This document shows positions 1 through 64,000 of a stretch of 64,000 nucleotides of DNA, piece by piece. The DNA is taken from assembly GCF_030128875.1 (NCBI RefSeq), contig NZ_CP124620.1, forward strand, positions 1,178,001 to 1,242,000, in the 5' to 3' direction. The stretch is from Stenotrophomonas sp. BIO128-Bstrain. Lineage in GTDB: Bacteria > Pseudomonadota > Gammaproteobacteria > Xanthomonadales > Xanthomonadaceae. The stretch's first letter is position 1; every line of letters starts with the position of its first letter. A program made the translations under genes and the position numbers. The notes below the pieces were generated by a model. It was not told the DNA's origin, searched no databases, and worked only from the letters and a program-made list of their open reading frames with translations.

Positions 1-419
1 AGGGTGGCGTCGAGCACGACCGGGCGGGTGACGCCATGCAGGGTCAGCTCGCCGGTGATCTTCAGGCGGCCGGCGCCCTGGGACACGACCGAGGTGCTGC
101 GGAAGGCAGCCTGCGGGAACCTGGCGACATCGAAGAGTTTGTCGCTCTTCACGATCTCGTCGAGTTTCGGCACGTGGGTGGCCAGCTCGGCCAGCGGCAG
201 CTCGACCTGTACCTGCGAGGCGGCGGGCCTGGCGGCGTCGTAGACCAGCGTGCCGCTGCTGATCGCGGCGCGGCCGGTCGGGAAAGAAAAGCCGTTGTGG
301 TTCCAGGTGAACAGCACGTCGGTATGGGTCGGGTCGAGCTGGTAGGTCACCGGCGCGGCGATCGCCACGGCAGGTGCGGTGGCAGCGGTGAGCAGGGTCA
401 ACAGCACGGTGGTGCGCAT
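1..419 (-). CDS. YceI family protein (3' end outside window)
   Basis: The minus-strand reading frame opens at an ATG at 419 and runs off the left edge of the window, so only the first ~139 residues are seen. A hydrophobic leader rich in Leu and Ala, ending around AIA-A at residues 21-22, predicts a Sec signal peptide and periplasmic location. The following YQLDPTHTDVLFTWNHNGFS segment is the typical start of the YceI lipocalin-like barrel, a family that binds isoprenoid-type lipids and is often induced by stress or high pH. The exact ligand here cannot be told. It lies 113 bases downstream of the TlpA-like gene on the same strand, so the two may be co-transcribed. Confidence 0.85.
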   Translation of the reverse strand, partial: MRTTVLLTLLTAATAPAVAIAAPVTYQLDPTHTDVLFTWNHNGFSFPTGRAAISSGTLVYDAARPAASQVQVELPLAELATHVPKLDEIVKSDKLFDVARFPQAAFRSTSVVSQGAGRLKITGELTLHGVTRPVVLDAT

Positions 420-532
420 GGGGCGGGTCTCTTCGTCGTGGCGCGCAGCCGCCCGCGGCATCGCGGGGAGGCCGTGCGGGCGTGCAGCGCAGGAGGGATG
501 GCCGCGGCGGGCGGGCAGGCCGCCGCGGAGGG

Positions 533-1873
533 TTACGGGGCGACGGCCAGTGCCGGCGTCGTGGTTGCGGTCGCGGCGCTTGCCGCATACGGATCGGGCT
601 CGGCAATCAGTCCATCGAGCAGGCTGTTGAAGCGGGCCACATAATCCTGGTGATACTCCCCGGTCACGGTGCCGGTGTAGCCGGTGTAGATCTCGCGGAC
701 CTTGCCGTCACGGCCGATGATGATCGTGGTCGGGAAGGCGGCCATGTAATTGAGGCCCTTGAGTTTCTCGGTAGCGACTTTCTTGTCGGCGATGCCGCCG
801 AACACGATGTCGTAGCGGATATCAAAGTAGTCCTTGAACGTGGTCAGGGTCTTCTTGAAGTAATCGAAGTTGTCTTCCTGCTCGAAGGCGACCGCCACCG
901 CCTCCACGCCACGGTGCTGGTTCTGCTTGAACCACGGGGCCAGGAAATAGGTCTGGTCGGTGCAGTTCGGGCACCAGGTACCGATCACTTCAACGATGAC
1001 CACCTTGCCGCGGTATTTGTCGTCGCGCAGCGAGACCTGCTTGCCCTGCAGGTCGGGGAAGCTGAAATCGATGCGTTCCTGGCCATCCTTGAGGAAGGTG
1101 AGCTTGTACGGATCCGGCAGCTCCACCTTGTCGCTCTTCTCGGCCTCGAACTTCACCACGTTGTAGATGCCGCTGCCGAACGCGCCCTGGATGTTGCCGT
1201 CTTCATCGATCGTGCCGCGGATCAGCAGCGGGCTGGGCCCACTGAAGCCGGACAGGTAGAAACGGTTGCCCTGCACGGTGCCTTCCAGCTCGCGGGTATC
1301 ACCCACCACGGTCATGAACACGCCGGAGAGGCGATTCCCTTCCTGTTTGAGCAGGGCGACCTGGTTGCGCTTGTCCTGGCGGGCGGCCTTGTCGATGGTC
1401 TGCACGGCCCACTTGCCGCTGAGGTCCGCCGCCGGTGCCTCGTCCTGACCGGGCTTGACGAAGCGCCATGCCGCGCCCTGTTCGGCGGTGAAGGCAAGGT
1501 TGCGCGCCCCGTTGCGGCTGGGCACCAGGTCCTTGTACTGGCCGACCAGGTGCTTGCCATCCTCGGAGACCTTGCCTTCGAGCACCGCATCGTAGGTGTT
1601 CATCCGCACCGAGAAGGTCCCGTCATCGCGCGGGGTGACCTTGAATCTGTCGGTGCGGCTGCCGTTGAGCAGGGTAAAGGTCGCGTCCTGCGAACGCTTT
1701 CCCTTTACTTCGAAGTTGAACGGAATGGGATCGCCATCGATATTGAATTCGCCGCGCCACACGCCTTCGGCAGGAAATGGGGCGGTGGCTGCGGCCGCTG
1801 CAGGCAGGGCCAAGGACAGGCTTGAGGCGAGGAACAGGGCCGCGACGACGCGACCGGATAATGCCAGTGTCAT
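533..1873 (-). CDS. TlpA-like periplasmic redoxin with large N-terminal domain
   Basis: 446 aa. The chosen ATG at 1873 starts a clear signal peptide (hydrophobic core, then several Ala) and has GGAAG 8 bases upstream; a longer frame to 1978 exists but would bury the signal peptide. Residues ~30-270 form a beta-rich domain of unknown role. Residues ~270-420 form a thioredoxin-fold AhpC/TSA-TlpA domain with a TWCPNC active site (CxxC near residue 300), followed by a cis-Pro-type FPTTI segment. It probably works in the periplasm as a disulfide reductase or thiol-dependent oxidoreductase. The substrate is unknown. The C-terminal tail is Ala/Thr-rich and low complexity. Confidence 0.85.
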   Translation of the reverse strand: MTLALSGRVVAALFLASSLSLALPAAAAATAPFPAEGVWRGEFNIDGDPIPFNFEVKGKRSQDATFTLLNGSRTDRFKVTPRDDGTFSVRMNTYDAVLEGKVSEDGKHLVGQYKDLVPSRNGARNLAFTAEQGAAWRFVKPGQDEAPAADLSGKWAVQTIDKAARQDKRNQVALLKQEGNRLSGVFMTVVGDTRELEGTVQGNRFYLSGFSGPSPLLIRGTIDEDGNIQGAFGSGIYNVVKFEAEKSDKVELPDPYKLTFLKDGQERIDFSFPDLQGKQVSLRDDKYRGKVVIVEVIGTWCPNCTDQTYFLAPWFKQNQHRGVEAVAVAFEQEDNFDYFKKTLTTFKDYFDIRYDIVFGGIADKKVATEKLKGLNYMAAFPTTIIIGRDGKVREIYTGYTGTVTGEYHQDYVARFNSLLDGLIAEPDPYAASAATATTTPALAVAP

Positions 1874-2183
1874 GAGAGTGCTTCCAGATAATCCCCTTGG
1901 ACGCGCCAAGTCGCCGGCGATGCAGCCCCCGTTCCACTGCATCCGCTGAAAGGCCATCCCTGGCCGGTCACGTGCCATCCGTGGCGTGACTGGATTATTG
2001 CCACGTGAATGTCGTAAAAGTTCATCGTGGCTTGGAACGCATGTTCATCAGCATATTCACCGGCGCGACGATGGCAGGCTGATAACCGTTTTGACATCAG
2101 CGCATTTGCCGCCGTGGCCTGCATCGAAGACCATGGTGCTCGAGGCGCCCGGCCCCGCGCCGATACTAAGGAGGGAACCCATC
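1874..2183. other. Intergenic region between divergent genes
   Basis: 310 bases separating the TlpA-like gene from the next plus-strand gene. It must carry promoters for both sides. A TTGACA is visible at 2091-2096 on the plus strand, but I see no convincing -10 hexamer at the expected spacing. No RNA gene or strong hairpin was recognised. Confidence 0.4.
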
Positions 2184-2792
2184 GTGAAGCCAAGGGAAGG
2201 TATCCAGGTCTCGGTTTATACCCGCTGGCACCAGCTGGCCGTCCCGCTCGCATTCCTGTTGGCCGCGGGCAGTTTCATGTTCATCGTGCTCAATCGCGGT
2301 CCGGTGGGTATCGCCATCGTGGTGGCACTGCTGTGCCTGGTGCTGCCGCCGTTGTTGGCCTTCCAGGGCTTTCCGACGCGCAATGAAGTGATGGTCATGG
2401 CCGATGGCCTGATGTTTTCGCGACGTGACGCGGTGCCCTTCGATCAGTTGTCCAGCTGGGGCACCGATGACTACCTGAAACTGGTGCGGCCGGGCCGCAC
2501 GACGCTGATGGTGAGTGCAGCCGATCTGCAGAGCCGTGACCGCCTGCTGCGCGAATTCGAACACGCACTGGAGGCTTGGCAACGCAGGCAGCCTGCGCCC
2601 AGCGAGCCGATCCGGCGTACTCACTTCTATGGCTCGGCGCGTGCGGCGGCCATCGGTGCGGTGATCATCGGGCTGGGCGCGCTGTGCATGGTCATGGCAT
2701 TGCGGTTGCGTGAGCCGTCCATCGAGCTGGCGGTTGTCGGCGCGCTGGGTGGCCTGGTCGGCGTGGTCATGCTGCTTGGCCGGCGGGTGTGA
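2184..2792 (+). CDS. Hypothetical membrane protein, four predicted TM segments
   Basis: 202 aa, not recognised as a named family. The GTG at 2184 is preferred because AAGGAGG lies at 2168-2174 with 9 bases spacing; the frame is open further upstream to 1986 without a comparable site. Two hydrophobic segments lie near residues 15-60 and two near 150-200, separated by a ~90-residue soluble stretch with a PH-like feel (a strand-rich region followed by an amphipathic helix). It is therefore probably an inner-membrane protein with a cytoplasmic middle domain. It precedes another membrane protein and a 23-residue mini-protein, a group that may belong together. Confidence 0.7.
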   Translation: MKPREGIQVSVYTRWHQLAVPLAFLLAAGSFMFIVLNRGPVGIAIVVALLCLVLPPLLAFQGFPTRNEVMVMADGLMFSRRDAVPFDQLSSWGTDDYLKLVRPGRTTLMVSAADLQSRDRLLREFEHALEAWQRRQPAPSEPIRRTHFYGSARAAAIGAVIIGLGALCMVMALRLREPSIELAVVGALGGLVGVVMLLGRRV

Positions 2793-2909
2793 GTCTGGCG
2801 CGGCCGTCCACACGGTCTTGTTTTCAGCGTCTCGCGTATTTCACGACCTGAAGCGCAGCCTGCCGATGCGAGCTGCATCCGCAGCGCATGAAAAGGAGTG
2901 CCATCCGCT

Positions 2910-3950
2910 ATGAATACCCGAGGCGATTACGCCCACCCCGAGCCCGTCGCTGCCGCGACCGTGGCCGTGGTCACCCCACCGCCGGTGGTGGATCTTCCAC
3001 GCGAGAGCGCCGTGTCATGGGGCGCGATCCTGGCCGGTGCCATCGCCGCAGCCGCGCTTTCGTTGATCCTGGTGATTCTCGGCGTGGGCCTGGGCCTGTC
3101 GTCGGTCTCGCCGTGGTCGTTTGAGGGCGTGACTGCCGAGACCTTCGGCTGGTCCAGCATTGCCTGGTTGACCTTCACCGCCATCGCGGCCTCCGGCCTG
3201 GGTGGCTATCTGGCCGGTCGCCTGCGCACGAAGTGGAGCAACCTGCACGGCGATGAGACCTACTTCCGCGATACCGCACATGGTTTCGTGTCGTGGGCGG
3301 TGGCCACCCTGCTGACCGCCGCACTGCTGACCTCCGCGATCGGCGGCATTCTCGGCGCTGGCGCCAAGGTGGCCGGTGCCACCGCAGGTGCGGCGGCGTC
3401 CACTGCCGGCGGTATTGCCGCAGCGGGCGCAGGCTCGGCCGCAATGGGCAACGAAGAGGGTGACGTGCAGTACTGGGTGGATTCGCTGTTCCGTGCCAAC
3501 CCGACCTCAGCGCAGCCCGCGCCGCCGGTGGGTCCGGCCGATGCAGCGGCGCCCCCGGCACCGCCGGTCAACGGCGCACCGCCGCCGCCGCGCCCGATGC
3601 CGGGTGCCGACCGTCGTGCGGACAGCCGTGAGGTGCGTACCGAGGTCAATCGCATCATCGTCAACAGCCTCAAGTCCGACACCATGGACCCGGCCGATAC
3701 CCAGTACCTGGGCCAGCTGGTGGCGGCACAGACCGGCATGAGCCAGGCCGAGGCACAGGCCCGCGTGACCGATGTCCAGACCCGCCTGCGCGCTGCGCTG
3801 GACAACGCCAAGCAGCAGGCCAAGGAGGCGGCCGACGATGCCCGCAAGGCGACCGCCTATGCCGCGCTGTGGCTGTTCATCACGCTGCTGATCGGTGCCT
3901 TCATCGCCAGCCTGAGTGCCACCTGGGGCGGCCGTCGCCGCGACCTGTGA
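2910..3950 (+). CDS. Hypothetical membrane protein with Ala/Pro-rich linker
   Basis: 346 aa. The ATG at 2910 has AAGGAG at 2893-2898; a GTG at 2898 is an alternative. A Pro/Val-rich cytoplasmic start is followed by TM segments at about residues 35-60, 70-95 and 125-150, a Gly/Ala-rich stretch, a Pro-rich linker (~200-240), a charged helical region (~245-320) and a last TM near 325-340. Proteins of this layout are frequent near stress and membrane-homeostasis genes in Xanthomonadaceae, but I know no assigned function. The strong AGGAGG-type site after its stop starts the next mini-protein, so the two are probably one transcript ending at the hairpin at 4061. Confidence 0.75.
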   Translation: MNTRGDYAHPEPVAAATVAVVTPPPVVDLPRESAVSWGAILAGAIAAAALSLILVILGVGLGLSSVSPWSFEGVTAETFGWSSIAWLTFTAIAASGLGGYLAGRLRTKWSNLHGDETYFRDTAHGFVSWAVATLLTAALLTSAIGGILGAGAKVAGATAGAAASTAGGIAAAGAGSAAMGNEEGDVQYWVDSLFRANPTSAQPAPPVGPADAAAPPAPPVNGAPPPPRPMPGADRRADSREVRTEVNRIIVNSLKSDTMDPADTQYLGQLVAAQTGMSQAEAQARVTDVQTRLRAALDNAKQQAKEAADDARKATAYAALWLFITLLIGAFIASLSATWGGRRRDL

Positions 3951-3978
3951 ACCTGACCATCCCAAGGGAGGAAACACC

Positions 3979-4050
3979 ATGAAGTACATTCTGCTGTGGA
4001 TGCTCGGCATTCCGATTCCGCTGCTGCTCCTGTTCGCGCTGCTGCGCTGA
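3979..4050 (+). CDS. 23-residue hydrophobic mini-protein
   Basis: A short frame (ATG 3979, TGA ending 4050) preceded by GGGAGG with 8 bases spacing. The product begins MKYILLWMLGIPIPLL and is one continuous membrane-spanning helix with a Gly-Ile-Pro-Ile-Pro kink and a terminal Arg. It is too short for routine gene callers. The excellent ribosome-binding site, position between a gene and a terminator, and all-hydrophobic composition argue that it is translated. A role as a regulator or subunit of the preceding membrane protein is inference only. Confidence 0.6.
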   Translation: MKYILLWMLGIPIPLLLLFALLR

Positions 4051-4060
4051 CCGTTCCACC

Positions 4061-4090
4061 ATCAGGCCGCCTTCGGGCGGCCTGATGCGT
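4061..4090 (+). terminator. Hairpin terminator after the mini-protein
   Basis: An 11-bp perfect stem (ATCAGGCCGCC / GGCGGCCTGAT) around a stable TTCG tetraloop, 10 bases after the stop at 4050. There is no good T-tract, so termination may be only partly intrinsic. Confidence 0.65.
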
Positions 4091-4305
4091 TGTGGCGGCC
4101 CGGCCGGGAAACTGGCGAGGTGAACAGCCCAGGTCCGGTCTTTCTGAATGAGTCAGGGAAGTGCAAACAACCTTCACGCCATCAGCATCTGCCGTAATGC
4201 CCAATCTTCCTGAATTCATTTAAGCTTGGACGATTGCGACCCCCATTCATATCGGTGATGGGGCGTCTGTCCACCCGGTGTTTCCCTTCTTTCAGGACCT
4301 TTTCC

Positions 4306-5166
4306 ATGGCGGCTTTGCAGCAGCGCACGATCGATCTCATTCGCAGCCATCAAGAGCCCCTGCTGGCCGCATGGGCCGGCAATCTGGCCGGTTCCAGCCA
4401 GGCCCAGGACGGCCGCCTGTCCTCCCGCGAGCTGGACCAGCAGGTCCGCGAGTTCTGGCGTCTGTTCCTGGAGGCGCTGTCGGCTACGGAGGTCAGCTCC
4501 ATCGCACGGGTCGAGTGGCAGGACATCCGCCGCTTCCTGGAGGAACTTTCCCGCGAGCGCGTGCTGAAGGGCTTCAACTCGTCGGAGACCGCCAGCTTCA
4601 TCTTCTCGCTGAAGCGACCGCTGTTCGAGGTGATCCAGCAGGGCTACGTGAATGATCCGGCGCAGCTGGGCGACCAGTTGTGGGCGATCTCCGAGCTGAT
4701 CGACCAGTTGGGACTGCACACGGTCAGCGTGTTCCAGAAGACGCGCGAAGACGTGATCCAGCGCCAGCAGGAAGAGATGCTGGAGCTGTCCACGCCGGTG
4801 GTGAAGCTGTGGGAAGGCGTCCTCGCGCTGCCGATGATCGGCACGCTGGATTCGCAGCGCACCCAGGTGGTGATGGAATCGCTGCTGCAGCGCATCGTGG
4901 ATACCGGTTCGGAAATCGCGATCATCGATATCACCGGCGTGCCCACCGTGGACACGCTGGTCGCACAGCATCTGCTGAAGACCGTGACCGCCATCCGCCT
5001 GATGGGTGCCGATGCGATCATCAGTGGCGTGCGGCCGCAGATCGCCCAGACCATCGTGCACCTCGGGCTGGACCTGCAGGGCATCGTGACCAAGGCCAAC
5101 CTCGCCGACGCACTGGCACTGGCGCTCAAGCGCACCGGCCAGACCGTGACCCGGACTGCCCGCTGA
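4306..5166 (+). CDS. rsbR: RsbR-like stressosome sensor/co-antagonist
   Basis: 286 aa. Residues ~1-150 are an all-helical N-terminal sensor domain of the RsbR type. Residues ~160-280 are a STAS domain containing DITGVPTVDT and GVRPQIAQTIVHLG, which match the region carrying the phosphorylated threonines of Bacillus RsbR proteins. In the known system RsbR and RsbS form a large icosahedral complex that holds the kinase RsbT until stress. ATG 4306 was chosen because the product then begins directly with the helical domain; no strong Shine-Dalgarno is visible. It is the first gene of an operon running to 9728, with 1 base between its stop and the next ATG. Confidence 0.88.
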   Translation: MAALQQRTIDLIRSHQEPLLAAWAGNLAGSSQAQDGRLSSRELDQQVREFWRLFLEALSATEVSSIARVEWQDIRRFLEELSRERVLKGFNSSETASFIFSLKRPLFEVIQQGYVNDPAQLGDQLWAISELIDQLGLHTVSVFQKTREDVIQRQQEEMLELSTPVVKLWEGVLALPMIGTLDSQRTQVVMESLLQRIVDTGSEIAIIDITGVPTVDTLVAQHLLKTVTAIRLMGADAIISGVRPQIAQTIVHLGLDLQGIVTKANLADALALALKRTGQTVTRTAR

Positions 5167-5167
5167 G

Positions 5168-5539
5168 ATGGAACGCATCCCGATCCTGCAGATGGGCGAT
5201 CTGCTGCTGGTGACCATCCAGGTGGACATGCACGATTAGCTCGCGCTGACCCTGCAGGATGACCTCACCGAGAAGATCCGCAGCACCTCCGCGCGCGGCG
5301 TGCTGATCGATATTTCCGCACTGGATATCGTCGATTCGTTCATCGGCCGCATGATCGCGACCATTTCGTCGCTGGCCCGGATCATGGATGCCACCACGGT
5401 GGTGGTGGGCATGCAGCCGGCCGTGGCGATTACGCTGGTGGAGCTCGGCCTCACCCTCAGCGGCGTGCGCACCGCGCTCAACGTGGAGCGCGGCATGAAG
5501 CTGCTGCAGCGCACCGACGAAGACGAAGCGGCCTCATGA
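5168..5539 (+). pseudogene. rsbS: rsbS-like STAS gene interrupted by an in-frame amber codon
   Basis: Read from ATG 5168, the frame encodes MERIPILQMGDLLLVTIQ..., stops at TAG 5237-5239 (codon 24), then continues in the same frame with a full STAS domain to TGA 5537-5539. Removing the stop gives a 123-residue protein colinear with Bacillus RsbS, including the LDIVDSFIGR segment carrying the phospho-serine. The stop sits where Bacillus RsbS has Gln, so CAG to TAG is the simplest change. No start codon with a ribosome-binding site is evident just after the stop; a GTG at 5300 would give a 79-residue fragment missing the first strands. The end overlaps rsbT by ATGA. A sequencing error or suppression cannot be excluded. 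Confidence 0.8.
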
Positions 5540-5937
5540 GTGCCAACAGTGGTTCGCTGCCGATCCGCATCGAGCAGGATGTGGTGCTGGCCCGCCAGGC
5601 CGCGCGCCAGGTGTGCGTGGCCTGCAAGCTGCGCCTGATCGACCAGACCAAGCTGGTTACTGCCGCCAGTGAGCTGGCCCGCAACGCCGTGATCTACGGT
5701 GGCGGCGGGACGATGGACTGGGACGTGGTCGAGAGGGGGCTGCGCAAGGGCGTGCGGCTGGTCTTCGCCGACAACGGGCCGGGCATTCCGGATGTCGCGC
5801 AGGCGCTGACCGATGGCTGGTCGTCCGGCTCGGGCATGGGCCTGGGGCTGTCCGGCTCACGCCGGCTGGTGGATGAATTCGAGCTGGAGAGTGCGCCGGG
5901 GCAGGGCACCCGCATCACGATCACCAAATGGAGCTGA
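5536..5937 (+). CDS. rsbT: RsbT-like serine/threonine kinase (HATPase fold)
   Basis: 133 aa. A GHKL ATPase-type switch kinase: the N box appears as ASELARNAVIYGGGG, the G1 box as FADNGPGIPD, and a Gly-rich GSGMGLGLSGSRR lid follows. In the stressosome paradigm RsbT phosphorylates RsbR and RsbS, leaves the complex and then activates a downstream phosphatase. The ATG overlaps the stop of the rsbS frame by ATGA, so its translation is probably coupled to rsbS. The amber codon in rsbS might therefore also lower RsbT output. The stop overlaps the next gene by 10 bases. Confidence 0.9.
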   Translation: MSANSGSLPIRIEQDVVLARQAARQVCVACKLRLIDQTKLVTAASELARNAVIYGGGGTMDWDVVERGLRKGVRLVFADNGPGIPDVAQALTDGWSSGSGMGLGLSGSRRLVDEFELESAPGQGTRITITKWS

Positions 5938-6944
5938 ACTTCGCAGGCCAGGTAACGCGGGTCGTGGTGGTCGAAGAAACCTCACAGGTCGGACAGGCGC
6001 GACGCGAAGCGCTGGCACTGGCCGATCATGTCGGCCTGGATGAAATGGACGCCGGCCGCGCGGCGCTGGTGGCGACCGAAATGGCGACCAACGTGCTCAA
6101 ACATGGGCGCGGTGGCCGCATGTACCTGTCCGTGGTCTGCGGCCGCGGCGGCAACGGGGTGGAGCTGTGCACCGTGGACGCCGGCCCGGGCTTTTCCCTG
6201 GCCGAGTGCCTTCCGGACGGGTATTCGACCGGCGGCACCCAGGGCCTCGGGCTGGGCGCGATCCAGCGCCAGGCCAGCGTGCTCGATGCCTGGTCCGATG
6301 CCAAGGGGGCGGTGGTCGTGGCGCGGATCTACGCCAGCCGCACCCCGCGCGACATCGACGTGGCCTACGGCGCCCTGCGCCTGCCGATGCGCCACGAGCT
6401 GGCCTGCGGCGATGCATGGCATATCCGCGCAGACGCACGGACCGTGTCGCTCACGGTGATCGATGGCCTCGGCCACGGGCTTCCTGCGGCCGATGCTGCG
6501 TGGGCCGGTGTGGATGCGGTCGCGCATTCTGCCGCGGGCGGCGCACCGGCGTTGATCGGCGTGCTGCATGCCGGTATGTCCGGTACCCGGGGTGGCGCGG
6601 CAGCGGTGGCCTGCGTGGATGTGGCGACGGGCCAGGTGGAGTTCGCCGGCATCGGCAACATCGCCGCCAGCCTGTGCGAGCCCACCAGTTCGCGTGGGTT
6701 GGCCTCGCACCCGGGGATCGTGGGTGTGCAGTACCGCAAGGCACAACCATTCCATTTTCACGCGGCCACAGGCACGCTGCTGGTCATGCACAGCGATGGA
6801 CTACAGGCGCGTTGGAGCCTGCGTGATTACCCCGGCCTGTTCCACCGTCATCCAGCAGTGATCGTGGCGGTGCTGCAGCGTGATTTTGATCGTGGCCGGG
6901 ATGACGCCGGCATTGTTGCCCTGCGTCTTGGAGATCTGCATTGA
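5928..6944 (+). CDS. HATPase + PP2C (SpoIIE/RsbX-like) phosphatase
   Basis: 338 aa. Residues ~1-135 form an RsbT/RsbW-like ATP-binding domain (TEMATNVLKHG, DAGPGF, GTQGLGLGAI). Residues ~150-335 form a PP2C-type SpoIIE phosphatase with acidic metal ligands at GDAW, IDGLGHG, HSDGL and the terminal DDAGIVAL. By analogy with RsbX it would dephosphorylate RsbR/RsbS and reset the complex; the fused ATPase could let it compete with RsbT. It is translated from an ATG inside rsbT and overlaps the next gene by 4 bases. The R-S-T-X order, followed by a two-component pair, resembles Gram-negative stressosome loci such as those of Vibrio. Confidence 0.88.
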   Translation: MELNFAGQVTRVVVVEETSQVGQARREALALADHVGLDEMDAGRAALVATEMATNVLKHGRGGRMYLSVVCGRGGNGVELCTVDAGPGFSLAECLPDGYSTGGTQGLGLGAIQRQASVLDAWSDAKGAVVVARIYASRTPRDIDVAYGALRLPMRHELACGDAWHIRADARTVSLTVIDGLGHGLPAADAAWAGVDAVAHSAAGGAPALIGVLHAGMSGTRGGAAAVACVDVATGQVEFAGIGNIAASLCEPTSSRGLASHPGIVGVQYRKAQPFHFHAATGTLLVMHSDGLQARWSLRDYPGLFHRHPAVIVAVLQRDFDRGRDDAGIVALRLGDLH

Positions 6945-7801
6945 GCGTCACCCCCAATGATGAGGAACTGCAGCGGCTGCGACTGGAAGCCGATGCGCTG
7001 CGTGCCGAGTTGGATGAAACCAATCAGGGCGTGCTCGCGCTGTATGCCGAGCTGGATCAGCAGGCCGAGCAGCTGCGCGAGGTCTCCGAGCTGAAGAGCC
7101 GGTTCCTGTCATACATGAGTCATGAGTTCCGCACGCCGCTGGGCTCGATCCTGAGCATGACGCGGCTGCTGGAAGACGGCATGGACGGCCCGCTGACCGA
7201 CGAGCAGCGCCGCCAGGTGCGCTTCATCAGCGCCTCCACCAGCGAGCTGCGCGAGATGGTGGACGACCTGTTGGACCTGGCCAAGATCGAGGCCGGGCGG
7301 ATCACCATTTCACCGGCCTGGTTCGACCTGATGGACCTGTTCTCGGCCCTGCGCGGCATGTTCCGCCCGCTGGTGGAAGGCAACCAGGTGGACCTGGTGT
7401 TCGAAGATCCGCCGGTGATGCCGTTGCTGTACACCGACGACAAGAAGCTGGCGCAGATCCTGCGCAACTTCATTTCCAACGCACTGAAGTTCACGCCCAA
7501 TGGGCAGGTGGTGGTGTCGACCCGGTTGGAAGGGGAGAGCGCCGTGCGCTTCAGTGTGCGCGATACCGGCATCGGCATCCCCGCCGAACTGCAGTCCACC
7601 CTGTTCGAGGATTTCGTGCAGGTGGATACACCGCTGCAGAAACGCCTGCGCGGCACCGGGCTGGGGTTGTCACTGTGCAAGCGCTTTGCCGAGCTGCTTG
7701 GTGGGCACGTCGGGGTCGAAAGTGAAATCGGCGCAGGCTCGGACTTCTATGTGGTGTTGCCGCTGACCTTGGCCACGGAGGCCGCGAATGGCGAACCCTG
7801 A
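6941..7801 (+). CDS. Soluble sensor histidine kinase of the stressosome operon
   Basis: 286 aa, TTG start (6941) overlapping the previous stop by TTGA. A short N-terminal coiled coil (~1-50) leads into HisKA with SHEFRTPLGSI (His near residue 66) and an HATPase_c domain with NFISNALKFT, DTGIGI and GTGLGLSLCKRFAE. There are no membrane segments or sensor domain, so input must come from partners, most likely the RsbT/RsbX-like proteins or the stressosome itself. The next gene, a receiver-containing protein, overlaps by 14 bases and is the obvious phosphotransfer partner. Confidence 0.9.
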   Translation: MSVTPNDEELQRLRLEADALRAELDETNQGVLALYAELDQQAEQLREVSELKSRFLSYMSHEFRTPLGSILSMTRLLEDGMDGPLTDEQRRQVRFISASTSELREMVDDLLDLAKIEAGRITISPAWFDLMDLFSALRGMFRPLVEGNQVDLVFEDPPVMPLLYTDDKKLAQILRNFISNALKFTPNGQVVVSTRLEGESAVRFSVRDTGIGIPAELQSTLFEDFVQVDTPLQKRLRGTGLGLSLCKRFAELLGGHVGVESEIGAGSDFYVVLPLTLATEAANGEP

Positions 7802-9728
7802 TCGCATCCTGGTGGTGGACGACAACGTAGCGACCCGCTATGCGGTGCGCCGGGTGCTCGAGCATCACGGGTTCCATGTCGAGGAAGCCGGTACCGGCGG
7901 GGAGGGGCTGGAACGTCTTGCCGAGCATGATTTCGATGCGCTGGTGCTGGATGTGAACCTGCCGGACATGAGTGGCTTCGATGTGGTCCGCCAGCTGCGC
8001 GAGAACGCACGCCTGCAGCTGCTGCCGGTGGTGCATGTCTCGGCGGCCTCGATCGCGACCGGCGACATGATCACCGGCCTCAACGCAGGCGCTGATGCGT
8101 ATCTGATCCATCCGGTGGACCCGGATGTGCTGCTGGCCACGCTGCGCAGCCTGCTGCGCGCCCGCCGCGCGGAGGAAGCGCTGCGCGAGACTGAAGCGCG
8201 CTTCCGCGAAATCTTCCGCCATATCAATGCGCCCATCGCGGTGCTCGATGCCGACCTCAACGCGCACGACGCCAACGACGCGTTCACCCGTCTACTGGGC
8301 CAGCAGATCGGTCCGGGCCAACTCGATCAGCTGCTTCAGGATCAGGCCGCGCCGCTGAGTGCGTTGAAGGTCGCCCTCGCCGAGGGCGAGCGCTGGCAGG
8401 GAACCTTCAGCCTTCGCGTCGGCGGTGCGATCCGCATGACCGAGTGGCGGGTGACTCCCTATCAGGCCGCCGGCCAGGGGCTGGTGCTGATCGAAGACAC
8501 GACCGAGCACCATGCGCGTGCCAACGAGCAGCGCCAGGAGCTGGAAAGCGCCACGTCCGAACTGGCCTTCCAGATCGCCGAACGCGAGCGCACCGAGATC
8601 GAGCTGATGCAGGCGCAGAAGATGGATGCGCTCGGCCAGCTCACCGGCGGCATCGCGCATGATTTCAACAACCTGCTGACCACGATCATCTCCGGGTTGG
8701 ACATGATCGAGATCGCCGCCTCCAGCGGTAAATGGGACAAGGCCTCGCGCTACGTCGAGATCGCCACCGGCTCGGCGCACCGTGCCGCGGCGCTGACCCA
8801 GCGCATGCTGGCCTTCGCGCGCAAACAACCGCTGGACCCGCAGACCTTCGACGTCGTTGCGCGGGTGCGCTCGCTGGAAGACATGCTGCAGCGCTCGATC
8901 GGGGAGAACATCGAGCTTGAACTGGAGCTGGGCCCGGAGCCGTTGATCGCGGTGGCCGACCCGAACCAGTTCGAGAACGTGATCCTCAACCTGGTCATCA
9001 ACGCCCGCGATGCGCTGGCCGGCCAAGGCCTGATCCGCATCCGCGCCGGGCGTGCGCAGATCGAGCGTGACCACGAACTGGCCCCGGGCCACTACATCAC
9101 GGTCACCGTCCTGGACAACGGGGTGGGCATTCCCACCGAGCTGCTGACCAAGGTGTTCGAGCCGTTCTTCACGACCAAGCCGCAGGGCGAGGGCACCGGG
9201 TTGGGGTTGTCGATGACCTACGGGTTCGCGCGTCAGTCCGGTGGCAGCGCACGCATCGCGAGCGAGCGTGGCGAGGGGACGGAAATCGAGCTGCTGCTGC
9301 CGGAGGGCCGGCTTCAGCCGGTCACCCAGGCATCGGTACCGGCACAGCTGCCCCGTGGCAGCGCCGAACGCATCCTGCTGGTGGACGATACCGATTCGGT
9401 GCGGATGATGGTCCGGGAGATGCTGGTCGAAGCCGGATACCAGGTGGTCGAGGCCATCAACGCGCAGCAGGCGCTGCTGGAACTGCATTCGGACCGTGAG
9501 CTGGACCTGCTGCTGTCCGACGTCGGCCTGCCCGGCATGAACGGCCGCGAGCTTGCCGATGCGGCCCGGGCCCTGCGGCCGCACCTGCCGGTGCTGTTCG
9601 TCACCGGCTATACGGAAAGCGCCGCTGTCCGCAATGAATTCCTCGGGCAGGGGATGTCCCTGCTGCCCAAGCCGTTCAGTGTCAACGAACTGCTGCGGGG
9701 CGTGCGGCAGATGTTCAACCCGGGCTGA
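7788..9728 (+). CDS. Receiver-PAS-kinase-receiver hybrid protein
   Basis: 646 aa. Order: receiver (~5-120, phospho-Asp in LDVNLPDMSG), PAS (~135-245), a linker helix, HisKA (~275-345 with GGIAHDFNNLL), HATPase_c (~385-510 with DNGVGI and GTGLGLSMTYG) and a second receiver (~525-645, SDVGLPGMNG). It overlaps the preceding kinase gene and ends the stressosome operon. In related Gram-negative loci the terminal receiver protein is the output and is often linked to c-di-GMP. Here there is no GGDEF domain, so output must go through phosphotransfer to another protein. Confidence 0.9.
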   Translation: MANPDRILVVDDNVATRYAVRRVLEHHGFHVEEAGTGGEGLERLAEHDFDALVLDVNLPDMSGFDVVRQLRENARLQLLPVVHVSAASIATGDMITGLNAGADAYLIHPVDPDVLLATLRSLLRARRAEEALRETEARFREIFRHINAPIAVLDADLNAHDANDAFTRLLGQQIGPGQLDQLLQDQAAPLSALKVALAEGERWQGTFSLRVGGAIRMTEWRVTPYQAAGQGLVLIEDTTEHHARANEQRQELESATSELAFQIAERERTEIELMQAQKMDALGQLTGGIAHDFNNLLTTIISGLDMIEIAASSGKWDKASRYVEIATGSAHRAAALTQRMLAFARKQPLDPQTFDVVARVRSLEDMLQRSIGENIELELELGPEPLIAVADPNQFENVILNLVINARDALAGQGLIRIRAGRAQIERDHELAPGHYITVTVLDNGVGIPTELLTKVFEPFFTTKPQGEGTGLGLSMTYGFARQSGGSARIASERGEGTEIELLLPEGRLQPVTQASVPAQLPRGSAERILLVDDTDSVRMMVREMLVEAGYQVVEAINAQQALLELHSDRELDLLLSDVGLPGMNGRELADAARALRPHLPVLFVTGYTESAAVRNEFLGQGMSLLPKPFSVNELLRGVRQMFNPG

Positions 9729-9783
9729 CAGGCTTCGCCCGCAGCCTGGGTACAATCCCCCGACGCCTCCGGGGGAAACCACC

Positions 9784-10572
9784 ATGTCGCCACCCGCAAT
9801 CGGCCCGGCCGCCCGCGCACTGGCGGCGCGTGAGTGCACGGCCATCGCCGAGGCGCTTTCGCCCCAATCCGATGTCCACGATGCCGTGCATCGCGCGCGC
9901 AAGACCATCCGGCGCCTGCGCGCGCTGCTCGCACTGCTGGAGAACAGCCATTTTGAGACAGACCAGGCTGATGCGGCCCTGCGGCGCCTCGGGCAAGGGC
10001 TGTCGGCATTGCGTGATGCCCACGTGGTGGTGGACACCTGCCAGCGCCTGGCCGCGCGGCAGCCCGCCCTGCCATGGGCGGAGGTCGGCAGACGGCTGAC
10101 GGTGCGCCGCGACGCACGCCTTGCCCAGGCGCTCGCACGCGACCCGGCGTTTGCACGCCGCCACGCGGCACTGGGACGTATCGTGCGGGATCTCCAGGCC
10201 CAGCCATGGGAGTCCCTTGGAAGGCGTGACCTGCGCAAGGGGCTGGCGCGTAGTGAGCGGCGTACCGCCAAGGCGGAAAAGCGCGCCGCACGCAGCCGCG
10301 ATACCGAGGATCTGCACCGCTGGCGCCGGCGGGTACGCCGCCTGCGCATGCAGCTGGAAGCACTGCCAACGCTGGACAGCGCGCTGGCTGCCTCGATCAA
10401 GCGCAGCCGCCCGGGCCGACAGGCGCGGGCACTGCACACGCTGGGCGATCAGCTGGGCTGGCAGCAGGATCTACGGATGCTGCGCAACCTGGTGCGGGTG
10501 ATGCCGGGTGTGGAGGGCCGCCGTGCACTGCTTGCGCAGATGGATGCGGAGGGGGTGGCTGCGCTGGGTTGA
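9784..10572 (+). CDS. CHAD domain protein
   Basis: 262 aa, helical, very rich in Arg and conserved His. HDAVHRARKTIRRLRALL and LHRWRRRVRRLRMQLEAL are the two copies of the CHAD signature, a family that binds inorganic polyphosphate. Length and layout suggest a stand-alone CHAD protein without a CYTH triphosphatase domain. The start ATG 9784 is preceded by GGGGGA, which lies in the 3' arm of a small hairpin (9757-9775), so translation might be modulated. It is convergent with the asparaginase gene, with only 26 bases between stops. Confidence 0.85.
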   Translation: MSPPAIGPAARALAARECTAIAEALSPQSDVHDAVHRARKTIRRLRALLALLENSHFETDQADAALRRLGQGLSALRDAHVVVDTCQRLAARQPALPWAEVGRRLTVRRDARLAQALARDPAFARRHAALGRIVRDLQAQPWESLGRRDLRKGLARSERRTAKAEKRAARSRDTEDLHRWRRRVRRLRMQLEALPTLDSALAASIKRSRPGRQARALHTLGDQLGWQQDLRMLRNLVRVMPGVEGRRALLAQMDAEGVAALG

Positions 10573-10598
10573 GCTGAGCCGCCGTATCGATCTGCTGC

Positions 10599-11606
10599 TC
10601 AACTGGGTCGGCCTGGCGTGGGCAAGGTGTACTCGCGGAGGTAGTCGACGAGGTCGTCCTGTCGGCCGCTACCTGCCAACAGCCAGAGAAGCAGCCGGGC
10701 TTTGCGCGGACACAGCAGCCCACACATCCGGAGACCATTGCGGATCAGACCGATCTCGCCACCCTCAAAGCCATAGGTGCACTGTGCGGTCGGTCCCGAC
10801 CCCGTACGCGTGCCCACGAGGACCGGAATCTTCGTGGCAATGCGCGCCAGGACGTTGGACCAGGATGCACTGACGTGACCTGCGCCGAAACCCGCGATGA
10901 CGAGGCCTTCGTAGCCCAGCGGCAGCAACTGCTCCAACAGCAGGGTATCGGCAGCAAGTGTTGCTTCCAGGAGCGCAATCTTCTGGTGCGTACGCGTTGG
11001 CAAGGGCACCAGCATGCGGGCGCGCGCCGGGCGAAGAAAGCAGGCGCGGCCTTCGATCATCAGGCCGACGGGACCCACCACGGGCGAAGTGAAGGCATGA
11101 AGGGCCAGCGTGCTCGACTTCCGTACATGCCTGGCCTCGTGGACCTCGGCGTTCATGACGACCAGGACACCGCGTGCGCGACTGTCGGCAGTGCAGGCAA
11201 CCAGGGTGGCGTCCAGTATGTTGCCGGGGCCGTCCGCCCCGGCCTGTCCCGCCGGGCGCATCGCCCCTGTAACGACCAGGGGGGCATCGTGAGTCCAGAG
11301 GTAATCGAGGAATGCGGCGGTCTCCTCCAGGGTATCCGTGCCCTGGGTGACAACCACGCCGTCAGCACCTTCTTCGATCTGACGGTCCGCCCACGCCAGC
11401 ACCTGCAGCAGCAGGTTGAAGTCCAGCGATGCGCTGGGGACCAGACTCAGGCTTTGCACGCCGATCTGCGCGATATCGGAAATGGCAGGCACGGTGGCAA
11501 GCAAGGCGTCGCCAGCCAGGGCGGGTGTGATTCCTTCGCCTCCCTGTTGGTGCTGCATGCTCAGCGTGCCGCCAAGCGTGGCGATGGAGATTCGGGGTGT
11601 CGGCAA
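10599..11606 (-). CDS. L-asparaginase-family amidohydrolase
   Basis: 335 aa from a TTG at 11606, chosen because GAGG lies 6 bases upstream and the product then begins immediately with the first strand (MPTPRISIATLGGTLS). The motif-I nucleophile Thr of GGT is kept, but the usual TGGT is LGGT. Motif II, TQGTDTLEE, supplies the Thr-Asp pair, and the VRKSST Lys is also kept. No signal peptide, so cytoplasmic. It would hydrolyse asparagine or a related amide to the acid and ammonia. It is the last gene of an operon with a membrane protein and a nitrilase-fold amidase; a TTG at 11654 overlapping the upstream stop is an alternative start without a ribosome-binding site. Confidence 0.85.
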   Translation of the reverse strand: MPTPRISIATLGGTLSMQHQQGGEGITPALAGDALLATVPAISDIAQIGVQSLSLVPSASLDFNLLLQVLAWADRQIEEGADGVVVTQGTDTLEETAAFLDYLWTHDAPLVVTGAMRPAGQAGADGPGNILDATLVACTADSRARGVLVVMNAEVHEARHVRKSSTLALHAFTSPVVGPVGLMIEGRACFLRPARARMLVPLPTRTHQKIALLEATLAADTLLLEQLLPLGYEGLVIAGFGAGHVSASWSNVLARIATKIPVLVGTRTGSGPTAQCTYGFEGGEIGLIRNGLRMCGLLCPRKARLLLWLLAGSGRQDDLVDYLREYTLPTPGRPS

Positions 11607-11650
11607 GGCAGACCTCAGGGAACAGGAAGGATTCGTGACGACCCGGGAAC

Positions 11651-12850
11651 TCAACCGCGGAAAACCAGGCCCAGTGACGGCACGACGAGCAGGGTGCTGA
11701 CAGCCATCGACAGGACATTGCCGAGGTACGGATGTACATGGTTGGGCAACCGGGATGAAAGAGCTCTCGCCAGTGGCGGGGCGATCAGGGCGCCCAGCAC
11801 CGCGCTGCTGATCACCACCGCCATTCCGCCGCCGTGGGTCAGAACCGCGGCGGGGACTACGGAGACCAGTGGGACATAGGTGGGGTACCAGCCGTGCGAC
11901 ATCCATTGCCGGCGCCAGAGGATGACACCGACGAGGGATGCAAGCGCCTGGCCGGCAATCAGAGGGAGCAGCAGGCCCGAGCCATAGGCTGGCGCGAGCG
12001 GATTCAGCGCGTACGCGAGAAATACCCCCGCGAGCAGGCCGATGCTGGCCCATTCGTTACCGAAGAAGGGGGCTTCTGAGAAATCTGCCAGTACACGACG
12101 AACGGTCCAGGTGATGCCATATCGTTGCGTGACCACCGGCGCTGACGGCACCGGAAGCTTCCGCTGCGGAGCAGGCGGGCTGACCAGCCACGGGATGCGC
12201 CGACACAGGAAGAAGGCGGCCGCGCTGCCCAGCGCCATGCCGAGTACATTGCCCACAACGGCCGGGAGTTGGAGCGGGGTGCATACGTAGTTGACCAGCA
12301 GCAGGCAGGACGGAGTCACCAGCACGGCGCCCAGCACTGCCCCGTTGACAGCGATCTTCCACCCTCGCCCGAACAGTAGAACCATGGCGGCAGGCAAGGA
12401 AACAGCGGCGACAAAGGTGGGCTGCCAAGTCCCCGTACCGAGTGACCATCCCCACAGTGCATGGCTCAGCAGCATACCCAGCAGCGAGCTGGACACTACC
12501 CAGGGCCACAAACCACTGCCATAGCAGATGCTGAAGCCCTGCCAGCGATGTCCGCCGCGACTGGCGAGATGCCCGACCGCCGCACCCAGCAGAAGGCCTG
12601 CCGAGGCCCACTCGTGCTTGTAGAAGGTGACCTCACTGAGGTCACCGGCTATCCAACGCCACCTTGCCCATGGCGAAGCGCTGAGGCCGGCCATCATGTC
12701 GTCGTAGCCCGGCCAGTCGCCCGCACCACTGGAGCGATGGGCGAGCGCCGTCGCGCCGAGCAGCACTACCGTGATCGCTGTGGCGGCGATCATCAAGACC
12801 CACGGCGAGGCCGAGATGCCACGCCGGTCGAGAGTGGAGGGCGTCGGCAT
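11651..12850 (-). CDS. Multipass membrane protein with internal duplication
   Basis: 399 aa from ATG 12850 (GAGG 9 bases upstream); a GTG at 12865 overlapping the upstream stop is possible. About ten hydrophobic segments. The two halves repeat each other: KHEWASAGLLLGAAVGHL and GNEWASIGLLAGVFLAYAL, each followed by a YGSGL motif, a WQPT/WYPTYVPLVS motif and a helix with VLGA. Such inverted or parallel duplications are typical of transporters. I do not recognise the family. Its position between an amidase and an asparaginase suggests transport of the amide substrate or product; this is inference from context. Confidence 0.7.
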   Translation of the reverse strand: MPTPSTLDRRGISASPWVLMIAATAITVVLLGATALAHRSSGAGDWPGYDDMMAGLSASPWARWRWIAGDLSEVTFYKHEWASAGLLLGAAVGHLASRGGHRWQGFSICYGSGLWPWVVSSSLLGMLLSHALWGWSLGTGTWQPTFVAAVSLPAAMVLLFGRGWKIAVNGAVLGAVLVTPSCLLLVNYVCTPLQLPAVVGNVLGMALGSAAAFFLCRRIPWLVSPPAPQRKLPVPSAPVVTQRYGITWTVRRVLADFSEAPFFGNEWASIGLLAGVFLAYALNPLAPAYGSGLLLPLIAGQALASLVGVILWRRQWMSHGWYPTYVPLVSVVPAAVLTHGGGMAVVISSAVLGALIAPPLARALSSRLPNHVHPYLGNVLSMAVSTLLVVPSLGLVFRG

Positions 12851-12861
12851 CTCGTCCGGCC

Positions 12862-13749
12862 TCACCGCGGCAGAGAGGGATGTTGGCGATAGCCCAGCAT
12901 CGGGTCGTAGAGATCAGTGCGTCGATCACGATGCAGATCGTTCAAAGCATTCCAGATGGGAGCGCTGCGGGCGGTCGACAGGTCGATGTCGGCATAGACG
13001 ATGGCCTGGTGCTCCGCCGGGGCCACCGGCGCGATTGGCCAGCCGTTGGTACCCGCAATGAGTGAGCATCCAAGGAAGCGTTCACCGCACTCGCTGCCAA
13101 CGCGGTTGGCGGCAGCGATGAAGACGTTGTTGACGTGCGCTGCGGTCATTGTCAGGTACGACGCCATGCACTTTCCCGCGTCGTCGAACAGCGGCGGGGG
13201 CGTCCATACCCAGTTGTTCAAGCTGCAGATGATGTCGGCGCCCTGCTGGCTCAGCAGGCGTGGCACCTCCGGGAACCAGACATCCCAGCAGATCATCAAT
13301 CCAATCCGGCCGATGCTGGTTTCGAACACCGGGAAACCGAGGTTTCCTGGCGAGAACCACAGCTTTTCCTTGTTCCAGAGATGCGCCTTTCGATACTTGC
13401 CGATGAGGCCATCCGGCCCCATCAGGACAGCCGTGTCATACAGATGCACCCCATCACGCTCGGCCAGTCCCGCGGCGAGGTGGATCTGGTGTTCCCTTGC
13501 GAAATCGGTCCAGGCGCGGGTGCTGGGCCCGTCGGGAATGACCTCGGCATGTGCATAGGCATCCTGACGATCTGCGAACAGATAGCCTGTATTGGCCAGC
13601 TCGGGCAGCACGATAAGCGTGGCACCGTTTTCGACCGCCTCCCGCGCCAGCGACAGGCTCTTGCCCAGATTGACCTGACCGTTATGCACCCCGACCTGAG
13701 GGTCGAACTGCAAGACGGCGATGCGTACTGCGCTGACGGCATTGCTCAT
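12862..13749 (-). CDS. Carbon-nitrogen hydrolase (nitrilase superfamily)
   Basis: 295 aa. The Glu-Lys-Cys triad is visible as LPELANTGY (Glu), KYRKAHLW (Lys) and LMICWDVWFPE (Cys). Members cleave amides, carbamoyl amides or nitriles in the cytoplasm. ATG 13749 is chosen over upstream codons because the family fold starts right after (AVRIAVLQFDPQVG). The stop is followed within a few bases by the membrane-protein start, so three genes form one transcript: amidase, membrane protein, asparaginase. Together they suggest stepwise release of ammonia from an imported amide. The true substrate is not deducible. Confidence 0.88.
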   Translation of the reverse strand: MSNAVSAVRIAVLQFDPQVGVHNGQVNLGKSLSLAREAVENGATLIVLPELANTGYLFADRQDAYAHAEVIPDGPSTRAWTDFAREHQIHLAAGLAERDGVHLYDTAVLMGPDGLIGKYRKAHLWNKEKLWFSPGNLGFPVFETSIGRIGLMICWDVWFPEVPRLLSQQGADIICSLNNWVWTPPPLFDDAGKCMASYLTMTAAHVNNVFIAAANRVGSECGERFLGCSLIAGTNGWPIAPVAPAEHQAIVYADIDLSTARSAPIWNALNDLHRDRRTDLYDPMLGYRQHPSLPR

Positions 13750-13898
13750 GCGGGTTACCTGTTCCTGTCCAAATCGCCGGCGGCTGCCGTGCAAATGAAT
13801 AAGAAGCTGGATCGCGCCCTGTCGCCATACACAAACTACGATTTTCTCGTAGGTGATTGCCGAGTCTGCAATCGTTGTTTTCTATTCCTGGAAGCCCG

Positions 13899-16616
13899 TC
13901 ACTGCGCGTGCCTCGGCGGCTTGTACTCGCATCGCGGATACCCCGAGCACGACTGGAACGCGCCATACGGCCCGGTGCGCGGCACGATCACGCCCACCCT
14001 GCAGGCCGGGCAGGCCTGCTCGTGGATGGTCTCACCCGCCATCGAGGTGACGCGCACCGCACCGTCATTGACCAGCTCGGTCAGGAAGGGCGAGCGCCGA
14101 CCCTGCACGGTGAACATCGCCACCGAGCGGCGCGCGCGCGTCAGTGCCACGTAGAACAGGCGGCGTTCTTCGCCCAGTGGATACGCATCGCTGTCCGGCA
14201 TCGCCAGCGCGAGCACGGGATCATCGGCGCGGGTGTTGGGAAAGCGCCGGTCCAGCATGCCGGGCAGGATCACATAGTCCGCCTCCATGCCTTTGGAGCG
14301 GTGCGCGGTGAGGAAGCTGACCTCCATGTGTTGGCCATGCCGTGCCCGCCACGTGGCCGGCAGCATCGCGCGGTCTGCGTTGTAGCGGCCGAGTACGAAC
14401 ACCGTGACCTTGCCATCGCGGCCGGGCGGCGCCTGGCCGGACAACAGCTGCTGGTGCAATCGCTCCAGATACTGCTCGACCGCTCCGGCCAGCCGGTCGC
14501 GCGAGGCGACCTGGTAGGCCTGCAGCGCCGCGCCGTACGCCGGGGTGACCGACTGGACGTCCTTCGGGATCTGCGCAGGGTTACGGGATACGAAGGCACT
14601 GGACACATCGCACAGCGCCTGCGGGCAGCGGAACGTCTGCTGCAGCTTGAGCACCTGGCCCTGACCGAACCAGTCCACGAAGCCGGTCATCACCGACACG
14701 TCCGCGCCGGCAAAGCGATTGATCGACTGCCAGTCGTCACCGACCGCGAACAGGTGTTTTCCCGGTGCCTGCACCAGTGCCCGGCACAGCCGCGCACGGG
14801 CGCGCGAGGCATCCTGGAATTCATCGGCCATCACCAGGTCGAAGGGAGCGACGTAGCGCCCCTGTTCGAGGTGCTCGGCGGCCTGGTTGAGCATGTCTTC
14901 GAAATCGATCCCGCCCTCGGCCACCAGCGCATCGTCCCAGCCTTCCAGGATCGGGACGATCAGCGCGAGGAAGAGGCGGTAGCGGTGCTTGAAGTGATCG
15001 TCGGGCAGGCGGCGCAGGCGCTCGACCATGTCCTCCACGTCCAGCGCGTTGCTCTTGGCGTGGCTGATGAAGGTGCGGACCAGGCCGATCAGGTCGCTGT
15101 CCGGCATCGGCGTCGCGCCGCCCTCGGGCAGGTCGCGGTCGGGATTCGGGTCCAGTTCGATACCGCGCTGCGACAAGGCCTCGCCCAACCGCACGAACAG
15201 TTCGCCGGTGCGCAACTGCAGCGGGGTGGTCTCGATCCGCTCGATGCCATCGCGGGCGCCCGGCTCGCCAGCGCGAGGCGCGGGCGCGCGGTCGTGTCCC
15301 GCCGGGGCGAGGTGGTCGTGATACAGCGCAATGCCGGGGTAATAGAAATCCGGGCGGTACTGGCGGTACGCATCGGTCCCGGCATCGAATGCATCGCGGC
15401 GTGCATAGGTGTACGCCACGCCGTTGTAGAACAGCCAGTCGGCGATCACGCACGCTTCGATGCTGCGCACGCGCTCGCCCTGCAGGGTACGCACATACCC
15501 CTGCCCATCCTTGTCCCACTCCTCGGCGTCCAGCGACCCGCCGGTGACCGGCAGGTCACGGCCGAACACCAGCCGGAACATGTCCCACTGGGTACGGAAG
15601 GCGAGCGAGCGGTCCTTGAGCTGGTCGATGATCTCGGCCAACCGATGGAAACCCTGGGTGGCATCGACCGCCCAGTCCGGCACCTGCGGCATCCGGCCGG
15701 TGGCCTGGGCGATGATGTGCCGGCCCAGCGCATGGAAGGTGCGCGCTTCCACCCGCACCTGATCCAGGCCGAGGCGCTGGAACGCGCGGTCCGCACGCGC
15801 CTGCAGCTCGGTGGCGGCTTCCTTGTTGAAGGCGAGCATGACGATGCGCTCGGGCGCGACCAGCCCGCGTTCGATGGCGTACGCCGCCTTGGCGACCATT
15901 GTGGAGGTTTTGCCCGAACCTGCTGCGGCCACCACCTGGACGCGGTTGTCGAAGCAGATCACCGCGCGGGCCTGCTCATCGGTGAGTGGCCGGCTTTCGA
16001 CGCGGTCCAGCAACGCACGGCTGGCGACCCGTTCGCGCGCCTGATGGACCTCATTGCGGCGCGCCCACATCGTTGGCCAGTCGGCCAGCCACAGCATCAG
16101 CGCTTCTTCGATCGCGGCCGGGTCGCCATCGAGCTGGCTGCGCAGGTCGGCATCATCGAACACCGTCCACAGCGCGTCCTCATCCAGGGGCAGGGTGGGG
16201 CGTGCCTGCAGCAGTGCCTGCTGCTGCTCGCAGGTCAGCCACAGCGATTCCTCGTCGGCCAGATCGGTAGCCGCCTGCACCTGGGCGAGCCAGTGCTGGA
16301 TGGCGGTGAGGGACTGCTGGAACAAGGCGACATGGTCGCGCTGGCGCTGCTTGCCGCTTCGCTCCTCCAGTGCCGACACCAGCAAGCGCGCGGACGCGGC
16401 GGGCAGGCCGCCGAGGATCAATGGTGGGTGCCCTTCACGATGGAGGCTCAGTCGTGCCCAGGGCAGGCGCGGGTACACCTGCAGTGCATCCAGCGGCGCG
16501 TGATACCGATGACCGTCAATGGTCAGTAGCAGCTGGTCGTCTTCCAGGCGCAGGCGCCAGTGCGGCGATCGCGTGAGGCGTTGACCCCAGTCGCTCGGGG
16601 CCCATTCGTACGTCAT
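13899..16616 (-). CDS. UvrD/HelD-type SF1 DNA helicase with C-terminal zinc finger
   Basis: 905 aa. An unusual ~215-residue N-terminal region precedes the SF1 core: Walker A AAAGSGKTSTMV (about residue 240), a QVRVEARTFHALG motif, Walker B VMADEFQDAS, FAVGDDWQSI, LTAHRSKGMEADYVI and YVALTRARR. The end carries a topoisomerase-type zinc ribbon with CPACRVG and SCSGYPRC. This layout is closest to helicase IV-like DNA repair helicases. ATG 16616 was chosen because the frame upstream to 16691 is low-complexity and runs into the terminator of the neighbouring gene. No partner genes are adjacent. Confidence 0.88.
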   Translation of the reverse strand: MTYEWAPSDWGQRLTRSPHWRLRLEDDQLLLTIDGHRYHAPLDALQVYPRLPWARLSLHREGHPPLILGGLPAASARLLVSALEERSGKQRQRDHVALFQQSLTAIQHWLAQVQAATDLADEESLWLTCEQQQALLQARPTLPLDEDALWTVFDDADLRSQLDGDPAAIEEALMLWLADWPTMWARRNEVHQARERVASRALLDRVESRPLTDEQARAVICFDNRVQVVAAAGSGKTSTMVAKAAYAIERGLVAPERIVMLAFNKEAATELQARADRAFQRLGLDQVRVEARTFHALGRHIIAQATGRMPQVPDWAVDATQGFHRLAEIIDQLKDRSLAFRTQWDMFRLVFGRDLPVTGGSLDAEEWDKDGQGYVRTLQGERVRSIEACVIADWLFYNGVAYTYARRDAFDAGTDAYRQYRPDFYYPGIALYHDHLAPAGHDRAPAPRAGEPGARDGIERIETTPLQLRTGELFVRLGEALSQRGIELDPNPDRDLPEGGATPMPDSDLIGLVRTFISHAKSNALDVEDMVERLRRLPDDHFKHRYRLFLALIVPILEGWDDALVAEGGIDFEDMLNQAAEHLEQGRYVAPFDLVMADEFQDASRARARLCRALVQAPGKHLFAVGDDWQSINRFAGADVSVMTGFVDWFGQGQVLKLQQTFRCPQALCDVSSAFVSRNPAQIPKDVQSVTPAYGAALQAYQVASRDRLAGAVEQYLERLHQQLLSGQAPPGRDGKVTVFVLGRYNADRAMLPATWRARHGQHMEVSFLTAHRSKGMEADYVILPGMLDRRFPNTRADDPVLALAMPDSDAYPLGEERRLFYVALTRARRSVAMFTVQGRRSPFLTELVNDGAVRVTSMAGETIHEQACPACRVGVIVPRTGPYGAFQSCSGYPRCEYKPPRHAQ

Positions 16617-16700
16617 CGGTGTTCCAGGTGCGGCCCTCGTTGCGGCCGTGGCCGGAACAGCATGGGTGGCGCGGTTTGATCGGATGCCCATGATAGGGGA

Positions 16701-16730
16701 AATAAAAAAAATCCCCGCCTGGGCGGGGAA
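16701..16730 (-). terminator. Rho-independent terminator of the MFS gene
   Basis: Read on the minus strand, a GC-rich stem (TCCCCGCC / GGCGGGGA, 16712-16729) is followed directly by a run of eight T. It lies 31 bases after the stop of the MFS transporter gene. Confidence 0.9.
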
Positions 16731-16760
16731 TCGGATCGAGCGGTCGTTCGCGGCGTACCG

Positions 16761-17975
16761 TTACTGCTGCAGCACCGGCACGCTGCGCGCGCGGCGGTCC
16801 ACCAGCATCGCCACGCACCACAGCAGCAACCCGCCCAGCGCGGTGGCAGCGCCAACGTAACCGGTCACCGCAGGGCTGAAGCCGGCGCCGATCGCCATGC
16901 CACCGAACCACGGGCCCAGTGCGTTGGCGGTATTGAACGCGGCATGGTTGGAGGCGGCGGCGAGCGTCTGCGCTTCGCCGGCCACGTCCATCAGGCGGGT
17001 CTGCAGCACGGCCGCCAAGGCGCCCATGGTGCCGACCGCAATGATCATCGGGAACACGCTCCACACCGATTGCGCGGCCAGCGGGAAGGCCAGCAGCACC
17101 AGGATCGACCAGACCAGCACGACGGCGGCGGCGCGGAACTGGAAGCGGTCCACCAGCCAGCCACCGGCGACGTTGCCGATGATCGCGCCGATGCCGAAGA
17201 TGCCCACGGCCAGCGGCATCCACGATTCGGCCAGGCCGGTGACCTGCACCAGCGTCGGGGCGAGATAGGTGAACACGCAGAACATGCCGGCGAAGCCGAC
17301 CGAACCGATCGCCAGTGCCAGCCACACCTGGGGACGATTGAAGGCACGCAGTTCGCGCATCGGCGAGGTACGCACCTCATCCGGATCGGGCAGCAGGAAG
17401 CGCGCGATCATCGCCACGGTGGCGATCGCCAGCACGCTCACCAAGGCGAACGCGGTGCGCCAGCTGACCTGCTGGCCGAGCCAGGTGGTGAGCGGATTGC
17501 CGACCAGGATCGCCACGGAGAGGCCGAGCAGCACTTTGGACACCGCCGCGCCACGCTGCGCTGGCGGGCTGATCGCCGCCGCCACCAGCATCGCCACGCC
17601 GAAGTAGGCGCCATGCGGCAGCCCGGCGACGAAGCGGGCCAGCAGCATCGTGCCGTAGTTGGGCGCCAGCGCGCTGGCCAGATTGCCGATGGCGTAGAAG
17701 CCCATCAGCGCCAGCAGCAGGTTGCGGCGCGCGAAGCCGGCGCCGGCAAAGGCCAGGACCGGGGCGCCGACCACCACGCCGATGGCATAGGCGCTGATCA
17801 GGTGGCCGACCTGGGTTTCGCTGATCGACAGCCCGCGGCTGATCTCCAGCATCAGGCCCATGCTGGCGAACTCACTGGTGCCGATGGCAAAGCCGCCCAG
17901 CGACAAGGCCAGCAGGATCAGGGTGCGCTCGCGCGGCGAGAGCCGGGCGGCCAGAGGGACGGAGGAAGAGCTCAT
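16761..17975 (-). CDS. MFS transporter, drug:H+ antiporter-like (12 TM)
   Basis: 404 aa with twelve evenly spaced hydrophobic segments and the DHA1-type GTSEFASMGLM start that marks the AraJ/PbuE-like group of efflux permeases. Motif A appears as GAPVLAFAGAGFARRNLL and motif C-like glycines as AVSKVLLGLSVAILVGNPL. It would export small molecules or drugs using the proton gradient; the substrate is unknown. The ATG at 17975 has a GGAGGAAG site 6-13 bases upstream. Single-gene transcript with its own terminator. Confidence 0.9.
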   Translation of the reverse strand: MSSSSVPLAARLSPRERTLILLALSLGGFAIGTSEFASMGLMLEISRGLSISETQVGHLISAYAIGVVVGAPVLAFAGAGFARRNLLLALMGFYAIGNLASALAPNYGTMLLARFVAGLPHGAYFGVAMLVAAAISPPAQRGAAVSKVLLGLSVAILVGNPLTTWLGQQVSWRTAFALVSVLAIATVAMIARFLLPDPDEVRTSPMRELRAFNRPQVWLALAIGSVGFAGMFCVFTYLAPTLVQVTGLAESWMPLAVGIFGIGAIIGNVAGGWLVDRFQFRAAAVVLVWSILVLLAFPLAAQSVWSVFPMIIAVGTMGALAAVLQTRLMDVAGEAQTLAAASNHAAFNTANALGPWFGGMAIGAGFSPAVTGYVGAATALGGLLLWCVAMLVDRRARSVPVLQQ

Positions 17976-18138
17976 GCAGGCGGCCGCGTCGAACGGGGAA
18001 GCGCGGCATTGTACTGCTGCGACGCAGCATTAATCAGCCGGGCCCATGGAACGCTGGATCTGCCTGGTGCGCGCTGCCCCGTGAGCAGCGTACCGCAGCG
18101 TGCGGACAGGCCCGCCGCGCTTGGCTATCGCCGCCTTT

Positions 18139-18366
18139 TCACGGATACGGCCGCGCCCTGAACGGCTGCGGCTCGGGCGCCGCCGGCGGAAGGCGCTCGC
18201 CGTGCACGCGGCTGAGGATCTCATTGGTGCGTCGTTGTTCGGCCACGATCTGTTGCAGCAGCCCCTTGATGCCGAAGATGGCAAACGGAACGAACAGCCA
18301 CAACAACCCGAGCAGCGCGCCGATGAGCGCGACCAGCAGCGAAAACCCTGAACCCGCAGGACCCAT
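18139..18366 (-). CDS. Small single-pass membrane protein
   Basis: 75 aa, preceded by AGGGAAG with 6 bases spacing. Residues ~8-35 form one or two closely spaced hydrophobic helices (LLVALIGALLGLLWLF), followed by an amphipathic helix with a heptad-like charge pattern and a Pro-rich tail. No family recognised. It stands alone between the MFS gene and a plus-strand GAF gene. Confidence 0.6.
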   Translation of the reverse strand: MGPAGSGFSLLVALIGALLGLLWLFVPFAIFGIKGLLQQIVAEQRRTNEILSRVHGERLPPAAPEPQPFRARPYP

Positions 18367-18577
18367 GTCTTACTTCCCTGTCGTTGAGAGGTGCTAGATC
18401 ACCTCAATGATAGCCGTAGCCTTTTGCACCCGGGCCGCATTGGGCGCCCAGCGGCATTGGCCGGTGGGCGGAGACGACATATCACTAGTCGATCACGGCC
18501 AGTCTCGCCCATTCATGCGACAATTTCGCTTCAAGGCCACCCGTCGATGGCTGCGCGATGCCGCCAGAGAGGTTGCG

Positions 18578-19582
18578 ATGTCTTCCAGTCCAGGCTTTCC
18601 TGCCCTTATCGGTTTCGATCTGCCCGGCCCACAGGCGGGGACCCGTTCGCAGCGGGTGATTGTCACCGCGTTGCTGGATGACACCCCGCGCGCTGACTGG
18701 CTGCGCATCCTGCACCGCCTGGCGTGGCCATCATTGCGGCTGGATCACGGCGTCGAGCAGATCCGCCTGGTCGGGCAGGGCCTCCATTTCGTGGGTGCGA
18801 TCACCGATGCCAGGGCGTTGTCGGCCTCGGTGCGTGGCCTGTTCAACGAGGTCAACGCGAAAGCGCTGGACCGCCGCCTCGCCGCGATGGAGAACCCGCT
18901 GGATGACGATGGTCCGGGCAGCGCGCCTGCGGCGTCCTTGGCCCATGCCACGGATCCGCGCCTGGACGATGTGGCCGCACTGCTTGCGATGCCGGCCGTG
19001 CCGGGCATGCTGGAGTTGGCGAGTGCGATGACCGGCATGCGGTTCGTTGCGGTGGCCCGTGTCACCGCCGATCGGTGGACCGCCTGCGCCGTGCATGATC
19101 GTCTGGATTTCGGTCTGCGCCCGGGCGATGACCTGGTGCTGGAGACCACCATCTGCGATGAGATACGCGAGCATCGCCATCTGGTCCAGTTCGACCAGGC
19201 CAGCACCCATCCGGTGTTCTCCAGCCATCCCACGCCCGCGCTGTATGGGTTCGAGAGCTACATCTCGGTCCCCATGTTCCGCCGCGATGGTGGCTTCCAC
19301 GGCACGCTGTGCGCGTTGGATCCCAATCCTTCCAGACTCGACGCCGCGACGGTGAAAGGCTTCGAGGTGCTGGCGGGGCTGATCGGCGCGCAGCTGGATG
19401 TGCAGGATGCGCCGGCCGGGGAAGGGCAGCCGGTGGTCAGCATGGCCGAGGCGCTGTCGGTGCTCTCGCGTCAGGTGGACGCGCTCGACGCGCTCGACGC
19501 GGCCGCGCTGCCGGAGCAGTTCCGCGCGGTGACCACGCAGTTGCGTGCGCTGGTGGACGGGGCGCGGGCTGTGGCGGGCTGA
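18578..19582 (+). CDS. GAF domain protein
   Basis: 334 aa. ATG 18578 has AGAGAGG 8 bases upstream. Residues ~20-100 are an unassigned alpha/beta region. Residues ~145-290 form a GAF domain (GMRFVAVARVTADRW ... LQ-type ETTICDEIREH ... YGFESYISVPMFRRDGGFHG), the variant seen in phytochrome-like and diguanylate cyclase sensors. The rest is helical (dimerisation). No output domain is attached, so it may act with a partner sensor. It faces the EAL-protein gene, whose own GAF domain shares the same SICAHAL / TICDEI and PLITKGG / PMFRRDGG pattern. Confidence 0.75.
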   Translation: MSSSPGFPALIGFDLPGPQAGTRSQRVIVTALLDDTPRADWLRILHRLAWPSLRLDHGVEQIRLVGQGLHFVGAITDARALSASVRGLFNEVNAKALDRRLAAMENPLDDDGPGSAPAASLAHATDPRLDDVAALLAMPAVPGMLELASAMTGMRFVAVARVTADRWTACAVHDRLDFGLRPGDDLVLETTICDEIREHRHLVQFDQASTHPVFSSHPTPALYGFESYISVPMFRRDGGFHGTLCALDPNPSRLDAATVKGFEVLAGLIGAQLDVQDAPAGEGQPVVSMAEALSVLSRQVDALDALDAAALPEQFRAVTTQLRALVDGARAVAG

Positions 19583-19610
19583 AGGCCCGTCAGGGAGGGC
19601 GTGGGGCGTC

Positions 19611-19850
19611 TCAGTCGCCCGCCTCCACCGGCGCAAAGCGCGCCCGCCATTGCCCCTCCACCTCCACCCGTGCGACGAACATCTCGTACGGACGCACCCA
19701 CAGGCCGACATCCGAATCCAGCGGCCGGTACAGCACCATCGGCGCCAGCGTTTCACTGTGGCGTACAACCCCGATCACCTCGTAGTTGCCGCCCTTGAAA
19801 TGGCGGTAGTGGCCGAGCGGCAGGGTGGGCAGCGGGGAAAGATCGGACAT
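19611..19850 (-). CDS. DUF1653 domain protein
   Basis: 79 aa with the DUF1653 pattern: GHYRHFKGGNYEVIGVVRHS, VLYRPLDSD, LWVRPYEMF. Small soluble protein of unknown function, widespread in proteobacteria. No clear ribosome-binding site before ATG 19850. It is convergent with the GAF gene (28 bases between stops). Confidence 0.85.
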   Translation of the reverse strand: MSDLSPLPTLPLGHYRHFKGGNYEVIGVVRHSETLAPMVLYRPLDSDVGLWVRPYEMFVARVEVEGQWRARFAPVEAGD

Positions 19851-19919
19851 GGCGGCGGTAGCAAAGACGGGCGGCCCATTATCGCCCCGCGCACCGGTTG
19901 GCGGTGATGTTCGGTCGGG

Positions 19920-21704
19920 TCAGCCGGCATCCGGCAACGGGCCGGCGCGGCAGGCGTTGACCAGGTGCAGCACCGCGTCGGGGTGCATCGGCCGGGCCAG
20001 CTGGTAGCCCTGCGCTTCATCGCAGCCCCACAGCCGCAGCAGCGAAAGCTCGGCGTCGTTTTCCACGCCTTCGGCCACGGTGCGGTAGCCCAGCTGCCGG
20101 GCCAGCTTGATGATGGCTTCCACCTTCAGCCGGGCGGTGCGTGAGCGCGCCAGCCCGGTCACCAGCGTCTGGTCGATCTTGATATGGCTGATCGGCACCT
20201 CGCTGAGATAGCCGAAGTTGCTGTAGCCGCTGCCGAAGTCGTCGATCGCGATGCGCACGCCGGCCGCCGCCATCTCACGCAACTGCGGCAGCGCCGCCGG
20301 ATGGTGGTTGAGCCACTGGCCTTCCGTGATTTCAATTTCGATCAGGCCCGGGGCGAGGCCGTAGGCATGCAGCCGCTCGGACAGCACGCTCCACACGCAC
20401 TGGTCATCGAAGTCGCGCGGGGAGAGATTGATGGACAGGCTGAAGCCGGGCACGGTCTTCTGCCAGTGCGCGGCCTGGGCCAGCGCGTGATCGATGACCC
20501 AGCGGCTGAGCGCGGGCATCAGCGCAGTGCGCTCCAGCACCGGGATGAATTCGCCTGGGCTGATCGGGCCCAGCATCGGATGGGTCCAGCGCAGCAGGGC
20601 TTCGGCCGACACCGGCTGCCCATCGATCAGATCGAAGCGCGGCTGGTAAACCAGGCTGAACTGGTGCTGGGCCAGGCCGCGCCCGGCATCGGAGGCCAAC
20701 CGGTAACGGCGGCGCAGGGCATCGTCGCGTTCCTGCGAATACCAGCACAGGCAGGCATCGGTCTGCAGGGCATGATGCATGGCGACCAGGCATTTGCGGA
20801 CCAGATCCGCGGTCTCCTCCCGCACCGCGCGGAAGTCGCAGACGCCGGCATGGAACTGCGGTGACATCGGGATGCTGCCGGCCATCAGCGGCCGGCGCAT
20901 GCGCACGCGCAGGCGGTCGAGCAGGCCCTCGGTCTGGTGATGCGAGTGGTCCGCCAGCAGGAAGGCGAAACGGGTCACTCCCACGTGGTAGACCTGCGTG
21001 ACATCGCGCAGCACGTCCTGCACGCGCAGCGCCGCCTGGCGCAGCAGGGTTTCCACGGGTTTCATGCCCAGGGCCTGGCCGGCGTCATTGGCGCTCTGCA
21101 GGTCGAACACATCCAGCAGCACCGCCGTGAACCTCCGGCCTTCACCGCGGCGGGACAAGGCGGTGAGGTCGGCCTGGAACTGCTGCCGGTTGGGCAGGCC
21201 GCTGACCTGATCACGGCGGCCCAGCGACATCTTCAGTTCCATCTGCGCGACCACCACGCGCGAGAGCGTCTGCAACTGCACCTGCTCTTCGGCAGAGAGC
21301 CGCCGCGGCTCACGCCCCATGATGCACAGGGTACCCAGCGCGACGCCGCCCTTGGTGATCAGCGGCGTACCGGCATGGAAGCGCAGCTGCTCGGGGCCAG
21401 CGACCAGCGCATTGCCGGCAAAGCGCGGGTCCTGGCGAAGATCCTCTATCTGCAGCACCTGGCTGGAACCCAGCGCGTGCGCGCAGATCGAGGCATGCCG
21501 TTCGTTGCGGGTCAGCGCCAGCCCCACGCGCGAGATGAGGTGCTGGTGGTCGGCATCGAAGATCGACACCAGCGCGATCGGCACGCCGAAGGTGAAGGCC
21601 GCCAGTTCGGTGATCGGGTCCAGCGCCGTGCCCAGCGCAGGGTCCATCACGTTGAGTGCTTCGATCAACGCGATCCGGTCAACATCGTTGCGTCTGTCCA
21701 GCAT
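19920..21704 (-). CDS. GAF-GGDEF(degenerate)-EAL c-di-GMP phosphodiesterase
   Basis: 594 aa. GAF at ~15-160, degenerate GGDEF domain at ~165-320 (the GGDEF motif reads GVTRF, so no cyclase activity is expected), EAL domain at ~335-585. The EAL part keeps AEALLRW, NLSPRDF, EIEITEG, IDDFGSGYSN, KIDQTLV and AEGVEN, all the metal and catalytic positions, so it should hydrolyse c-di-GMP. The GAF domain is the likely regulatory input. No membrane segments. It counters the diguanylate cyclase at 48800. Confidence 0.9.
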   Translation of the reverse strand: MLDRRNDVDRIALIEALNVMDPALGTALDPITELAAFTFGVPIALVSIFDADHQHLISRVGLALTRNERHASICAHALGSSQVLQIEDLRQDPRFAGNALVAGPEQLRFHAGTPLITKGGVALGTLCIMGREPRRLSAEEQVQLQTLSRVVVAQMELKMSLGRRDQVSGLPNRQQFQADLTALSRRGEGRRFTAVLLDVFDLQSANDAGQALGMKPVETLLRQAALRVQDVLRDVTQVYHVGVTRFAFLLADHSHHQTEGLLDRLRVRMRRPLMAGSIPMSPQFHAGVCDFRAVREETADLVRKCLVAMHHALQTDACLCWYSQERDDALRRRYRLASDAGRGLAQHQFSLVYQPRFDLIDGQPVSAEALLRWTHPMLGPISPGEFIPVLERTALMPALSRWVIDHALAQAAHWQKTVPGFSLSINLSPRDFDDQCVWSVLSERLHAYGLAPGLIEIEITEGQWLNHHPAALPQLREMAAAGVRIAIDDFGSGYSNFGYLSEVPISHIKIDQTLVTGLARSRTARLKVEAIIKLARQLGYRTVAEGVENDAELSLLRLWGCDEAQGYQLARPMHPDAVLHLVNACRAGPLPDAG

Positions 21705-21816
21705 GTACCGCGCCCTGTTCCGACTTCATCGCTACTATCACGATGGCAATGCAGAACCGATGTGAAGCAGGGGCGAGGCGGATGAAGCGTTCACGCAGGC
21801 TGCGCGGAACCTTCGC

Positions 21817-22185
21817 TCAGAGCGGTGCGTCCGGCGACTGCAGCAACGTGACCAGCTGGCGCAGGCGATAGGGCTTGGGCAGGAATTCGACATGGTCCGG
21901 CAGTGGCGGCAGCTGCGAACGCGCATAGCCAGAGGCCAGGATCATGCGCGCATTGGGCAGCACGTCGGCCACGTGCTCGCTGAGCTCCACGCCGCTCATG
22001 CCGTTGGGCATGCTGATATCGCTGAACACCACATCGAACCCGCCCGGGTCCTGCATCAGGCGCAGGGCGGTCGGACCGTCGTCGGCCGTGTGGATTTCGA
22101 TACCGAAGTCCTGCAAAGCCTGGCCGATCAGTTCACGCAGGTCCTGCTGGTCTTCGACCATCAATACGCGTAGGGGCTCAGACAT
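21817..22185 (-). CDS. Single-domain response regulator
   Basis: 122 aa, one receiver domain: VEDQQDLRE acidic pair, phospho-Asp in FSDISMPNGMSG, Lys in LPKPYRL. No output domain, so it acts by protein contact or as a phosphate sink. ATG 22185 lies inside the end of the upstream kinase gene (8-base overlap), which identifies the kinase as partner. Confidence 0.9.
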   Translation of the reverse strand: MSEPLRVLMVEDQQDLRELIGQALQDFGIEIHTADDGPTALRLMQDPGGFDVVFSDISMPNGMSGVELSEHVADVLPNARMILASGYARSQLPPLPDHVEFLPKPYRLRQLVTLLQSPDAPL

Positions 22186-23335
22186 GCTCGACTTCCTCAA
22201 TGACAGGTAACAACAGGCGGACGGTGGTGCCCCTTCCGGGGGCGGTTTGTACGTCGACGAAGCCGTCGCACTGCGAGACGAAGCCAAACACCTGGCTCAG
22301 GCCCAGACCGCTGCCCTTGCCGACTTCCTTGGTGGTGAAAAACGGCTCGCTGGCGCGCTCGGCGATGTCCGGGGGCATACCATCGCCCTCATCGGTCACC
22401 GCGATGGCGACATAGTGGCGGCGCATGGGCTGGGACAGATCCGGTGCCAGTCGCTGTTCGACCTCGGCCGTGATCGTGACCGTGCCGCCCTGGGGCATCG
22501 CTTCGGCACTATTGAGCACCAGATTCAACACGGCGCTGTGCAACTGTACGCCATCGGTGACGATCGGTGGCAGGTCCGCCGTCAATTCCAGCTGCACCTC
22601 GATGCCGGCCGGGCAGGCGCGGCGCAGGACGGGCAGGGCATCGCGCAGGAACTCCTGCACGACCACCGGCTCGCGCACCAGGGTCTGATCGGCCGAGAAC
22701 GCCAGCAGCTGGCGGGTCAGCAGCGAGCCCCGGTCGGCGGCGGCCTGGGCCAGGTCCACCAGCTCCTGGGTGCGGTCGTCGGCGCCGGGGCGCAGGGCGA
22801 TCAGGTCCAGTGCGTTGCCGATGGTGGTCAGCAGGTTGTTGAATTCATGGGCCAGGCCGCGGGTCAGCCGGCCCACGTTGTCCAGCTGCCGTTGCTGGAC
22901 ATGCGCGCGCTGCGCATCCTGCAGCAGGCGCTGGGCCTGGTAGCGCTCGGTGACATCCTGAGTGACCTTGACGAACCCGAGCAGGCAGCCGTCTTCGCGG
23001 ACCGGCTCGATCACTTCGCCGGCACGGAACCGCTCGCCAGTGCAGCGCACCCGCCAGCCCTCGCCGACGAAGCGGCCATGGTCACGCGCATACGCCAGCG
23101 CCTGCTGGGGCACGCCCAGCTGTTGATCCTCGGGGGTATAGAACAGGCCGACATGCTTGCCGATCACGGCCTCGGCGGTATAGCCCTTGACCCGCTCGCA
23201 GCCACGGTTCCAGCTGCAGATGTTGCCCTGCGTATCGAGCAGATAGATCGCGTGATCGCTCACGTTGTCGATCAACAGCTTGAGCTGCCGGCTTTCGTCG
23301 GCAAGCGGTGCAACGCTGGATACGGCCTGGACCAC
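22178..23335 (-). CDS. PAS sensor histidine kinase
   Basis: 385 aa, GTG start at 23335 with GGGGAG 12 bases upstream. PAS domain at ~15-130 ([28 protein letters not shown]), HisKA at ~150-215 with [14 protein letters not shown], HATPase_c at ~255-380 ([19 protein letters not shown]). No membrane helices; PAS of this type may bind haem, flavin or small ligands, but nothing here decides which. Forms a pair with the overlapping single-domain regulator. Divergent from the large hybrid kinase operon with 153 bases between starts. Confidence 0.9.
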
Positions 23336-23488
23336 GACGGTTATCGACTCCCCGATAAGGGACCGAACCGTAGGGGCCGTGATGTGAAGAAAATGTCAAG
23401 AGCGTGCCGCAATCACGCTGACTTCTGGCGCTTAACACCCGTTTACCGCTTCGGGTACCATCAGGCCCCTTTTGAGCTGGAACACGGC

Positions 23489-26400
23489 ATGAATTCTGCG
23501 CCTACCTCCCGTGACCGTTGGATCTGGCTTGCGTCGGCCGCCTTGATGGCCGCCACGCTGGGCACGGAGATGGTGGTGCCGCTGGGCTATGCGGTCTGGC
23601 TGACCTACTTCATGGCGGTCGGGATCACGCTGTTCCAGCGTCGCATGGAAGTGCCGCTGCTGGTGGCGATCGGCTCGTGCATCCTTCTTGCGGTGGGCTA
23701 CAACGTGGCGCCGGCGAGCAGCAATTCGGCGTTTTCCTTCGTCAATCGCAGCATCGGTGGCGTCGCGTTCCTGATGATGGCGCTGACCGTGATGAAGGCC
23801 ATCGGTGCGCGCCGTGAAGCGGCCGATGCGCTGTGGCTGCAGGCCGGCGAGAACGTGGTCGGCACCAGCCTGCAGGGCGATCCCACCCCGCGCGAGCTGG
23901 GTGACCAGGCCATGCGCGCCCTGTGCGCGCAGCTCAATGCCGATGTCGGCGCGATGTACCGCCTGCAGGGCGAGCGGTTGGTGCTGGTCGGCGGCTCCGC
24001 GCTGCCGTCGCAGCTGCCCGAGACCCTGCCGGCACATGCCGGGCAATGGGGCGAGATCATCCGCGAAGGCCGCGCGCGTCGCCTGGAGGACAGTGACAGC
24101 CCGCTGGATATCGATACGCCACTGGGCCGCACCACCGTTCACCAACGCCTGCTGGGGCCGATCACGGCCGATGGCGTGGTGATCGGCGTGATCGAGCTGG
24201 GCCGTGCCGGTGTCTCGCCCGCGCGCAGCCTGGAAATGGCGCTGCTGCTGCAGTGCGCCGAGCCGATCGGCATCGCCCTGCGGGCGTCGCTGCTCAATGC
24301 GCAGCTGGTGGAGCTGCTGGAAGAGACCCAGCGCCAGAGCGAGGAGCTGCAGACCCAGCAGGAAGAGCTGCGGGTGGCCAACGAAGAGCTGGAAGAGCAG
24401 AGCCGCAGCCTGCTGCATTCCCAGGCCAACCTGGAGCAGCAGCAGGCCGAGCTGGAGCAGACCAACGTGCAGCTCGAAGAGCGCACCCACGAGCTGGAGT
24501 CGCGCCAGCAGGCGCTGCTGCTGGCCCAGGCGCAACTGGTCCAGAACAGCAACGAGCTGGAAGCCAGTTCACGCTACAAATCCGAGTTCCTGGCCAACAT
24601 GTCCCACGAGCTGCGCACGCCGCTCAACAGCGCACTGATCCTGGCCAAGCTGCTGGCCGACAACAAGGACGGCACGCTGACCGCCGAGCAGGTCAAGTAC
24701 GCCCAGGCGATCCACTCGTCCAACAACGATCTGCTGGCGTTGATCAACGACATCCTCGACCTGTCGCGGATCGAGGCCGGCCATGTGGAGCTGGTTGAAG
24801 AGAACCTGGCCGTGTCCAGCGTGCTGCAGCGCCTGAAGGAAACCTTCGAGCCGATGGCCTTGCAGAAGGGCCTGGCCCTGGAGATCAGCGCTGCCCCGGA
24901 GGCGCCGACCCAGCTGCTGGCCGACAGCCAGCGCCTGCAGCAGATCCTGAAGAACCTGCTGGCCAATGCGGTCAAGTTCACCGAGCACGGCAGCGTCTCG
25001 CTGAAGGTGCGCAGTGCGGGGGCAGGGCGGATCCAGTTCGCCGTCTCCGATACCGGCATCGGCATTCCCGAAGAGCAGACCGCGGTCATCTTCGAGGCGT
25101 TCCGCCAGGCCGACGGCAGCACCCGCCGCCGTTACGGTGGCACCGGGCTGGGGCTGTCGATCTCGCGCGACCTGGCTGCACGCATGGGCGGCAGCATCAC
25201 CGTCTCCAGCGAGCCGGGCCGCGGCAGCTGCTTCACGCTTGAACTGCCGCTGTTGGCCGGTGGCGGCACCGGCAACGCCCAGCACGTGGTGCATGACGTC
25301 CGCCCGGCTGCCGTAGCAGCGCCGTCCCGGCCGGCTTCCGCACCGCTGGGGCGGGCGCATGGCGAACCCACCCCCGCGCCGGCGCCGGCCCAGGACAAGG
25401 TGGTCGATGACCGCGGCCGCCGCAGCCGCGCCGGCCGGATGATCCTGGTGGTCGAGGATGACACTGCATTTGCCAGCGCCCTGGTCTCTATGGCGCACGA
25501 ACTGGACTTCGACTGCGTAGTGGCCGGTACCGCCGAAGAGGCGTTGAGCCTGGCCGCCGAGCTGCGCCCGAACGGCATCCTGCTGGATATCGGCCTGCCC
25601 GACGTCTCCGGCCTGAGCGTGCTCGAGCGCCTCAAGCGCGACCCGACCACGCGCCATATCCCGGTCCACGTGGTCTCCGGGCTGGAGCGCTCGCAGGTGG
25701 CGATGGAGCTGGGCGCGATCGGGTATGTGATCAAGCCGGCCACGCGCGAGCGCCTGGTCGGGGCGATCCAGCAGCTGGAAGCCACCAGCCAGCGCGACAT
25801 GCGCCGCCTGCTGATCGTGGAGGACGACAGCGAGCTGCGTTCGAACCTGCAGCTGCTGCTTGGCCGCGACCAGCTGGAAATCACCGCGGTGGGCACCATC
25901 ACCGAGGCGATGGCCGAACTGGCCGGGTCCACCTTCGATTGCATGGTCACCGACCTCGCGCTGCCGGACGGCACCGGGTACGACCTGCTCGAGCGCATGG
26001 CCGGCAATGATGCGGTCGCGTTCCCGCCGGTGATCGTCTACACCGGCCGCGCACTGACCCGCGATGAAGAACAGCGCCTGCGCCGCTATTCCAAGAGCAT
26101 CATCATCAAGGGCGCGCGCTCGCCCGAGCGCCTGCTCGATGAGGTGACCCTGTTCCTGCACAGCGTGGAGGCCTCGCTGCCGACCGACCAGCAGCGCCTG
26201 CTGCGCGAAGCGCGTCGCCGCGATGCGGTGCTCGATGGCCGTACCGTGCTGCTGGCCGAGGACGATGTGCGCAACATCTTCGCGCTGTCCAGCGTGCTGG
26301 AGCCGCTCGGCGTCACCCTGGACATCGCCCGCAACGGCCGCGAGGCGCTGGAGAAGCTGCGCCCGGAAATCGACCTGGTGCTGATGGACATCATGATGCC

Positions 26401-26602
26401 GGAGATGGACGGGCTGACCGCCATGCGCGAGATCCGCGCCGACAACCGCTGGCGCGACCTGCCGATCATCGCGTTGACCGCCAAGGCGATGCCTGATGAC
26501 CGCGAGCACTGCCTGCAGGCCGGTGCCAACGATTACATCGCCAAGCCGATCGACGTGGACAAGCTGGTGTCGCTGTGCCGCGTGTGGTGCTCGCGCCGAT
26601 GA
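23489..26602 (+). CDS. Membrane hybrid histidine kinase with three receivers
   Basis: 1037 aa from ATG 23489; the frame is open far upstream, but that part is antisense to the neighbouring kinase. Three to four TM segments at ~10-105, GAF-like domain ~130-270, a long coiled coil ~270-360, HisKA with [11 protein letters not shown] (~372), HATPase_c ~470-590 ([23 protein letters not shown]), linker, then receivers at ~650-765 ([10 protein letters not shown]), ~770-895 ([10 protein letters not shown]) and ~910-1035 ([10 protein letters not shown]). In the second receiver the usual Lys follows [10 protein letters not shown]. First gene of an ATGA/TGATG-overlapping operon with cheR, cheB and a receiver-kinase. 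Confidence 0.92.
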
Positions 26603-27423
26603 ATGAAGCGGAGCTGTTCGATCTGGAGCTGAAGGTGTTGCTGGAGGCGGTGTACCAGCGCTACCACTACGACTTCCGTGACTATGCGCTGGCATCGCTG
26701 CGGCGGCGCATGCGCCATGCCATGGCCCGGTTCGACTGCCCGACCATGGGCGCGCTGCAGCACCGCCTGCTGCACGAGCCGGACACCTTCGCCCAGGCGA
26801 TGCAGTACTTCACCGTGCAGGTCTCGGAGATGTTCCGTGACCCGCCGTACTTCCGGGTGCTGCGCGAGCATGCCGCGCCGGTGCTGCGCACCTATCCCTC
26901 GATCAAACTGTGGATCGCCGGGTGCAGCACCGGCGAAGAAGTGTGGTCGCTGGCGATCCTGCTGCACGAGGAAGGCCTGCTGGACCGGGCGATCATCTAC
27001 GCCACCGACATCAATCCCGAAGCGTTGCAGGCGGCCGAATCCGGTGCCTTCGCGCTGGACCGGCTGGCGCAGTTCAGCCGCAATTACCTGGCGGCCGGTG
27101 GCACCGGCTCGCTCTCGGATTACTACAGCAGCGGCTACGGCAGCGTGGTGTTCGATCGCCGCCTCAAGCGCAACATCGTGTTCGCCGACCACAGCCTGGC
27201 CACCGATACGGTGTTCTCCGAAGTCCACCTGGTGTCCTGCCGCAACGTGCTGATCTATTTCCAGCGGCCGCTGCAGGACCGCGCCATCGGCCTGTTCCAT
27301 GAGGCCCTGGTCCATCGCGGCTTCCTGGGCCTGGGCAGCAAGGAGTCGCTGCAGTTCGGCGCGCACGCGGATCTGTTCGAAGCCTGCGCGCGCGACCAGC
27401 GCCTGTACCGGAAGCTGGCTTGA
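26599..27423 (+). CDS. CheR-type protein-glutamate methyltransferase
   Basis: 274 aa. Helical N domain (~1-80) and a SAM-binding C domain with [15 protein letters not shown] and [15 protein letters not shown]. It would methylate glutamates of a receptor-like protein using SAM. The start ATG overlaps the hybrid-kinase stop by ATGA. No chemoreceptor or CheA lies in this operon, so the target may be the long coiled coil of the upstream kinase, as suggested for alternative chemosensory clusters. The Tyr/Asp-rich [15 protein letters not shown] segment is typical. Confidence 0.9.
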
Positions 27424-28007
27424 TGAGCACGGCCTCCCAGCGCAGCCGGTTCGACCTGGTGGTCATCGGCGCTTCGGCCGGTGGCGTCAGTGCGCTGCAG
27501 GCACTCCTGTCGGCGCTGCCGGCCACGCTGGCGCTGCCGGTGCTGGTGGTGCTGCACCTGCCGCGCGACCGCCCCAGCCGCATTGCCGACCTGCTCGATG
27601 CCGGTTGCCCGCTGCCGGTGCGCGAGGCCGAGGACAAACAACCGCTGCAGGCCGGTACGGTGACGTTCGCGCCGCCGGATTACCACCTGCTGGTGGAGGA
27701 CCGTGACACGCTGGCACTGTCGGTCGATCCACCGGTGCTGTTCTCGCGCCCGGCGATCGATCCCCTGTTTGAAAGCGCCGCCGATGTGTTCGGCGGCGGC
27801 GTGTTGGCGATCCTGCTGACCGGCGCCAGCAGTGACGGCAGCGACGGTGTCGCCGCGGTCCGCCAGGCCGGTGGCGAAGCCTGGATCCAATGCCCTGAGG
27901 AGGCCTATTCCTCGATGATGCCCGCATCGGCCCTGGCACACGCCGGCGCCGACGCGGTGCTCCCGCTCACCTCCATCTGCACGCGTATGAAAGGCCTTAC
28001 CCGATGA
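27423..28007 (+). CDS. CheB-type methylesterase lacking the receiver domain
   Basis: 194 aa, only the catalytic domain. Ser of IGASAGGVSAL, His of VVLHLPRDRPSRI and Asp of LLTGASSDGSDG form the expected triad. Classical CheB carries an N-terminal receiver that inhibits it; its absence means activity must be controlled otherwise, perhaps by the receivers of the hybrid kinase. Start ATG 27423 overlaps the cheR stop (TGATG); the stop overlaps the next gene by ATGA. Confidence 0.88.
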   Translation: MSTASQRSRFDLVVIGASAGGVSALQALLSALPATLALPVLVVLHLPRDRPSRIADLLDAGCPLPVREAEDKQPLQAGTVTFAPPDYHLLVEDRDTLALSVDPPVLFSRPAIDPLFESAADVFGGGVLAILLTGASSDGSDGVAAVRQAGGEAWIQCPEEAYSSMMPASALAHAGADAVLPLTSICTRMKGLTR

Positions 28008-29122
28008 ACCTGATCGAGCCCGCCGGGTCGACTGCCACCACCGATTGCGTGAAGCTGCTGATTGTCGATGACATCCCGCAGAACCTGGTCGCGATGGAAG
28101 CGCTGTTGCGTCGCCCGGGTCTGGAGATCCTGTGTGCGCTGTCCGGTGCTGAAGCACTCGAGCTGCTGCTGGAACATGAAGTCGCGCTGGCCCTGCTGGA
28201 TGTGCACATGCCCGAGATCGACGGCTTCTCGCTGGCCGAGTTGATGCGCGGCTCGCAACGCAGCCGCGATGTACCGATCATCTTCCTGACCGCTTCGCCG
28301 AATGATCCGGTGCGGGCCTTCAAGGGCTACGAATCCGGCGCCGTGGATTTCCTGCACAAGCCGATCGAGCCGCAGGTGATCATGAGCAAGGTCAATGTGT
28401 TCATCGAGCTTTACCAGCAGAAGCAGCTGCTCAAGGCGCGCAACGAGGCGCTGGAGCACGCGCTCAAGCTCAATGAAACGATGATGGCGGTATTGACGCA
28501 CGACCTGCGTACGCCGTTGGCGGCGATCCTGCTGTGTGCCGACAAGCTGTCGCTGGATCTGCCCGATGACAGCCAGGTCCAGCGGACCCTGGTCCATCTG
28601 GAAAACAGCGCACAGCGCATGGTGCGGATGGTCGAGCAGCTGCTGGATTTCTCCAGGATCCGTACCGGCGGCCTGCGCCTGCACAGCACCGAGTGCGACC
28701 TGGCTGAACTGGCCTCGGCGGTGGTGGCCGAGATCAGCCGTGCGCACCCGCAGGCGACCATCGAGCTGCAGGTACAGGGCGATGCCCAGCTGCAGGGCGA
28801 TCCCGATCGCCTCGCGCAGTTGCTGTCCAACCTGATCGGCAACGCCGTGCTGCATGGCGGTGATGCGCCGGTGGTGGTGCGGGTGGAAGGCGAGCGCAGC
28901 GCGCCACTGCGGCTGCAGGTGCGCAATGCCGGTCAGATTCCGGAGGCATTGCTGCCGCGGTTGTTCGAGCCGTTCAAGGCCAGTTTCCACGACAGTCGCG
29001 GGCTGGGGCTGGGGCTGTTCATCGCCAGCGAGTTCGCCCGTGCGCATGGCGGCACACTGGTGGCCCACAACATCGAGGGCGCGGTGATCTTCGAGACCGC
29101 GCTGCAGCGCCGGCCGCGCTGA
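28004..29122 (+). CDS. Receiver-histidine kinase
   Basis: 372 aa. Receiver at ~15-135 (LLDVHMPEIDG, Lys in FLHKPIEP), short coiled coil, HisKA with LTHDLRTPLAAI (~165), HATPase_c ~265-365; the G1 box is weakened to VRNAGQIPEALLPRLF and lacks the usual Asp, while G2 is GLGLGLFIASEFA. The weak G1 Asp could reduce ATP hydrolysis. Last gene of the four-gene operon, followed by a hairpin at 29134. Confidence 0.88.
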   Translation: MNLIEPAGSTATTDCVKLLIVDDIPQNLVAMEALLRRPGLEILCALSGAEALELLLEHEVALALLDVHMPEIDGFSLAELMRGSQRSRDVPIIFLTASPNDPVRAFKGYESGAVDFLHKPIEPQVIMSKVNVFIELYQQKQLLKARNEALEHALKLNETMMAVLTHDLRTPLAAILLCADKLSLDLPDDSQVQRTLVHLENSAQRMVRMVEQLLDFSRIRTGGLRLHSTECDLAELASAVVAEISRAHPQATIELQVQGDAQLQGDPDRLAQLLSNLIGNAVLHGGDAPVVVRVEGERSAPLRLQVRNAGQIPEALLPRLFEPFKASFHDSRGLGLGLFIASEFARAHGGTLVAHNIEGAVIFETALQRRPR

Positions 29123-29133
29123 GGCCGGAAAGA

Positions 29134-29160
29134 ACCATCCCGGCGCAGGGCCGGGATGGT
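29134..29160. terminator. Shared terminator between convergent operons
   Basis: An 11-bp stem (ACCATCCCGGC / GCCGGGATGGT) with a 5-base loop lies between the stops at 29122 (plus) and 29169 (minus). On the minus strand it is followed by TCTTTCC; it can serve both directions. Confidence 0.65.
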
Positions 29161-29168
29161 GGACGTGC

Positions 29169-29351
29169 TTACAGCGGCTCGCAGCACAGATACAGCCCGT
29201 GCCCACCGTAGGTGCAGCCCGGCTGGTCTTCACAGCCGGCCAGCGGCTTGGGCTGGCTGGAGGTGGCCAGCGCCTGGCTGGATGCGAAGGCCAACGCGCA
29301 GATCAGGGTGACGCCGCTGAGGGCTGACAACAACCGCGTTTTCGACTTCAT
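29169..29351 (-). CDS. Exported cysteine-rich mini-protein, copy 1
   Basis: 60 aa. ATG 29351 has AAGGAAAG upstream. A Lys-Arg start and hydrophobic core (residues ~10-28, ending ALA-T) predict a cleavable Sec signal peptide. The ~31-residue mature part has four Cys: GC(x5)GCTYGGH(x5)CC. It is a paralogue of the mini-protein encoded at 29412 (same TSSQPK start, same GCTYGGH core, same CC near the end). No family recognised. Four Cys in a periplasmic peptide implies two disulfides or metal binding; the redoxin gene upstream in the same direction is a natural partner. Confidence 0.7.
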   Translation of the reverse strand: MKSKTRLLSALSGVTLICALAFASSQALATSSQPKPLAGCEDQPGCTYGGHGLYLCCEPL

Positions 29352-29411
29352 GGTCTGTCTTTCCTTCTGTGGATGAGGCTGACGGGGCGCGTGTTGCCAC
29401 GCAATCACGCG

Positions 29412-29591
29412 TTACACCGGCTGGCAGCACCGGATCTCGCTGTGCCCGCCATAGGTGCAGCCGGGCTTGTAGGGACAGCCATCCAGCTGCTTGGGCTGGC
29501 TGGAGGTCGCCACTGCCTGGCTCGATGCGAACGCCAGGGCGCAGACAACAGCGATACCGCCAAAGACCGAAAGGAACTTCCTGGACTTCAT
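29412..29591 (-). CDS. Exported cysteine-rich mini-protein, copy 2
   Basis: 59 aa. ATG 29591 has AGGAGAAG 8 bases upstream. Signal peptide to about residue 28 (FASSQAVA-T), then TSSQPKQLDGCPYKPGCTYG and a CCQPV end. The four Cys match those of copy 1 exactly in spacing apart from a one-residue shorter loop. The pair probably arose by tandem duplication and is 61 bases apart. Function unknown; could be a disulfide-stabilised peptide, a metal-binding peptide or a precursor of a modified product. Confidence 0.7.
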   Translation of the reverse strand: MKSRKFLSVFGGIAVVCALAFASSQAVATSSQPKQLDGCPYKPGCTYGGHSEIRCCQPV

Positions 29592-29714
29592 GGTGCTTCT
29601 CCTGTTGTGGTGACGCGGATGCAACGGGAACACGGACGGAACTGTCGATCCGCCCCCGGCGAGCGGGCGCGGAGGGACCTGGTTACGTCGCCTTGGCAGC
29701 GACGTGGGATGGCT

Positions 29715-30329
29715 TCAGCCTGCCGGCGCGGGCGCCTGGTTGCGGGCGGCGTTGATCACGAATGCGCCGGTGATCGCATCCACCGAGCGCTCCTTGAGCT
29801 GGCCGACATGGCGGTAGATCACCTTGCCGTCCTGGATGACGACCACCATCGGCACCATGGTCGCGGTGTAGCGCTGCCGGAGCCGGTCATCGGTATCGTT
29901 CACCACCGGAAACGCGAAACCATGCTGGCGCGCGTAATCGGCAGCGGTTTCGTGGGGCGGCAGGCTGATGCCGACCATCTCGAAGGCGCGGTTGCCGTTG
30001 TTGCGACCGGCCGCGTCCAGCGCCTGGATCTGCGGCACCGAGGCCAGGCAGAACTTGCAGGCAGGGGAGAAGAAGTACAGGACCTGGCGACCGCTGGCCG
30101 GGCCGGCCAGGGTAACCGCCTGGCCGTCGAGTGCCATGGTGGTGAGGGCCTCGGGCTGGGCGCCCTCGGGAAGGCCGTGGGCGGCCTTGGAGATCTGTTC
30201 GACCTTGCTCACCAGCAGCGCCTGCTCCTGGCGGAGCTGCCGGTTCTGCACCGCCAGCGCGGTCATCAGCACGGCCAGGACAACGATGAGAGCGAGGCTG
30301 CCGTACTTCCGGAATGCGGATGCGTCCAT
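29715..30329 (-). CDS. Membrane-anchored TlpA/MauD-like redoxin
   Basis: 204 aa from ATG 30329 (AAGGAG 6 bases upstream). One TM anchor at ~10-32, a short coiled coil ~33-55, then a thioredoxin-fold domain facing the periplasm. The active site reads FFSPACKFC (CxxC near residues 100-103), followed by a conserved PPHETAADYA region and the cis-Pro segment TMVPMVVVI. MauD-type redoxins oxidise or isomerise disulfides in Cys-rich periplasmic partners. The two Cys-rich mini-proteins directly downstream fit that role; this pairing is inference. Confidence 0.85.
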   Translation of the reverse strand: MDASAFRKYGSLALIVVLAVLMTALAVQNRQLRQEQALLVSKVEQISKAAHGLPEGAQPEALTTMALDGQAVTLAGPASGRQVLYFFSPACKFCLASVPQIQALDAAGRNNGNRAFEMVGISLPPHETAADYARQHGFAFPVVNDTDDRLRQRYTATMVPMVVVIQDGKVIYRHVGQLKERSVDAITGAFVINAARNQAPAPAG

Positions 30330-30376
30330 GCTGCTCCTTGGCCTTCGGCCGGGTCCATGGCTGAGTAGGTGGTGTA

Positions 30377-30405
30377 TGTATCCGGCAACAAAAATCATTT
30401 GTCAA
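30377..30405 (-). promoter_or_regulatory. Candidate sigma-70 promoter for the redoxin/mini-protein operon
   Basis: On the minus strand TTGACA (30405-30400) is followed after 17 bases by GATACA (30382-30377), about 48 bases before the redoxin ATG. The -35 is perfect, the -10 poor (3 of 6). Confidence 0.4.
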
Positions 30406-30569
30406 ATACAAGATCCTATGAATGAGACATGGGTTTCATTCTGGTCGGTGCCTATCGAAAGATCGGCGCGCGCGGCGCCCGCCGGGCCGCCCGGATCAGT
30501 CGCAAACCCCCGTGAGGTAAACTGTCCGGGCGCCGAAGCCCTTCGCCAGCGGCCATTGCTGGAGCCACC

Positions 30570-31028
30570 ATGCCGTCCTCGACCCGTAAAGCCGTCTCGC
30601 CCCTGATCGACGCCCAGGTGCATGTCGAGGGCTTCGTGCAGGTGCGTGAAGCGCGCCGGTCCGAGCTGGTCGAGGATTACGTGGAGCTGATCGCGGACCT
30701 GATCGCCGATGGCCGTGAGGCCCGGCAGGTGGATATCGCGACGCGGCTGGGGGTTGCGCAGCCGACGGTGGCCAAGGCGCTCAAGCGCCTGGTCAAGGAG
30801 GGCTGGGCGATCCAGCGCCCGTACCGCGGCGTGTTCCTGACCCCGGCCGGCGAGCAGCTGGCGGTGGAGATGCGCGCCCGCCACCAGACCGTGGAGCAGT
30901 TCCTGCTGGCGCTGGGCGTGGATGCCGATTCGGCGCGCCGCGATGCCGAAGGGATCGAGCATCACGTGAGCGAGGCGACCCTGGCCGCGTTCGACGCGTT
31001 CGTACGCAAGGCCAACGGCCATGGTTGA
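30570..31028 (+). CDS. mntR: Manganese-responsive regulator MntR
   Basis: 152 aa, DtxR family. [20 protein letters not shown], the winged helix [14 protein letters not shown], and [16 protein letters not shown] closely follow E. coli MntR, with the Mn-binding His, Glu and Cys/Asp positions in the last two segments. It represses manganese uptake genes when Mn is replete; none lie next to it here. The stop overlaps the next ATG by 8 bases, so it is co-translated with tadA. Confidence 0.92.
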
Positions 31029-31545
31029 GCGCCTCGCGCCGCCGCCGCCGCTGGGCGTGCCGGTGCACGACCAGGACGAATACTGGATGCGCCACGCGCT
31101 GGGGCTGGCCGAGCGGGCCGAGCGTGAGTTCAACGAGATCCCGGTCGGCGCGGTGCTGGTCGGTGCCGATGGCAGCGTGCTCGGAGAAGGCTGGAACCTC
31201 AACATCGCCGACCACGACCCCAGCGCACATGCGGAGATCGTCGCGATGCGGCAAGCGGGCAGGGCGATCACCAACCACCGGCTGATCGGCAGCACGCTCT
31301 ACGTCACGCTGGAGCCATGCGCGATGTGTGCGATGGCGATCGTGCACGCACGCGTGGCGCGGCTGGTGTACGCGGCCACCGATCCCAAGACTGGCGCCTG
31401 CGGCAGCGTGTTCGACCTGATCGGCGACCCGCGCCACAACCATCGCGTGGAAATCCACGGGGGGGTGCTGGCCAAGGATGCCAGCACCCGGTTGACCAAC
31501 TACTTCCGCGCCAAGCGCGGCAAGCCGCCGCTGCTGCTGGAATAA
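31021..31545 (+). CDS. tadA: tRNA adenosine(34) deaminase
   Basis: 174 aa cytidine-deaminase fold. Zinc ligands and proton shuttle are in SAHAEIVAM and [16 protein letters not shown]; the DPKTGACGS loop is typical for TadA. It converts A34 to inosine in tRNA-Arg(ACG). The N-terminal ~20 residues are a Pro-rich extension. Overlaps mntR; followed by orn after ~100 bases. Confidence 0.93.
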
Positions 31546-31644
31546 CGCCGCTGCAGCGACAGGGCCGTGACGCGTTGGCGGTATCATGGGCGCCTCCTCC
31601 ATCCCGGTCGCGGCGCAAGCGGCGGCCCAGCACAAGGCGAACAC

Positions 31645-32214
31645 ATGGCCGACAACGGCGCAGAAGGCGAGCGACTGATCTGGATCGATCTGGAAATGAC
31701 CGGTCTGGACACCGATAACGATGCGATCATCGAGATCGCCACGGTGGTGACCGATGCGCAGTTGAAGGTGCTGGCCGAAGGTCCGGAGTTCGCCATCCAT
31801 CATCCGGTGGAGCGGCTGGAGGCGATGGACGAATGGAACCGCAACCAGCACCGCCGCTCGGGCCTGTGGCAGCGCGTGGTCGACAGCACGGTGACCCTGG
31901 GCCAGGCCGAAGCGCAGACCATCGCGTTCCTGCAGCAGTGGATCAAGGCCGGTGCCTCGCCGATGTGCGGCAACTCGATCTGCCAGGACCGTCGCTTCCT
32001 GCACCGTGAAATGCCGCGCCTGGAGAAGTACTTCCACTACCGCAATCTGGACGTGTCCACGATCAAGGAACTGGCCAAGCGCTGGGCCCCGAGCGTCGCG
32101 GCGGGCGTCGGCAAGACCGCCAGCCATACCGCGCTGAGCGACGTCCACGATTCCATCGAAGAGCTGCGCCATTACCGCCAGTTCATGGGGGCGCTGTCGG
32201 GCCTGCCTGCCTGA
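31645..32214 (+). CDS. orn: Oligoribonuclease
   Basis: 189 aa. DEDDh exonuclease: [11 protein letters not shown] (Asp, Glu), the [11 protein letters not shown] region, and [18 protein letters not shown] (His, Asp). Degrades 2-5 nt RNA and pGpG, so it also completes c-di-GMP turnover started by the EAL protein. ATG 31645 was chosen because AAGGCGA lies 6 bases upstream and the conserved domain starts shortly after; the frame upstream is not family-like. Confidence 0.95.
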
Positions 32215-32289
32215 TCCAGCGAGCAGGATCGGCACGGCACGCCGGCCTGTGCCGGATCGTTCAGCTGACGGCAGGCGAGGCGACGAGCG

Positions 32290-33189
32290 ATGAACATCGG
32301 CGGCGCTATGATCGCGGCCATGAATGCCATCACCTCGCCGCAACCGCCGCCGCTGCCGTCCTCGATCCTGCCGACCTCGCAGGATTGGCGTGATCTGCAA
32401 CGTGCGGTGGAGCTGCTGGAATCGCCCACGCTGACGGCCAAGATGGCCAACCTGATCGGCTCGCCACTGGAGTTCGCGGTCAAGTGGTTGCCTGATTCGG
32501 TTTCGCGCCGCATCCACGGCGCGGTCGAGGCGGCGCTGTTCAAATCCGCCCAGGCCGCGTTGTGGAGCATGGACAACACGCCTGGCAAGGCCGCCTCCAC
32601 GCGTTGGCACAAACTGGCGGCGGCAACATCGGGCGCGGTAGGCGGTGCGTTCGGCTTCACCACGCTGTTCATCGAACTGCCCGTGTCCACCACGATCATG
32701 ATGCGCTCGGTGGCCGATGTCGCCCGCAGCGAGGGCTTCGACCTGCGCGAGATGAGCACGCGGCATGCCTGCCTGGAGGTGTTCGCGCTGGGTGGCAACT
32801 CCGGCAAGGATGACGCCAGCGAGACGGGCTACTACATCACGCGTGGCTTCACTGCCGAGGTGATGCGCCACTTGTCGGCCGAGCTGGCCGGGCGCGCGGT
32901 CGGCGGCAGCCCGGTGATGATCGGCCTGACCCCGAAAGAAGCCGGCAAATGGCTGGCCAAGATCGTGGAGAAAGTGGCGGCGCGCTTCGGCGTGGTGGTC
33001 ACCGAGAAGTTTGCCGCGCAGGCGGTCCCGATCGTCGGGGCGGTGGCCGGCGCCACGCTCAATACCATGTTCACCGACTACTACCAGGACGTGGCGCGCG
33101 GGCACTTCATCGTGCGCCGGCTGGAGCGCAGCTACGGTTACGAGACCGTGCGGGCTGCCTATTCCCTGCTGGCCGCCGAGCGCAACTGA
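32290..33189 (+). CDS. EcsC family protein
   Basis: 299 aa. Matches the EcsC pattern: WRDLQRAVELLESP, GAVGGAFGFTTLFIELPVST, LEVFALGG, then GAVAGATLNTMFTDYYQDVA near the end. Contains two hydrophobic stretches (~110-135 and ~245-265) and may be membrane-associated. Function unknown. Several ATGs lie close together (32290, 32308, 32320); the first is used because weak AGGCGAGG-like bases precede it. A hairpin (33203-33227, CGGCGGCA / TGCCGCCG) without T-tract follows the stop. Confidence 0.8.
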   Translation: MNIGGAMIAAMNAITSPQPPPLPSSILPTSQDWRDLQRAVELLESPTLTAKMANLIGSPLEFAVKWLPDSVSRRIHGAVEAALFKSAQAALWSMDNTPGKAASTRWHKLAAATSGAVGGAFGFTTLFIELPVSTTIMMRSVADVARSEGFDLREMSTRHACLEVFALGGNSGKDDASETGYYITRGFTAEVMRHLSAELAGRAVGGSPVMIGLTPKEAGKWLAKIVEKVAARFGVVVTEKFAAQAVPIVGAVAGATLNTMFTDYYQDVARGHFIVRRLERSYGYETVRAAYSLLAAERN

Positions 33190-33306
33190 GCGATCGTTGC
33201 ATCGGCGGCACAACTGTTTTGCCGCCGCAGGCCTGTTGGGCCGGCGGCCCTGTCCCCATCCTTGTCGGCATCACCGCTTCGGCGGCTCCCCCGATCAAGG
33301 ATTGCC

Positions 33307-34419
33307 ATGCTGTTCTCTCCCTATACCCGCGGCGCGCTGACGCTGCCCAACCGTATCGTGATGCCGCCGATGACCCGTTCGCGGGCCGGTGAGGGCAACG
33401 TCGCCACGCCGCTGATGGCCACTTATTACGCCCAGCGTGCCTCGGCCGGCCTGATCGTCAGCGAGGGTACCCAGATCAGCCAGCAGGGGCAGGGCTATGC
33501 CTGGACCCCGGGCATCCACGATGAGGCTCAGGTTGCCGGCTGGCGCGGCGTGACGGAGGCGGTACATGCCGCTGGCGGTCGCATCGTCGCCCAGCTCTGG
33601 CACGTTGGCCGCGTCTCGCACGTGGCCCTGCAACCGGGCGGCGCCGCGCCGGTGTCCTCGTCGGCGCTGTTGGCCGAAGGGGTCAAGGTGTTTGTCGATC
33701 CGGACGGCCGGGGCCCGCAGAGCGGCGTCGGCGAGATGGTCCAGCACTCGATGCCGCGGGCCCTGACCACCGAAGAGATCGCCGGCATCGTGCGCGATTA
33801 CGCGACGGCCGCGCGCAATGCGATCGCCGCCGGCTTCGATGGCATCGAACTGCATGGTGCCAACGGCTATCTGATCAACCAGTTCATCGACTCCCAGGCC
33901 AACCAGCGTACCGACGGCTATGGCGGCTCGCTGCAGAACCGCCTGCGCTTCCTGCGCGAGGTGACCGCGGCGGTGGCCGCGGAGATCGGGGCCGAGTGCG
34001 TCGGTGTGCGCCTGGCGCCGCTGACCACGCTGCAGGGCGCGGTGGACGACACCCCGCAGGCGACCTACCTGGCCGCGGCGCATCTGCTGGACGAGATCGG
34101 CGTGGGCTACCTGCACATCGCCGAAGCCGACTGGGAAGACGCCCCGGTCATGCCGGTAGCCTTCAAGGAGGCACTGCGCATGATCTATCGCGGCACGCTG
34201 ATCTACGCCGGCAAGTACACCGTGGAACGCGCCGAAGAGGCGCTGGCCAAGGGGTGGGCCGACCTGATCGCCTTCGGCCGGCCGTTCATCGCCAACCCGG
34301 ATCTGCCGGAGCGTCTGCAGCAGGGCCTGCCGCTGAATCCCCCGGACAAGGCCACGTTCTTCGGCGGCGGCGCGGAAGGGTTCACCGACTACCCGGTGGC
34401 GGAAACCGCCGAGGCCTGA
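33307..34419 (+). CDS. Old Yellow Enzyme-type FMN alkene reductase
   Basis: 370 aa TIM barrel of the OYE/NemA class. PPMTRSRAGEGNVATPLMA, GTQISQQGQGYAWTPGIH, WHVGRVSH, the substrate-binding HGANGYLINQF pair and the FMN-binding GRPFIANPDLPER are all present. It reduces electrophilic alkenes, N-ethylmaleimide-like compounds or nitro-esters with NAD(P)H. ATG 33307 follows AAGGATTGCC. Its stop is 11 bases before the first SMAG repeat, which may act in transcript stability. Confidence 0.93.
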   Translation: MLFSPYTRGALTLPNRIVMPPMTRSRAGEGNVATPLMATYYAQRASAGLIVSEGTQISQQGQGYAWTPGIHDEAQVAGWRGVTEAVHAAGGRIVAQLWHVGRVSHVALQPGGAAPVSSSALLAEGVKVFVDPDGRGPQSGVGEMVQHSMPRALTTEEIAGIVRDYATAARNAIAAGFDGIELHGANGYLINQFIDSQANQRTDGYGGSLQNRLRFLREVTAAVAAEIGAECVGVRLAPLTTLQGAVDDTPQATYLAAAHLLDEIGVGYLHIAEADWEDAPVMPVAFKEALRMIYRGTLIYAGKYTVERAEEALAKGWADLIAFGRPFIANPDLPERLQQGLPLNPPDKATFFGGGAEGFTDYPVAETAEA

Positions 34420-34430
34420 ACGCACACCCC

Positions 34431-34453
34431 GTAGAGCCGACCGTTGGTCGGCT
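34431..34453 (+). repeat. SMAG-type GTAG REP, copy 1
   Basis: Starts GTAGAGCCGACC, then GTTGGTCGGC: GTAG head followed by an imperfect stem-loop. Forms the left side of the RAYT cassette. Confidence 0.85.
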
Positions 34454-34501
34454 GCTCTCCCATCCGACGCCGCGCAAACGTGATCTGCCGCGCGATGCGC
34501 G

Positions 34502-34526
34502 GCAGCCGACCAACGGTCGGCTCTAC
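34502..34526 (-). repeat. SMAG-type GTAG REP, copy 2 (inverted)
   Basis: Reverse complement of copy 1 with the same stem; reads GTAGAGCCGACC on the minus strand. With copy 1 it makes an inverted REP pair. Confidence 0.85.
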
Positions 34527-34554
34527 CGGCGCTTAGGCCCACGATCCATGGTCG

Positions 34555-34578
34555 GTAGAGCTGACCGTTGGTCAGCTG
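34555..34578 (+). repeat. SMAG-type GTAG REP, copy 3
   Basis: GTAGAGCTGACC with compensating changes on both stem arms (GAGCTGACC / GGTCAGCT), which supports selection on the hairpin. Confidence 0.85.
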
Positions 34579-34624
34579 CCCACCCATCCGGCGCCATGCA
34601 CACGTGATCCGCCACGCGATGCGC

Positions 34625-34650
34625 GGCAGGCGACTAACAATCGGCTCTAC
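34625..34650 (-). repeat. SMAG-type GTAG REP, copy 4, overlapping the RAYT stop
   Basis: Minus-strand GTAGAGCCGATT with a decayed stem. Its GTAG (34650-34647) includes the TAG stop codon of the transposase gene. Confidence 0.75.
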
Positions 34651-35114
34651 CCGGGCGGATGGTCTTCGGTGGGCCATCTGCACCACGAGAAGGGATACGC
34701 ACCGATCACCTCCGCCAGGCCGGCACGGACCGGGTTGGCGAGGATGTAGGTGGCTTGGCGTCGCAGGTCTTCGTCCTTGCGTAGTGCGTGGTCGTAATAA
34801 CCGGCTTGCCAGACAGGGCCGTTGCGGGCGGATTGGCGATTGATGAGCAGGCTGCTGCGCGATTTGAAGCGCTGCAGGCATGCGCCCAGGGAGCCCTGCC
34901 GGAGCTGCATCAGCCAATGCACGTGGTCTGGCATGACCACCCACGCAAGGTTGCAGACCCGATGCTCGTCTTCCATGGCATGCAGCACCTGCATGACATG
35001 CCTGGCCAGGTCGGGCTGGTGGAAATGGGGTACACGCGCATGCGTGATGGTCGTCAGCGCGTACACGGTGTCGATGCGGGAGTGGCGGCCGTGATGAAGG
35101 CGTGGGCTGGGCAT
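34647..35114 (-). CDS. REP-associated tyrosine transposase (RAYT)
   Basis: 155 aa, IS200/IS605-like Y1 HUH family. The HUH motif is PDHVHWLMQL and the catalytic Tyr is in the segment ATYILANPVRAGL. RAYTs bind and cleave single-stranded REP hairpins and are single-copy, domesticated relatives of transposases. ATG 35114 was chosen because upstream the frame runs through a tandem repeat and is low-complexity. SMAG REPs flank both sides, the arrangement expected for a GTAG REP/RAYT unit. The stop codon lies in a REP head. Confidence 0.9.
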   Translation of the reverse strand: MPSPRLHHGRHSRIDTVYALTTITHARVPHFHQPDLARHVMQVLHAMEDEHRVCNLAWVVMPDHVHWLMQLRQGSLGACLQRFKSRSSLLINRQSARNGPVWQAGYYDHALRKDEDLRRQATYILANPVRAGLAEVIGAYPFSWCRWPTEDHPPG

Positions 35115-35190
35115 GCCGTCAGGATGCCCATCGGTGCGCGGGGCGCCCATCAGGCGATGTGCCGTTGGAGTGTGGGGGATGGGCGGGTAC

Positions 35191-35334
35191 AGCCGACCGA
35201 TGGTGTAGCCGGCCGACGGAGCAGCCGACCGATGGTGTAGCCGGCCGACGGAGCAGCCGGCCGATGGAGCAGCCGGCCAACGGAGCAGCCGACCAACGGA
35301 GCAGCCGACCAACGGAGCAGCCGACCAATGGTCG
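35191..35334. repeat. Nine-copy 16-bp tandem array derived from a REP stem
   Basis: Nine head-to-tail 16-base units, starts at 35191, 35207, 35223, 35239, 35255, 35271, 35287, 35303, 35319. The commonest form is AGCCGACCAACGGAGC. Units 1 and 3 (AGCCGACCGATGGTGT) alternate with 2 and 4 (AGCCGGCCGACGGAGC), which shows an older 32-bp period. The last unit continues into an inverted SMAG head (35335-35341), so the array grew from one arm of that REP. No spacers, so not CRISPR. Confidence 0.9.
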
Positions 35335-35342
35335 GCTCTACC
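35319..35342 (-). repeat. SMAG-type GTAG REP, copy 5, at the array end
   Basis: Minus strand reads GTAGAGCCGACC then ATTGGTCGGC, a complete REP hairpin. It closes the tandem array and, with copies 1-4, brackets the RAYT gene. Confidence 0.85.
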
Positions 35343-35355
35343 GATGTCGCACAAA

Positions 35356-35383
35356 ACAAAACCCCGCTTGCGCGGGGTTTTGT
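35356..35383 (-). terminator. Rho-independent terminator of ppsA
   Basis: 12-bp perfect stem (ACAAAACCCCGC / GCGGGGTTTTGT) with a 4-base loop, 23 bases after the ppsA stop. T-tracts on both strands make it bidirectional and it also insulates the REP/RAYT region. Confidence 0.9.
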
Positions 35384-35406
35384 TCGTCATCTCAAGGCCG
35401 GGAGGA

Positions 35407-37785
35407 TCAGCCCTTGGCCTTGAGCTTGGCCAGGCGCAGCCAGGTGTCGACCACGGTGTCCGGGTTCAGCGACACCGACTCGATGCCTTCCTGCATCAGC
35501 CATTCGGCCAGGTCCGGATGATCGGACGGGCCCTGGCCGCAGATGCCGACGTACTTGCCCTTGGCACGTGCCGACTTGATCGCCATCGACAGCAGCTTCT
35601 TCACCGCCGGGTTCCGCTCGTCGAACAGGTGCGCCACGATCGAGGAGTCGCGATCCAGGCCCAGGGTGAGCTGGGTGAGGTCGTTGGAACCGATCGAGAA
35701 GCCGTCGAAGATTTCCAGGAACTCATCGGCGAGCAGTGCGTTGGACGGCACTTCGCACATCATGATGATCTTCAGGCCGTTCTCGCCCTGCTTGAGGCCG
35801 TTCTGTTCCAGCACCTCGACGACCTTGCGGCCTTCTTCCAGGGTGCGCACGAACGGGATCATGACCCACAGGTTGTCCAGGCCCATCTCGTTGCGCACGC
35901 GCAGCACGGCCTTGCACTCCAGTGCGAAGGCGGCCGAGAAGCTCGGATCGACGTAACGGCTGGCGCCGCGGAAGCCGATCATCGGGTTCTCTTCGTGCGG
36001 CTCGTAGTTGCTGCCGCCGATCAGGTTGGCGTACTCGTTGGACTTGAAGTCCGACAGGCGCACGATCACCGGGTTCGGGGCCACCGAAGCGGTCAGGGTG
36101 GCGATGCCTTCGGCCAGGCGGCCGACGTAGAAGCTGACCGGATCCGCGTAACCGGCGATCTTCTCGTCGATCTTCTTCTTGGTCGCCGCGTCCTGACGGT
36201 CGTACTCCAGCAGGGCGTTGGGGTGGATGCCGATGTGGCTGGCGATGATCATTTCCAGACGCGCCAGGCCGATGCCGGCGTTCGGCAGCTGGCCGAAGTC
36301 GAAGGCGCGTTCCGGGTTGGCCACGTTCATCATGATCTTCAGCGGCGCCGGCGGCATGTTGCCCAGGTCCGTGGTGGTGCGCTCGAACTCGAGCTTGCCC
36401 TCATAGATGAAGCCGGTGTCGCCCTCGGCGCAGCTGACGGTCACTTCCTGGCCGTCCTGGATCACCTGGGTGGCGTTGCCCGAGCCGACCACGGCCGGCA
36501 CGCCCAGCTCACGGGCGATGATCGCCGCGTGGCAGGTACGGCCACCACGGTTGGTCACGATGGCCGAGGCGCGCTTCATCACCGGCTCCCAATCGGGATC
36601 GGTCATGTCGGCGATCAGCACGTCGCCCGGCTGCACGCGCGCCATGTCGTCCAGGGTGCGCACCACGCGGGCGGTACCGGCACCGATCTTGGCACCCACG
36701 GCGCGGCCTTCGGCCAGCACCTTGCCGTCCTTCTGGTTCAGCGCGAAGCGTTCGATCTGGGTGGCATGGCCACGCGACTTCACCGTCTCCGGGCGCGCCT
36801 GCACGATGAACAGCTTGCCGCTGACACCGTCCTTGGCCCACTCGATATCCATCGGGCGGCCGTAATGCTTTTCGATGACCAGCGCCTGCTTGGACAGTTC
36901 CTGCACGTCCTCGTCGCTGATGGAGAACGTGCTGCGCAGTTCGGCCGGGGTGTCTTCGATGCGCACGCGCTCACCGGGGACGTCCGAATACACCATGCGG
37001 ATCGCCTTGCTGCCGAGCGAGCGGCGCAGGATCGCCGGCTTGCCGGCGCTCAGGGTGGGCTTGTAGACGTAGAACTCGTCGGGGTTGACCGCGCCCTGCA
37101 CGACCATTTCGCCGAGGCCGAACGAAGAGGTGACGAACACCACGTCGCGGAAGCCGGACTCGGTGTCCAGGGTGAACAGCACGCCGGAGGAACCCACGCC
37201 CGAGCGCACCATCAGCTGCACGCCGGCGGACAGGAACACATCCTCGTGCTTGAAGCCGTGGTGGACGCGGTAGGCGATCGCGCGGTCGTTGTACAGCGAG
37301 GCGAACACTTCCTTGACCTTGTGCACGACATCGTCGGCGCCGGTCACGTTGAGGAAGGTCTCCTGCTGGCCGGCGAAGGACGCATCGGGCAGATCTTCGG
37401 CGGTGGCCGAGGAGCGCACCGCGACGGCGACATCGCCGCCGCCGTTTTCACTGCACAGCTTGGCGTAGGCGCTGCGGATGTCCTGGTCCAGTTCCGGGTG
37501 GAGCGGGGCATCGATCACCCAGCCGCGGATTTCCTTGCCGGCCAGGGTCAGGGCACCGACATCTTCCACGTCCAGCGTGGCCAGCTTGTCGAAGATGCGC
37601 TTGGACAGATCGTTATGGGCGATGAAGTCCTTGAAGGCTTCAGAGGTGGTTGCATAACCGCCGGGGACAGACACCCCCAGACCGGCCAGGTTGCCGATCA
37701 TTTCGCCAAGCGACGAATTCTTGCCGCCTACGCGGGCCAGGTCGGCCAGGCGCAGTTCGTGCAACCACAGGATGTTCTCGTTCAA
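35407..37785 (-). CDS. ppsA: Phosphoenolpyruvate synthase
   Basis: 792 aa, full length for the family. N-terminal ATP-grasp ([31 protein letters not shown]), central swivelling domain with the phospho-His in [15 protein letters not shown], and C-terminal PEP/pyruvate barrel ([38 protein letters not shown]). It makes PEP from pyruvate and ATP for gluconeogenesis. TTG start at 37785 with GGAG 8 bases upstream. Divergent from ppsR, its regulator, with 143 bases between starts. Confidence 0.96.
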
Positions 37786-37928
37786 GCGCGATGCTCCGTT
37801 TGGCCATCGCCCGAGGCGGGCTGGATGGCCACGTCCGTAGGAAGAAGCCGATATGATGCCGGGCAGACCGCTGTCGGCACAAGCTTGTATCGACAGCCTT
37901 TTTAAGCTTCGGAGGGGGTAAAAGCCGT

Positions 37929-38750
37929 ATGTCGACGATCCGACCGGTGTTCTACGTGTCCGATGGAACCGGTATCACCGCTGAAACCATTGGGCATAGC
38001 CTCCTGACCCAGTTCTCCGGGTTCAGCTTCATCACCGACCGGATGTCGTTCATCGATGATCCGGAAAAAGCGCGCGAAGCCTGTGAAAGGATCCGTGCAG
38101 CGGGCGAGCGGTACCAGGTCCGGCCCATCGTGGTCAGTTCCTGCGTGGACAGCGGGCTGAGCATCATCCTGGCCGAAAGCGGCGGATTGATGCTGGATGT
38201 GTTCGCGCCCTTCATCGAGCCGCTGGAGCGGGAACTGGCCGTCAACCGGCATTCCCGGGTCGGCCAGGCGCACGGCATGGTGGACTTCGAGACCTACCAC
38301 CGCCGCATCAACGCGATGAATTTCGCGCTGACCCATGACGACGGCATCGCCATCAACTACGACGATGCCGACGTGATCCTGGTGGCCGTCTCCCGGGCCG
38401 GCAAGACCCCGACCTGCATCTACCTGGCCCTGCATTACGGGGTTCGCGCGGCCAATTACCCGCTGACCGACGAGGACCTGGAGCAGGATCGCCTGCCGCC
38501 ACGCCTGCGCCCGTACCGGAAAAAGCTGTTTGGGCTGACCATCGATCCGGACCGCCTGCAGCAGATCCGCCAGGAGCGTCGCCCGAACTCGCGCTACGCC
38601 AACCTGGAGACCTGCCGCCGCGAGGTCGCCGCCGCCGAGACCATGTTCCGGATGGAGCGGATCCCGACCCTGAGCACCACCCATACCTCGATCGAGGAGA
38701 TCTCGAGCAAGGTGCTGGGCACGCTGGGGCTGCAGCGCGAGATGTATTGA
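37929..38750 (+). CDS. ppsR: PEP synthase regulatory kinase/pyrophosphorylase
   Basis: 273 aa, DUF299 family. [19 protein letters not shown] start, [18 protein letters not shown] and the P-loop [14 protein letters not shown] are diagnostic. It inactivates PpsA by ADP-dependent phosphorylation of a Thr next to the catalytic His and reactivates it by phosphorolysis; the target sequence in PpsA (RTCHAA) is present. GGAGGGGG precedes the ATG at 37929. Confidence 0.95.
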
Positions 38751-38755
38751 TCGGC

Positions 38756-38788
38756 GCGCCCCCTTGAACAGCAAGGGGGCGCTTCCTT
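38756..38788 (+). terminator. Terminator of ppsR
   Basis: GCGCCCCCTT / AAGGGGGCGC stem with a 7-base loop, followed by TTCCTTCGT, beginning 6 bases after the stop. Confidence 0.8.
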
Positions 38789-38894
38789 CGTCCCGTGCCG
38801 GGGCTGCCCTGCGTCCGTGAACCGGTTGCGGGCCGCCCCTTTGGCCGGCGTGGTGCCGCCCCCACGTTGGGAGATCAACGTGTAGGATCGACCC

Positions 38895-39404
38895 ATGGCC
38901 CAGGCATCGCCCCGTATCGAACGCATTCCCCGGCTCAGCCGCCTGAGCTGGTTGATGGGCCTGTATGCGGAAAACTACCAGCACCTGGTGCGCCTGTTCG
39001 CACCCTCCGAACTGGTGCCCGGCAGCTACGTCTCCTCGATCGGCGATGGGCTGGATGTGCGCCTGGATGTCATCGAGTGCCACCGCTACACGGTCGAGCT
39101 GCGCCTGACCTACGACTTCGCCGACCCGGTCACCGGGCAGCCGGACCCGTCGGCCTATGTGCGCCTGTACCGTGATGCCCGGCAGGCCGAGACCACCCAT
39201 TGCTACGTCGGCCGCCGCTGGCAGGACGTGGTCGGGATGTACCCGCCGCCGGCCGAGCTGATCAGCCACCGCATGCGGATGAACACCTTCCTCGGCAAAT
39301 GGCTGGAATACCTGGCCGAACGCGGCCACGGGGTGGCCACGCTGCGCCGCGATGGCGAGGTGGCCGCACCGGCCGACGCACGCCGCACCAGCCTGGTGCC
39401 CTGA
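38895..39404 (+). CDS. DUF1249 family protein (YqiB-like)
   Basis: 169 aa. LMGLYAENYQHLVRLF, VIECHRYTVELRLTYDF, VRLYRDARQAE and MRMNTFLGKWLEYL fit the DUF1249/YqiB family, a soluble protein of unknown function often found near Nudix or cAMP phosphodiesterase genes. Here too a Nudix gene follows after 56 bases. Start ATG 38895 has only weak upstream complementarity. Confidence 0.88.
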   Translation: MAQASPRIERIPRLSRLSWLMGLYAENYQHLVRLFAPSELVPGSYVSSIGDGLDVRLDVIECHRYTVELRLTYDFADPVTGQPDPSAYVRLYRDARQAETTHCYVGRRWQDVVGMYPPPAELISHRMRMNTFLGKWLEYLAERGHGVATLRRDGEVAAPADARRTSLVP

Positions 39405-39460
39405 GCCGCGGCCTGGCGGATCACGCATAATCGGGGTCTGTGTTCCCGAGCGTGTGCGAA

Positions 39461-39949
39461 ATGCCCTACACCCCCATCGTGGCCACCTTGGGCTACGTGC
39501 TGTCCGCCGACGGCAAGCAAGTGCTGATGATCCACCGCAATGCCCGCCCTGGTGACCTGCACCTGGGCAAGTACAACGGGCTGGGCGGCAAGATGGAGCG
39601 CGATGAAGACGCCGCGGCCTGCATGCGCCGCGAAATCCGCGAGGAGGCCGGCATCGAGTGCGGGACCATGCGCCTGCGCGGCACGATCAGCTGGCCGGGT
39701 TTCGGCAGGAACGGTGAGGACTGGTTCGGCTTCGTGTTCGTCATCGATGACTTCACCGGCACGCCGCTGACCTCCAACCCGGAGGGCACGCTGGAGTGGG
39801 TGGACGTGGACAAGATCGACAGCCTGCCGTTGTGGGAAGGCGATCGCAGCTTCCTGCCGCTGGTCTTCGACGACGAGCCGCGCGCCTTCCACGGCGTGAT
39901 GCCGTACCGCGACGGCGCCATGCATTCGTGGAGTTACACCCGCCTGTAG
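39461..39949 (+). CDS. Nudix hydrolase (8-oxo-dGTP diphosphatase-like)
   Basis: 162 aa. Complete Nudix box GGKMERDEDAAACMRREI followed by REEAGI. The overall pattern (GYVLSADGKQVLMIHRN ... KYNGLGGK ... WVDVDKIDSLPLWEGDRSFL) matches the MTH1-like 8-oxo-dGTP diphosphatase subgroup. It cleans the nucleotide pool of oxidised dGTP; other substrates are possible. ATG 39461 was chosen over 39440 because the fold begins immediately after. The TAG stop lies in a GTAG tetranucleotide just before a REP. Confidence 0.88.
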   Translation: MPYTPIVATLGYVLSADGKQVLMIHRNARPGDLHLGKYNGLGGKMERDEDAAACMRREIREEAGIECGTMRLRGTISWPGFGRNGEDWFGFVFVIDDFTGTPLTSNPEGTLEWVDVDKIDSLPLWEGDRSFLPLVFDDEPRAFHGVMPYRDGAMHSWSYTRL

Positions 39950-39955
39950 GGTGGT

Positions 39956-39976
39956 TGCCGGCCAGCGGCCGGCACG
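39956..39976. repeat. REP stem-loop, TGCCGGCC type, copy 1
   Basis: TTGCCGGCCAGCGGCCGGCA forms a GCCGGCC/GGCCGGC hairpin, the second SMAG subtype. A GTAG lies 7 bases upstream on the plus strand (39946-39949). Confidence 0.7.
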
Positions 39977-40000
39977 TCATGAGCGGAGACGGAGGTGCGT

Positions 40001-40026
40001 GGCTGCCGGCCAGCGGCCGGCACTAC
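40001..40026 (-). repeat. REP, GTAG-TGCCGGCC type, copy 2
   Basis: On the minus strand GTAGTGCCGGCC then GCTGGCCGGCAG. The GTAG includes the TAG stop codon of the methyltransferase gene. It forms a REP pair with copy 1, 25 bases away. Confidence 0.85.
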
Positions 40027-40670
40027 AACCGGCGGGCGAGCAGCAGATGGAAGTGTTTGTTTACTTCGCGCCCGTCGTTGCTGCGCCCGGTTTCGTGATG
40101 GGCACGCCAGGCCTGCACGGTCAGCCCGGCGCTGCGCAGGGCCTGCTCGACCTCAGCCAGTTCGTGCAGGTGGAAGCCATGTGCGGCAAACGGCAGGGTG
40201 CGCATGAACGCCGCATCGCCGAAGGCCAGGCAGAGCCGGCCACCGGGGCGCAGCACGCGCGCCAACTCGGCGAACGGGAGTCTCAGTTCGTCCCAGAAAT
40301 ACAGGGTGTTCACCGCCAGCGCCGCATCGATGCAGGCCTCGTCCAGCGGCAGGGCATGGGCGTCGCCGAGGTGGAGCTCGGCCCGCTCCTGTAGACCGTG
40401 CCCGGCCAGCAGTGCATTGCCGGCCGCCACCATCGCCGCGGAGACATCCACGCCCAGGTAACGACTGTGCGGCGCCTGCAGCAGCTCGGGCGCAAAGGCG
40501 GCATTGCCGGGGCCGATCTCCAGCACCTGCTCGCCGGCAGTGACCGACAGCAGCGCCAGGGCGGCGCGGTTGAGATCACCGTTGCTGCGGTTCATCGACT
40601 GGGCCACCGCAAGCGCGTGGATCCCATGCGGGTGGCGCAACTGGGTCGCCAGATCATCGGGGGAAAGCAC
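40023..40670 (-). CDS. SAM-dependent class I methyltransferase
   Basis: 215 aa. The GTG at 40670 is chosen over ATG 40721 because AGGAG lies 8 bases upstream. Motif I is VLEIGPGNAAFAPELL, motif II LGVDVSAAMVAAG, then LGDAHALPLDEACIDAALAVNTLYFWD and LRPGGRLCLAFGD, as in the UbiE/Methyltransf_11 group. Substrate unknown, probably a small molecule. No operon partner. Confidence 0.85.
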   Translation of the reverse strand: MLSPDDLATQLRHPHGIHALAVAQSMNRSNGDLNRAALALLSVTAGEQVLEIGPGNAAFAPELLQAPHSRYLGVDVSAAMVAAGNALLAGHGLQERAELHLGDAHALPLDEACIDAALAVNTLYFWDELRLPFAELARVLRPGGRLCLAFGDAAFMRTLPFAAHGFHLHELAEVEQALRSAGLTVQAWRAHHETGRSNDGREVNKHFHLLLARRL

Positions 40671-41053
40671 GCGCAAGACTCCTGTCGGTGGGCGGCAGGA
40701 CCTGGCGGCGGCGGAGTCCATCGGCCAGCTTAGCCGACCGGGACGCTCGATGGGCGGCCGCGTGAAGGCCGATTTCCATCTGGCGATGAGGATCGGTGAT
40801 CAACAAATCACCAGCGTCGCGGCCAATGAGACTGAGTTGTCCACAGGGGGTGTGGATGACTCGTGGGCAAGTTTGTGGATAAGCCGCGTCGGCCCCCGCC
40901 GGTGCTCGCTGTCAAGATGGGTGGCCAAAAATTCACCGCAGGTCGTGCTGGCGTGAACGGCGCGGCAAGGCCGGGGTACGGCAGCGTAGGGTGGGCTGTC
41001 CGGGCGCGGGCCGCTCGCGGTACTCTCTTCCGATTGCCGCCACCCGATCTTTC
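40671..41053. promoter_or_regulatory. Divergent intergenic region with DnaA-box cluster
   Basis: 383 bases between the methyltransferase and pssA starts. Contains an inverted repeat GGTGAT-CAACAA-ATCACC (40795-40812) and three DnaA-box-like 9-mers: TTGTCCACA (40837-40845, one mismatch), TGTGGATGA (40851-40859, one mismatch on the complementary strand) and TGTGGATAA (40874-40882, exact complement of TTATCCACA). No coding region or RNA gene is apparent. Confidence 0.6.
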
Positions 41054-41668
41054 ATGAAACGTCACTTCTCGATGTTGCGCGAGTTCCACCTGGCCGACTG
41101 GTTCACCCTGGCCAACGCGTTCTGCGGCACCGGGGCGGTCTTTGCCGCCATGCGCTACCTGCAGGACGGCGAGCGCAGCTATCTGCTGTTCGGGATGGCC
41201 CTGATCCCGCTGGCCTTCATTTTCGATGCCCTGGACGGGCGCATCGCCCGCTGGCGCAAGTCCAGCTCCACGCTGGGCCGCGAGCTGGATTCACTGTCGG
41301 ACATCATCTCCTTCGGCGTGGCGCCGGCCGCGCTGGCCTACGCCTGTGGCATGCAGGGCGGCTGGGATTGGCTGGTGCTGAGCTACTTCGTCTGCTGCGG
41401 TGTCAGCCGCCTGGCACGCTACAACGTGACCGCCGAGGCGCTGGCCGGCGAAGGCGACAAGGTGCCGTACTTCGAGGGCACCCCGATTCCGACCAGCCTG
41501 GCGCTGGTGGTGGTGCTGGCGGTGGCGGCCAGCGTCGGTGCGACCGGGCCTGACCTGTGGCTGGGCCAGTGGCAGCTCGGGCCGTGGCAGCTGCACCCGC
41601 TGGTGTTGCTGTTCGCGCTGTCCGGTTCGCTGATGATCAGCAAGACCCTGCGCATTCCCAAGCCGTGA
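41054..41668 (+). CDS. pssA: CDP-diacylglycerol-serine O-phosphatidyltransferase
   Basis: 204 aa integral membrane enzyme. The CDP-alcohol phosphotransferase signature spans DALDGRIARW and GRELDSLSDIISFG (DG..AR..G...D...D). It makes phosphatidylserine, the precursor of phosphatidylethanolamine. Length fits the type II (Bacillus-like) PssA rather than the soluble E. coli type. ATG 41054 was chosen since an upstream extension would be unlike the family; the region upstream carries the DnaA-box cluster. Confidence 0.93.
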   Translation: MKRHFSMLREFHLADWFTLANAFCGTGAVFAAMRYLQDGERSYLLFGMALIPLAFIFDALDGRIARWRKSSSTLGRELDSLSDIISFGVAPAALAYACGMQGGWDWLVLSYFVCCGVSRLARYNVTAEALAGEGDKVPYFEGTPIPTSLALVVVLAVAASVGATGPDLWLGQWQLGPWQLHPLVLLFALSGSLMISKTLRIPKP

Positions 41669-41720
41669 GGCGCGGCGACGCGGCATTGCTATCATCGTTT
41701 CCCGAGACGGGAGGACGGTC

Positions 41721-42881
41721 ATGACCACGGCGGGCAGCGGCAGCAGCGCAGGCGACGTAGAGGCCCTTGCGCGGCAGTATTTCAGTGCGTGGGGCGATGC
41801 CCTGCGGCACGCCGCAGCGCCGCCGGGCCAGGCGGCCGGCCCCGAGGGACAGGGAAACTGGCAGCAGGCGATCGACTGGTGGGCGCAGATGATGCCCAAC
41901 GCCGCCAGTGGGCCGGCCGACGAGGCGGTGCACCGTTTCCGTGAACAGGCCGGTGGCTGGTACGGCACCATGCAGCAGGTGGCGGCCCAGTTCGCCGGCC
42001 GCGACACCACCAGCGCCGAAGTCGCGCAGGCGTGGCGCACGGCGGTGCTGGGGCAGGGCGACGGGCTGCTGCAGTGGATGCTGCAGGGCGCCCGTGGTCA
42101 TACCCAGGCCGAAGGCCCGGACCTGCTGCAGCTGCTGGAAACCCTGCAGCGCCAGCTCGGCCCGTGGCTGCAGAGCCCGGCGTTCGGCCCCGGCCGCGAG
42201 CATCAGGCCCGCTGGCAGGCACTGCTGCGGGCGCAGCAGGACTACCAGGCGCACTCGCGCGATTACGTGGAGCAGATCAAGCAGGCGCTGGACGATGCGT
42301 TCACCCTGTTCGAGCAGCGCCTGGCCGAACACGAACAGCCGGGCAATCAGTTGACCAGTGCACGGGCGATGTTCGATCTGTGGATCGACGCGGCCGAAGA
42401 GGCCTACGCGAAGGTCGCGCTGTCCGAACCGTTCCAGGCGGTCTACGCCGCGCTCGGTAACGCCCAGATGCGGCTGCGCGCGGCAACCCAGCAGGAAATC
42501 GAACGGCTGACCGAGGGCTTCGGCCTGCCGACACGCACGGAAATGGATGCGGCACACCGCCGCATCGCCGAGTTGGAGCGGTTGGTGCGGCGCATGGCCG
42601 GCGGCGCAGGCGATGGCAGGCCGGCCACCCGGCCGGCCGCCTCGAAGAAGACAGCTCCGACGAAGTCAGCTCCGAAGAAAGCAGCTCCGAAGAAGTCCGC
42701 TCCGAAGAAGGCAGCCGCGAAGAAGGCAGCCGCGAAGCAGGCAGCCCCGAAGAAGGCGGCACCAGAACAGAGCAAGGCACCCAAACCTGCGAAGACGGCG
42801 AAAGCCGCTGAAGCCGCGAAAACCGCTACAGCCACCCAACCGGTGAAGGCCGCCGCCAAACCCCGGAAACGCAGCGCATGA
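41721..42881 (+). CDS. phaE: PhaE subunit of class III PHA synthase with histone-like tail
   Basis: 386 aa. Residues ~1-290 match PhaE: FSAWGDALRHAA start, YVEQIKQALDDAFTLFEQRL and a WIDAAEEAYAKVALSEPF box. The last ~85 residues (~305-386) are a Lys/Ala/Pro tail of KKA, KSAPKK and AKPRKRS repeats, resembling the histone-H1-like tail of the phasin PhaF. The tail may bind DNA and tie granules to the nucleoid. It is encoded by near-repeats of about 15 bases (42650-42760). Its stop overlaps phaC by ATGA. Confidence 0.9.
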   Translation: MTTAGSGSSAGDVEALARQYFSAWGDALRHAAAPPGQAAGPEGQGNWQQAIDWWAQMMPNAASGPADEAVHRFREQAGGWYGTMQQVAAQFAGRDTTSAEVAQAWRTAVLGQGDGLLQWMLQGARGHTQAEGPDLLQLLETLQRQLGPWLQSPAFGPGREHQARWQALLRAQQDYQAHSRDYVEQIKQALDDAFTLFEQRLAEHEQPGNQLTSARAMFDLWIDAAEEAYAKVALSEPFQAVYAALGNAQMRLRAATQQEIERLTEGFGLPTRTEMDAAHRRIAELERLVRRMAGGAGDGRPATRPAASKKTAPTKSAPKKAAPKKSAPKKAAAKKAAAKQAAPKKAAPEQSKAPKPAKTAKAAEAAKTATATQPVKAAAKPRKRSA

Positions 42882-43945
42882 AAGGTCCCCTGGGCTTCAA
42901 CGCCGAAGACCTGCTGCAGGAAACCCTGGCCATGCAGCGCAAGCTGATGGATGGCCTGACGCTGCTGCCCTCGGTGGAGGATGTCGAGTACGGCGTTACC
43001 ACCCGCGAGGAAGTGTGGCGCGATGGCAAGGTCGCCCTGTACCGGTTTGTCGGCGGCCAGGCGCCGGTACGGCGGACGCCGCTGCTGATCGTCTATGCGC
43101 TGGTCAACCGGCCGTACATGGTCGACCTGCAGACAGACCGCTCGCTGGTGCAGAAACTGCTGGCGCTCGGCCATGATGTGTATGTACTGGATTGGGGCTA
43201 TCCGGACCGTTCCGAGCGCTACCAGACGCTGGAGGATTACCTGCTGCGGTTCGTCGATGGCGCGGTGGACCACCTGCAGGCCCACAATGGCGGTGAGCCG
43301 ATCAACATGCTCGGCATCTGCCAGGGCGGCGTGTTCGCGCTGTGCTACGCCGCGCTGCGCCAGGCCAAGCTGGCCAACCTGATCACGATGGTCACCCCGG
43401 TCGATTTCCACACCCCGGACAACATGCTCTCGCACTGGGCACGGCAGGTGGACGTGGATCTGCTGGTGGACACGCTGGGCAACATCCCGGCCGATCTGAT
43501 GAACGCCAGTTACCTGATGCTCAAGCCGTTCCGGCTCAATGTGCAGAAGTACGTCGGCCTGCTCGACATCCTCGATGACAAGGACGCGCTGGAGGATTTC
43601 CTGCGCATGGAAAAGTGGATCTTCGATTCGCCGGATCTTGCGGGCGAAGCGTTCCGCGATTTCATCAAGCAGTTCTACCAGGGCAACGGGCTCATGCACG
43701 ATGGCGTACGCATCGGCGAGGAACATGTCGACCTCCAGCAGGTGACGTTGCCGGTACTGAACATCTACGCCGAACAGGACCACCTGGTGCCACCGGACGC
43801 ATCACGCGCGCTGCGCGGCCGGATCGGCAGCCCCGACTACACCGAAAGCAGTTTCCGTGGCGGCCATATCGGCATCTACGTGTCCGGCCGCGCCCAGCGC
43901 GAGGTGCCCGGCACGATTACAGACTGGTTGCAGCAGCGCAGCTGA
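42878..43945 (+). CDS. phaC: PhaC subunit of class III PHA synthase
   Basis: 355 aa, the short class III length. Alpha/beta-hydrolase fold with the lipase-like box GICQGG carrying the catalytic Cys, catalytic Asp in AEQDHLVPP, and His in FRGGHIGIYVS. Polymerises (R)-3-hydroxyacyl-CoA into polyhydroxyalkanoate together with PhaE. Overlaps phaE by 4 bases. No phaA/phaB genes are in the window. Confidence 0.95.
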   Translation: MKGPLGFNAEDLLQETLAMQRKLMDGLTLLPSVEDVEYGVTTREEVWRDGKVALYRFVGGQAPVRRTPLLIVYALVNRPYMVDLQTDRSLVQKLLALGHDVYVLDWGYPDRSERYQTLEDYLLRFVDGAVDHLQAHNGGEPINMLGICQGGVFALCYAALRQAKLANLITMVTPVDFHTPDNMLSHWARQVDVDLLVDTLGNIPADLMNASYLMLKPFRLNVQKYVGLLDILDDKDALEDFLRMEKWIFDSPDLAGEAFRDFIKQFYQGNGLMHDGVRIGEEHVDLQQVTLPVLNIYAEQDHLVPPDASRALRGRIGSPDYTESSFRGGHIGIYVSGRAQREVPGTITDWLQQRS

Positions 43946-43948
43946 ACT

Positions 43949-44443
43949 TCATGGTGAGGCGGCTGATGCAGTGGCCTGGACCTGCCACGGGCCTGCGTAA
44001 GGGGTGTGCACGACATGTACCGTGACCAAGGGCGCGCCCTCACGCATGCCGTGCGGCACCTGTCGGGAATAGGTGAATTCCGACGCGGTCAGAACCTCTA
44101 CACGACGGCGTAGCGGCGTGCCGGCATCGGGCACGGTGTGCTGATGGCGACGGTCGCCGGTAAAGAAAAACCATCCTGCACCGCCGTGTTCGGCGCGCGA
44201 GCGGCCGGTGGCCGGATCGAAGTACTCGAAGCGATTAGTGCACGCGTCCCAGAGCGAAATGCCGACCACGCCGGGGTAGCGTGCGACCTGGTTGCGGCTG
44301 CGATCATCGCCTTCATACACGGCAGTGGTGATCCAGGTGCGCTCGGCCAACTGCCTCGCCTGATCGGAGGCGCCCGGGCAGGCCGGCACGGTGGACGCCG
44401 GTGCGAGCAGGAGCAGCAGGCGGGGCAGGACCGGGTATGGCAT
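43949..44443 (-). CDS. Exported small protein, possibly DUF4822
   Basis: 164 aa with a hydrophobic signal peptide (LLLLLAPASTVPA) and a Cys at its likely cleavage region. The mature part has ERTWITTAVYEGDDRSRN, VVGISLWDACTNRFEYFDP and GWFFFTGDRRHQH, a pattern I associate with the DUF4822 family, with moderate certainty. Function unknown; periplasmic or exported. It ends 3 bases from the phaC stop (convergent) and is divergent from the next gene. Confidence 0.65.
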   Translation of the reverse strand: MPYPVLPRLLLLLAPASTVPACPGASDQARQLAERTWITTAVYEGDDRSRNQVARYPGVVGISLWDACTNRFEYFDPATGRSRAEHGGAGWFFFTGDRRHQHTVPDAGTPLRRRVEVLTASEFTYSRQVPHGMREGAPLVTVHVVHTPYAGPWQVQATASAASP

Positions 44444-44504
44444 GAAAGGTTCCCGTGCACGAAGGCGAGGACGCTACATTAGTGGCCTGCACTCAGGAGG
44501 CACC

Positions 44505-44900
44505 ATGCAACAATCGCGAAAACGCACGTCCGTGGTCCCCGGCATCCTGATCGGGCTGGTCGCCCTGCTGCTGGGCGGCACGGCCCAGGCGGCGCCGGGC
44601 GAGGCCGCCCGCCGCGAGATCGCCGGTCTGATCGGCGCACTGGATGGCTCCAGCTGCCGCTTCCAGCGCAACGGCAGCTGGCACGACGCCGCCGAGGCGC
44701 GCGCCCATCTGCAGCGCAAGTACGACTACCTGCTCAGGAAGGACAAGGTGGACACCGCCGAGCAGTTCATCGAGCGCGCCGCCAGCCAGAGCAGCATGAG
44801 CGGCAAGCCGTACCGGATCGCCTGCCCGGGCCAGCCGGAGCAGACCGCGGCGGTCTGGTTCACCGCGCGGTTGGCGGCCCTGCGCCAACGCACCCCGTAG
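44505..44900 (+). CDS. DUF5329 family exported protein
   Basis: 131 aa, AGGAGG 7 bases before ATG 44505. Signal peptide to about residue 29 (LLLGGTAQA-A). REIAGLIGALDGSSCRFQRN, WHDAAEARAHLQRKYDYLL and DTAEQFIERAASQSSMSG fit the DUF5329 pattern with two Cys. Function unknown; periplasmic. Confidence 0.82.
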   Translation: MQQSRKRTSVVPGILIGLVALLLGGTAQAAPGEAARREIAGLIGALDGSSCRFQRNGSWHDAAEARAHLQRKYDYLLRKDKVDTAEQFIERAASQSSMSGKPYRIACPGQPEQTAAVWFTARLAALRQRTP

Positions 44901-44947
44901 ACATGGTTCGCGCTAGAGTCGGCATCTACCGGCTCGAGACCCCGTGC

Positions 44948-45151
44948 ATGAACACACCGCCGCGCCCGCTGTCCCGCTCGCTCAACGACCGCATGATCGC
45001 CGGCGTCATGGGCGGCATTGCACATCGTTTCGGCTGGAACGTCACCCTGGTCCGGGTGCTGTTCGTGCTGATCTCGATCGGTTCGGCCGCGTTTCCGGGC
45101 ATCCTGGTCTATCTGATCCTGTGGCTGCTGATCCCCAACGAGGCCGATTGA
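44948..45151 (+). CDS. PspC domain membrane protein
   Basis: 67 aa. RSLNDRMIAGVMGGIAHRFG, LVRVLFVLISIGSA and LVYLILWLLIPNE are the PspC domain. Small inner-membrane protein; PspC domains participate in phage-shock-type envelope stress control. No pspA, B or F is near. Its stop overlaps the next start by TTGA. Confidence 0.88.
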   Translation: MNTPPRPLSRSLNDRMIAGVMGGIAHRFGWNVTLVRVLFVLISIGSAAFPGILVYLILWLLIPNEAD

Positions 45152-45618
45152 GCCTGTCGCCGGTGCTGCTGCGGGCACTGCAGATGCTGGGCGCGGTGTG
45201 GACCTCGCCCAATACCCTGATCGGTCTCGCCGCGGGCGCCACGGCGATGCTGGCTGGCGCACGTCCGTCCTGGAACGGGCGCGACTGCGCGGTCGTGTTC
45301 CGTGAATTTCCCTGGGGGCCGGGCGGGGCGATCACGCTGGGCAACGTGATCCTGCATACCGGGCCGGTGCTCGACGTGCCGTGCCGGACCTACGCGCACC
45401 AGGCCGGTCACGCCACCGAGCCGGTGATCGGCCTGCACGACCACGAGCGCGCACACGTCTACCAGTATCTGGTGCTCGGGCCGCTGTATCTGCCGGTGTA
45501 CCTGCTGTGCGGCGGGGTCAGTGCACGCAACCCGTTCGAGCGCGCGGCCGATGTGTACGCGCTGCAGGGCCGCGGGTGGTGGCCACGGTGGCGTTATTTC
45601 CGCGTTAAATCCGTGTAA
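45148..45618 (+). CDS. Membrane-associated protein with HEXXH metallopeptidase-like motif
   Basis: 156 aa from a TTG at 45148 that overlaps the PspC-gene stop. A central GLHDHERAHVYQYLVL carries an HEXXH zinc motif, and NPFERAADVYAL further on supplies a possible third ligand (Glu or Asp). Hydrophobic stretches lie at ~10-35 and ~110-125. The arrangement HERxH, then FERxAD is seen in several families of zinc-dependent or zinc-binding domains of unknown activity. Translational coupling to PspC suggests a common role at the membrane. Confidence 0.65.
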   Translation: MSLSPVLLRALQMLGAVWTSPNTLIGLAAGATAMLAGARPSWNGRDCAVVFREFPWGPGGAITLGNVILHTGPVLDVPCRTYAHQAGHATEPVIGLHDHERAHVYQYLVLGPLYLPVYLLCGGVSARNPFERAADVYALQGRGWWPRWRYFRVKSV

Positions 45619-45691
45619 GAAAAACGTCGGCAACGCGACGTCATCTGCATGCAAAAAAACGTTATTAGCCTGCATGACGAATCAGTCAGGT

Positions 45692-45720
45692 TTGACGGGG
45701 TAAGCTTGCAGCGTTGTATG
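45692..45720 (+). promoter_or_regulatory. Candidate promoter for the 71-aa gene
   Basis: TTGACG (45692-45697) and, after 17 bases, TGTATG (45715-45720), 30 bases before the ATG at 45751. Weak -10. An A-rich stretch and a TGCATGCA palindrome lie further upstream. Confidence 0.3.
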
Positions 45721-45750
45721 AGCAACCGTTTTTCTGGAGGAACACATCAC

Positions 45751-45966
45751 ATGGCAATCGTTCTTTATGTCGGTGGTAGCAAGGATGGCGACAAGGGCCT
45801 GGTGCCGCATGGCTTCAGCAAATCCCAGGCCGATACCGAGCAGGGCCCTGAGATCTACACCGAGCGGTTCATGGAATTGCAGGGCGTAGGCAAGGTGCGG
45901 GTGATGGCGCTGGAGTCGATGCGCGATGAGATCGTCCATCAACGCGCTGCCGTGCATTACCGGTAA
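45751..45966 (+). CDS. Small hypothetical soluble protein
   Basis: 71 aa. ATG 45751 with GGAGG 9 bases upstream. Begins [20 protein letters not shown]. Charged, one domain, no membrane segments; not recognised. The region upstream (45619-45750) is AT-rich for this genome and looks like an isolated promoter. Confidence 0.6.
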
Positions 45967-46172
45967 CCCGCAGCACCGCCAAGGCGCCCGTTGATCAAGG
46001 GCGCCCGCGCCGGCATCCCGGCCCCACGCAAGGATGCCGGCGTGAACGCAGGACCCCTCGTGTGGTCACCGCCACGGGGCGACAGGTTCGCACCGGACTG
46101 TCAACGGCTTTCCCCGGCCGCCCGGCATCGCCAGAATGGGTTCTTTCCGCAAAGCGGCTCCGGCCGGAAGCA

Positions 46173-48548
46173 ATGCCTGACATCAAGCTCGCGCAGCAGA
46201 TCGCCCAGACCATCGCCGATGAGATCGGTGCCCAGACCGCCCAGGCCCTGGCCGCCATCGCCCTGTTGGACGAAGGCGCCAGCGTTCCGTTCATCGCCCG
46301 CTACCGAAAGGAAGTCACCGGCGGCCTGGACGACACCCAGCTGCGCAATCTCGAAACGCGCCTGACCTATCTGCGTGAACTGGAAGACCGCCGCGCCGCG
46401 GTGCTGTCCAGCATCGACGAACAGGGCAAGCTCAGCGATGAGCTGCGCAACGAGATCCTCGGCGCGGACACCAAGTCGCGCCTGGAAGATCTCTACCTGC
46501 CGTACAAGCCCAAGCGCCGCACCCGTGCCCAGATCGCGCGTGAGGCCGGCCTGGAGCCCTTGGCCGATGGCCTGCTGGCGGATCCGGGTCTGGATCCGCA
46601 GGTCTTCGGCGCGACCTTCGTCGATACCGACAAGGGCGTGGCCGACGTCAAGGCAGCGCTGGAAGGCGCCCGCGCGATCCTGATGGAGCGCTGGGGCGAG
46701 GATGCCGCACTCGTCGGCGAGCTGCGCACCTGGCTGGGCGAGAACGGCGTGATCCGCGCGCGTGTCGCCGAGGGCAAGGAAGAGCAGGGCGCCAAGTACC
46801 GCGACTACTTCGAACATTCCGAATCGCTGGCGAAGATCCCGTCGCACCGCCTGCTGGCGCTGTTCCGCGCACGCCGCGAGGAAATCCTGTTCCTGGAGCT
46901 GGACCCGGGCAGCGATGCCGAGGCCGGCAATCTGTACGCCGAGGGCCGCGTCGCGCACAACGCGGGCATCCGCGATGCCGGCCGCCCGGGCGACCGTTGG
47001 CTGCTGGACGCCTGCCGCCTGACCTGGCGCGCCAAGCTGCACATGCACCTGCTGCTGGACCTGTTCAACCAGGCCCGCGAAAAAGCCGAGGCCGAGGCGA
47101 TCTCGGTGTTCGGTGACAACCTCAAGGACCTGCTGCTGTCCGCCCCGGCCGGCCCGAAGGCCGTGCTCGGCCTCGACCCGGGCATCCGCACCGGCTGCAA
47201 GATCGCCGTGGTCGATGCCACCGGCAAGCTGGTCGCCACCGACACCATCTACCCGCACGAGCCGCGCCGCCAGTGGGACCAGTCGCTGCACACGATCAAG
47301 CAGCTGTGCGTGCAGCACAACGTGGAACTGATCGCGATCGGCAACGGCACGGCCAGCCGTGAGACCGACAAGCTGGCCGGTGAGGTGATCAAGGCGCTGG
47401 GCGATACCAAACTGCAGAAGATCGTGGTCAGCGAGGCCGGTGCCTCGGTGTACTCGGCCTCGGAGTTCGCGGCCAGGGAATTCCCGAACCTGGACGTGTC
47501 CATCCGCGGTGCGGTGTCGATCGCCCGCCGCCTGCAGGATCCGCTGGCCGAGCTGGTGAAGATCGAACCCAAGGCGATCGGCGTGGGCCAGTACCAGCAC
47601 GACGTGGACCAGTACCGCCTGGCGCGCGCGCTGGATGCGCGCGTGGAGGACTGCGTCAACGCGGTCGGCGTGCACGTCAATACCGCCTCGGCCGCGCTGC
47701 TGTCGCGCGTGTCCGGGCTGTCATCCACTGTGGCCGAGAACATCGTGCGGCATCGCGACGACAACGGTCCGTTCAAGCGCCGCAAGGACCTGCTGAAAGT
47801 GCCGCGCCTGGGCGAGAAGACCTTCGAGCAGTGCGCCGGCTTCCTGCGCATCGCCGATGGCGACCAGCCACTGGATGCGTCTTCGGTGCACCCGGAAGCC
47901 TACCCGGTGGTGGAGCGCATCGTGGCGGCCACCGCACGCCCGATCAAGGCCCTGATCGGCGACGGCAGCTTCCTGCGCGGCCTGAAGGCGGAACAGTTCA
48001 CCGACGAGACCTTCGGTGTGCCGACCGTGCGCGACATCCTGAAAGAGCTGGAGAAGCCCGGCCGCGATCCACGTCCGGAGTTCAAGGCGGCCCGCTTCGC
48101 CGACGGTGTCGAGGAACTGAAGGACCTCAAGGTCGGCATGGTCCTGGAAGGCGTGGTCAGCAACGTGGCTGCGTTCGGTGCCTTCGTGGACATCGGCGTG
48201 CACCAGGATGGGCTGATCCACATCTCCGCGCTGTCGGACACCTACGTCAAGGACCCGCGTGACGTGGTCAAGGCCGGTGACATCGTCAAGGTGAAGGTGC
48301 TGGAGGTCGACGTGGCGCGCAAGCGCATCGCGCTGACCCGCCGCCTGGATGACACCCCGGCCCCGGCCAAGGCCCCGGGCGAGCGCGACGCGCGCCCGGC
48401 CGGTGGCGGCCGCCGCGACGGTGGGGCGGGCAATGGCCCGCGCAACGGCAACCGCGGCGGCCCGTCCGGCCCCCGTCCGGGCAGCGCGGCACCGCCGGCC
48501 AACAATGCGCTGGCCGATGCCTTCGCCCGGGCCAAGCGCGGCGGCTGA
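46173..48548 (+). CDS. tex: Tex-family RNA-binding transcription accessory protein
   Basis: 791 aa. N-terminal HTH/Tex region ([39 protein letters not shown]), YqgF-like RNase H fold ([18 protein letters not shown]), HhH region (~500-570), S1 RNA-binding domain (~650-720, [20 protein letters not shown]) and a Gly/Arg/Pro-rich tail. Acts in transcription and RNA turnover. ATG 46173 has GGAAG 6 bases upstream. Followed by its own terminator. Confidence 0.95.
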
Positions 48549-48568
48549 GCCTGCTGCCGTTGCCTGCC

Positions 48569-48602
48569 AGGGGCCGCCTTCGGGCGGCCTTTGGCGTTTT
48601 CG
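48569..48602 (+). terminator. Terminator of tex
   Basis: GGCCGCC-TTCG-GGCGGCC stem-loop followed by TTTGGCGTTTT, about 22 bases after the stop. Confidence 0.85.
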
Positions 48603-48799
48603 GGGGTCTGGGTGGCCGTGGGCACTTCTGGTTTGACGCATGTTTACGCACACTTCCCGTTGAATGCCCGTAGGGTGGGTGGACGGCGGGGAGCCCAGAT
48701 GACAGACGACCAGGCAGGACCGGGCAACCGGGCGGGCCGCAGCGCCGATCACCGCGCTGCGGCAGGGCTGTGCGCGGCCTGCCGGCGCGGAGGGCGCCC

Positions 48800-51007
48800 A
48801 TGAGCCAGTCACCGACCGGCGCCTCCGACGCTGCCGAAGCGGCCGAAGCGCTGCGTGAGATGGCCGAGCAGCGCCATCGGCTTGAAATGATCATCGACGG
48901 CACCGCGGCCGGCACCTGGGAATGGAACATCCCGGGCGGGCAGATGCGGGTCAACGAGCGCTGGGCGGAGATCGTGGGCTACACCCGCGAGGAACTCGCC
49001 CCGATCACGCCCGAGACCTTCTTCCGGCTGGTGCATCCCGAAGATCTGGCCCAATCCAACGCGCTGCTCAGCGCGCATCTGGAGGGCCGCTCGCCGCACT
49101 ACGACAGCCTGTGCCGGATGCGCCACAAGCAGGGCCACTGGATCTGGGTGCAGGACCGTGGCCGCGTCTACGAGCGCGATGCGCAGGGCCGCCCGCTGTG
49201 GATGGCCGGTGCCCATGCCGACGTCACCGATCTGCAGCAGGCCCGGCAGGACGCGGCCAACATGCGCCAGCGCCTGCAGGCGGTGGTGGATGCATCCGAT
49301 GAGGTTGCGGTGATCGCCACCGACATCAATGGGGTGGTGAACCTGTTCAATACCGGCGCCCAGAAGCTGCTGGGCTACCGGCCCGAGGAGGTGATCGGGC
49401 GGGTCAACCCCGGGCTGTTCCATGATCCGGACGAGATGCGTGCCTACCTGCAGCCCCAGGTGGATGCGGAGGGGCGGATGCCGACCATTTTCGAGGCACT
49501 GACCGCGCACGCTGCCCAAGGCACGTGGTCGCACCAATGGACCTTCCTGCGCAAGGACGGCGAACGGCGCCAGGTGCGGTTGTCGATCAGCCCACTGGAC
49601 GGCGCGGGGGGCAGCCGGATCGGCTATGTCGGCATGGCGGTCGATCTCACCCCGCTGCTGCAGGTACGCGAGCAGGCCTTCGTCGCGGCCGAGAAGTTTG
49701 CCGGGGCGTTCTCTTCGGCGGCGCTGGGCATGGCCCTGGTCTCGCTGGAAGGGCGTTGGCTGGACGTCAACGATTCGCTGTGCGGCATCCTCGGTTACAC
49801 CCGTGCCGAACTGCTGCAGATCGACTTCCAGACACTGACGCATCCGGATGACCTGCACACCGACCTGGCCCTGCTCGGTGACCTGCTGGCCGGCCGTCGC
49901 GAGCACTACCACATGGAGAAGCGCTATCTGGGCAAGGCCGGCAACCTGGTCTGGGGGCGGCTGTCGGTCTCACTGGTGCGCGCCGAGAATGGCGAGCCGC
50001 TGCATTTCGTTTCGCAGATCCAGGACGTGACCGCGCAGCGGCTCAGCGGCCAGCAGTTGCGCGAATCCGAGCAGCGCACCCGCGTCACCCTGGATGCGGT
50101 GGCCGACATGGTGCTCACCCTGGATCTGCACGGGGGCATCCAGTACGCCAATGCCGCGGCCACGCGCGCGCTGGCCGGGGAGGGCGCCGAGGCGCTGGCC
50201 GGCAGCCAGCTGCAGGAGGTGATGGAACTCACCACCGAGTACGCGCCGCGCTCACCGCTGGATGTGGCCGTGCTGCTCGACCCGGACAGCAACGCGGTCG
50301 ATCTGCATTCGGACCTGTTGCTGTCGGCCGGTGCTCACCTGCTGCCGGTCGACCTTACCCGTGCCTGGCTGCGCGATGAGCAGGGGCAGGTCAGCGGCGC
50401 GGTCTGGGTGATCCGTGATGTCACCCAGCAGCGCGCCCGCCAGCGCGAAGCCCGGCATCTGGCCGAGATCGACCCGCTGACCGAACTGAGCAACCGGCGC
50501 GGTTTCGAGGCGCACCTGCAACAGGCCATCACCCGGGTCGCGCGGACCGGGCAGTCGGCCTCGTTGATGTACATCGACCTGGACCATTTCAAGCCGGTCA
50601 ACGATACCCACGGCCATCTGGCCGGCGATGCCGTGCTGTGGGCGGTGGCCAGCGTGCTGCGGCACGGCGTGCGCGATTCGGACATCGTGGCGCGGCTGGG
50701 CGGCGACGAGTTCGCGGTGATCCTGGCCGGCTGTTCGCTCAAGCGTGCCCGGCGCATCGCCAGCGACCTGCTCGAGGCGATGCGTGGGTTGTCCATCCCC
50801 TGGGATCAGCGCCGGTTGAGCGTGGGGGCCAGCATCGGGATCGCCCCGCTGTTCGGGGGCATGAGCGTGGATGATGCCGTGGCCGCCGCCGACGCCCAGT
50901 GCTACCGGGCCAAGGCGATGGGGCGCGACAACGTGCAGGTCGAAGCCCAGGCGTTGGGTGCGGTCGACCCGCTGGACGCCCTCGATGCCAGCGAAAGTGG
51001 CGAGTAG
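48800..51007 (+). CDS. Four-PAS diguanylate cyclase
   Basis: 735 aa. Four PAS domains at about 25-150, 160-285, 290-415 and 425-555, then GGDEF at ~560-715. The active site LGGDEFAV is intact and an RDSD inhibitory I-site lies 5 residues before it, so c-di-GMP feedback is expected. No TM segments, so cytoplasmic. ATG 48800 has GGAGGG upstream. Makes c-di-GMP from GTP; it opposes the EAL protein at 19920. Confidence 0.93.
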   Translation: MSQSPTGASDAAEAAEALREMAEQRHRLEMIIDGTAAGTWEWNIPGGQMRVNERWAEIVGYTREELAPITPETFFRLVHPEDLAQSNALLSAHLEGRSPHYDSLCRMRHKQGHWIWVQDRGRVYERDAQGRPLWMAGAHADVTDLQQARQDAANMRQRLQAVVDASDEVAVIATDINGVVNLFNTGAQKLLGYRPEEVIGRVNPGLFHDPDEMRAYLQPQVDAEGRMPTIFEALTAHAAQGTWSHQWTFLRKDGERRQVRLSISPLDGAGGSRIGYVGMAVDLTPLLQVREQAFVAAEKFAGAFSSAALGMALVSLEGRWLDVNDSLCGILGYTRAELLQIDFQTLTHPDDLHTDLALLGDLLAGRREHYHMEKRYLGKAGNLVWGRLSVSLVRAENGEPLHFVSQIQDVTAQRLSGQQLRESEQRTRVTLDAVADMVLTLDLHGGIQYANAAATRALAGEGAEALAGSQLQEVMELTTEYAPRSPLDVAVLLDPDSNAVDLHSDLLLSAGAHLLPVDLTRAWLRDEQGQVSGAVWVIRDVTQQRARQREARHLAEIDPLTELSNRRGFEAHLQQAITRVARTGQSASLMYIDLDHFKPVNDTHGHLAGDAVLWAVASVLRHGVRDSDIVARLGGDEFAVILAGCSLKRARRIASDLLEAMRGLSIPWDQRRLSVGASIGIAPLFGGMSVDDAVAAADAQCYRAKAMGRDNVQVEAQALGAVDPLDALDASESGE

Positions 51008-51286
51008 GCGCCGGGCCAGTCTGCATCACAGGGCGGGGATGCTGGCCCTAAAGCTTTCAGAACACGCGCCGTTATATGACTCGCAGTTGCTGCCTGTCTG
51101 CTCACGTGGATATCTGGCCGTACACCTTTTTCATGGTTCATGTTCACCGGCTTGCCCGGTGTTTGAAGTCCATCGAAGCAACGTCATCCCCACTGGCGGT
51201 CTTCGTGAGTCCCAGCCAACGGAATACCGCCACCGGGCCACCGCCCGGCGCTGACCTATTCGCTAACAGGACACCGAGGTCTAGAG

Positions 51287-53143
51287 ATGATTACTTCAGG
51301 CTTGCACACGCATGTGCCAGGTCGTGGCAACGACGCCGACGCCGGCTCGTTGTGGCGTTCGCTCACGGCATTGTTCGTTTCCCGACGCGCCGCCCAAGGC
51401 GCTGCGGCATCAGCCGCCCTGCAGCGGCAGGCCGAGCTGGAGGACCAGGTCAAGGCCCTGCATCGGGTCCAGGCGGTGATCGAGTTCCATCTCGATGGCA
51501 CCATCGTCCATGCCAACGACAACTTCCTGCAGACGCTGGGCTACACCCTGGAGGAGATCCAGGGCAAGCATCACGCGATGTTCGTCGATGCCGAGTACGC
51601 GCAGAGCCGGGAGTACCGCGACTTCTGGGCCAACCTGGGTCGCGGCGAGTTCGATGCGGGCCAGTACCGGCGGATCGGCAAGGGTGGCCGCGAGATCTGG
51701 ATCCAGGCGTCCTACAACCCGGTGTTCGACAGCAACGGGCGGCCGTACAAGGTGGTCAAGTTCGCGACCGACATCACCGCGCAGAAATTCCAGGCGGCCG
51801 ACTTCGCCGGGCAACTGGCGGCCATCAACAAATCACAGGCGGTGATCGAGTTCGACCTTGAAGGTCGCATTCTGGCCGCCAACGAGAACTTCCTCGCTGC
51901 CATGGGCTACGCATTGGAGGAGGTGCGCGGGCAGCATCATTCGATGTTCGCCGAACCCGAGCATCGCCAGAGCGCGGAGTATCGCGCGTTCTGGGCGAAA
52001 CTGGGCCGTGGCGAGTACGATGCCGGCCAGTACAAGCGCCTGGGCAAAGGCGGGCGCGAGGTCTGGATCCAGGCCTCGTACAACCCGATCTATGACATGA
52101 ACGGACGCCCGTTCAAAGTGGTCAAGTACGCCACCGATATCACCGCGCAGGTGCGTGACACCCTGGCGCTGCAGCAGGCCGTCGCGCAGACACGCGAAGT
52201 GGTGGCCGCAGCGCAGGCCGGGGATCTGACCGGCCATATCGCCACCCAGGACAAGACCGGCCCGATCGCCGAACTGTGCGAGGGCATCAATGCGCTGGTC
52301 GAGACGATGGCCGGCATCATCGCCCAGATCAAACTGGCCGCGGACACCATCGCGGTGGGCGCCAGCGAGATCGCCGAAGGCAACAGCGACCTGTCCGTGC
52401 GCACTGAACAACAGGCGGCCTCGCTGGAGGAAACCGCCGTGTCGATGAAGGGCCTGACCACCACCGTGCGCCGCACCGCCGACAATGCCCGCCAGGCCAA
52501 TCAGCTGGCCGGTGGCGCGGTCGAGGTGGCGGCGCAGGGTGGGCAGGTGGTGCACGAGGTGGTTTCGACCATGTCGCTGATCAACGACTCCTCGCGCCGT
52601 ATCGTCGACATCATCGGGGTGATCGACGGCATCGCGTTCCAGACCAACATCCTGGCGCTCAATGCGGCAGTGGAGGCGGCGCGCGCGGGTGAACATGGCC
52701 GCGGTTTTGCCGTGGTCGCCTCGGAAATCCGCTCGCTGTCGCAGCGTTCGGCCGAGGCCGCCAAGGAGATCAAGCAGCTGATCGGCGACTCGGTCGAGAA
52801 AGTCGGGGCGGGCACGCGCCAGGTCGAGAGCGCGGGACGCACCATGGACGAGATCGTGGTCAGCGTGAAGCGCGTGAGCGATCTGATGGCCGATATCAGC
52901 GCCGCCGCCCAGCAGCAGAGCGAGGGCATCGAGCAGATCAATCAGGTGGTCGAGCACATCGACGAGAGCACGCAGCAGAACGCCGCGCTGGTGGAGGAGG
53001 CGTCGGCGGCCGCCCGCAGCATGGAAGAGCAGTCCACCCGGCTGCTGCAGACGGTGGCGGCGTTCCGGGTGGCGGGGGCAGGTGCGCCTCGCGCGGCGCA
53101 CCTCAATCCCACTGCTGGCCAGCCCGCACTGCGTCTGGTCTGA
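51287..53143 (+). CDS. Soluble methyl-accepting chemotaxis protein with two PAS domains
   Basis: 618 aa, no TM helices. Two tandem PAS domains (~60-165 and ~185-285) that are near-copies of each other (HRVQAVIEF / [17 protein letters not shown] in both), a HAMP-like linker (~295-345) and the MCP signalling domain with the hairpin tip region around [20 protein letters not shown]. No C-terminal CheR pentapeptide. PAS domains of this type often bind haem or FAD for oxygen or redox sensing. The 279 bases upstream show no other gene. Confidence 0.92.
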
Positions 53144-53155
53144 CGCACAACGAAA

Positions 53156-53192
53156 AACGCCCCGGATCCGTCGATCCGGGGCGTTCTGGTTT
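53156..53192 (+). terminator. Terminator of the chemoreceptor gene
   Basis: AACGCCCCGGATC / GATCCGGGGCGTT stem with CGTC loop followed by CTGGTTTT. Confidence 0.9.
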
Positions 53193-53196
53193 TCCA

Positions 53197-53212
53197 TGGT
53201 GCCGAAGGTGGG
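53197..53212 (-). other. Putative attachment-site remnant (tRNA-Leu-like 3' end)
   Basis: On the minus strand CCCACCTTCGGCACCA, the T-arm end, acceptor strand and CCA of a tRNA with a GCCGAAG acceptor (as in many tRNA-Leu). The rest of the T-loop is degenerate (TTCGTTG) and no tRNA body precedes it. It lies where chromosomal genes end and island genes begin, as expected for the distal attachment site. Confidence 0.45.
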
Positions 53213-53261
53213 CAACGAAAACCCATCCATTTCGAGCATCTTGCGCAGCCATTAAGAAAAA

Positions 53262-53281
53262 TGCCCCCAAAGTTGCCCCCA
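53262..53281. repeat. Integrase arm-site-like repeat, left copy
   Basis: TGCCCCCAAAGTTGCCCCCA: two TGCCCCC boxes 12 bases apart. It matches 18 of 20 bases with the right copy at 63939-63958, in the same orientation. Confidence 0.6.
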
Positions 53282-53310
53282 GAAGGGCATTGCTTGCCCT
53301 GCACTAGCCC

Positions 53311-53883
53311 CTAAGTCAGGTTCTTCGGTAAGCGTAAGTTTGCCTCCGCTCTGGCTTTACCAGCGTCGGTTCTGGGGCCTGTTGACCGCCCGCCGTGAAA
53401 ACGACAGCGTCGCTTGCTTGGCTCCGGCCTAGCTTGGCATGGCTGGCCGTCACGGTGGCGAGTCGCCCCACATCTGGCTTCCACGCATCGCTGCTTCGAA
53501 GTGATCAGAGGACTGTCAACGGTACCGAAGTCATACGCGCGCGCGCATGCGTGCTGGGCGGGACGTAATTCCGGTGGTGATGCTGCATTGCCAAGCGCGA
53601 GCGCCAGCGCTCTAGGAAATTCCTGCCCTGCCGGCGAAGGACTGGACAATTCCATTTCCTTGTACTTTATTCCGGTCAGCTCTGCCCACTCGATCAGGAT
53701 GGCGTCCAGCACCGCGCTATTGGTCGCACCGGCGCTTCCGGGCTGTTCTTCCTCCTGCCGCGCCTGGAACACGCGCAGTGCCTGCAGGCCGGGCATGTAG
53801 TCGATACGGCAAAGGCCCGACCGCCGCTGTCGTTGCAGCTTAGCCAGATGTGCCTTGTTCTTGCTCAGGTAGCCATCGGTCAT
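53311..53883 (-). CDS. Island protein with C-terminal HGG/zinc-type domain
   Basis: 190 aa, ATG 53883 overlapping the upstream stop by ATGA. C-terminal CGATRHRDGQPC and CRFHGGRSTGPRTDAGKARA are typical of small phage and island proteins with an HGG motif and four Cys/His that probably bind zinc. Function unknown. A small hairpin (AGGGCA / TGCCCT, 53284-53300) follows the stop. Last gene of the island's minus-strand operon. Confidence 0.7.
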   Translation of the reverse strand: MTDGYLSKNKAHLAKLQRQRRSGLCRIDYMPGLQALRVFQARQEEEQPGSAGATNSAVLDAILIEWAELTGIKYKEMELSSPSPAGQEFPRALALALGNAASPPELRPAQHACARAYDFGTVDSPLITSKQRCVEARCGATRHRDGQPCQARPEPSKRRCRFHGGRSTGPRTDAGKARAEANLRLPKNLT

Positions 53884-54428
53884 GGTGTCTTTTCTCTTGG
53901 CAGGAAATAGGGTGGTCCGCTCGTATTCCCGGCATCCTTCCGCGCCCAGCGGACAATCCGGGGTTCCTTGGGCCAGGCAATGGGCCTGCCGGCCTTCCGG
54001 CGAATGCACCACGGGCATGCCTTCACCACGGGCGGGCAGCCCAACCAGAGCAGGACCGGCCCGCAGCCCTCGCAGGTGACCGTCACCGGCTCGGCCCATA
54101 CGGGTGGGGTAACGCCGGAGTCCAGGAACCTGCGGGCCTCCAGTGCGCGCAGGTAAGCCCGCAAGGCCATGTCATCGTGCCCGGCACAGGCGGCCACTTC
54201 TTCATCCGGGAGCGCATGAACCAGTCCGCCGTCCACGCCTTCATGCTCGGCCAGCTTCAGCAGATGGGCACGCACGTAATCTGTCCCTGTGAGTCTTCTC
54301 CAATGCCCTTCTTGCTCACTGCCAAAACTGACAAAAGGGGCTTTTGGCGGTTTTGTCAGTTGATCGGACGGCACTTTCAGGATTTTTTCGCCGGTCAGCT
54401 CGGCCAGCCGTTCACGCCACACGCTCAT
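53880..54428 (-). CDS. Island hypothetical protein with zinc-ribbon-like Cys pairs
   Basis: 182 aa, ATG 54428 overlapping the upstream stop (ATGA). Contains VTCEGCGP and KACPWCIRRKAGRPI, two CxxC pairs spaced like a zinc ribbon. The N-terminal part mentions WRERLAELTGEKILKVP, a short helical start. No family recognised; likely accessory to the replication protein encoded upstream. Confidence 0.65.
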   Translation of the reverse strand: MSVWRERLAELTGEKILKVPSDQLTKPPKAPFVSFGSEQEGHWRRLTGTDYVRAHLLKLAEHEGVDGGLVHALPDEEVAACAGHDDMALRAYLRALEARRFLDSGVTPPVWAEPVTVTCEGCGPVLLWLGCPPVVKACPWCIRRKAGRPIAWPKEPRIVRWARKDAGNTSGPPYFLPREKTP

Positions 54429-56530
54429 GCCGACCACCGGTAAGCTACGGACGGACGTCCCCCTGTCATCTCGGAAACCTCGATCACTTGGCGGTGGTCA
54501 GTCAGCACATTCAGTGCCTCGGCCACTGTGCCTGGATCATCCAGGCCTGCCCAGCACTTCCGATACACGTCACGGGTAGTGAAGCCATCGGGCAAGCTGT
54601 CACGCTTGCGCAGCAGCAGGTGTGCAGCGGTCAGGCCATTGTCGGTCGCCGGGGCGTAAACGCGGCGCGCGTGACCTTCCAGATGCTCGCACCAGCCCAA
54701 GGCTTTGAGCATTGCGTCAGCCGATACCGGCCCAGTGCCGTTGTCGGCCAGATGCAGCACCAGCGCTAGCCGGCCCGCCAGAGCTGGGTACTTGGCCAAG
54801 TGCGACTCCATGAAAGCCGGTTCGCCTCCGCCGCGCAGCCGCTGCATCAGCTCAGTTTGCCATTCGATGAATAGGTCCTGTGCGCCCTCGGATAGACGCA
54901 GGAATGGAACATCGCAGGCTTCGGCGCTTTCTGCCCCAACGTCGGCGGGGTTCAGCGCCCGAAGCCGCATGAATGCAGTGCGTGCGCAGTCTTCAGCTCC
55001 CCGGTCCATCGGTCGGTCGGTGTAGCGCCACGATGCGGGCAGGTCGGGATAGACGGCCAACTGGAAGCGCTGCATCAAGCCATCGTCGGAGAATCCACCA
55101 CGCACCGCGCCGCGTACGTACTCGGCCAGCTTGCCGGGCTGCATGCCGCCTAGGATCGACACGGCGCACGCCTCGATGCGAACAGTTCCCCTGCCAATGC
55201 GATCGGACGTATACGGGCCAGTGCCGTTCCAGCATTCCAGCCAGAACGCCCGGTCCTGCTCTCGGCCTTCCCGGTCCAGGGATGCCAGCCACCCGGCCAG
55301 CTCATCACGGAACTGGATCAGCCCGCGCGGGTTTTCGTTCAACAGCTCGCCCAGCTTCTCCACCGTGGCGTCGTTGACCACCAGGCGGGGTTCGGACGGT
55401 GCCTCATCATCAAAGCGTGCCGACTCGCCCAGGGCCTCGGGATCAATGGCCATACCTTTCTTGATCGCCTTGCGGGCTTCATCTTTGGCATGCGCCCTAC
55501 GTGCATCGGCCAATATCGCCTTACCCTCGTGTACGTGCCGGGCATGCTCGTACCCGGCCCGCTCGGGGCCAATCACGCTCTCCAACATACGGCGTGCGGG
55601 CGACAGGGCAGGGCTCTTGCCGCTACTCGGGCGCCCGACCACGCAGCCCCACAGGATCGGCCGCTCGTACCAATGGCCGTGCGTCTTGAGGCGCACGGCA
55701 AGGTGCCGACCACCTAGCGCAGCAGCCAAGCCAACCATTGCTGGCACCGCCGTGAAGTCCAGCGGCACTTGCAAACTGTCGGCTGCGTCCGTGCACCAGG
55801 TGCGCACGCAATCGGGCAGTAGCGCAGGATTGAATGCCGGCACTGCTGGCAGCGGATCGGGTAGGGGCTCTGGCGATACAGGCTGTGCAGGGCAGGCCGC
55901 GCGCGCTGTCTTCGGATATTCCTCTACCAGCGGTAAGGCGTTCACCGCGACCGCATCGGCCACCGGGTTGGCGGCGAGCCAGTCCACGCAGTCACCTTTC
56001 TCTGGCAGCCCCAGGGCATCCACGTCGATGCGCTCCACGGCGCAGCCCAGCGTGTGCAGTCGAGCGGCTACCTCGTCGGCGTACTTCCTGCCGGCATCAT
56101 CGTTGTCTGGCCAAAGGCGTACACGTCGCCCCATCAGCGGCGACCAGTCTGCACCTTCGGCGCTCGATACGCTGCCACTGGTAGTGGCCAGCAGGCCAAG
56201 CCTAGCCAAGGCGTCGGCGCAGGCTTCGCCCTCGACCACAGACACAATCCTGCCATCGGTTGGGTCCGCCAGCTCATGCAGGCGATACAGTGGCTTTCCG
56301 ACAGCCGGTGCAGGTGGCTCACCGATGACATAGCCACGGCCAGCCCAATGCATCGGGCGAATCCATTTCTTACCTGTTTCCGGATGCTTGCAGCGGATGC
56401 GCCAGAACATAGGCTCACCGTCGGCGCGTGTGTAGGGGTGCAGACCGACCGGCTGCATGCCCTTGTGGATCGCATCAGCCGCCAATCGCCGGGCTGCTCC
56501 CTTGAGCGTTTCCACTGAAGCCGCACTCAC
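54425..56530 (-). CDS. TOPRIM-DUF3987 primase/helicase-like replication protein
   Basis: 701 aa from GTG 56530, which overlaps the previous stop (GTGA). N-terminal TOPRIM-type region (VSVVEGEACADALARLGL; LWPDNDDAGRKYADEVA), then a DUF3987 P-loop ATPase domain with Walker A VGRPSSGKSPALSP, FRDELAGWLASLDREG and LGGMQPGKLAEYVRGA. Such proteins replicate phage satellites and integrative elements. With the CHC2 protein it would form a split primase: zinc finger, TOPRIM and helicase in two chains. Confidence 0.85.
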   Translation of the reverse strand: MSAASVETLKGAARRLAADAIHKGMQPVGLHPYTRADGEPMFWRIRCKHPETGKKWIRPMHWAGRGYVIGEPPAPAVGKPLYRLHELADPTDGRIVSVVEGEACADALARLGLLATTSGSVSSAEGADWSPLMGRRVRLWPDNDDAGRKYADEVAARLHTLGCAVERIDVDALGLPEKGDCVDWLAANPVADAVAVNALPLVEEYPKTARAACPAQPVSPEPLPDPLPAVPAFNPALLPDCVRTWCTDAADSLQVPLDFTAVPAMVGLAAALGGRHLAVRLKTHGHWYERPILWGCVVGRPSSGKSPALSPARRMLESVIGPERAGYEHARHVHEGKAILADARRAHAKDEARKAIKKGMAIDPEALGESARFDDEAPSEPRLVVNDATVEKLGELLNENPRGLIQFRDELAGWLASLDREGREQDRAFWLECWNGTGPYTSDRIGRGTVRIEACAVSILGGMQPGKLAEYVRGAVRGGFSDDGLMQRFQLAVYPDLPASWRYTDRPMDRGAEDCARTAFMRLRALNPADVGAESAEACDVPFLRLSEGAQDLFIEWQTELMQRLRGGGEPAFMESHLAKYPALAGRLALVLHLADNGTGPVSADAMLKALGWCEHLEGHARRVYAPATDNGLTAAHLLLRKRDSLPDGFTTRDVYRKCWAGLDDPGTVAEALNVLTDHRQVIEVSEMTGGRPSVAYRWSA

Positions 56531-56904
56531 GACCGCAGCCCCAGCAGTTCGCGCACTGCTTCCTTGAACGACAGGCCGGCCAGGCGCATGTGGAAGCTCA
56601 CCAGGTCGCCCGAATCGCAACCGGCAAAGCACGTCCAGCCGCCATGTGACAGATTTACACTCAGTGAGGCATTACGGTCCTCGTGGAAAGGGCATTGGCC
56701 TTGCGCCCAGTCATTGACTTGGGCCTTGCCCAACTTGGCCACTCGCTTCCGATAGTAGCTTGTGGGGTCGGGCAGCCGATTACGCCAGTCATCCGGCAGT
56801 CGCACTCCGTTCCGTGAAATCTTGCCGTAAACTTGCCGTGCACCCAGCCTGCCAGCGTGTGCATGGCCCCGGTTCCCGCCGGGGCCGCGTTGTTTCTGGA
56901 TCAT
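56527..56904 (-). CDS. CHC2 zinc-finger primase subunit
   Basis: 125 aa, ATG 56904 overlapping the upstream stop (ATGA). CPFHEDRNASLSVNLSHGGW and CFAGCDSGDLVSF form the CHC2 zinc finger of DnaG-type primases (Cys, His, Cys, Cys). No polymerase domain in this chain; the TOPRIM part is in the next gene. Confidence 0.85.
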   Translation of the reverse strand: MIQKQRGPGGNRGHAHAGRLGARQVYGKISRNGVRLPDDWRNRLPDPTSYYRKRVAKLGKAQVNDWAQGQCPFHEDRNASLSVNLSHGGWTCFAGCDSGDLVSFHMRLAGLSFKEAVRELLGLRS

Positions 56905-57125
56905 GCCATCGCCTCCGCGTTGGCGGCGCGTTCGATCAGTGCGCGAATGTCCTCCGCGCGCCAGGCGGTGCAACGCACACCCAGCTTGATCGGTGGCGGA
57001 TAACGGCCGCTCCGGCAACCTGCCCACCATGTTGAGCGCGACACTGGGTAAAGGCGTAGAACGTCAGGAAGGCGGAGGTAGCCTGTGGCGGGGAGGGAAA
57101 CAGGGCTGGATTTGGTAATCGTCAT
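56901..57125 (-). CDS. AlpA-family regulator / excisionase
   Basis: 74 aa. A MerR-like winged helix with YLRLPDVLRLYPVSRSTWWA and PPPIKLGVRCTAWRAEDIRA, typical of AlpA. In P4-like elements AlpA activates excision or integrase expression. First gene of the overlapping replication block. A GC-poor 86-base gap upstream probably carries its promoter. Confidence 0.85.
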   Translation of the reverse strand: MTITKSSPVSLPATGYLRLPDVLRLYPVSRSTWWAGCRSGRYPPPIKLGVRCTAWRAEDIRALIERAANAEAMA

Positions 57126-57211
57126 ATCGGCCTCCTTTGTAGCGGGCTGGATGCCCTGGGCCGATACGTAAGTTATGCATTTTTCTCGGGCGTCACAAAA
57201 GCCAATAATTT

Positions 57212-57637
57212 TTATTGGTTGCCGGGGTCAGCTTCTCCAATCATAGCGAAGGCCGCTGCACGATAGGGCTTTATCGCATTGTCAATCGAAACGGTTGACA
57301 CATCGTATCGTTCAGCCATTCGCGCCAATGCCTCGCCATGTCGGTGGCCCTCCCAGCGCTCCATGGCGTATTCCAGCGCAGCACTGCCATGGCAAAAGCG
57401 AGGGGGATGCCCCTGCTTTGCCTTCCTTTTCGTTGGTAGCTCATCAGCCCAAGATCTAAGAATCGCAGCAATGCATCGCCGATCACTGGGAGAAAGATCC
57501 AATGGACTGTCACTCACAACCTTGTCTGCAATCGCTCTGGCGCGCGTCTTTTGTTTTTTGGCGATTTCCTCGTATTTCTCGGGCGTCACGTAGAAATCGA
57601 TCTTGAGCGCGCCTGCGTCATCCTTTCTTCCTGTCAT
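57212..57637 (-). CDS. Island hypothetical protein
   Basis: 141 aa from ATG 57637 (AAGGAAT upstream). VTPEKYEEIAKKQKTRARAI and ALARMAERYDVSTVSIDNAI suggest a helical protein with a C-terminal helix-turn-helix-like part. No family recognised. Lies between the restriction gene and alpA. Confidence 0.6.
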   Translation of the reverse strand: MTGRKDDAGALKIDFYVTPEKYEEIAKKQKTRARAIADKVVSDSPLDLSPSDRRCIAAILRSWADELPTKRKAKQGHPPRFCHGSAALEYAMERWEGHRHGEALARMAERYDVSTVSIDNAIKPYRAAAFAMIGEADPGNQ

Positions 57638-57734
57638 ATTGATTCCTTCGAAGAACCCAACTCGTCTCACGTCATGACATCGCACATTCCGTCACCATGG
57701 CGTTGGAATGTGCAGTGAAACGCCTGTGTCTCAG

Positions 57735-60700
57735 TCATCCCTCCGGATGGATATCCAGCGCAGGAAGTGCGTTGACGATCTTCTGGGTTTCAAGGCTGAC
57801 TGTGACGACGCGCTGGAACAGTTCCAGCGGGTACTTCGCATTGCCCATGGTCTCGATGGCCCAGTCGTTAGCGTCGTTGACGATGCCGCTGGTCCTATCC
57901 ACGCGCACGGCCTGGCGCTCCATCACCCAGTCCAGGGCAGCCTTGCCGTTAACCACGTAGTCCCACGCGGCTTCGGGGATGCCGCGCACGGTGATCTTGC
58001 TGTTGTAGACCACGGTGCTGCGGTCGTTGACCGACTTGCCGGTTTCCGCGTCTCTCCTCTTGGCGAACTTCATTTTCTCGACGCGGTAATCAGCGTCGGT
58101 CATTGGTCCCTTCGCCTCGATGGTCAGCGGGTACTTTTCCACCGCTTCATAGTCCAGGTGCAGTGCGGCCAGATCACGGCCGGCCTTGCTGAAATGCCAG
58201 AAGTCGGCGGCGGTGCGCACGCGCGGGATTCGCGGCAGCTCCTTGCTCAGATTGTCGGCATAGCGTTCGCGGTAATCCGGTGAATGCAGAATCCCGTAGA
58301 CGTAATAGAACAGGTCTTCCTTGCTGATCGCCTCGCTCGGATAAGCGCTGGTGAAATGCGCCAAGCCATCGTCGGTGATTGCATCTCGGCGGCTCGGACT
58401 GTCGCTGGCTTGGCCTGCGAACAATCCATCATCGGCGCAGTGCGCGGCCTGGTCATAGAGATATAGCGGGAAGCACTGAGCGCTAGCTAAGGCGTGATAG
58501 TTAGGCGCCTGACCTACTATGAGTGCGCTGAATCCCTTTGATTCGCCGTTACCCGTGACACAAATTGCGACATTGGCATTTTGCGATCGCGGAAAGATCG
58601 CAGGCATGCGATATAGAGAGTGGTTGAGAGATTTATCAAAATAAACCCACTGCTTTGTAAATGGCCTATAGATGCTTTGCACAATATTCTTTTGACTAAA
58701 GGCCAAGTGCCTGCCAGCTTTCACGCCGGCCTTAAGATTAACGCCCCAACTGATCTTGCCATGGTCCGTCGAAACGAAAGAATCGACGTCCACCTGATCG
58801 CCACCAAACTCCAAGAACCTGGCGACTTCTCCATTGTAAAAGTTGATCATCCCGGAGACACTTTCACTCAGAGTGCGTGCGGATCCGTTGTAGCACCATG
58901 CATCGCGAGCCGTATTTATTCCATACGAATACATACCAGAGATGGCGTTTTTTCCCTCTTTGTCGCCAAGTACGATGAAACGGCCAAAGCTTTCATCGCG
59001 CTGTTTAAGCCAGTCGCCGTGCTCGTCAGGAGTAATGGTCTGCCAAGCGCCGATACCAACCACACTGGCGTAGCTGCTGATTTTTTTCAGCTTGTCCTCG
59101 CGGCTCAAATAGTCGCCGATGTCATGGAAGTAGATTTGGCCGTTCTGGCTGGCGTGCTGGTTCTTAACCAAGATCGAGATCGCGATGGGTGCGCGGCTTC
59201 CGCTACCGAAAATCTTACCCCCCTCCTTACGTGAGACTTCGCCGTTGGTGCGCTGGTTGCCGCGCAGGTGAAGCACGTACAGGCTAGAGAATTCCTCGGC
59301 TAGGCACTTGCGCAAGCCGTCAGTGGCCTTTGCCTCCAGGAATCCCGCATTGGTCACATAGCCCACAACTCCTGAAGCACCAACTCGATCACTAGCCCAT
59401 CGAATCGCGCGAATGTAGGAGTCGTAAACGGATTTTTTTCCAATCTTTTGGGACGAACGAGTCACATAAGTTGAGCTAATCCTCTCGTCTAGAATTGGAT
59501 AGTCAACATTCTGATTCGCGTCGTTCTCGCTATCCTGACCAACCGAATACGGCGGATTCCCCACGATCACTCGGATATCCAGCTTCTTCTGCCGCTTGCG
59601 ACGCTCACTGTTGTCCACCAGCAGTGCATCGACCAGATCCTCCTTCTCATACATCTGGAAGGTGTCGGCCAGGCAGATGCCTTCGAACGGCGCGTAGTCC
59701 CCGCCCACCAGGCCGTGATACGTCGCCTCGATATTGATCGCAGCAATGTAGTAGGCCAGCAACACCAGTTCGTTGGCGTGGATCTCGTGCTTGTACTTGT
59801 GTGCAAGCTCTTCCGGCTTGATCAGGCCGGATTGCAGCAGCCGGGTGATAAAGGTTCCCGTGCCGGTGAACGGGTCTAGGATATGCACACCCTTGCTGCC
59901 CAGGGTCTGGCCGAACTCTTTCTGCAGCAGGTGGTTGACGCTGTGCAGGATGAAGTCCACCACCTCGACCGGGGTGTAGACGATGCCCAGCCGCTCGGTC
60001 ATCTTGGGGAAGGCGTTCCTGAAGAACTTGTCGTACAGCTCGACTATGATCTTTTGCTTGCCTTGGGCACTGTCTATTCCTTCCGCGCGCAGCTTCACGC
60101 TGTCGTAGAACGCCTGCAGCGTGGCTGCTTCTTTGCCTAGATTCTGTTCTTGCAGAACATCCAGTACCGCCTGCATGGCCTTGGACATGGGGTTGTGACT
60201 GGCAAAGCTGTAATCGGCGAACAGCGCATCGAACACCGGCTTTGTGATCAGGTGCTGGGCCAGCATCTCGATGATGTCGGCATCAGTGACCTTATCGTTG
60301 AGATCGTCGCGCAACTCATGGGCAAAGGCATTGAAGGCTTCGCGTGCCTTGGGCTGACTGTCGTCTTCCAGCACGGCCTTGATGCGGTCGATATGAGTCT
60401 GGGCGATCTTGGCGATATCGTTGGCCCAGTCCTCCCAGTGGTGACGGTTGCCGCACTTGTCCACCACTTTGGCGTACAGCGCGCGCTCGATCTGGCCCAC
60501 CTCAAACTCGAAGCCGATCTGGTCGGGGGCAGGACCATAGCGCTCGGCCTTCTCACCGATGGCGTAGTGGCCTTTAGCCTTGCCGGCCTGTCTGGCGCTG
60601 TTGTCCACCAGCCGCGCGGTCTTGCGCTGCACTGTGTCGGCAATGGCCACCACTTCCATCTTGCTGTGGTCCGGGCCAACCAAGTCCAGTTTGTTGACCA

Positions 60701-62639
60701 TCGCATCGAACCGGTCGTCGTGGGAGCGCAGCGCCTGCAATACCTGCCAGACCACCGCGTAGGTCTTATTGTCGGCCAGTGCTTCGTGCGGCTCCACGCC
60801 CGCCGGGATGACTACCGGCAGCACAACATAGCCCCGCTTCTTGCCCGGCGCGTTGCGCATCACCCGGCCTACCGACTGCACCACATCCACCTGTGAGTTG
60901 CGGGGAGTGAGGAACAGCACCGCATCCAAGGCTGGCACGTCCACGCCTTCGGACAGGCAGCGCACATTGGAGAGGATGCGGCAGGTGTCTTCTGGTGGAT
61001 GTGCCTTGAGCCAGTCTAGTTTGGCTTCTTTCTGCCCGGCATTCATGCCGCCATCCACATGCTCGGCCTGGCAGGTCAAGCGTGCACCGTCTTCAATGTC
61101 CTCGGCATCCTGGTAGGCCTCGACCACGGCCTGGAACATGCCGGCGATCTCTTTGGAGCTGACCTTGTGGGCCTTGCCACCCTTTCCCGGCTCGATGACC
61201 TGGCAGAACGCCACAGCCCGCTTCATCGGCTCGGGGTTATCGCTGCCGTCCTCGTGCAGGCCAAGCTTGGCCAGCGCTTTCCAGCAGCCGACAATCTTGG
61301 CCGCATCGTCCACCTTGAGGGTGTTGTTCTCGTCCTTCAGCAGCGTCTGCAGGCGGCGGTTGACGTGCGATTCCTCCACAGCAAGCACGATCACCTTGTA
61401 GTCCACCAGCAGGCCACGCTTGACCGCTTCGGAGAAGGTGATGACAAACAACTGTTTGCCGTACCACGCCTCGTTGTCCATCGAATACAGGGTGGCGTTG
61501 TCGCGCTCGGCGATGGCCTTGGCCTCGTTGCCGTAGATGCGCGGGGTGGCCGTCATGTACAGGCGCTTGGCCGCCCGCAGGTAGTTAGCATCGTGGACAC
61601 TCACGAACGCGCTTTCATCGTCCCCCTCGAAGGTGGCACCGGTAGTGCGGTGGGCCTCGTCGCAGACGATCAGGTCAAAATCGGCCAGGCCGTGCGCGTG
61701 CTGGGCGTCGTGCAGTACTTCGATGGAATGGTAGGTACTGAACACGACCGTCATGTGTTCGGCGTCATGCCGGGCGGCCATTCCGTGCGCCAACCGCTTG
61801 GCATCGGTGGTGGCGGGGTAGCGAAGTTCGTGGGCAAAGGTCTGGACGGCATCGTCCTCCTTGCGGCCCTTCTTTTTACCCACGTCACTGTCAGAGCAAA
61901 CCGCGAAGCTGTGCAGCGGGATGGCGCTTTCCTGCGTCCATTCGGTCAGGGTCTGCGAGAGCAGCGACAGACTGGGCACCAGGAACAGCACGCGCTTGCC
62001 CTTGCCGGCCATTGTCTCGGCAATCTTCAGGCTGGTAAAGGTCTTGCCAGTGCCGCAGGCCATGATCAGCTTGCCGCGCTCGGCCTCGTCCAAGCCTGCC
62101 ACGGCCGCACTCAAGGCATTCTGCTGGTGCGGGCGCAGTAATTTTTTGGGTTTCAGTGGAACGGGCGCGCTGGGTTGGAACCGGCTCCAGTCGATCTGGC
62201 TGGCTTCCAGGTCGTGCAGGGTAATCTTGCTGACCGGGGGCTGCTGGTCCACCAGTGCGTTTTCGGCGTTGTCGCTCCAGTGGTCGGTGGTGGCCACGAT
62301 GATGCGGCGGGCGAATGGTTTGCGCCCGGACGCGGTGAAAAAGCTGTCGATGTCCTTCTTCTGCAGCTTATAGTCTGGCGCGTAGAACTTGCACTGGATG
62401 GCGTGGATTTCGCCGGTGCCAGCTACTTCGGCCACCAGGTCAATGCCGTCATCCTTGCCGGTGAAGCCATTCGCCAAAGCCCACTGCGCCCAAGGCCAGA
62501 CGTTGCTATACAGGTCGCGGTAGCTGGCTTCGTGGCGCAGATACGCCACGATCAGCTCTTCAAAGTAGGTTCCTTTCTCGCGCTCGGTCCTGGAAGACTG
62601 GCGCAGCGTTTCAAGCAGTCCCTGCAATGGCGTGGTCAT
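57735..62639 (-). CDS. Type ISP single-chain restriction-modification enzyme
   Basis: 1634 aa. N-terminal Mrr-like PD-(D/E)XK nuclease (Asp 67 in GIDLVAEV, IQCK at 81-84), SF2 translocase (Walker A MACGTGKT at 193-200, CDEAH box, QSVGRVMRN motif VI), helical coupler, N6-adenine methyltransferase (motif I ILDPFTGTGTF, motif IV NPPY with Asn 1028) and a C-terminal target-recognition region. This order is that of LlaGI/LlaBIII. It methylates and cuts asymmetric sites after ATP-driven translocation, defending against phage DNA. Bases 58470-59545 (residues ~1032-1390) are clearly AT-richer than the rest, suggesting an exchanged specificity segment. Confidence 0.92.
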   Translation of the reverse strand: MTTPLQGLLETLRQSSRTEREKGTYFEELIVAYLRHEASYRDLYSNVWPWAQWALANGFTGKDDGIDLVAEVAGTGEIHAIQCKFYAPDYKLQKKDIDSFFTASGRKPFARRIIVATTDHWSDNAENALVDQQPPVSKITLHDLEASQIDWSRFQPSAPVPLKPKKLLRPHQQNALSAAVAGLDEAERGKLIMACGTGKTFTSLKIAETMAGKGKRVLFLVPSLSLLSQTLTEWTQESAIPLHSFAVCSDSDVGKKKGRKEDDAVQTFAHELRYPATTDAKRLAHGMAARHDAEHMTVVFSTYHSIEVLHDAQHAHGLADFDLIVCDEAHRTTGATFEGDDESAFVSVHDANYLRAAKRLYMTATPRIYGNEAKAIAERDNATLYSMDNEAWYGKQLFVITFSEAVKRGLLVDYKVIVLAVEESHVNRRLQTLLKDENNTLKVDDAAKIVGCWKALAKLGLHEDGSDNPEPMKRAVAFCQVIEPGKGGKAHKVSSKEIAGMFQAVVEAYQDAEDIEDGARLTCQAEHVDGGMNAGQKEAKLDWLKAHPPEDTCRILSNVRCLSEGVDVPALDAVLFLTPRNSQVDVVQSVGRVMRNAPGKKRGYVVLPVVIPAGVEPHEALADNKTYAVVWQVLQALRSHDDRFDAMVNKLDLVGPDHSKMEVVAIADTVQRKTARLVDNSARQAGKAKGHYAIGEKAERYGPAPDQIGFEFEVGQIERALYAKVVDKCGNRHHWEDWANDIAKIAQTHIDRIKAVLEDDSQPKAREAFNAFAHELRDDLNDKVTDADIIEMLAQHLITKPVFDALFADYSFASHNPMSKAMQAVLDVLQEQNLGKEAATLQAFYDSVKLRAEGIDSAQGKQKIIVELYDKFFRNAFPKMTERLGIVYTPVEVVDFILHSVNHLLQKEFGQTLGSKGVHILDPFTGTGTFITRLLQSGLIKPEELAHKYKHEIHANELVLLAYYIAAINIEATYHGLVGGDYAPFEGICLADTFQMYEKEDLVDALLVDNSERRKRQKKLDIRVIVGNPPYSVGQDSENDANQNVDYPILDERISSTYVTRSSQKIGKKSVYDSYIRAIRWASDRVGASGVVGYVTNAGFLEAKATDGLRKCLAEEFSSLYVLHLRGNQRTNGEVSRKEGGKIFGSGSRAPIAISILVKNQHASQNGQIYFHDIGDYLSREDKLKKISSYASVVGIGAWQTITPDEHGDWLKQRDESFGRFIVLGDKEGKNAISGMYSYGINTARDAWCYNGSARTLSESVSGMINFYNGEVARFLEFGGDQVDVDSFVSTDHGKISWGVNLKAGVKAGRHLAFSQKNIVQSIYRPFTKQWVYFDKSLNHSLYRMPAIFPRSQNANVAICVTGNGESKGFSALIVGQAPNYHALASAQCFPLYLYDQAAHCADDGLFAGQASDSPSRRDAITDDGLAHFTSAYPSEAISKEDLFYYVYGILHSPDYRERYADNLSKELPRIPRVRTAADFWHFSKAGRDLAALHLDYEAVEKYPLTIEAKGPMTDADYRVEKMKFAKRRDAETGKSVNDRSTVVYNSKITVRGIPEAAWDYVVNGKAALDWVMERQAVRVDRTSGIVNDANDWAIETMGNAKYPLELFQRVVTVSLETQKIVNALPALDIHPEG

Positions 62640-62675
62640 CGTGTTCTTTCCCCCGTAGTGCTTGGTGGTGATTTT

Positions 62676-63896
62676 TCAGCCCGCGCGCGCCTTGAACGGC
62701 AGCACATTGGTATTGTCTCGCAGGGCATCGAGATAGTCTGCCCATGCCTGCATCATTTGGGTGCGTTCGGCCAGATATTGCGCCGCGTGGGTGTATGCCT
62801 CGCGGACCTTGTTGGTTTCGGCGTGGGCAAGCTGGCGTTCGATAGCATCCGCGTTCCAGCCCATTTCGTTAAGCCGGGTGGCTGCCATGCTGCGGAAGCC
62901 GTGGCCGGTCATTTCATCGCCGGAATAGCCCAGCGCGCGCAGGGCGGCATTGATGGTGTTTTCCGACATGGGGCGATTCGGTCGCAGACCAGGGAATACA
63001 TGCGGGCCACTACCGGTCAGGGCATGCAGGTCACGCAGGATCGCCACGGCCTGGCTGGACAGCGGCACCAAGTGGGCTGCCTTCATCTTCATTCGCTCGG
63101 GCCGGATGCGCCACATAGCGGCGTCTAGGTCGATTTCCTCCCATTCTGCCGCGCGCAGCTCACCGGGGCGCACGAACACCAGCGGCGCCAGCTTCAACGC
63201 CGCGTGGGTGACCGGCTGCCCGTTGAAACCCTCGATTGCTCGCATTAGCTGGCCGATCTTGGCCGGATCGGTCACGGCGGCATGGTGGCGGGCCTTGGTG
63301 GATTTGAGCGCGCCACGCAGGCTGGCGGTCGGGTCAATCTCCGCCTTGCCTTCTAGCATGGCGTAGCGGAACACCTGACCTGCCTTGATCTTGGCGCGAT
63401 TGGCGGTTTCCAGCTTGCCAGTGGCTTCGATCTTGCGCAGGGCGCCCAGCAGTTCGCGGGGCGTGATCTCACCGATGGGGCGGTGGCCGATCTCGGGGAA
63501 CAGGAAAGTTTCCAACAGCCAGCGGTTCTTGTTGGAGGTGACCGGCGCGACGGTCTGGCGGGCCATCCACTCGCGGGCCATCGCCTCGAACGACTCCCCA
63601 GCGGCAGCCTTCACAATTGCCTGCGCGTGCTTCTCCTTCTTGCGCTGTTCGCTTGGATCGATCCCAGCGGCGATCAATTTGCGTAGTTCCGCGCACAAAG
63701 CGCGGGCAGCCTTCAGCTTTACATCCTCATAGGTGCCAAGGGACAGCCGCTTCTCTTTTCCCGCTAGCCGGTACTTGAGTCGCCACCATTTGCCGCCGGT
63801 GGGGGAGATTTCCAGATAAAGGCCGTCGCCAGCATACAGTCGCTGGGTTCGACCATTCTGTTTTGCGTTGCGGATGGCGAGATCGGTTAGCGGCAT
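62676..63896 (-). CDS. Tyrosine recombinase (DUF4102-type integrase)
   Basis: 406 aa from ATG 63896, where the conserved MPLTDLAIRNAKQNG start begins; upstream ATGs at 63959 overlap the arm-site repeats and look spurious. N-terminal DUF4102 DNA-binding domain (LYLEISPTGGKWWRLKYRL), SAM-like core-binding region, catalytic Arg in VRPGELRAAEW, HGFRSMAATRLNE, His in LAHAETN and Tyr in REAYTHAAQYL. Integrates the element, probably into a tRNA gene beyond the right window edge. Confidence 0.92.
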   Translation of the reverse strand: MPLTDLAIRNAKQNGRTQRLYAGDGLYLEISPTGGKWWRLKYRLAGKEKRLSLGTYEDVKLKAARALCAELRKLIAAGIDPSEQRKKEKHAQAIVKAAAGESFEAMAREWMARQTVAPVTSNKNRWLLETFLFPEIGHRPIGEITPRELLGALRKIEATGKLETANRAKIKAGQVFRYAMLEGKAEIDPTASLRGALKSTKARHHAAVTDPAKIGQLMRAIEGFNGQPVTHAALKLAPLVFVRPGELRAAEWEEIDLDAAMWRIRPERMKMKAAHLVPLSSQAVAILRDLHALTGSGPHVFPGLRPNRPMSENTINAALRALGYSGDEMTGHGFRSMAATRLNEMGWNADAIERQLAHAETNKVREAYTHAAQYLAERTQMMQAWADYLDALRDNTNVLPFKARAG

Positions 63897-63938
63897 TGGG
63901 GGCAACTCACTGGGCAACATGGGGTAGGTGGGTGCTGT

Positions 63939-63958
63939 TGCCCCCATATTTGCCCCCA
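63939..63958. repeat. Integrase arm-site-like repeat, right copy
   Basis: TGCCCCCATATTTGCCCCCA, 18 of 20 bases equal to 53262-53281 and with the same 12-base box spacing, just upstream of the integrase start. Confidence 0.6.
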
Positions 63959-64000
63959 AATGGCCCTGGATTGCAATGCATTACATTGGACACAACCGGA

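What the first reader, a model, noticed from the sequence alone, without database searches (positions are those of the whole stretch)
5168..5539. Amber codon inside the rsbS gene of an otherwise complete stressosome operon
Seen: TAG at 5237-5239 in frame, with the STAS domain continuing to TGA 5537-5539. Known: RsbS is the scaffold that holds RsbT. Inference: either the strain has lost RsbS control (RsbT constitutively free), or a suppressor/readthrough makes low RsbS, or a C-to-T sequencing error. All the other genes are intact and overlapping, so a loss would be recent.
Basis: partly seen in the sequence, partly recalled or inferred. Interest (0 to 1): 0.75.

Follow-up and report, generated by a model that had tools for sequence, protein, structure and literature searches.

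The report
Private stop codon disables rsbS
One sequenced Stenotrophomonas-type bacterium carries a recent premature stop near the start of a stress-signalling gene that is intact in the relatives examined; this most likely switches the stress-sensing complex off in that strain and is an ordinary loss-of-function mutation.

Summary
In detail: an in-frame TAG at 5237-5239 is codon 24 of a 123-residue rsbS inside an otherwise intact operon (rsbR, rsbS, rsbT, an rsbX-like gene, histidine kinase, hybrid response regulator). Relatives settle most of it. rsbS is found in 29 of 91 genus genomes, and only this genome has a stop in it. A second genome of the same species, 98.8% identical over the 40 kb block holding the operon, is intact. 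At the same codon 80 of 80 loci kept from titled genome records have a sense codon. So it is a recent, private substitution (or a base error), not a conserved recoding site. None of 65 tRNA matches has the amber-reading anticodon. A Listeria rsbS premature-stop mutant is described as polar on RsbT translation (PMC8942246). Expected state: stressosome off. No reads or expression data could be checked. Ordinary; low interest.

The parts
4306..5166 (+). rsbR: RsbRD_N sensor domain plus STAS domain (286 aa), intact
   Evidence: Pfam PF14361 and PF01740
5168..5539 (+). rsbS: single STAS domain, 124 codons, interrupted at codon 24
   Evidence: with the intact relative P0001
5237..5239 (+). in-frame TAG, private to this genome among those examined
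5536..5539 (+). ATGA overlap of the rsbS stop and the rsbT start, present in 29 of 29 genomes
5536..5937 (+). rsbT: switch kinase (HATPase_c), intact
   Evidence: found in 29 of 91 genus genomes, the same 29 as rsbS
5928..6944 (+). rsbX-like gene: HATPase_c_2 domain fused to a SpoIIE/PP2C phosphatase domain, intact
6941..7801 (+). sensor histidine kinase (HisKA, HATPase_c), likely output partner
   Evidence: role inferred from position
7788..9728 (+). hybrid kinase with two receiver domains, PAS, HisKA and HATPase_c, likely output partner
   Evidence: role inferred from position

Best explanation
A recent, strain-private nonsense substitution makes rsbS a null allele. The first 23 residues are made and released; the STAS domain is not made. 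The rsbT start codon uses the last base of the last sense codon of rsbS and the first two bases of its stop (ATGA), and no Shine-Dalgarno-like 4-mer was seen in the 20 bases before it, so most RsbT synthesis should be lost as well, possibly with instability of the untranslated mRNA. The stressosome is then not assembled and the downstream kinases lose RsbT input: module off. Shown: the stop, its privacy, intact neighbours, the conserved overlap. Inferred: loss of RsbT, loss of the complex, effect on the kinases.
For: Only 1 of 29 rsbS-bearing genus genomes has a stop, and it is this one; 80 of 80 titled-record loci have a sense codon there. Same-species genome G045 is intact, 98.8% identical over 40,199 aligned bases. 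The six operon genes align ungapped to G045. Polarised on outgroups, resolved changes on this lineage over six genes are 19 silent and 4 not silent including the stop, against 16 and 7 on the G045 lineage, 12 codons unresolved: no sign of long decay. ATGA overlap in 29 of 29, and its ATG opens an RsbT homologue in 29 of 29. rsbT was not found without rsbS: identical sets of 29 of 91 genomes. No second RsbS found: PF01740 finds three places in the genome, rsbR, rsbS and one in a 525-residue frame. A Listeria rsbS premature stop is described as polar on RsbT (PMC8942246, legend passage). In E. coli 4 of 5 native four-base-overlap pairs showed coupling (PMC6728339, section 8 read).
Against: No expression data. 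One of the 5 E. coli pairs (bioBF) was not coupled although its Shine-Dalgarno motif is very weak, and menDH kept nearly 40% independent initiation, so RsbT could persist. Six of 29 genomes do have a Shine-Dalgarno-like 4-mer before rsbT. Twelve in-frame ATG/GTG codons lie after the stop, so a shortened RsbS is possible. A base error cannot be excluded.
Confidence: 0.6

Rival explanations
1. Base-calling or assembly error; the strain has intact rsbS.
For: The change is a single substitution seen in one assembly only.
Against: The genome is one contig, 100% complete. Among 42 genes matched to G045 over about 58 kb, after dropping two stop differences judged to lie before the true gene starts, there was one other frame-breaking difference, at the very end of a gene, so error is not rampant here. 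Reads were not available.
Confidence: 0.17
2. RsbS is lost but RsbT is still made, so RsbT is unrestrained and drives the downstream kinases permanently.
For: rsbT and the later genes are intact; some overlapping pairs initiate independently (1 of 5 fully, 1 of 5 partly). RsbS substitutions that abolish kinase binding are cited as locking the stressosome on in B. subtilis and for the Moorella homologue (PMC8942246 discussion passage).
Against: Conserved ATGA overlap and no Shine-Dalgarno-like 4-mer before rsbT here; Listeria rsbS premature stop polar on RsbT; the same paper calls constitutive activity deleterious.
Confidence: 0.13
3. Some RsbS is made by read-through, suppression or restart.
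For: The sequence after the stop is identical in protein to four other genomes, so it was conserved until very recently; this fits a very young null allele equally well.
Against: No tRNA with the amber-reading anticodon among 65 matches (tRNA-Ala(UGC) was not seen and the one tRNA-Ile call is doubtful, so rRNA-operon tRNAs may be missing). No other amber break among 42 matched genes. No relative examined has the stop. TAG still ends 6 of 51 genes called in and beside the window.
Confidence: 0.08

Closest known systems
RsbRSTX stressosome module of the Gram-negative Vibrio vulnificus (PMC9237108, passages read); V. brasiliensis RsbR/S/T (PMC4976288, passages read)
   Same: rsbR-rsbS-rsbT-rsbX without sigB, with a two-component protein encoded directly downstream (V. 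vulnificus); RsbR/RsbS/RsbT biochemistry known from V. brasiliensis.
   Different: RsbR here has an RsbRD_N domain, theirs a globin or haem sensor; the rsbX-like protein here carries an extra HATPase_c_2 domain where theirs is a single PP2C domain; DSFI serine kept here, while B. subtilis RsbS sites are reported not conserved in V. brasiliensis; rsbS is interrupted here.
Listeria monocytogenes mutants: laboratory rsbS frameshift strain (PMC8942246, passages) and natural sigB-operon loss mutations (PMC13068326, abstract and passages)
   Same: Loss-of-function change in a stressosome-pathway gene; in the rsbS strain a premature stop polar on RsbT.
   Different: Different phylum; output is SigB there and presumably a kinase pair here; the passages seen do not describe a natural rsbS nonsense allele.

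Membership tests
RsbS (stressosome scaffold) | Single STAS domain of about 120 residues homologous to RsbS of solved stressosomes | tested here: met
   P0001, the intact copy of G013 whose residues after the stop are identical to the window's: 6qcm RsbS, E 2.2e-32 over residues 3-114
RsbS (stressosome scaffold) | Phosphorylatable serine in the DSFI motif | tested here: met
   DSFI present in the window after the stop (ORF 5300-5539) and aligned to DSFI of 6qcm; phosphorylation itself not testable
RsbS (stressosome scaffold) | Uninterrupted reading frame | tested here: not met
   TAG at codon 24: a broken member
rsbRSTX stressosome module | Adjacent rsbR, rsbS, rsbT and an RsbX-type PP2C phosphatase | tested here: met
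   Pfam hits in order; no NCBIfam model reached its cut-off for these four
rsbRSTX stressosome module | Assembly into an RsbR-RsbS-RsbT complex | not testable with these tools
   needs protein work
Amber suppression or recoding | tRNA able to read UAG | tested here: not met
   No such anticodon among 65 RF00005 matches / 66 ARAGORN genes; survey may miss rRNA-operon tRNAs
Amber suppression or recoding | Stop conserved in relatives | tested here: not met
   0 of 28 other genus genomes, 0 of 80 titled loci
Translational coupling by termination-reinitiation | Overlapping stop and start codons, conserved | tested here: met
   ATGA in 29 of 29, ATG opens an RsbT homologue in 29 of 29
Translational coupling by termination-reinitiation | Downstream translation depends on upstream translation | not testable with these tools
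   needs a reporter

The most novel reading that the evidence does not exclude
The stop is a selected, tuned allele: RsbS and RsbT are dosed differently by residual read-through and independent rsbT initiation, leaving the strain with a permanently signalling RsbT-driven two-component pathway, a natural 'stressosome-on' state in a Gram-negative bacterium.
Probability: 0.06. Interest if true: 0.55.

Novelty: new member of a known kind. Interest (0 to 1): 0.2.

Why it matters
If the base is real, the strain is a natural stressosome mutant with an intact same-species partner for comparison, useful for asking what the little-studied RsbRSTX-kinase modules of this group control. The broader point is the conserved rsbS-rsbT overlap: in this genus premature stops in rsbS should be read as likely loss of both proteins, not as release of RsbT.

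Tried and rejected
Amber suppressor: rejected for the 65 tRNA matches found. Conserved programmed read-through: rejected, no relative examined has the stop. UV-type tandem mutation with the neighbouring silent site: rejected, the silent state of codon 23 is shared with G045, and 0 of 58 adjacent pairs among 981 differences had that form in this direction. Second rsbS copy compensating: not found at the sensitivity. Relaxed selection in the rest of the operon: no excess seen, few changes. Truncated RsbS in protein databases: the 120 hits listed of 8000 scored are all 113 residues or longer; weak evidence because clusters show one representative. Two of the three 'stop changes' (window 4195 and 44361) lie upstream of the starts judged true and were dropped as over-long gene calls; gene starts were not tested. 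Papers: the search for stressosome with Stenotrophomonas gave one paper (listing only), on a phage; so that search of that library found no paper on this operon in this genus.

It confirmed that the overlap ATG opens an RsbT homologue in 29 of 29 genomes, full length or nearly so in 28; in G015 (83% complete, fragmented) the homology from that start stops after about 22 residues, so its rsbT frame looks broken there, although one search finds the rest of it without a stop. It also showed a Shine-Dalgarno-like 4-mer before rsbT in 6 of 29 genomes and not in this one.

Full report
What is there. The window lies on a 4,487,389-base single-contig genome. Its relatives identify the genus as Stenotrophomonas: the best titled match to the operon is S. 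maltophilia strain 13146 at 92.7% over 6,430 aligned bases; the species itself is named by no call. At 4306-9728 six genes overlap or abut: rsbR (RsbRD_N + STAS), rsbS (STAS), rsbT (HATPase_c), an rsbX-like gene (HATPase_c_2 + SpoIIE), a histidine kinase and a hybrid kinase with two receiver domains. In rsbS, TAG at 5237-5239 is codon 24 of 124. The part after it still scores as STAS and, in an intact relative, the gene matches RsbS of solved stressosomes (6qcm, E 2.2e-32). NCBIfam gave no match over a curated cut-off for RsbR, the intact relative's RsbS, RsbT and the RsbX-like protein; for the two kinases none of the 25 rows shown reached its cut-off. The gene names therefore rest on Pfam domains, order and the solved RsbS.

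Is it shared? No. A protein search of 91 genus genomes found rsbS in 29; 28 have no stop inside and this genome has one TAG. G045, marked as the same species, is intact. Over two colinear blocks this genome and G045 differ at 981 places, with 98.8% identity in the block holding the operon and 96.9% in the other. After the stop, RsbS is identical in protein to G045, G013, G068 and G089, while the gene shows 4 to 22 silent codon differences from them: purifying selection held until very recently. Polarising the differences from G045 on three outgroups, this lineage has 19 resolved silent and 4 resolved non-silent changes (stop included) in six genes, the G045 lineage 16 and 7; 12 codons were unresolved. 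Numbers are small, but there is no sign of decay. Non-silent changes on this lineage besides the stop are at RsbR position 115, RsbT position 67 and position 513 of the hybrid kinase; no effect can be inferred from them.

Is it read through? The genome has 65 tRNA matches over the cut-off. ARAGORN placed a gene on each of them and one further tRNA-Ser-like gene (66 by hand count), and none has the amber-reading anticodon. The survey did not show tRNA-Ala(UGC), and the one tRNA-Ile call covers an odd 100-base match, so genes inside rRNA operons may be missing from it. A simple gene caller (frames of 80 codons or more) found 44 genes in 60 kb of G045; 42 matched, 40 of them in full without gaps, and the only amber difference was in rsbS. 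So a suppressor strain or recoding is unlikely.

What it does. The anatomy argues otherwise. The rsbS stop and the rsbT start overlap as ATGA in 29 of 29 genus genomes, although the codons just before it vary, and the ATG of the overlap opens an RsbT homologue in 29 of 29, full length or nearly so in 28. In this genome no Shine-Dalgarno-like 4-mer lies in the 20 bases before rsbT; 6 of the 29 genomes have one. In E. coli, 4 of 5 native pairs with this overlap showed coupling, three strongly, one about 60%, one not at all, and full-length constructs with an early stop gave transcripts too unstable to measure (PMC6728339, section 8). [quoted passage not shown] At E 1e-30 rsbT was found in exactly the 29 of 91 genomes that have rsbS. 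The likeliest state is therefore loss of RsbS with much reduced RsbT: stressosome off. In RsbS-intact relatives the expected working is the known one: RsbR and RsbS hold RsbT, which phosphorylates them and is released to act on a partner (passages of PMC9237108); here the partner is presumably the adjacent kinase pair (inference; the Vibrio authors report failing to get a positive interaction between RsbT and the protein encoded directly downstream).

How surprising. Little. [quoted passage not shown] Loss mutations in Rsb regulators are said to arise readily in Listeria (PMC13068326, abstract and discussion passages). This is another instance, in another phylum, supported by one assembly only.

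Limits. No reads, expression or protein data. One genome per species is the rule in the collection; one further genome of this species was present. Gene starts were not tested beyond.

Noticed in passing
13882-16691 (- strand): A helicase-like gene (name recalled from its sequence, not searched) differs from the same-species genome by a one-base length difference near its 3' end, changing only the last residues.
   Followed up: partly
5928-6944: The rsbX-like protein joins an RsbW/RsbT-type ATPase domain to a SpoIIE phosphatase domain, unlike the single-domain RsbX described for globin-type modules.
   Followed up: no
4306-9728 and relatives: The operon is patchy: rsbS in 29 of 91 genus genomes. 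The neighbour gene at 2997-3947 lies close to it in the nearest relatives (such as G045, G068, G013, G022, G081) but far away in others on one contig, such as G090, so operon or neighbour has moved.
   Followed up: partly
L111 (own genome, 2,554,557-2,554,640): A second, low-scoring tRNA-Tyr-like gene (30.7 bits) besides the one in L107.
   Followed up: no
L110 (own genome, 1,608,245-1,608,344): A 100-base tRNA-like match that ARAGORN reads as a 73-base tRNA-Ile; possibly another kind of tRNA.
   Followed up: no
L081 (G015): RsbT homology from the overlap start stops after about 22 residues in this fragmented genome, so its rsbT looks frame-shifted.
   Followed up: no
41721-42881: A gene 89.6% identical in DNA to the same-species copy with a 30-base in-frame length difference, a locally more divergent patch.
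   Followed up: no
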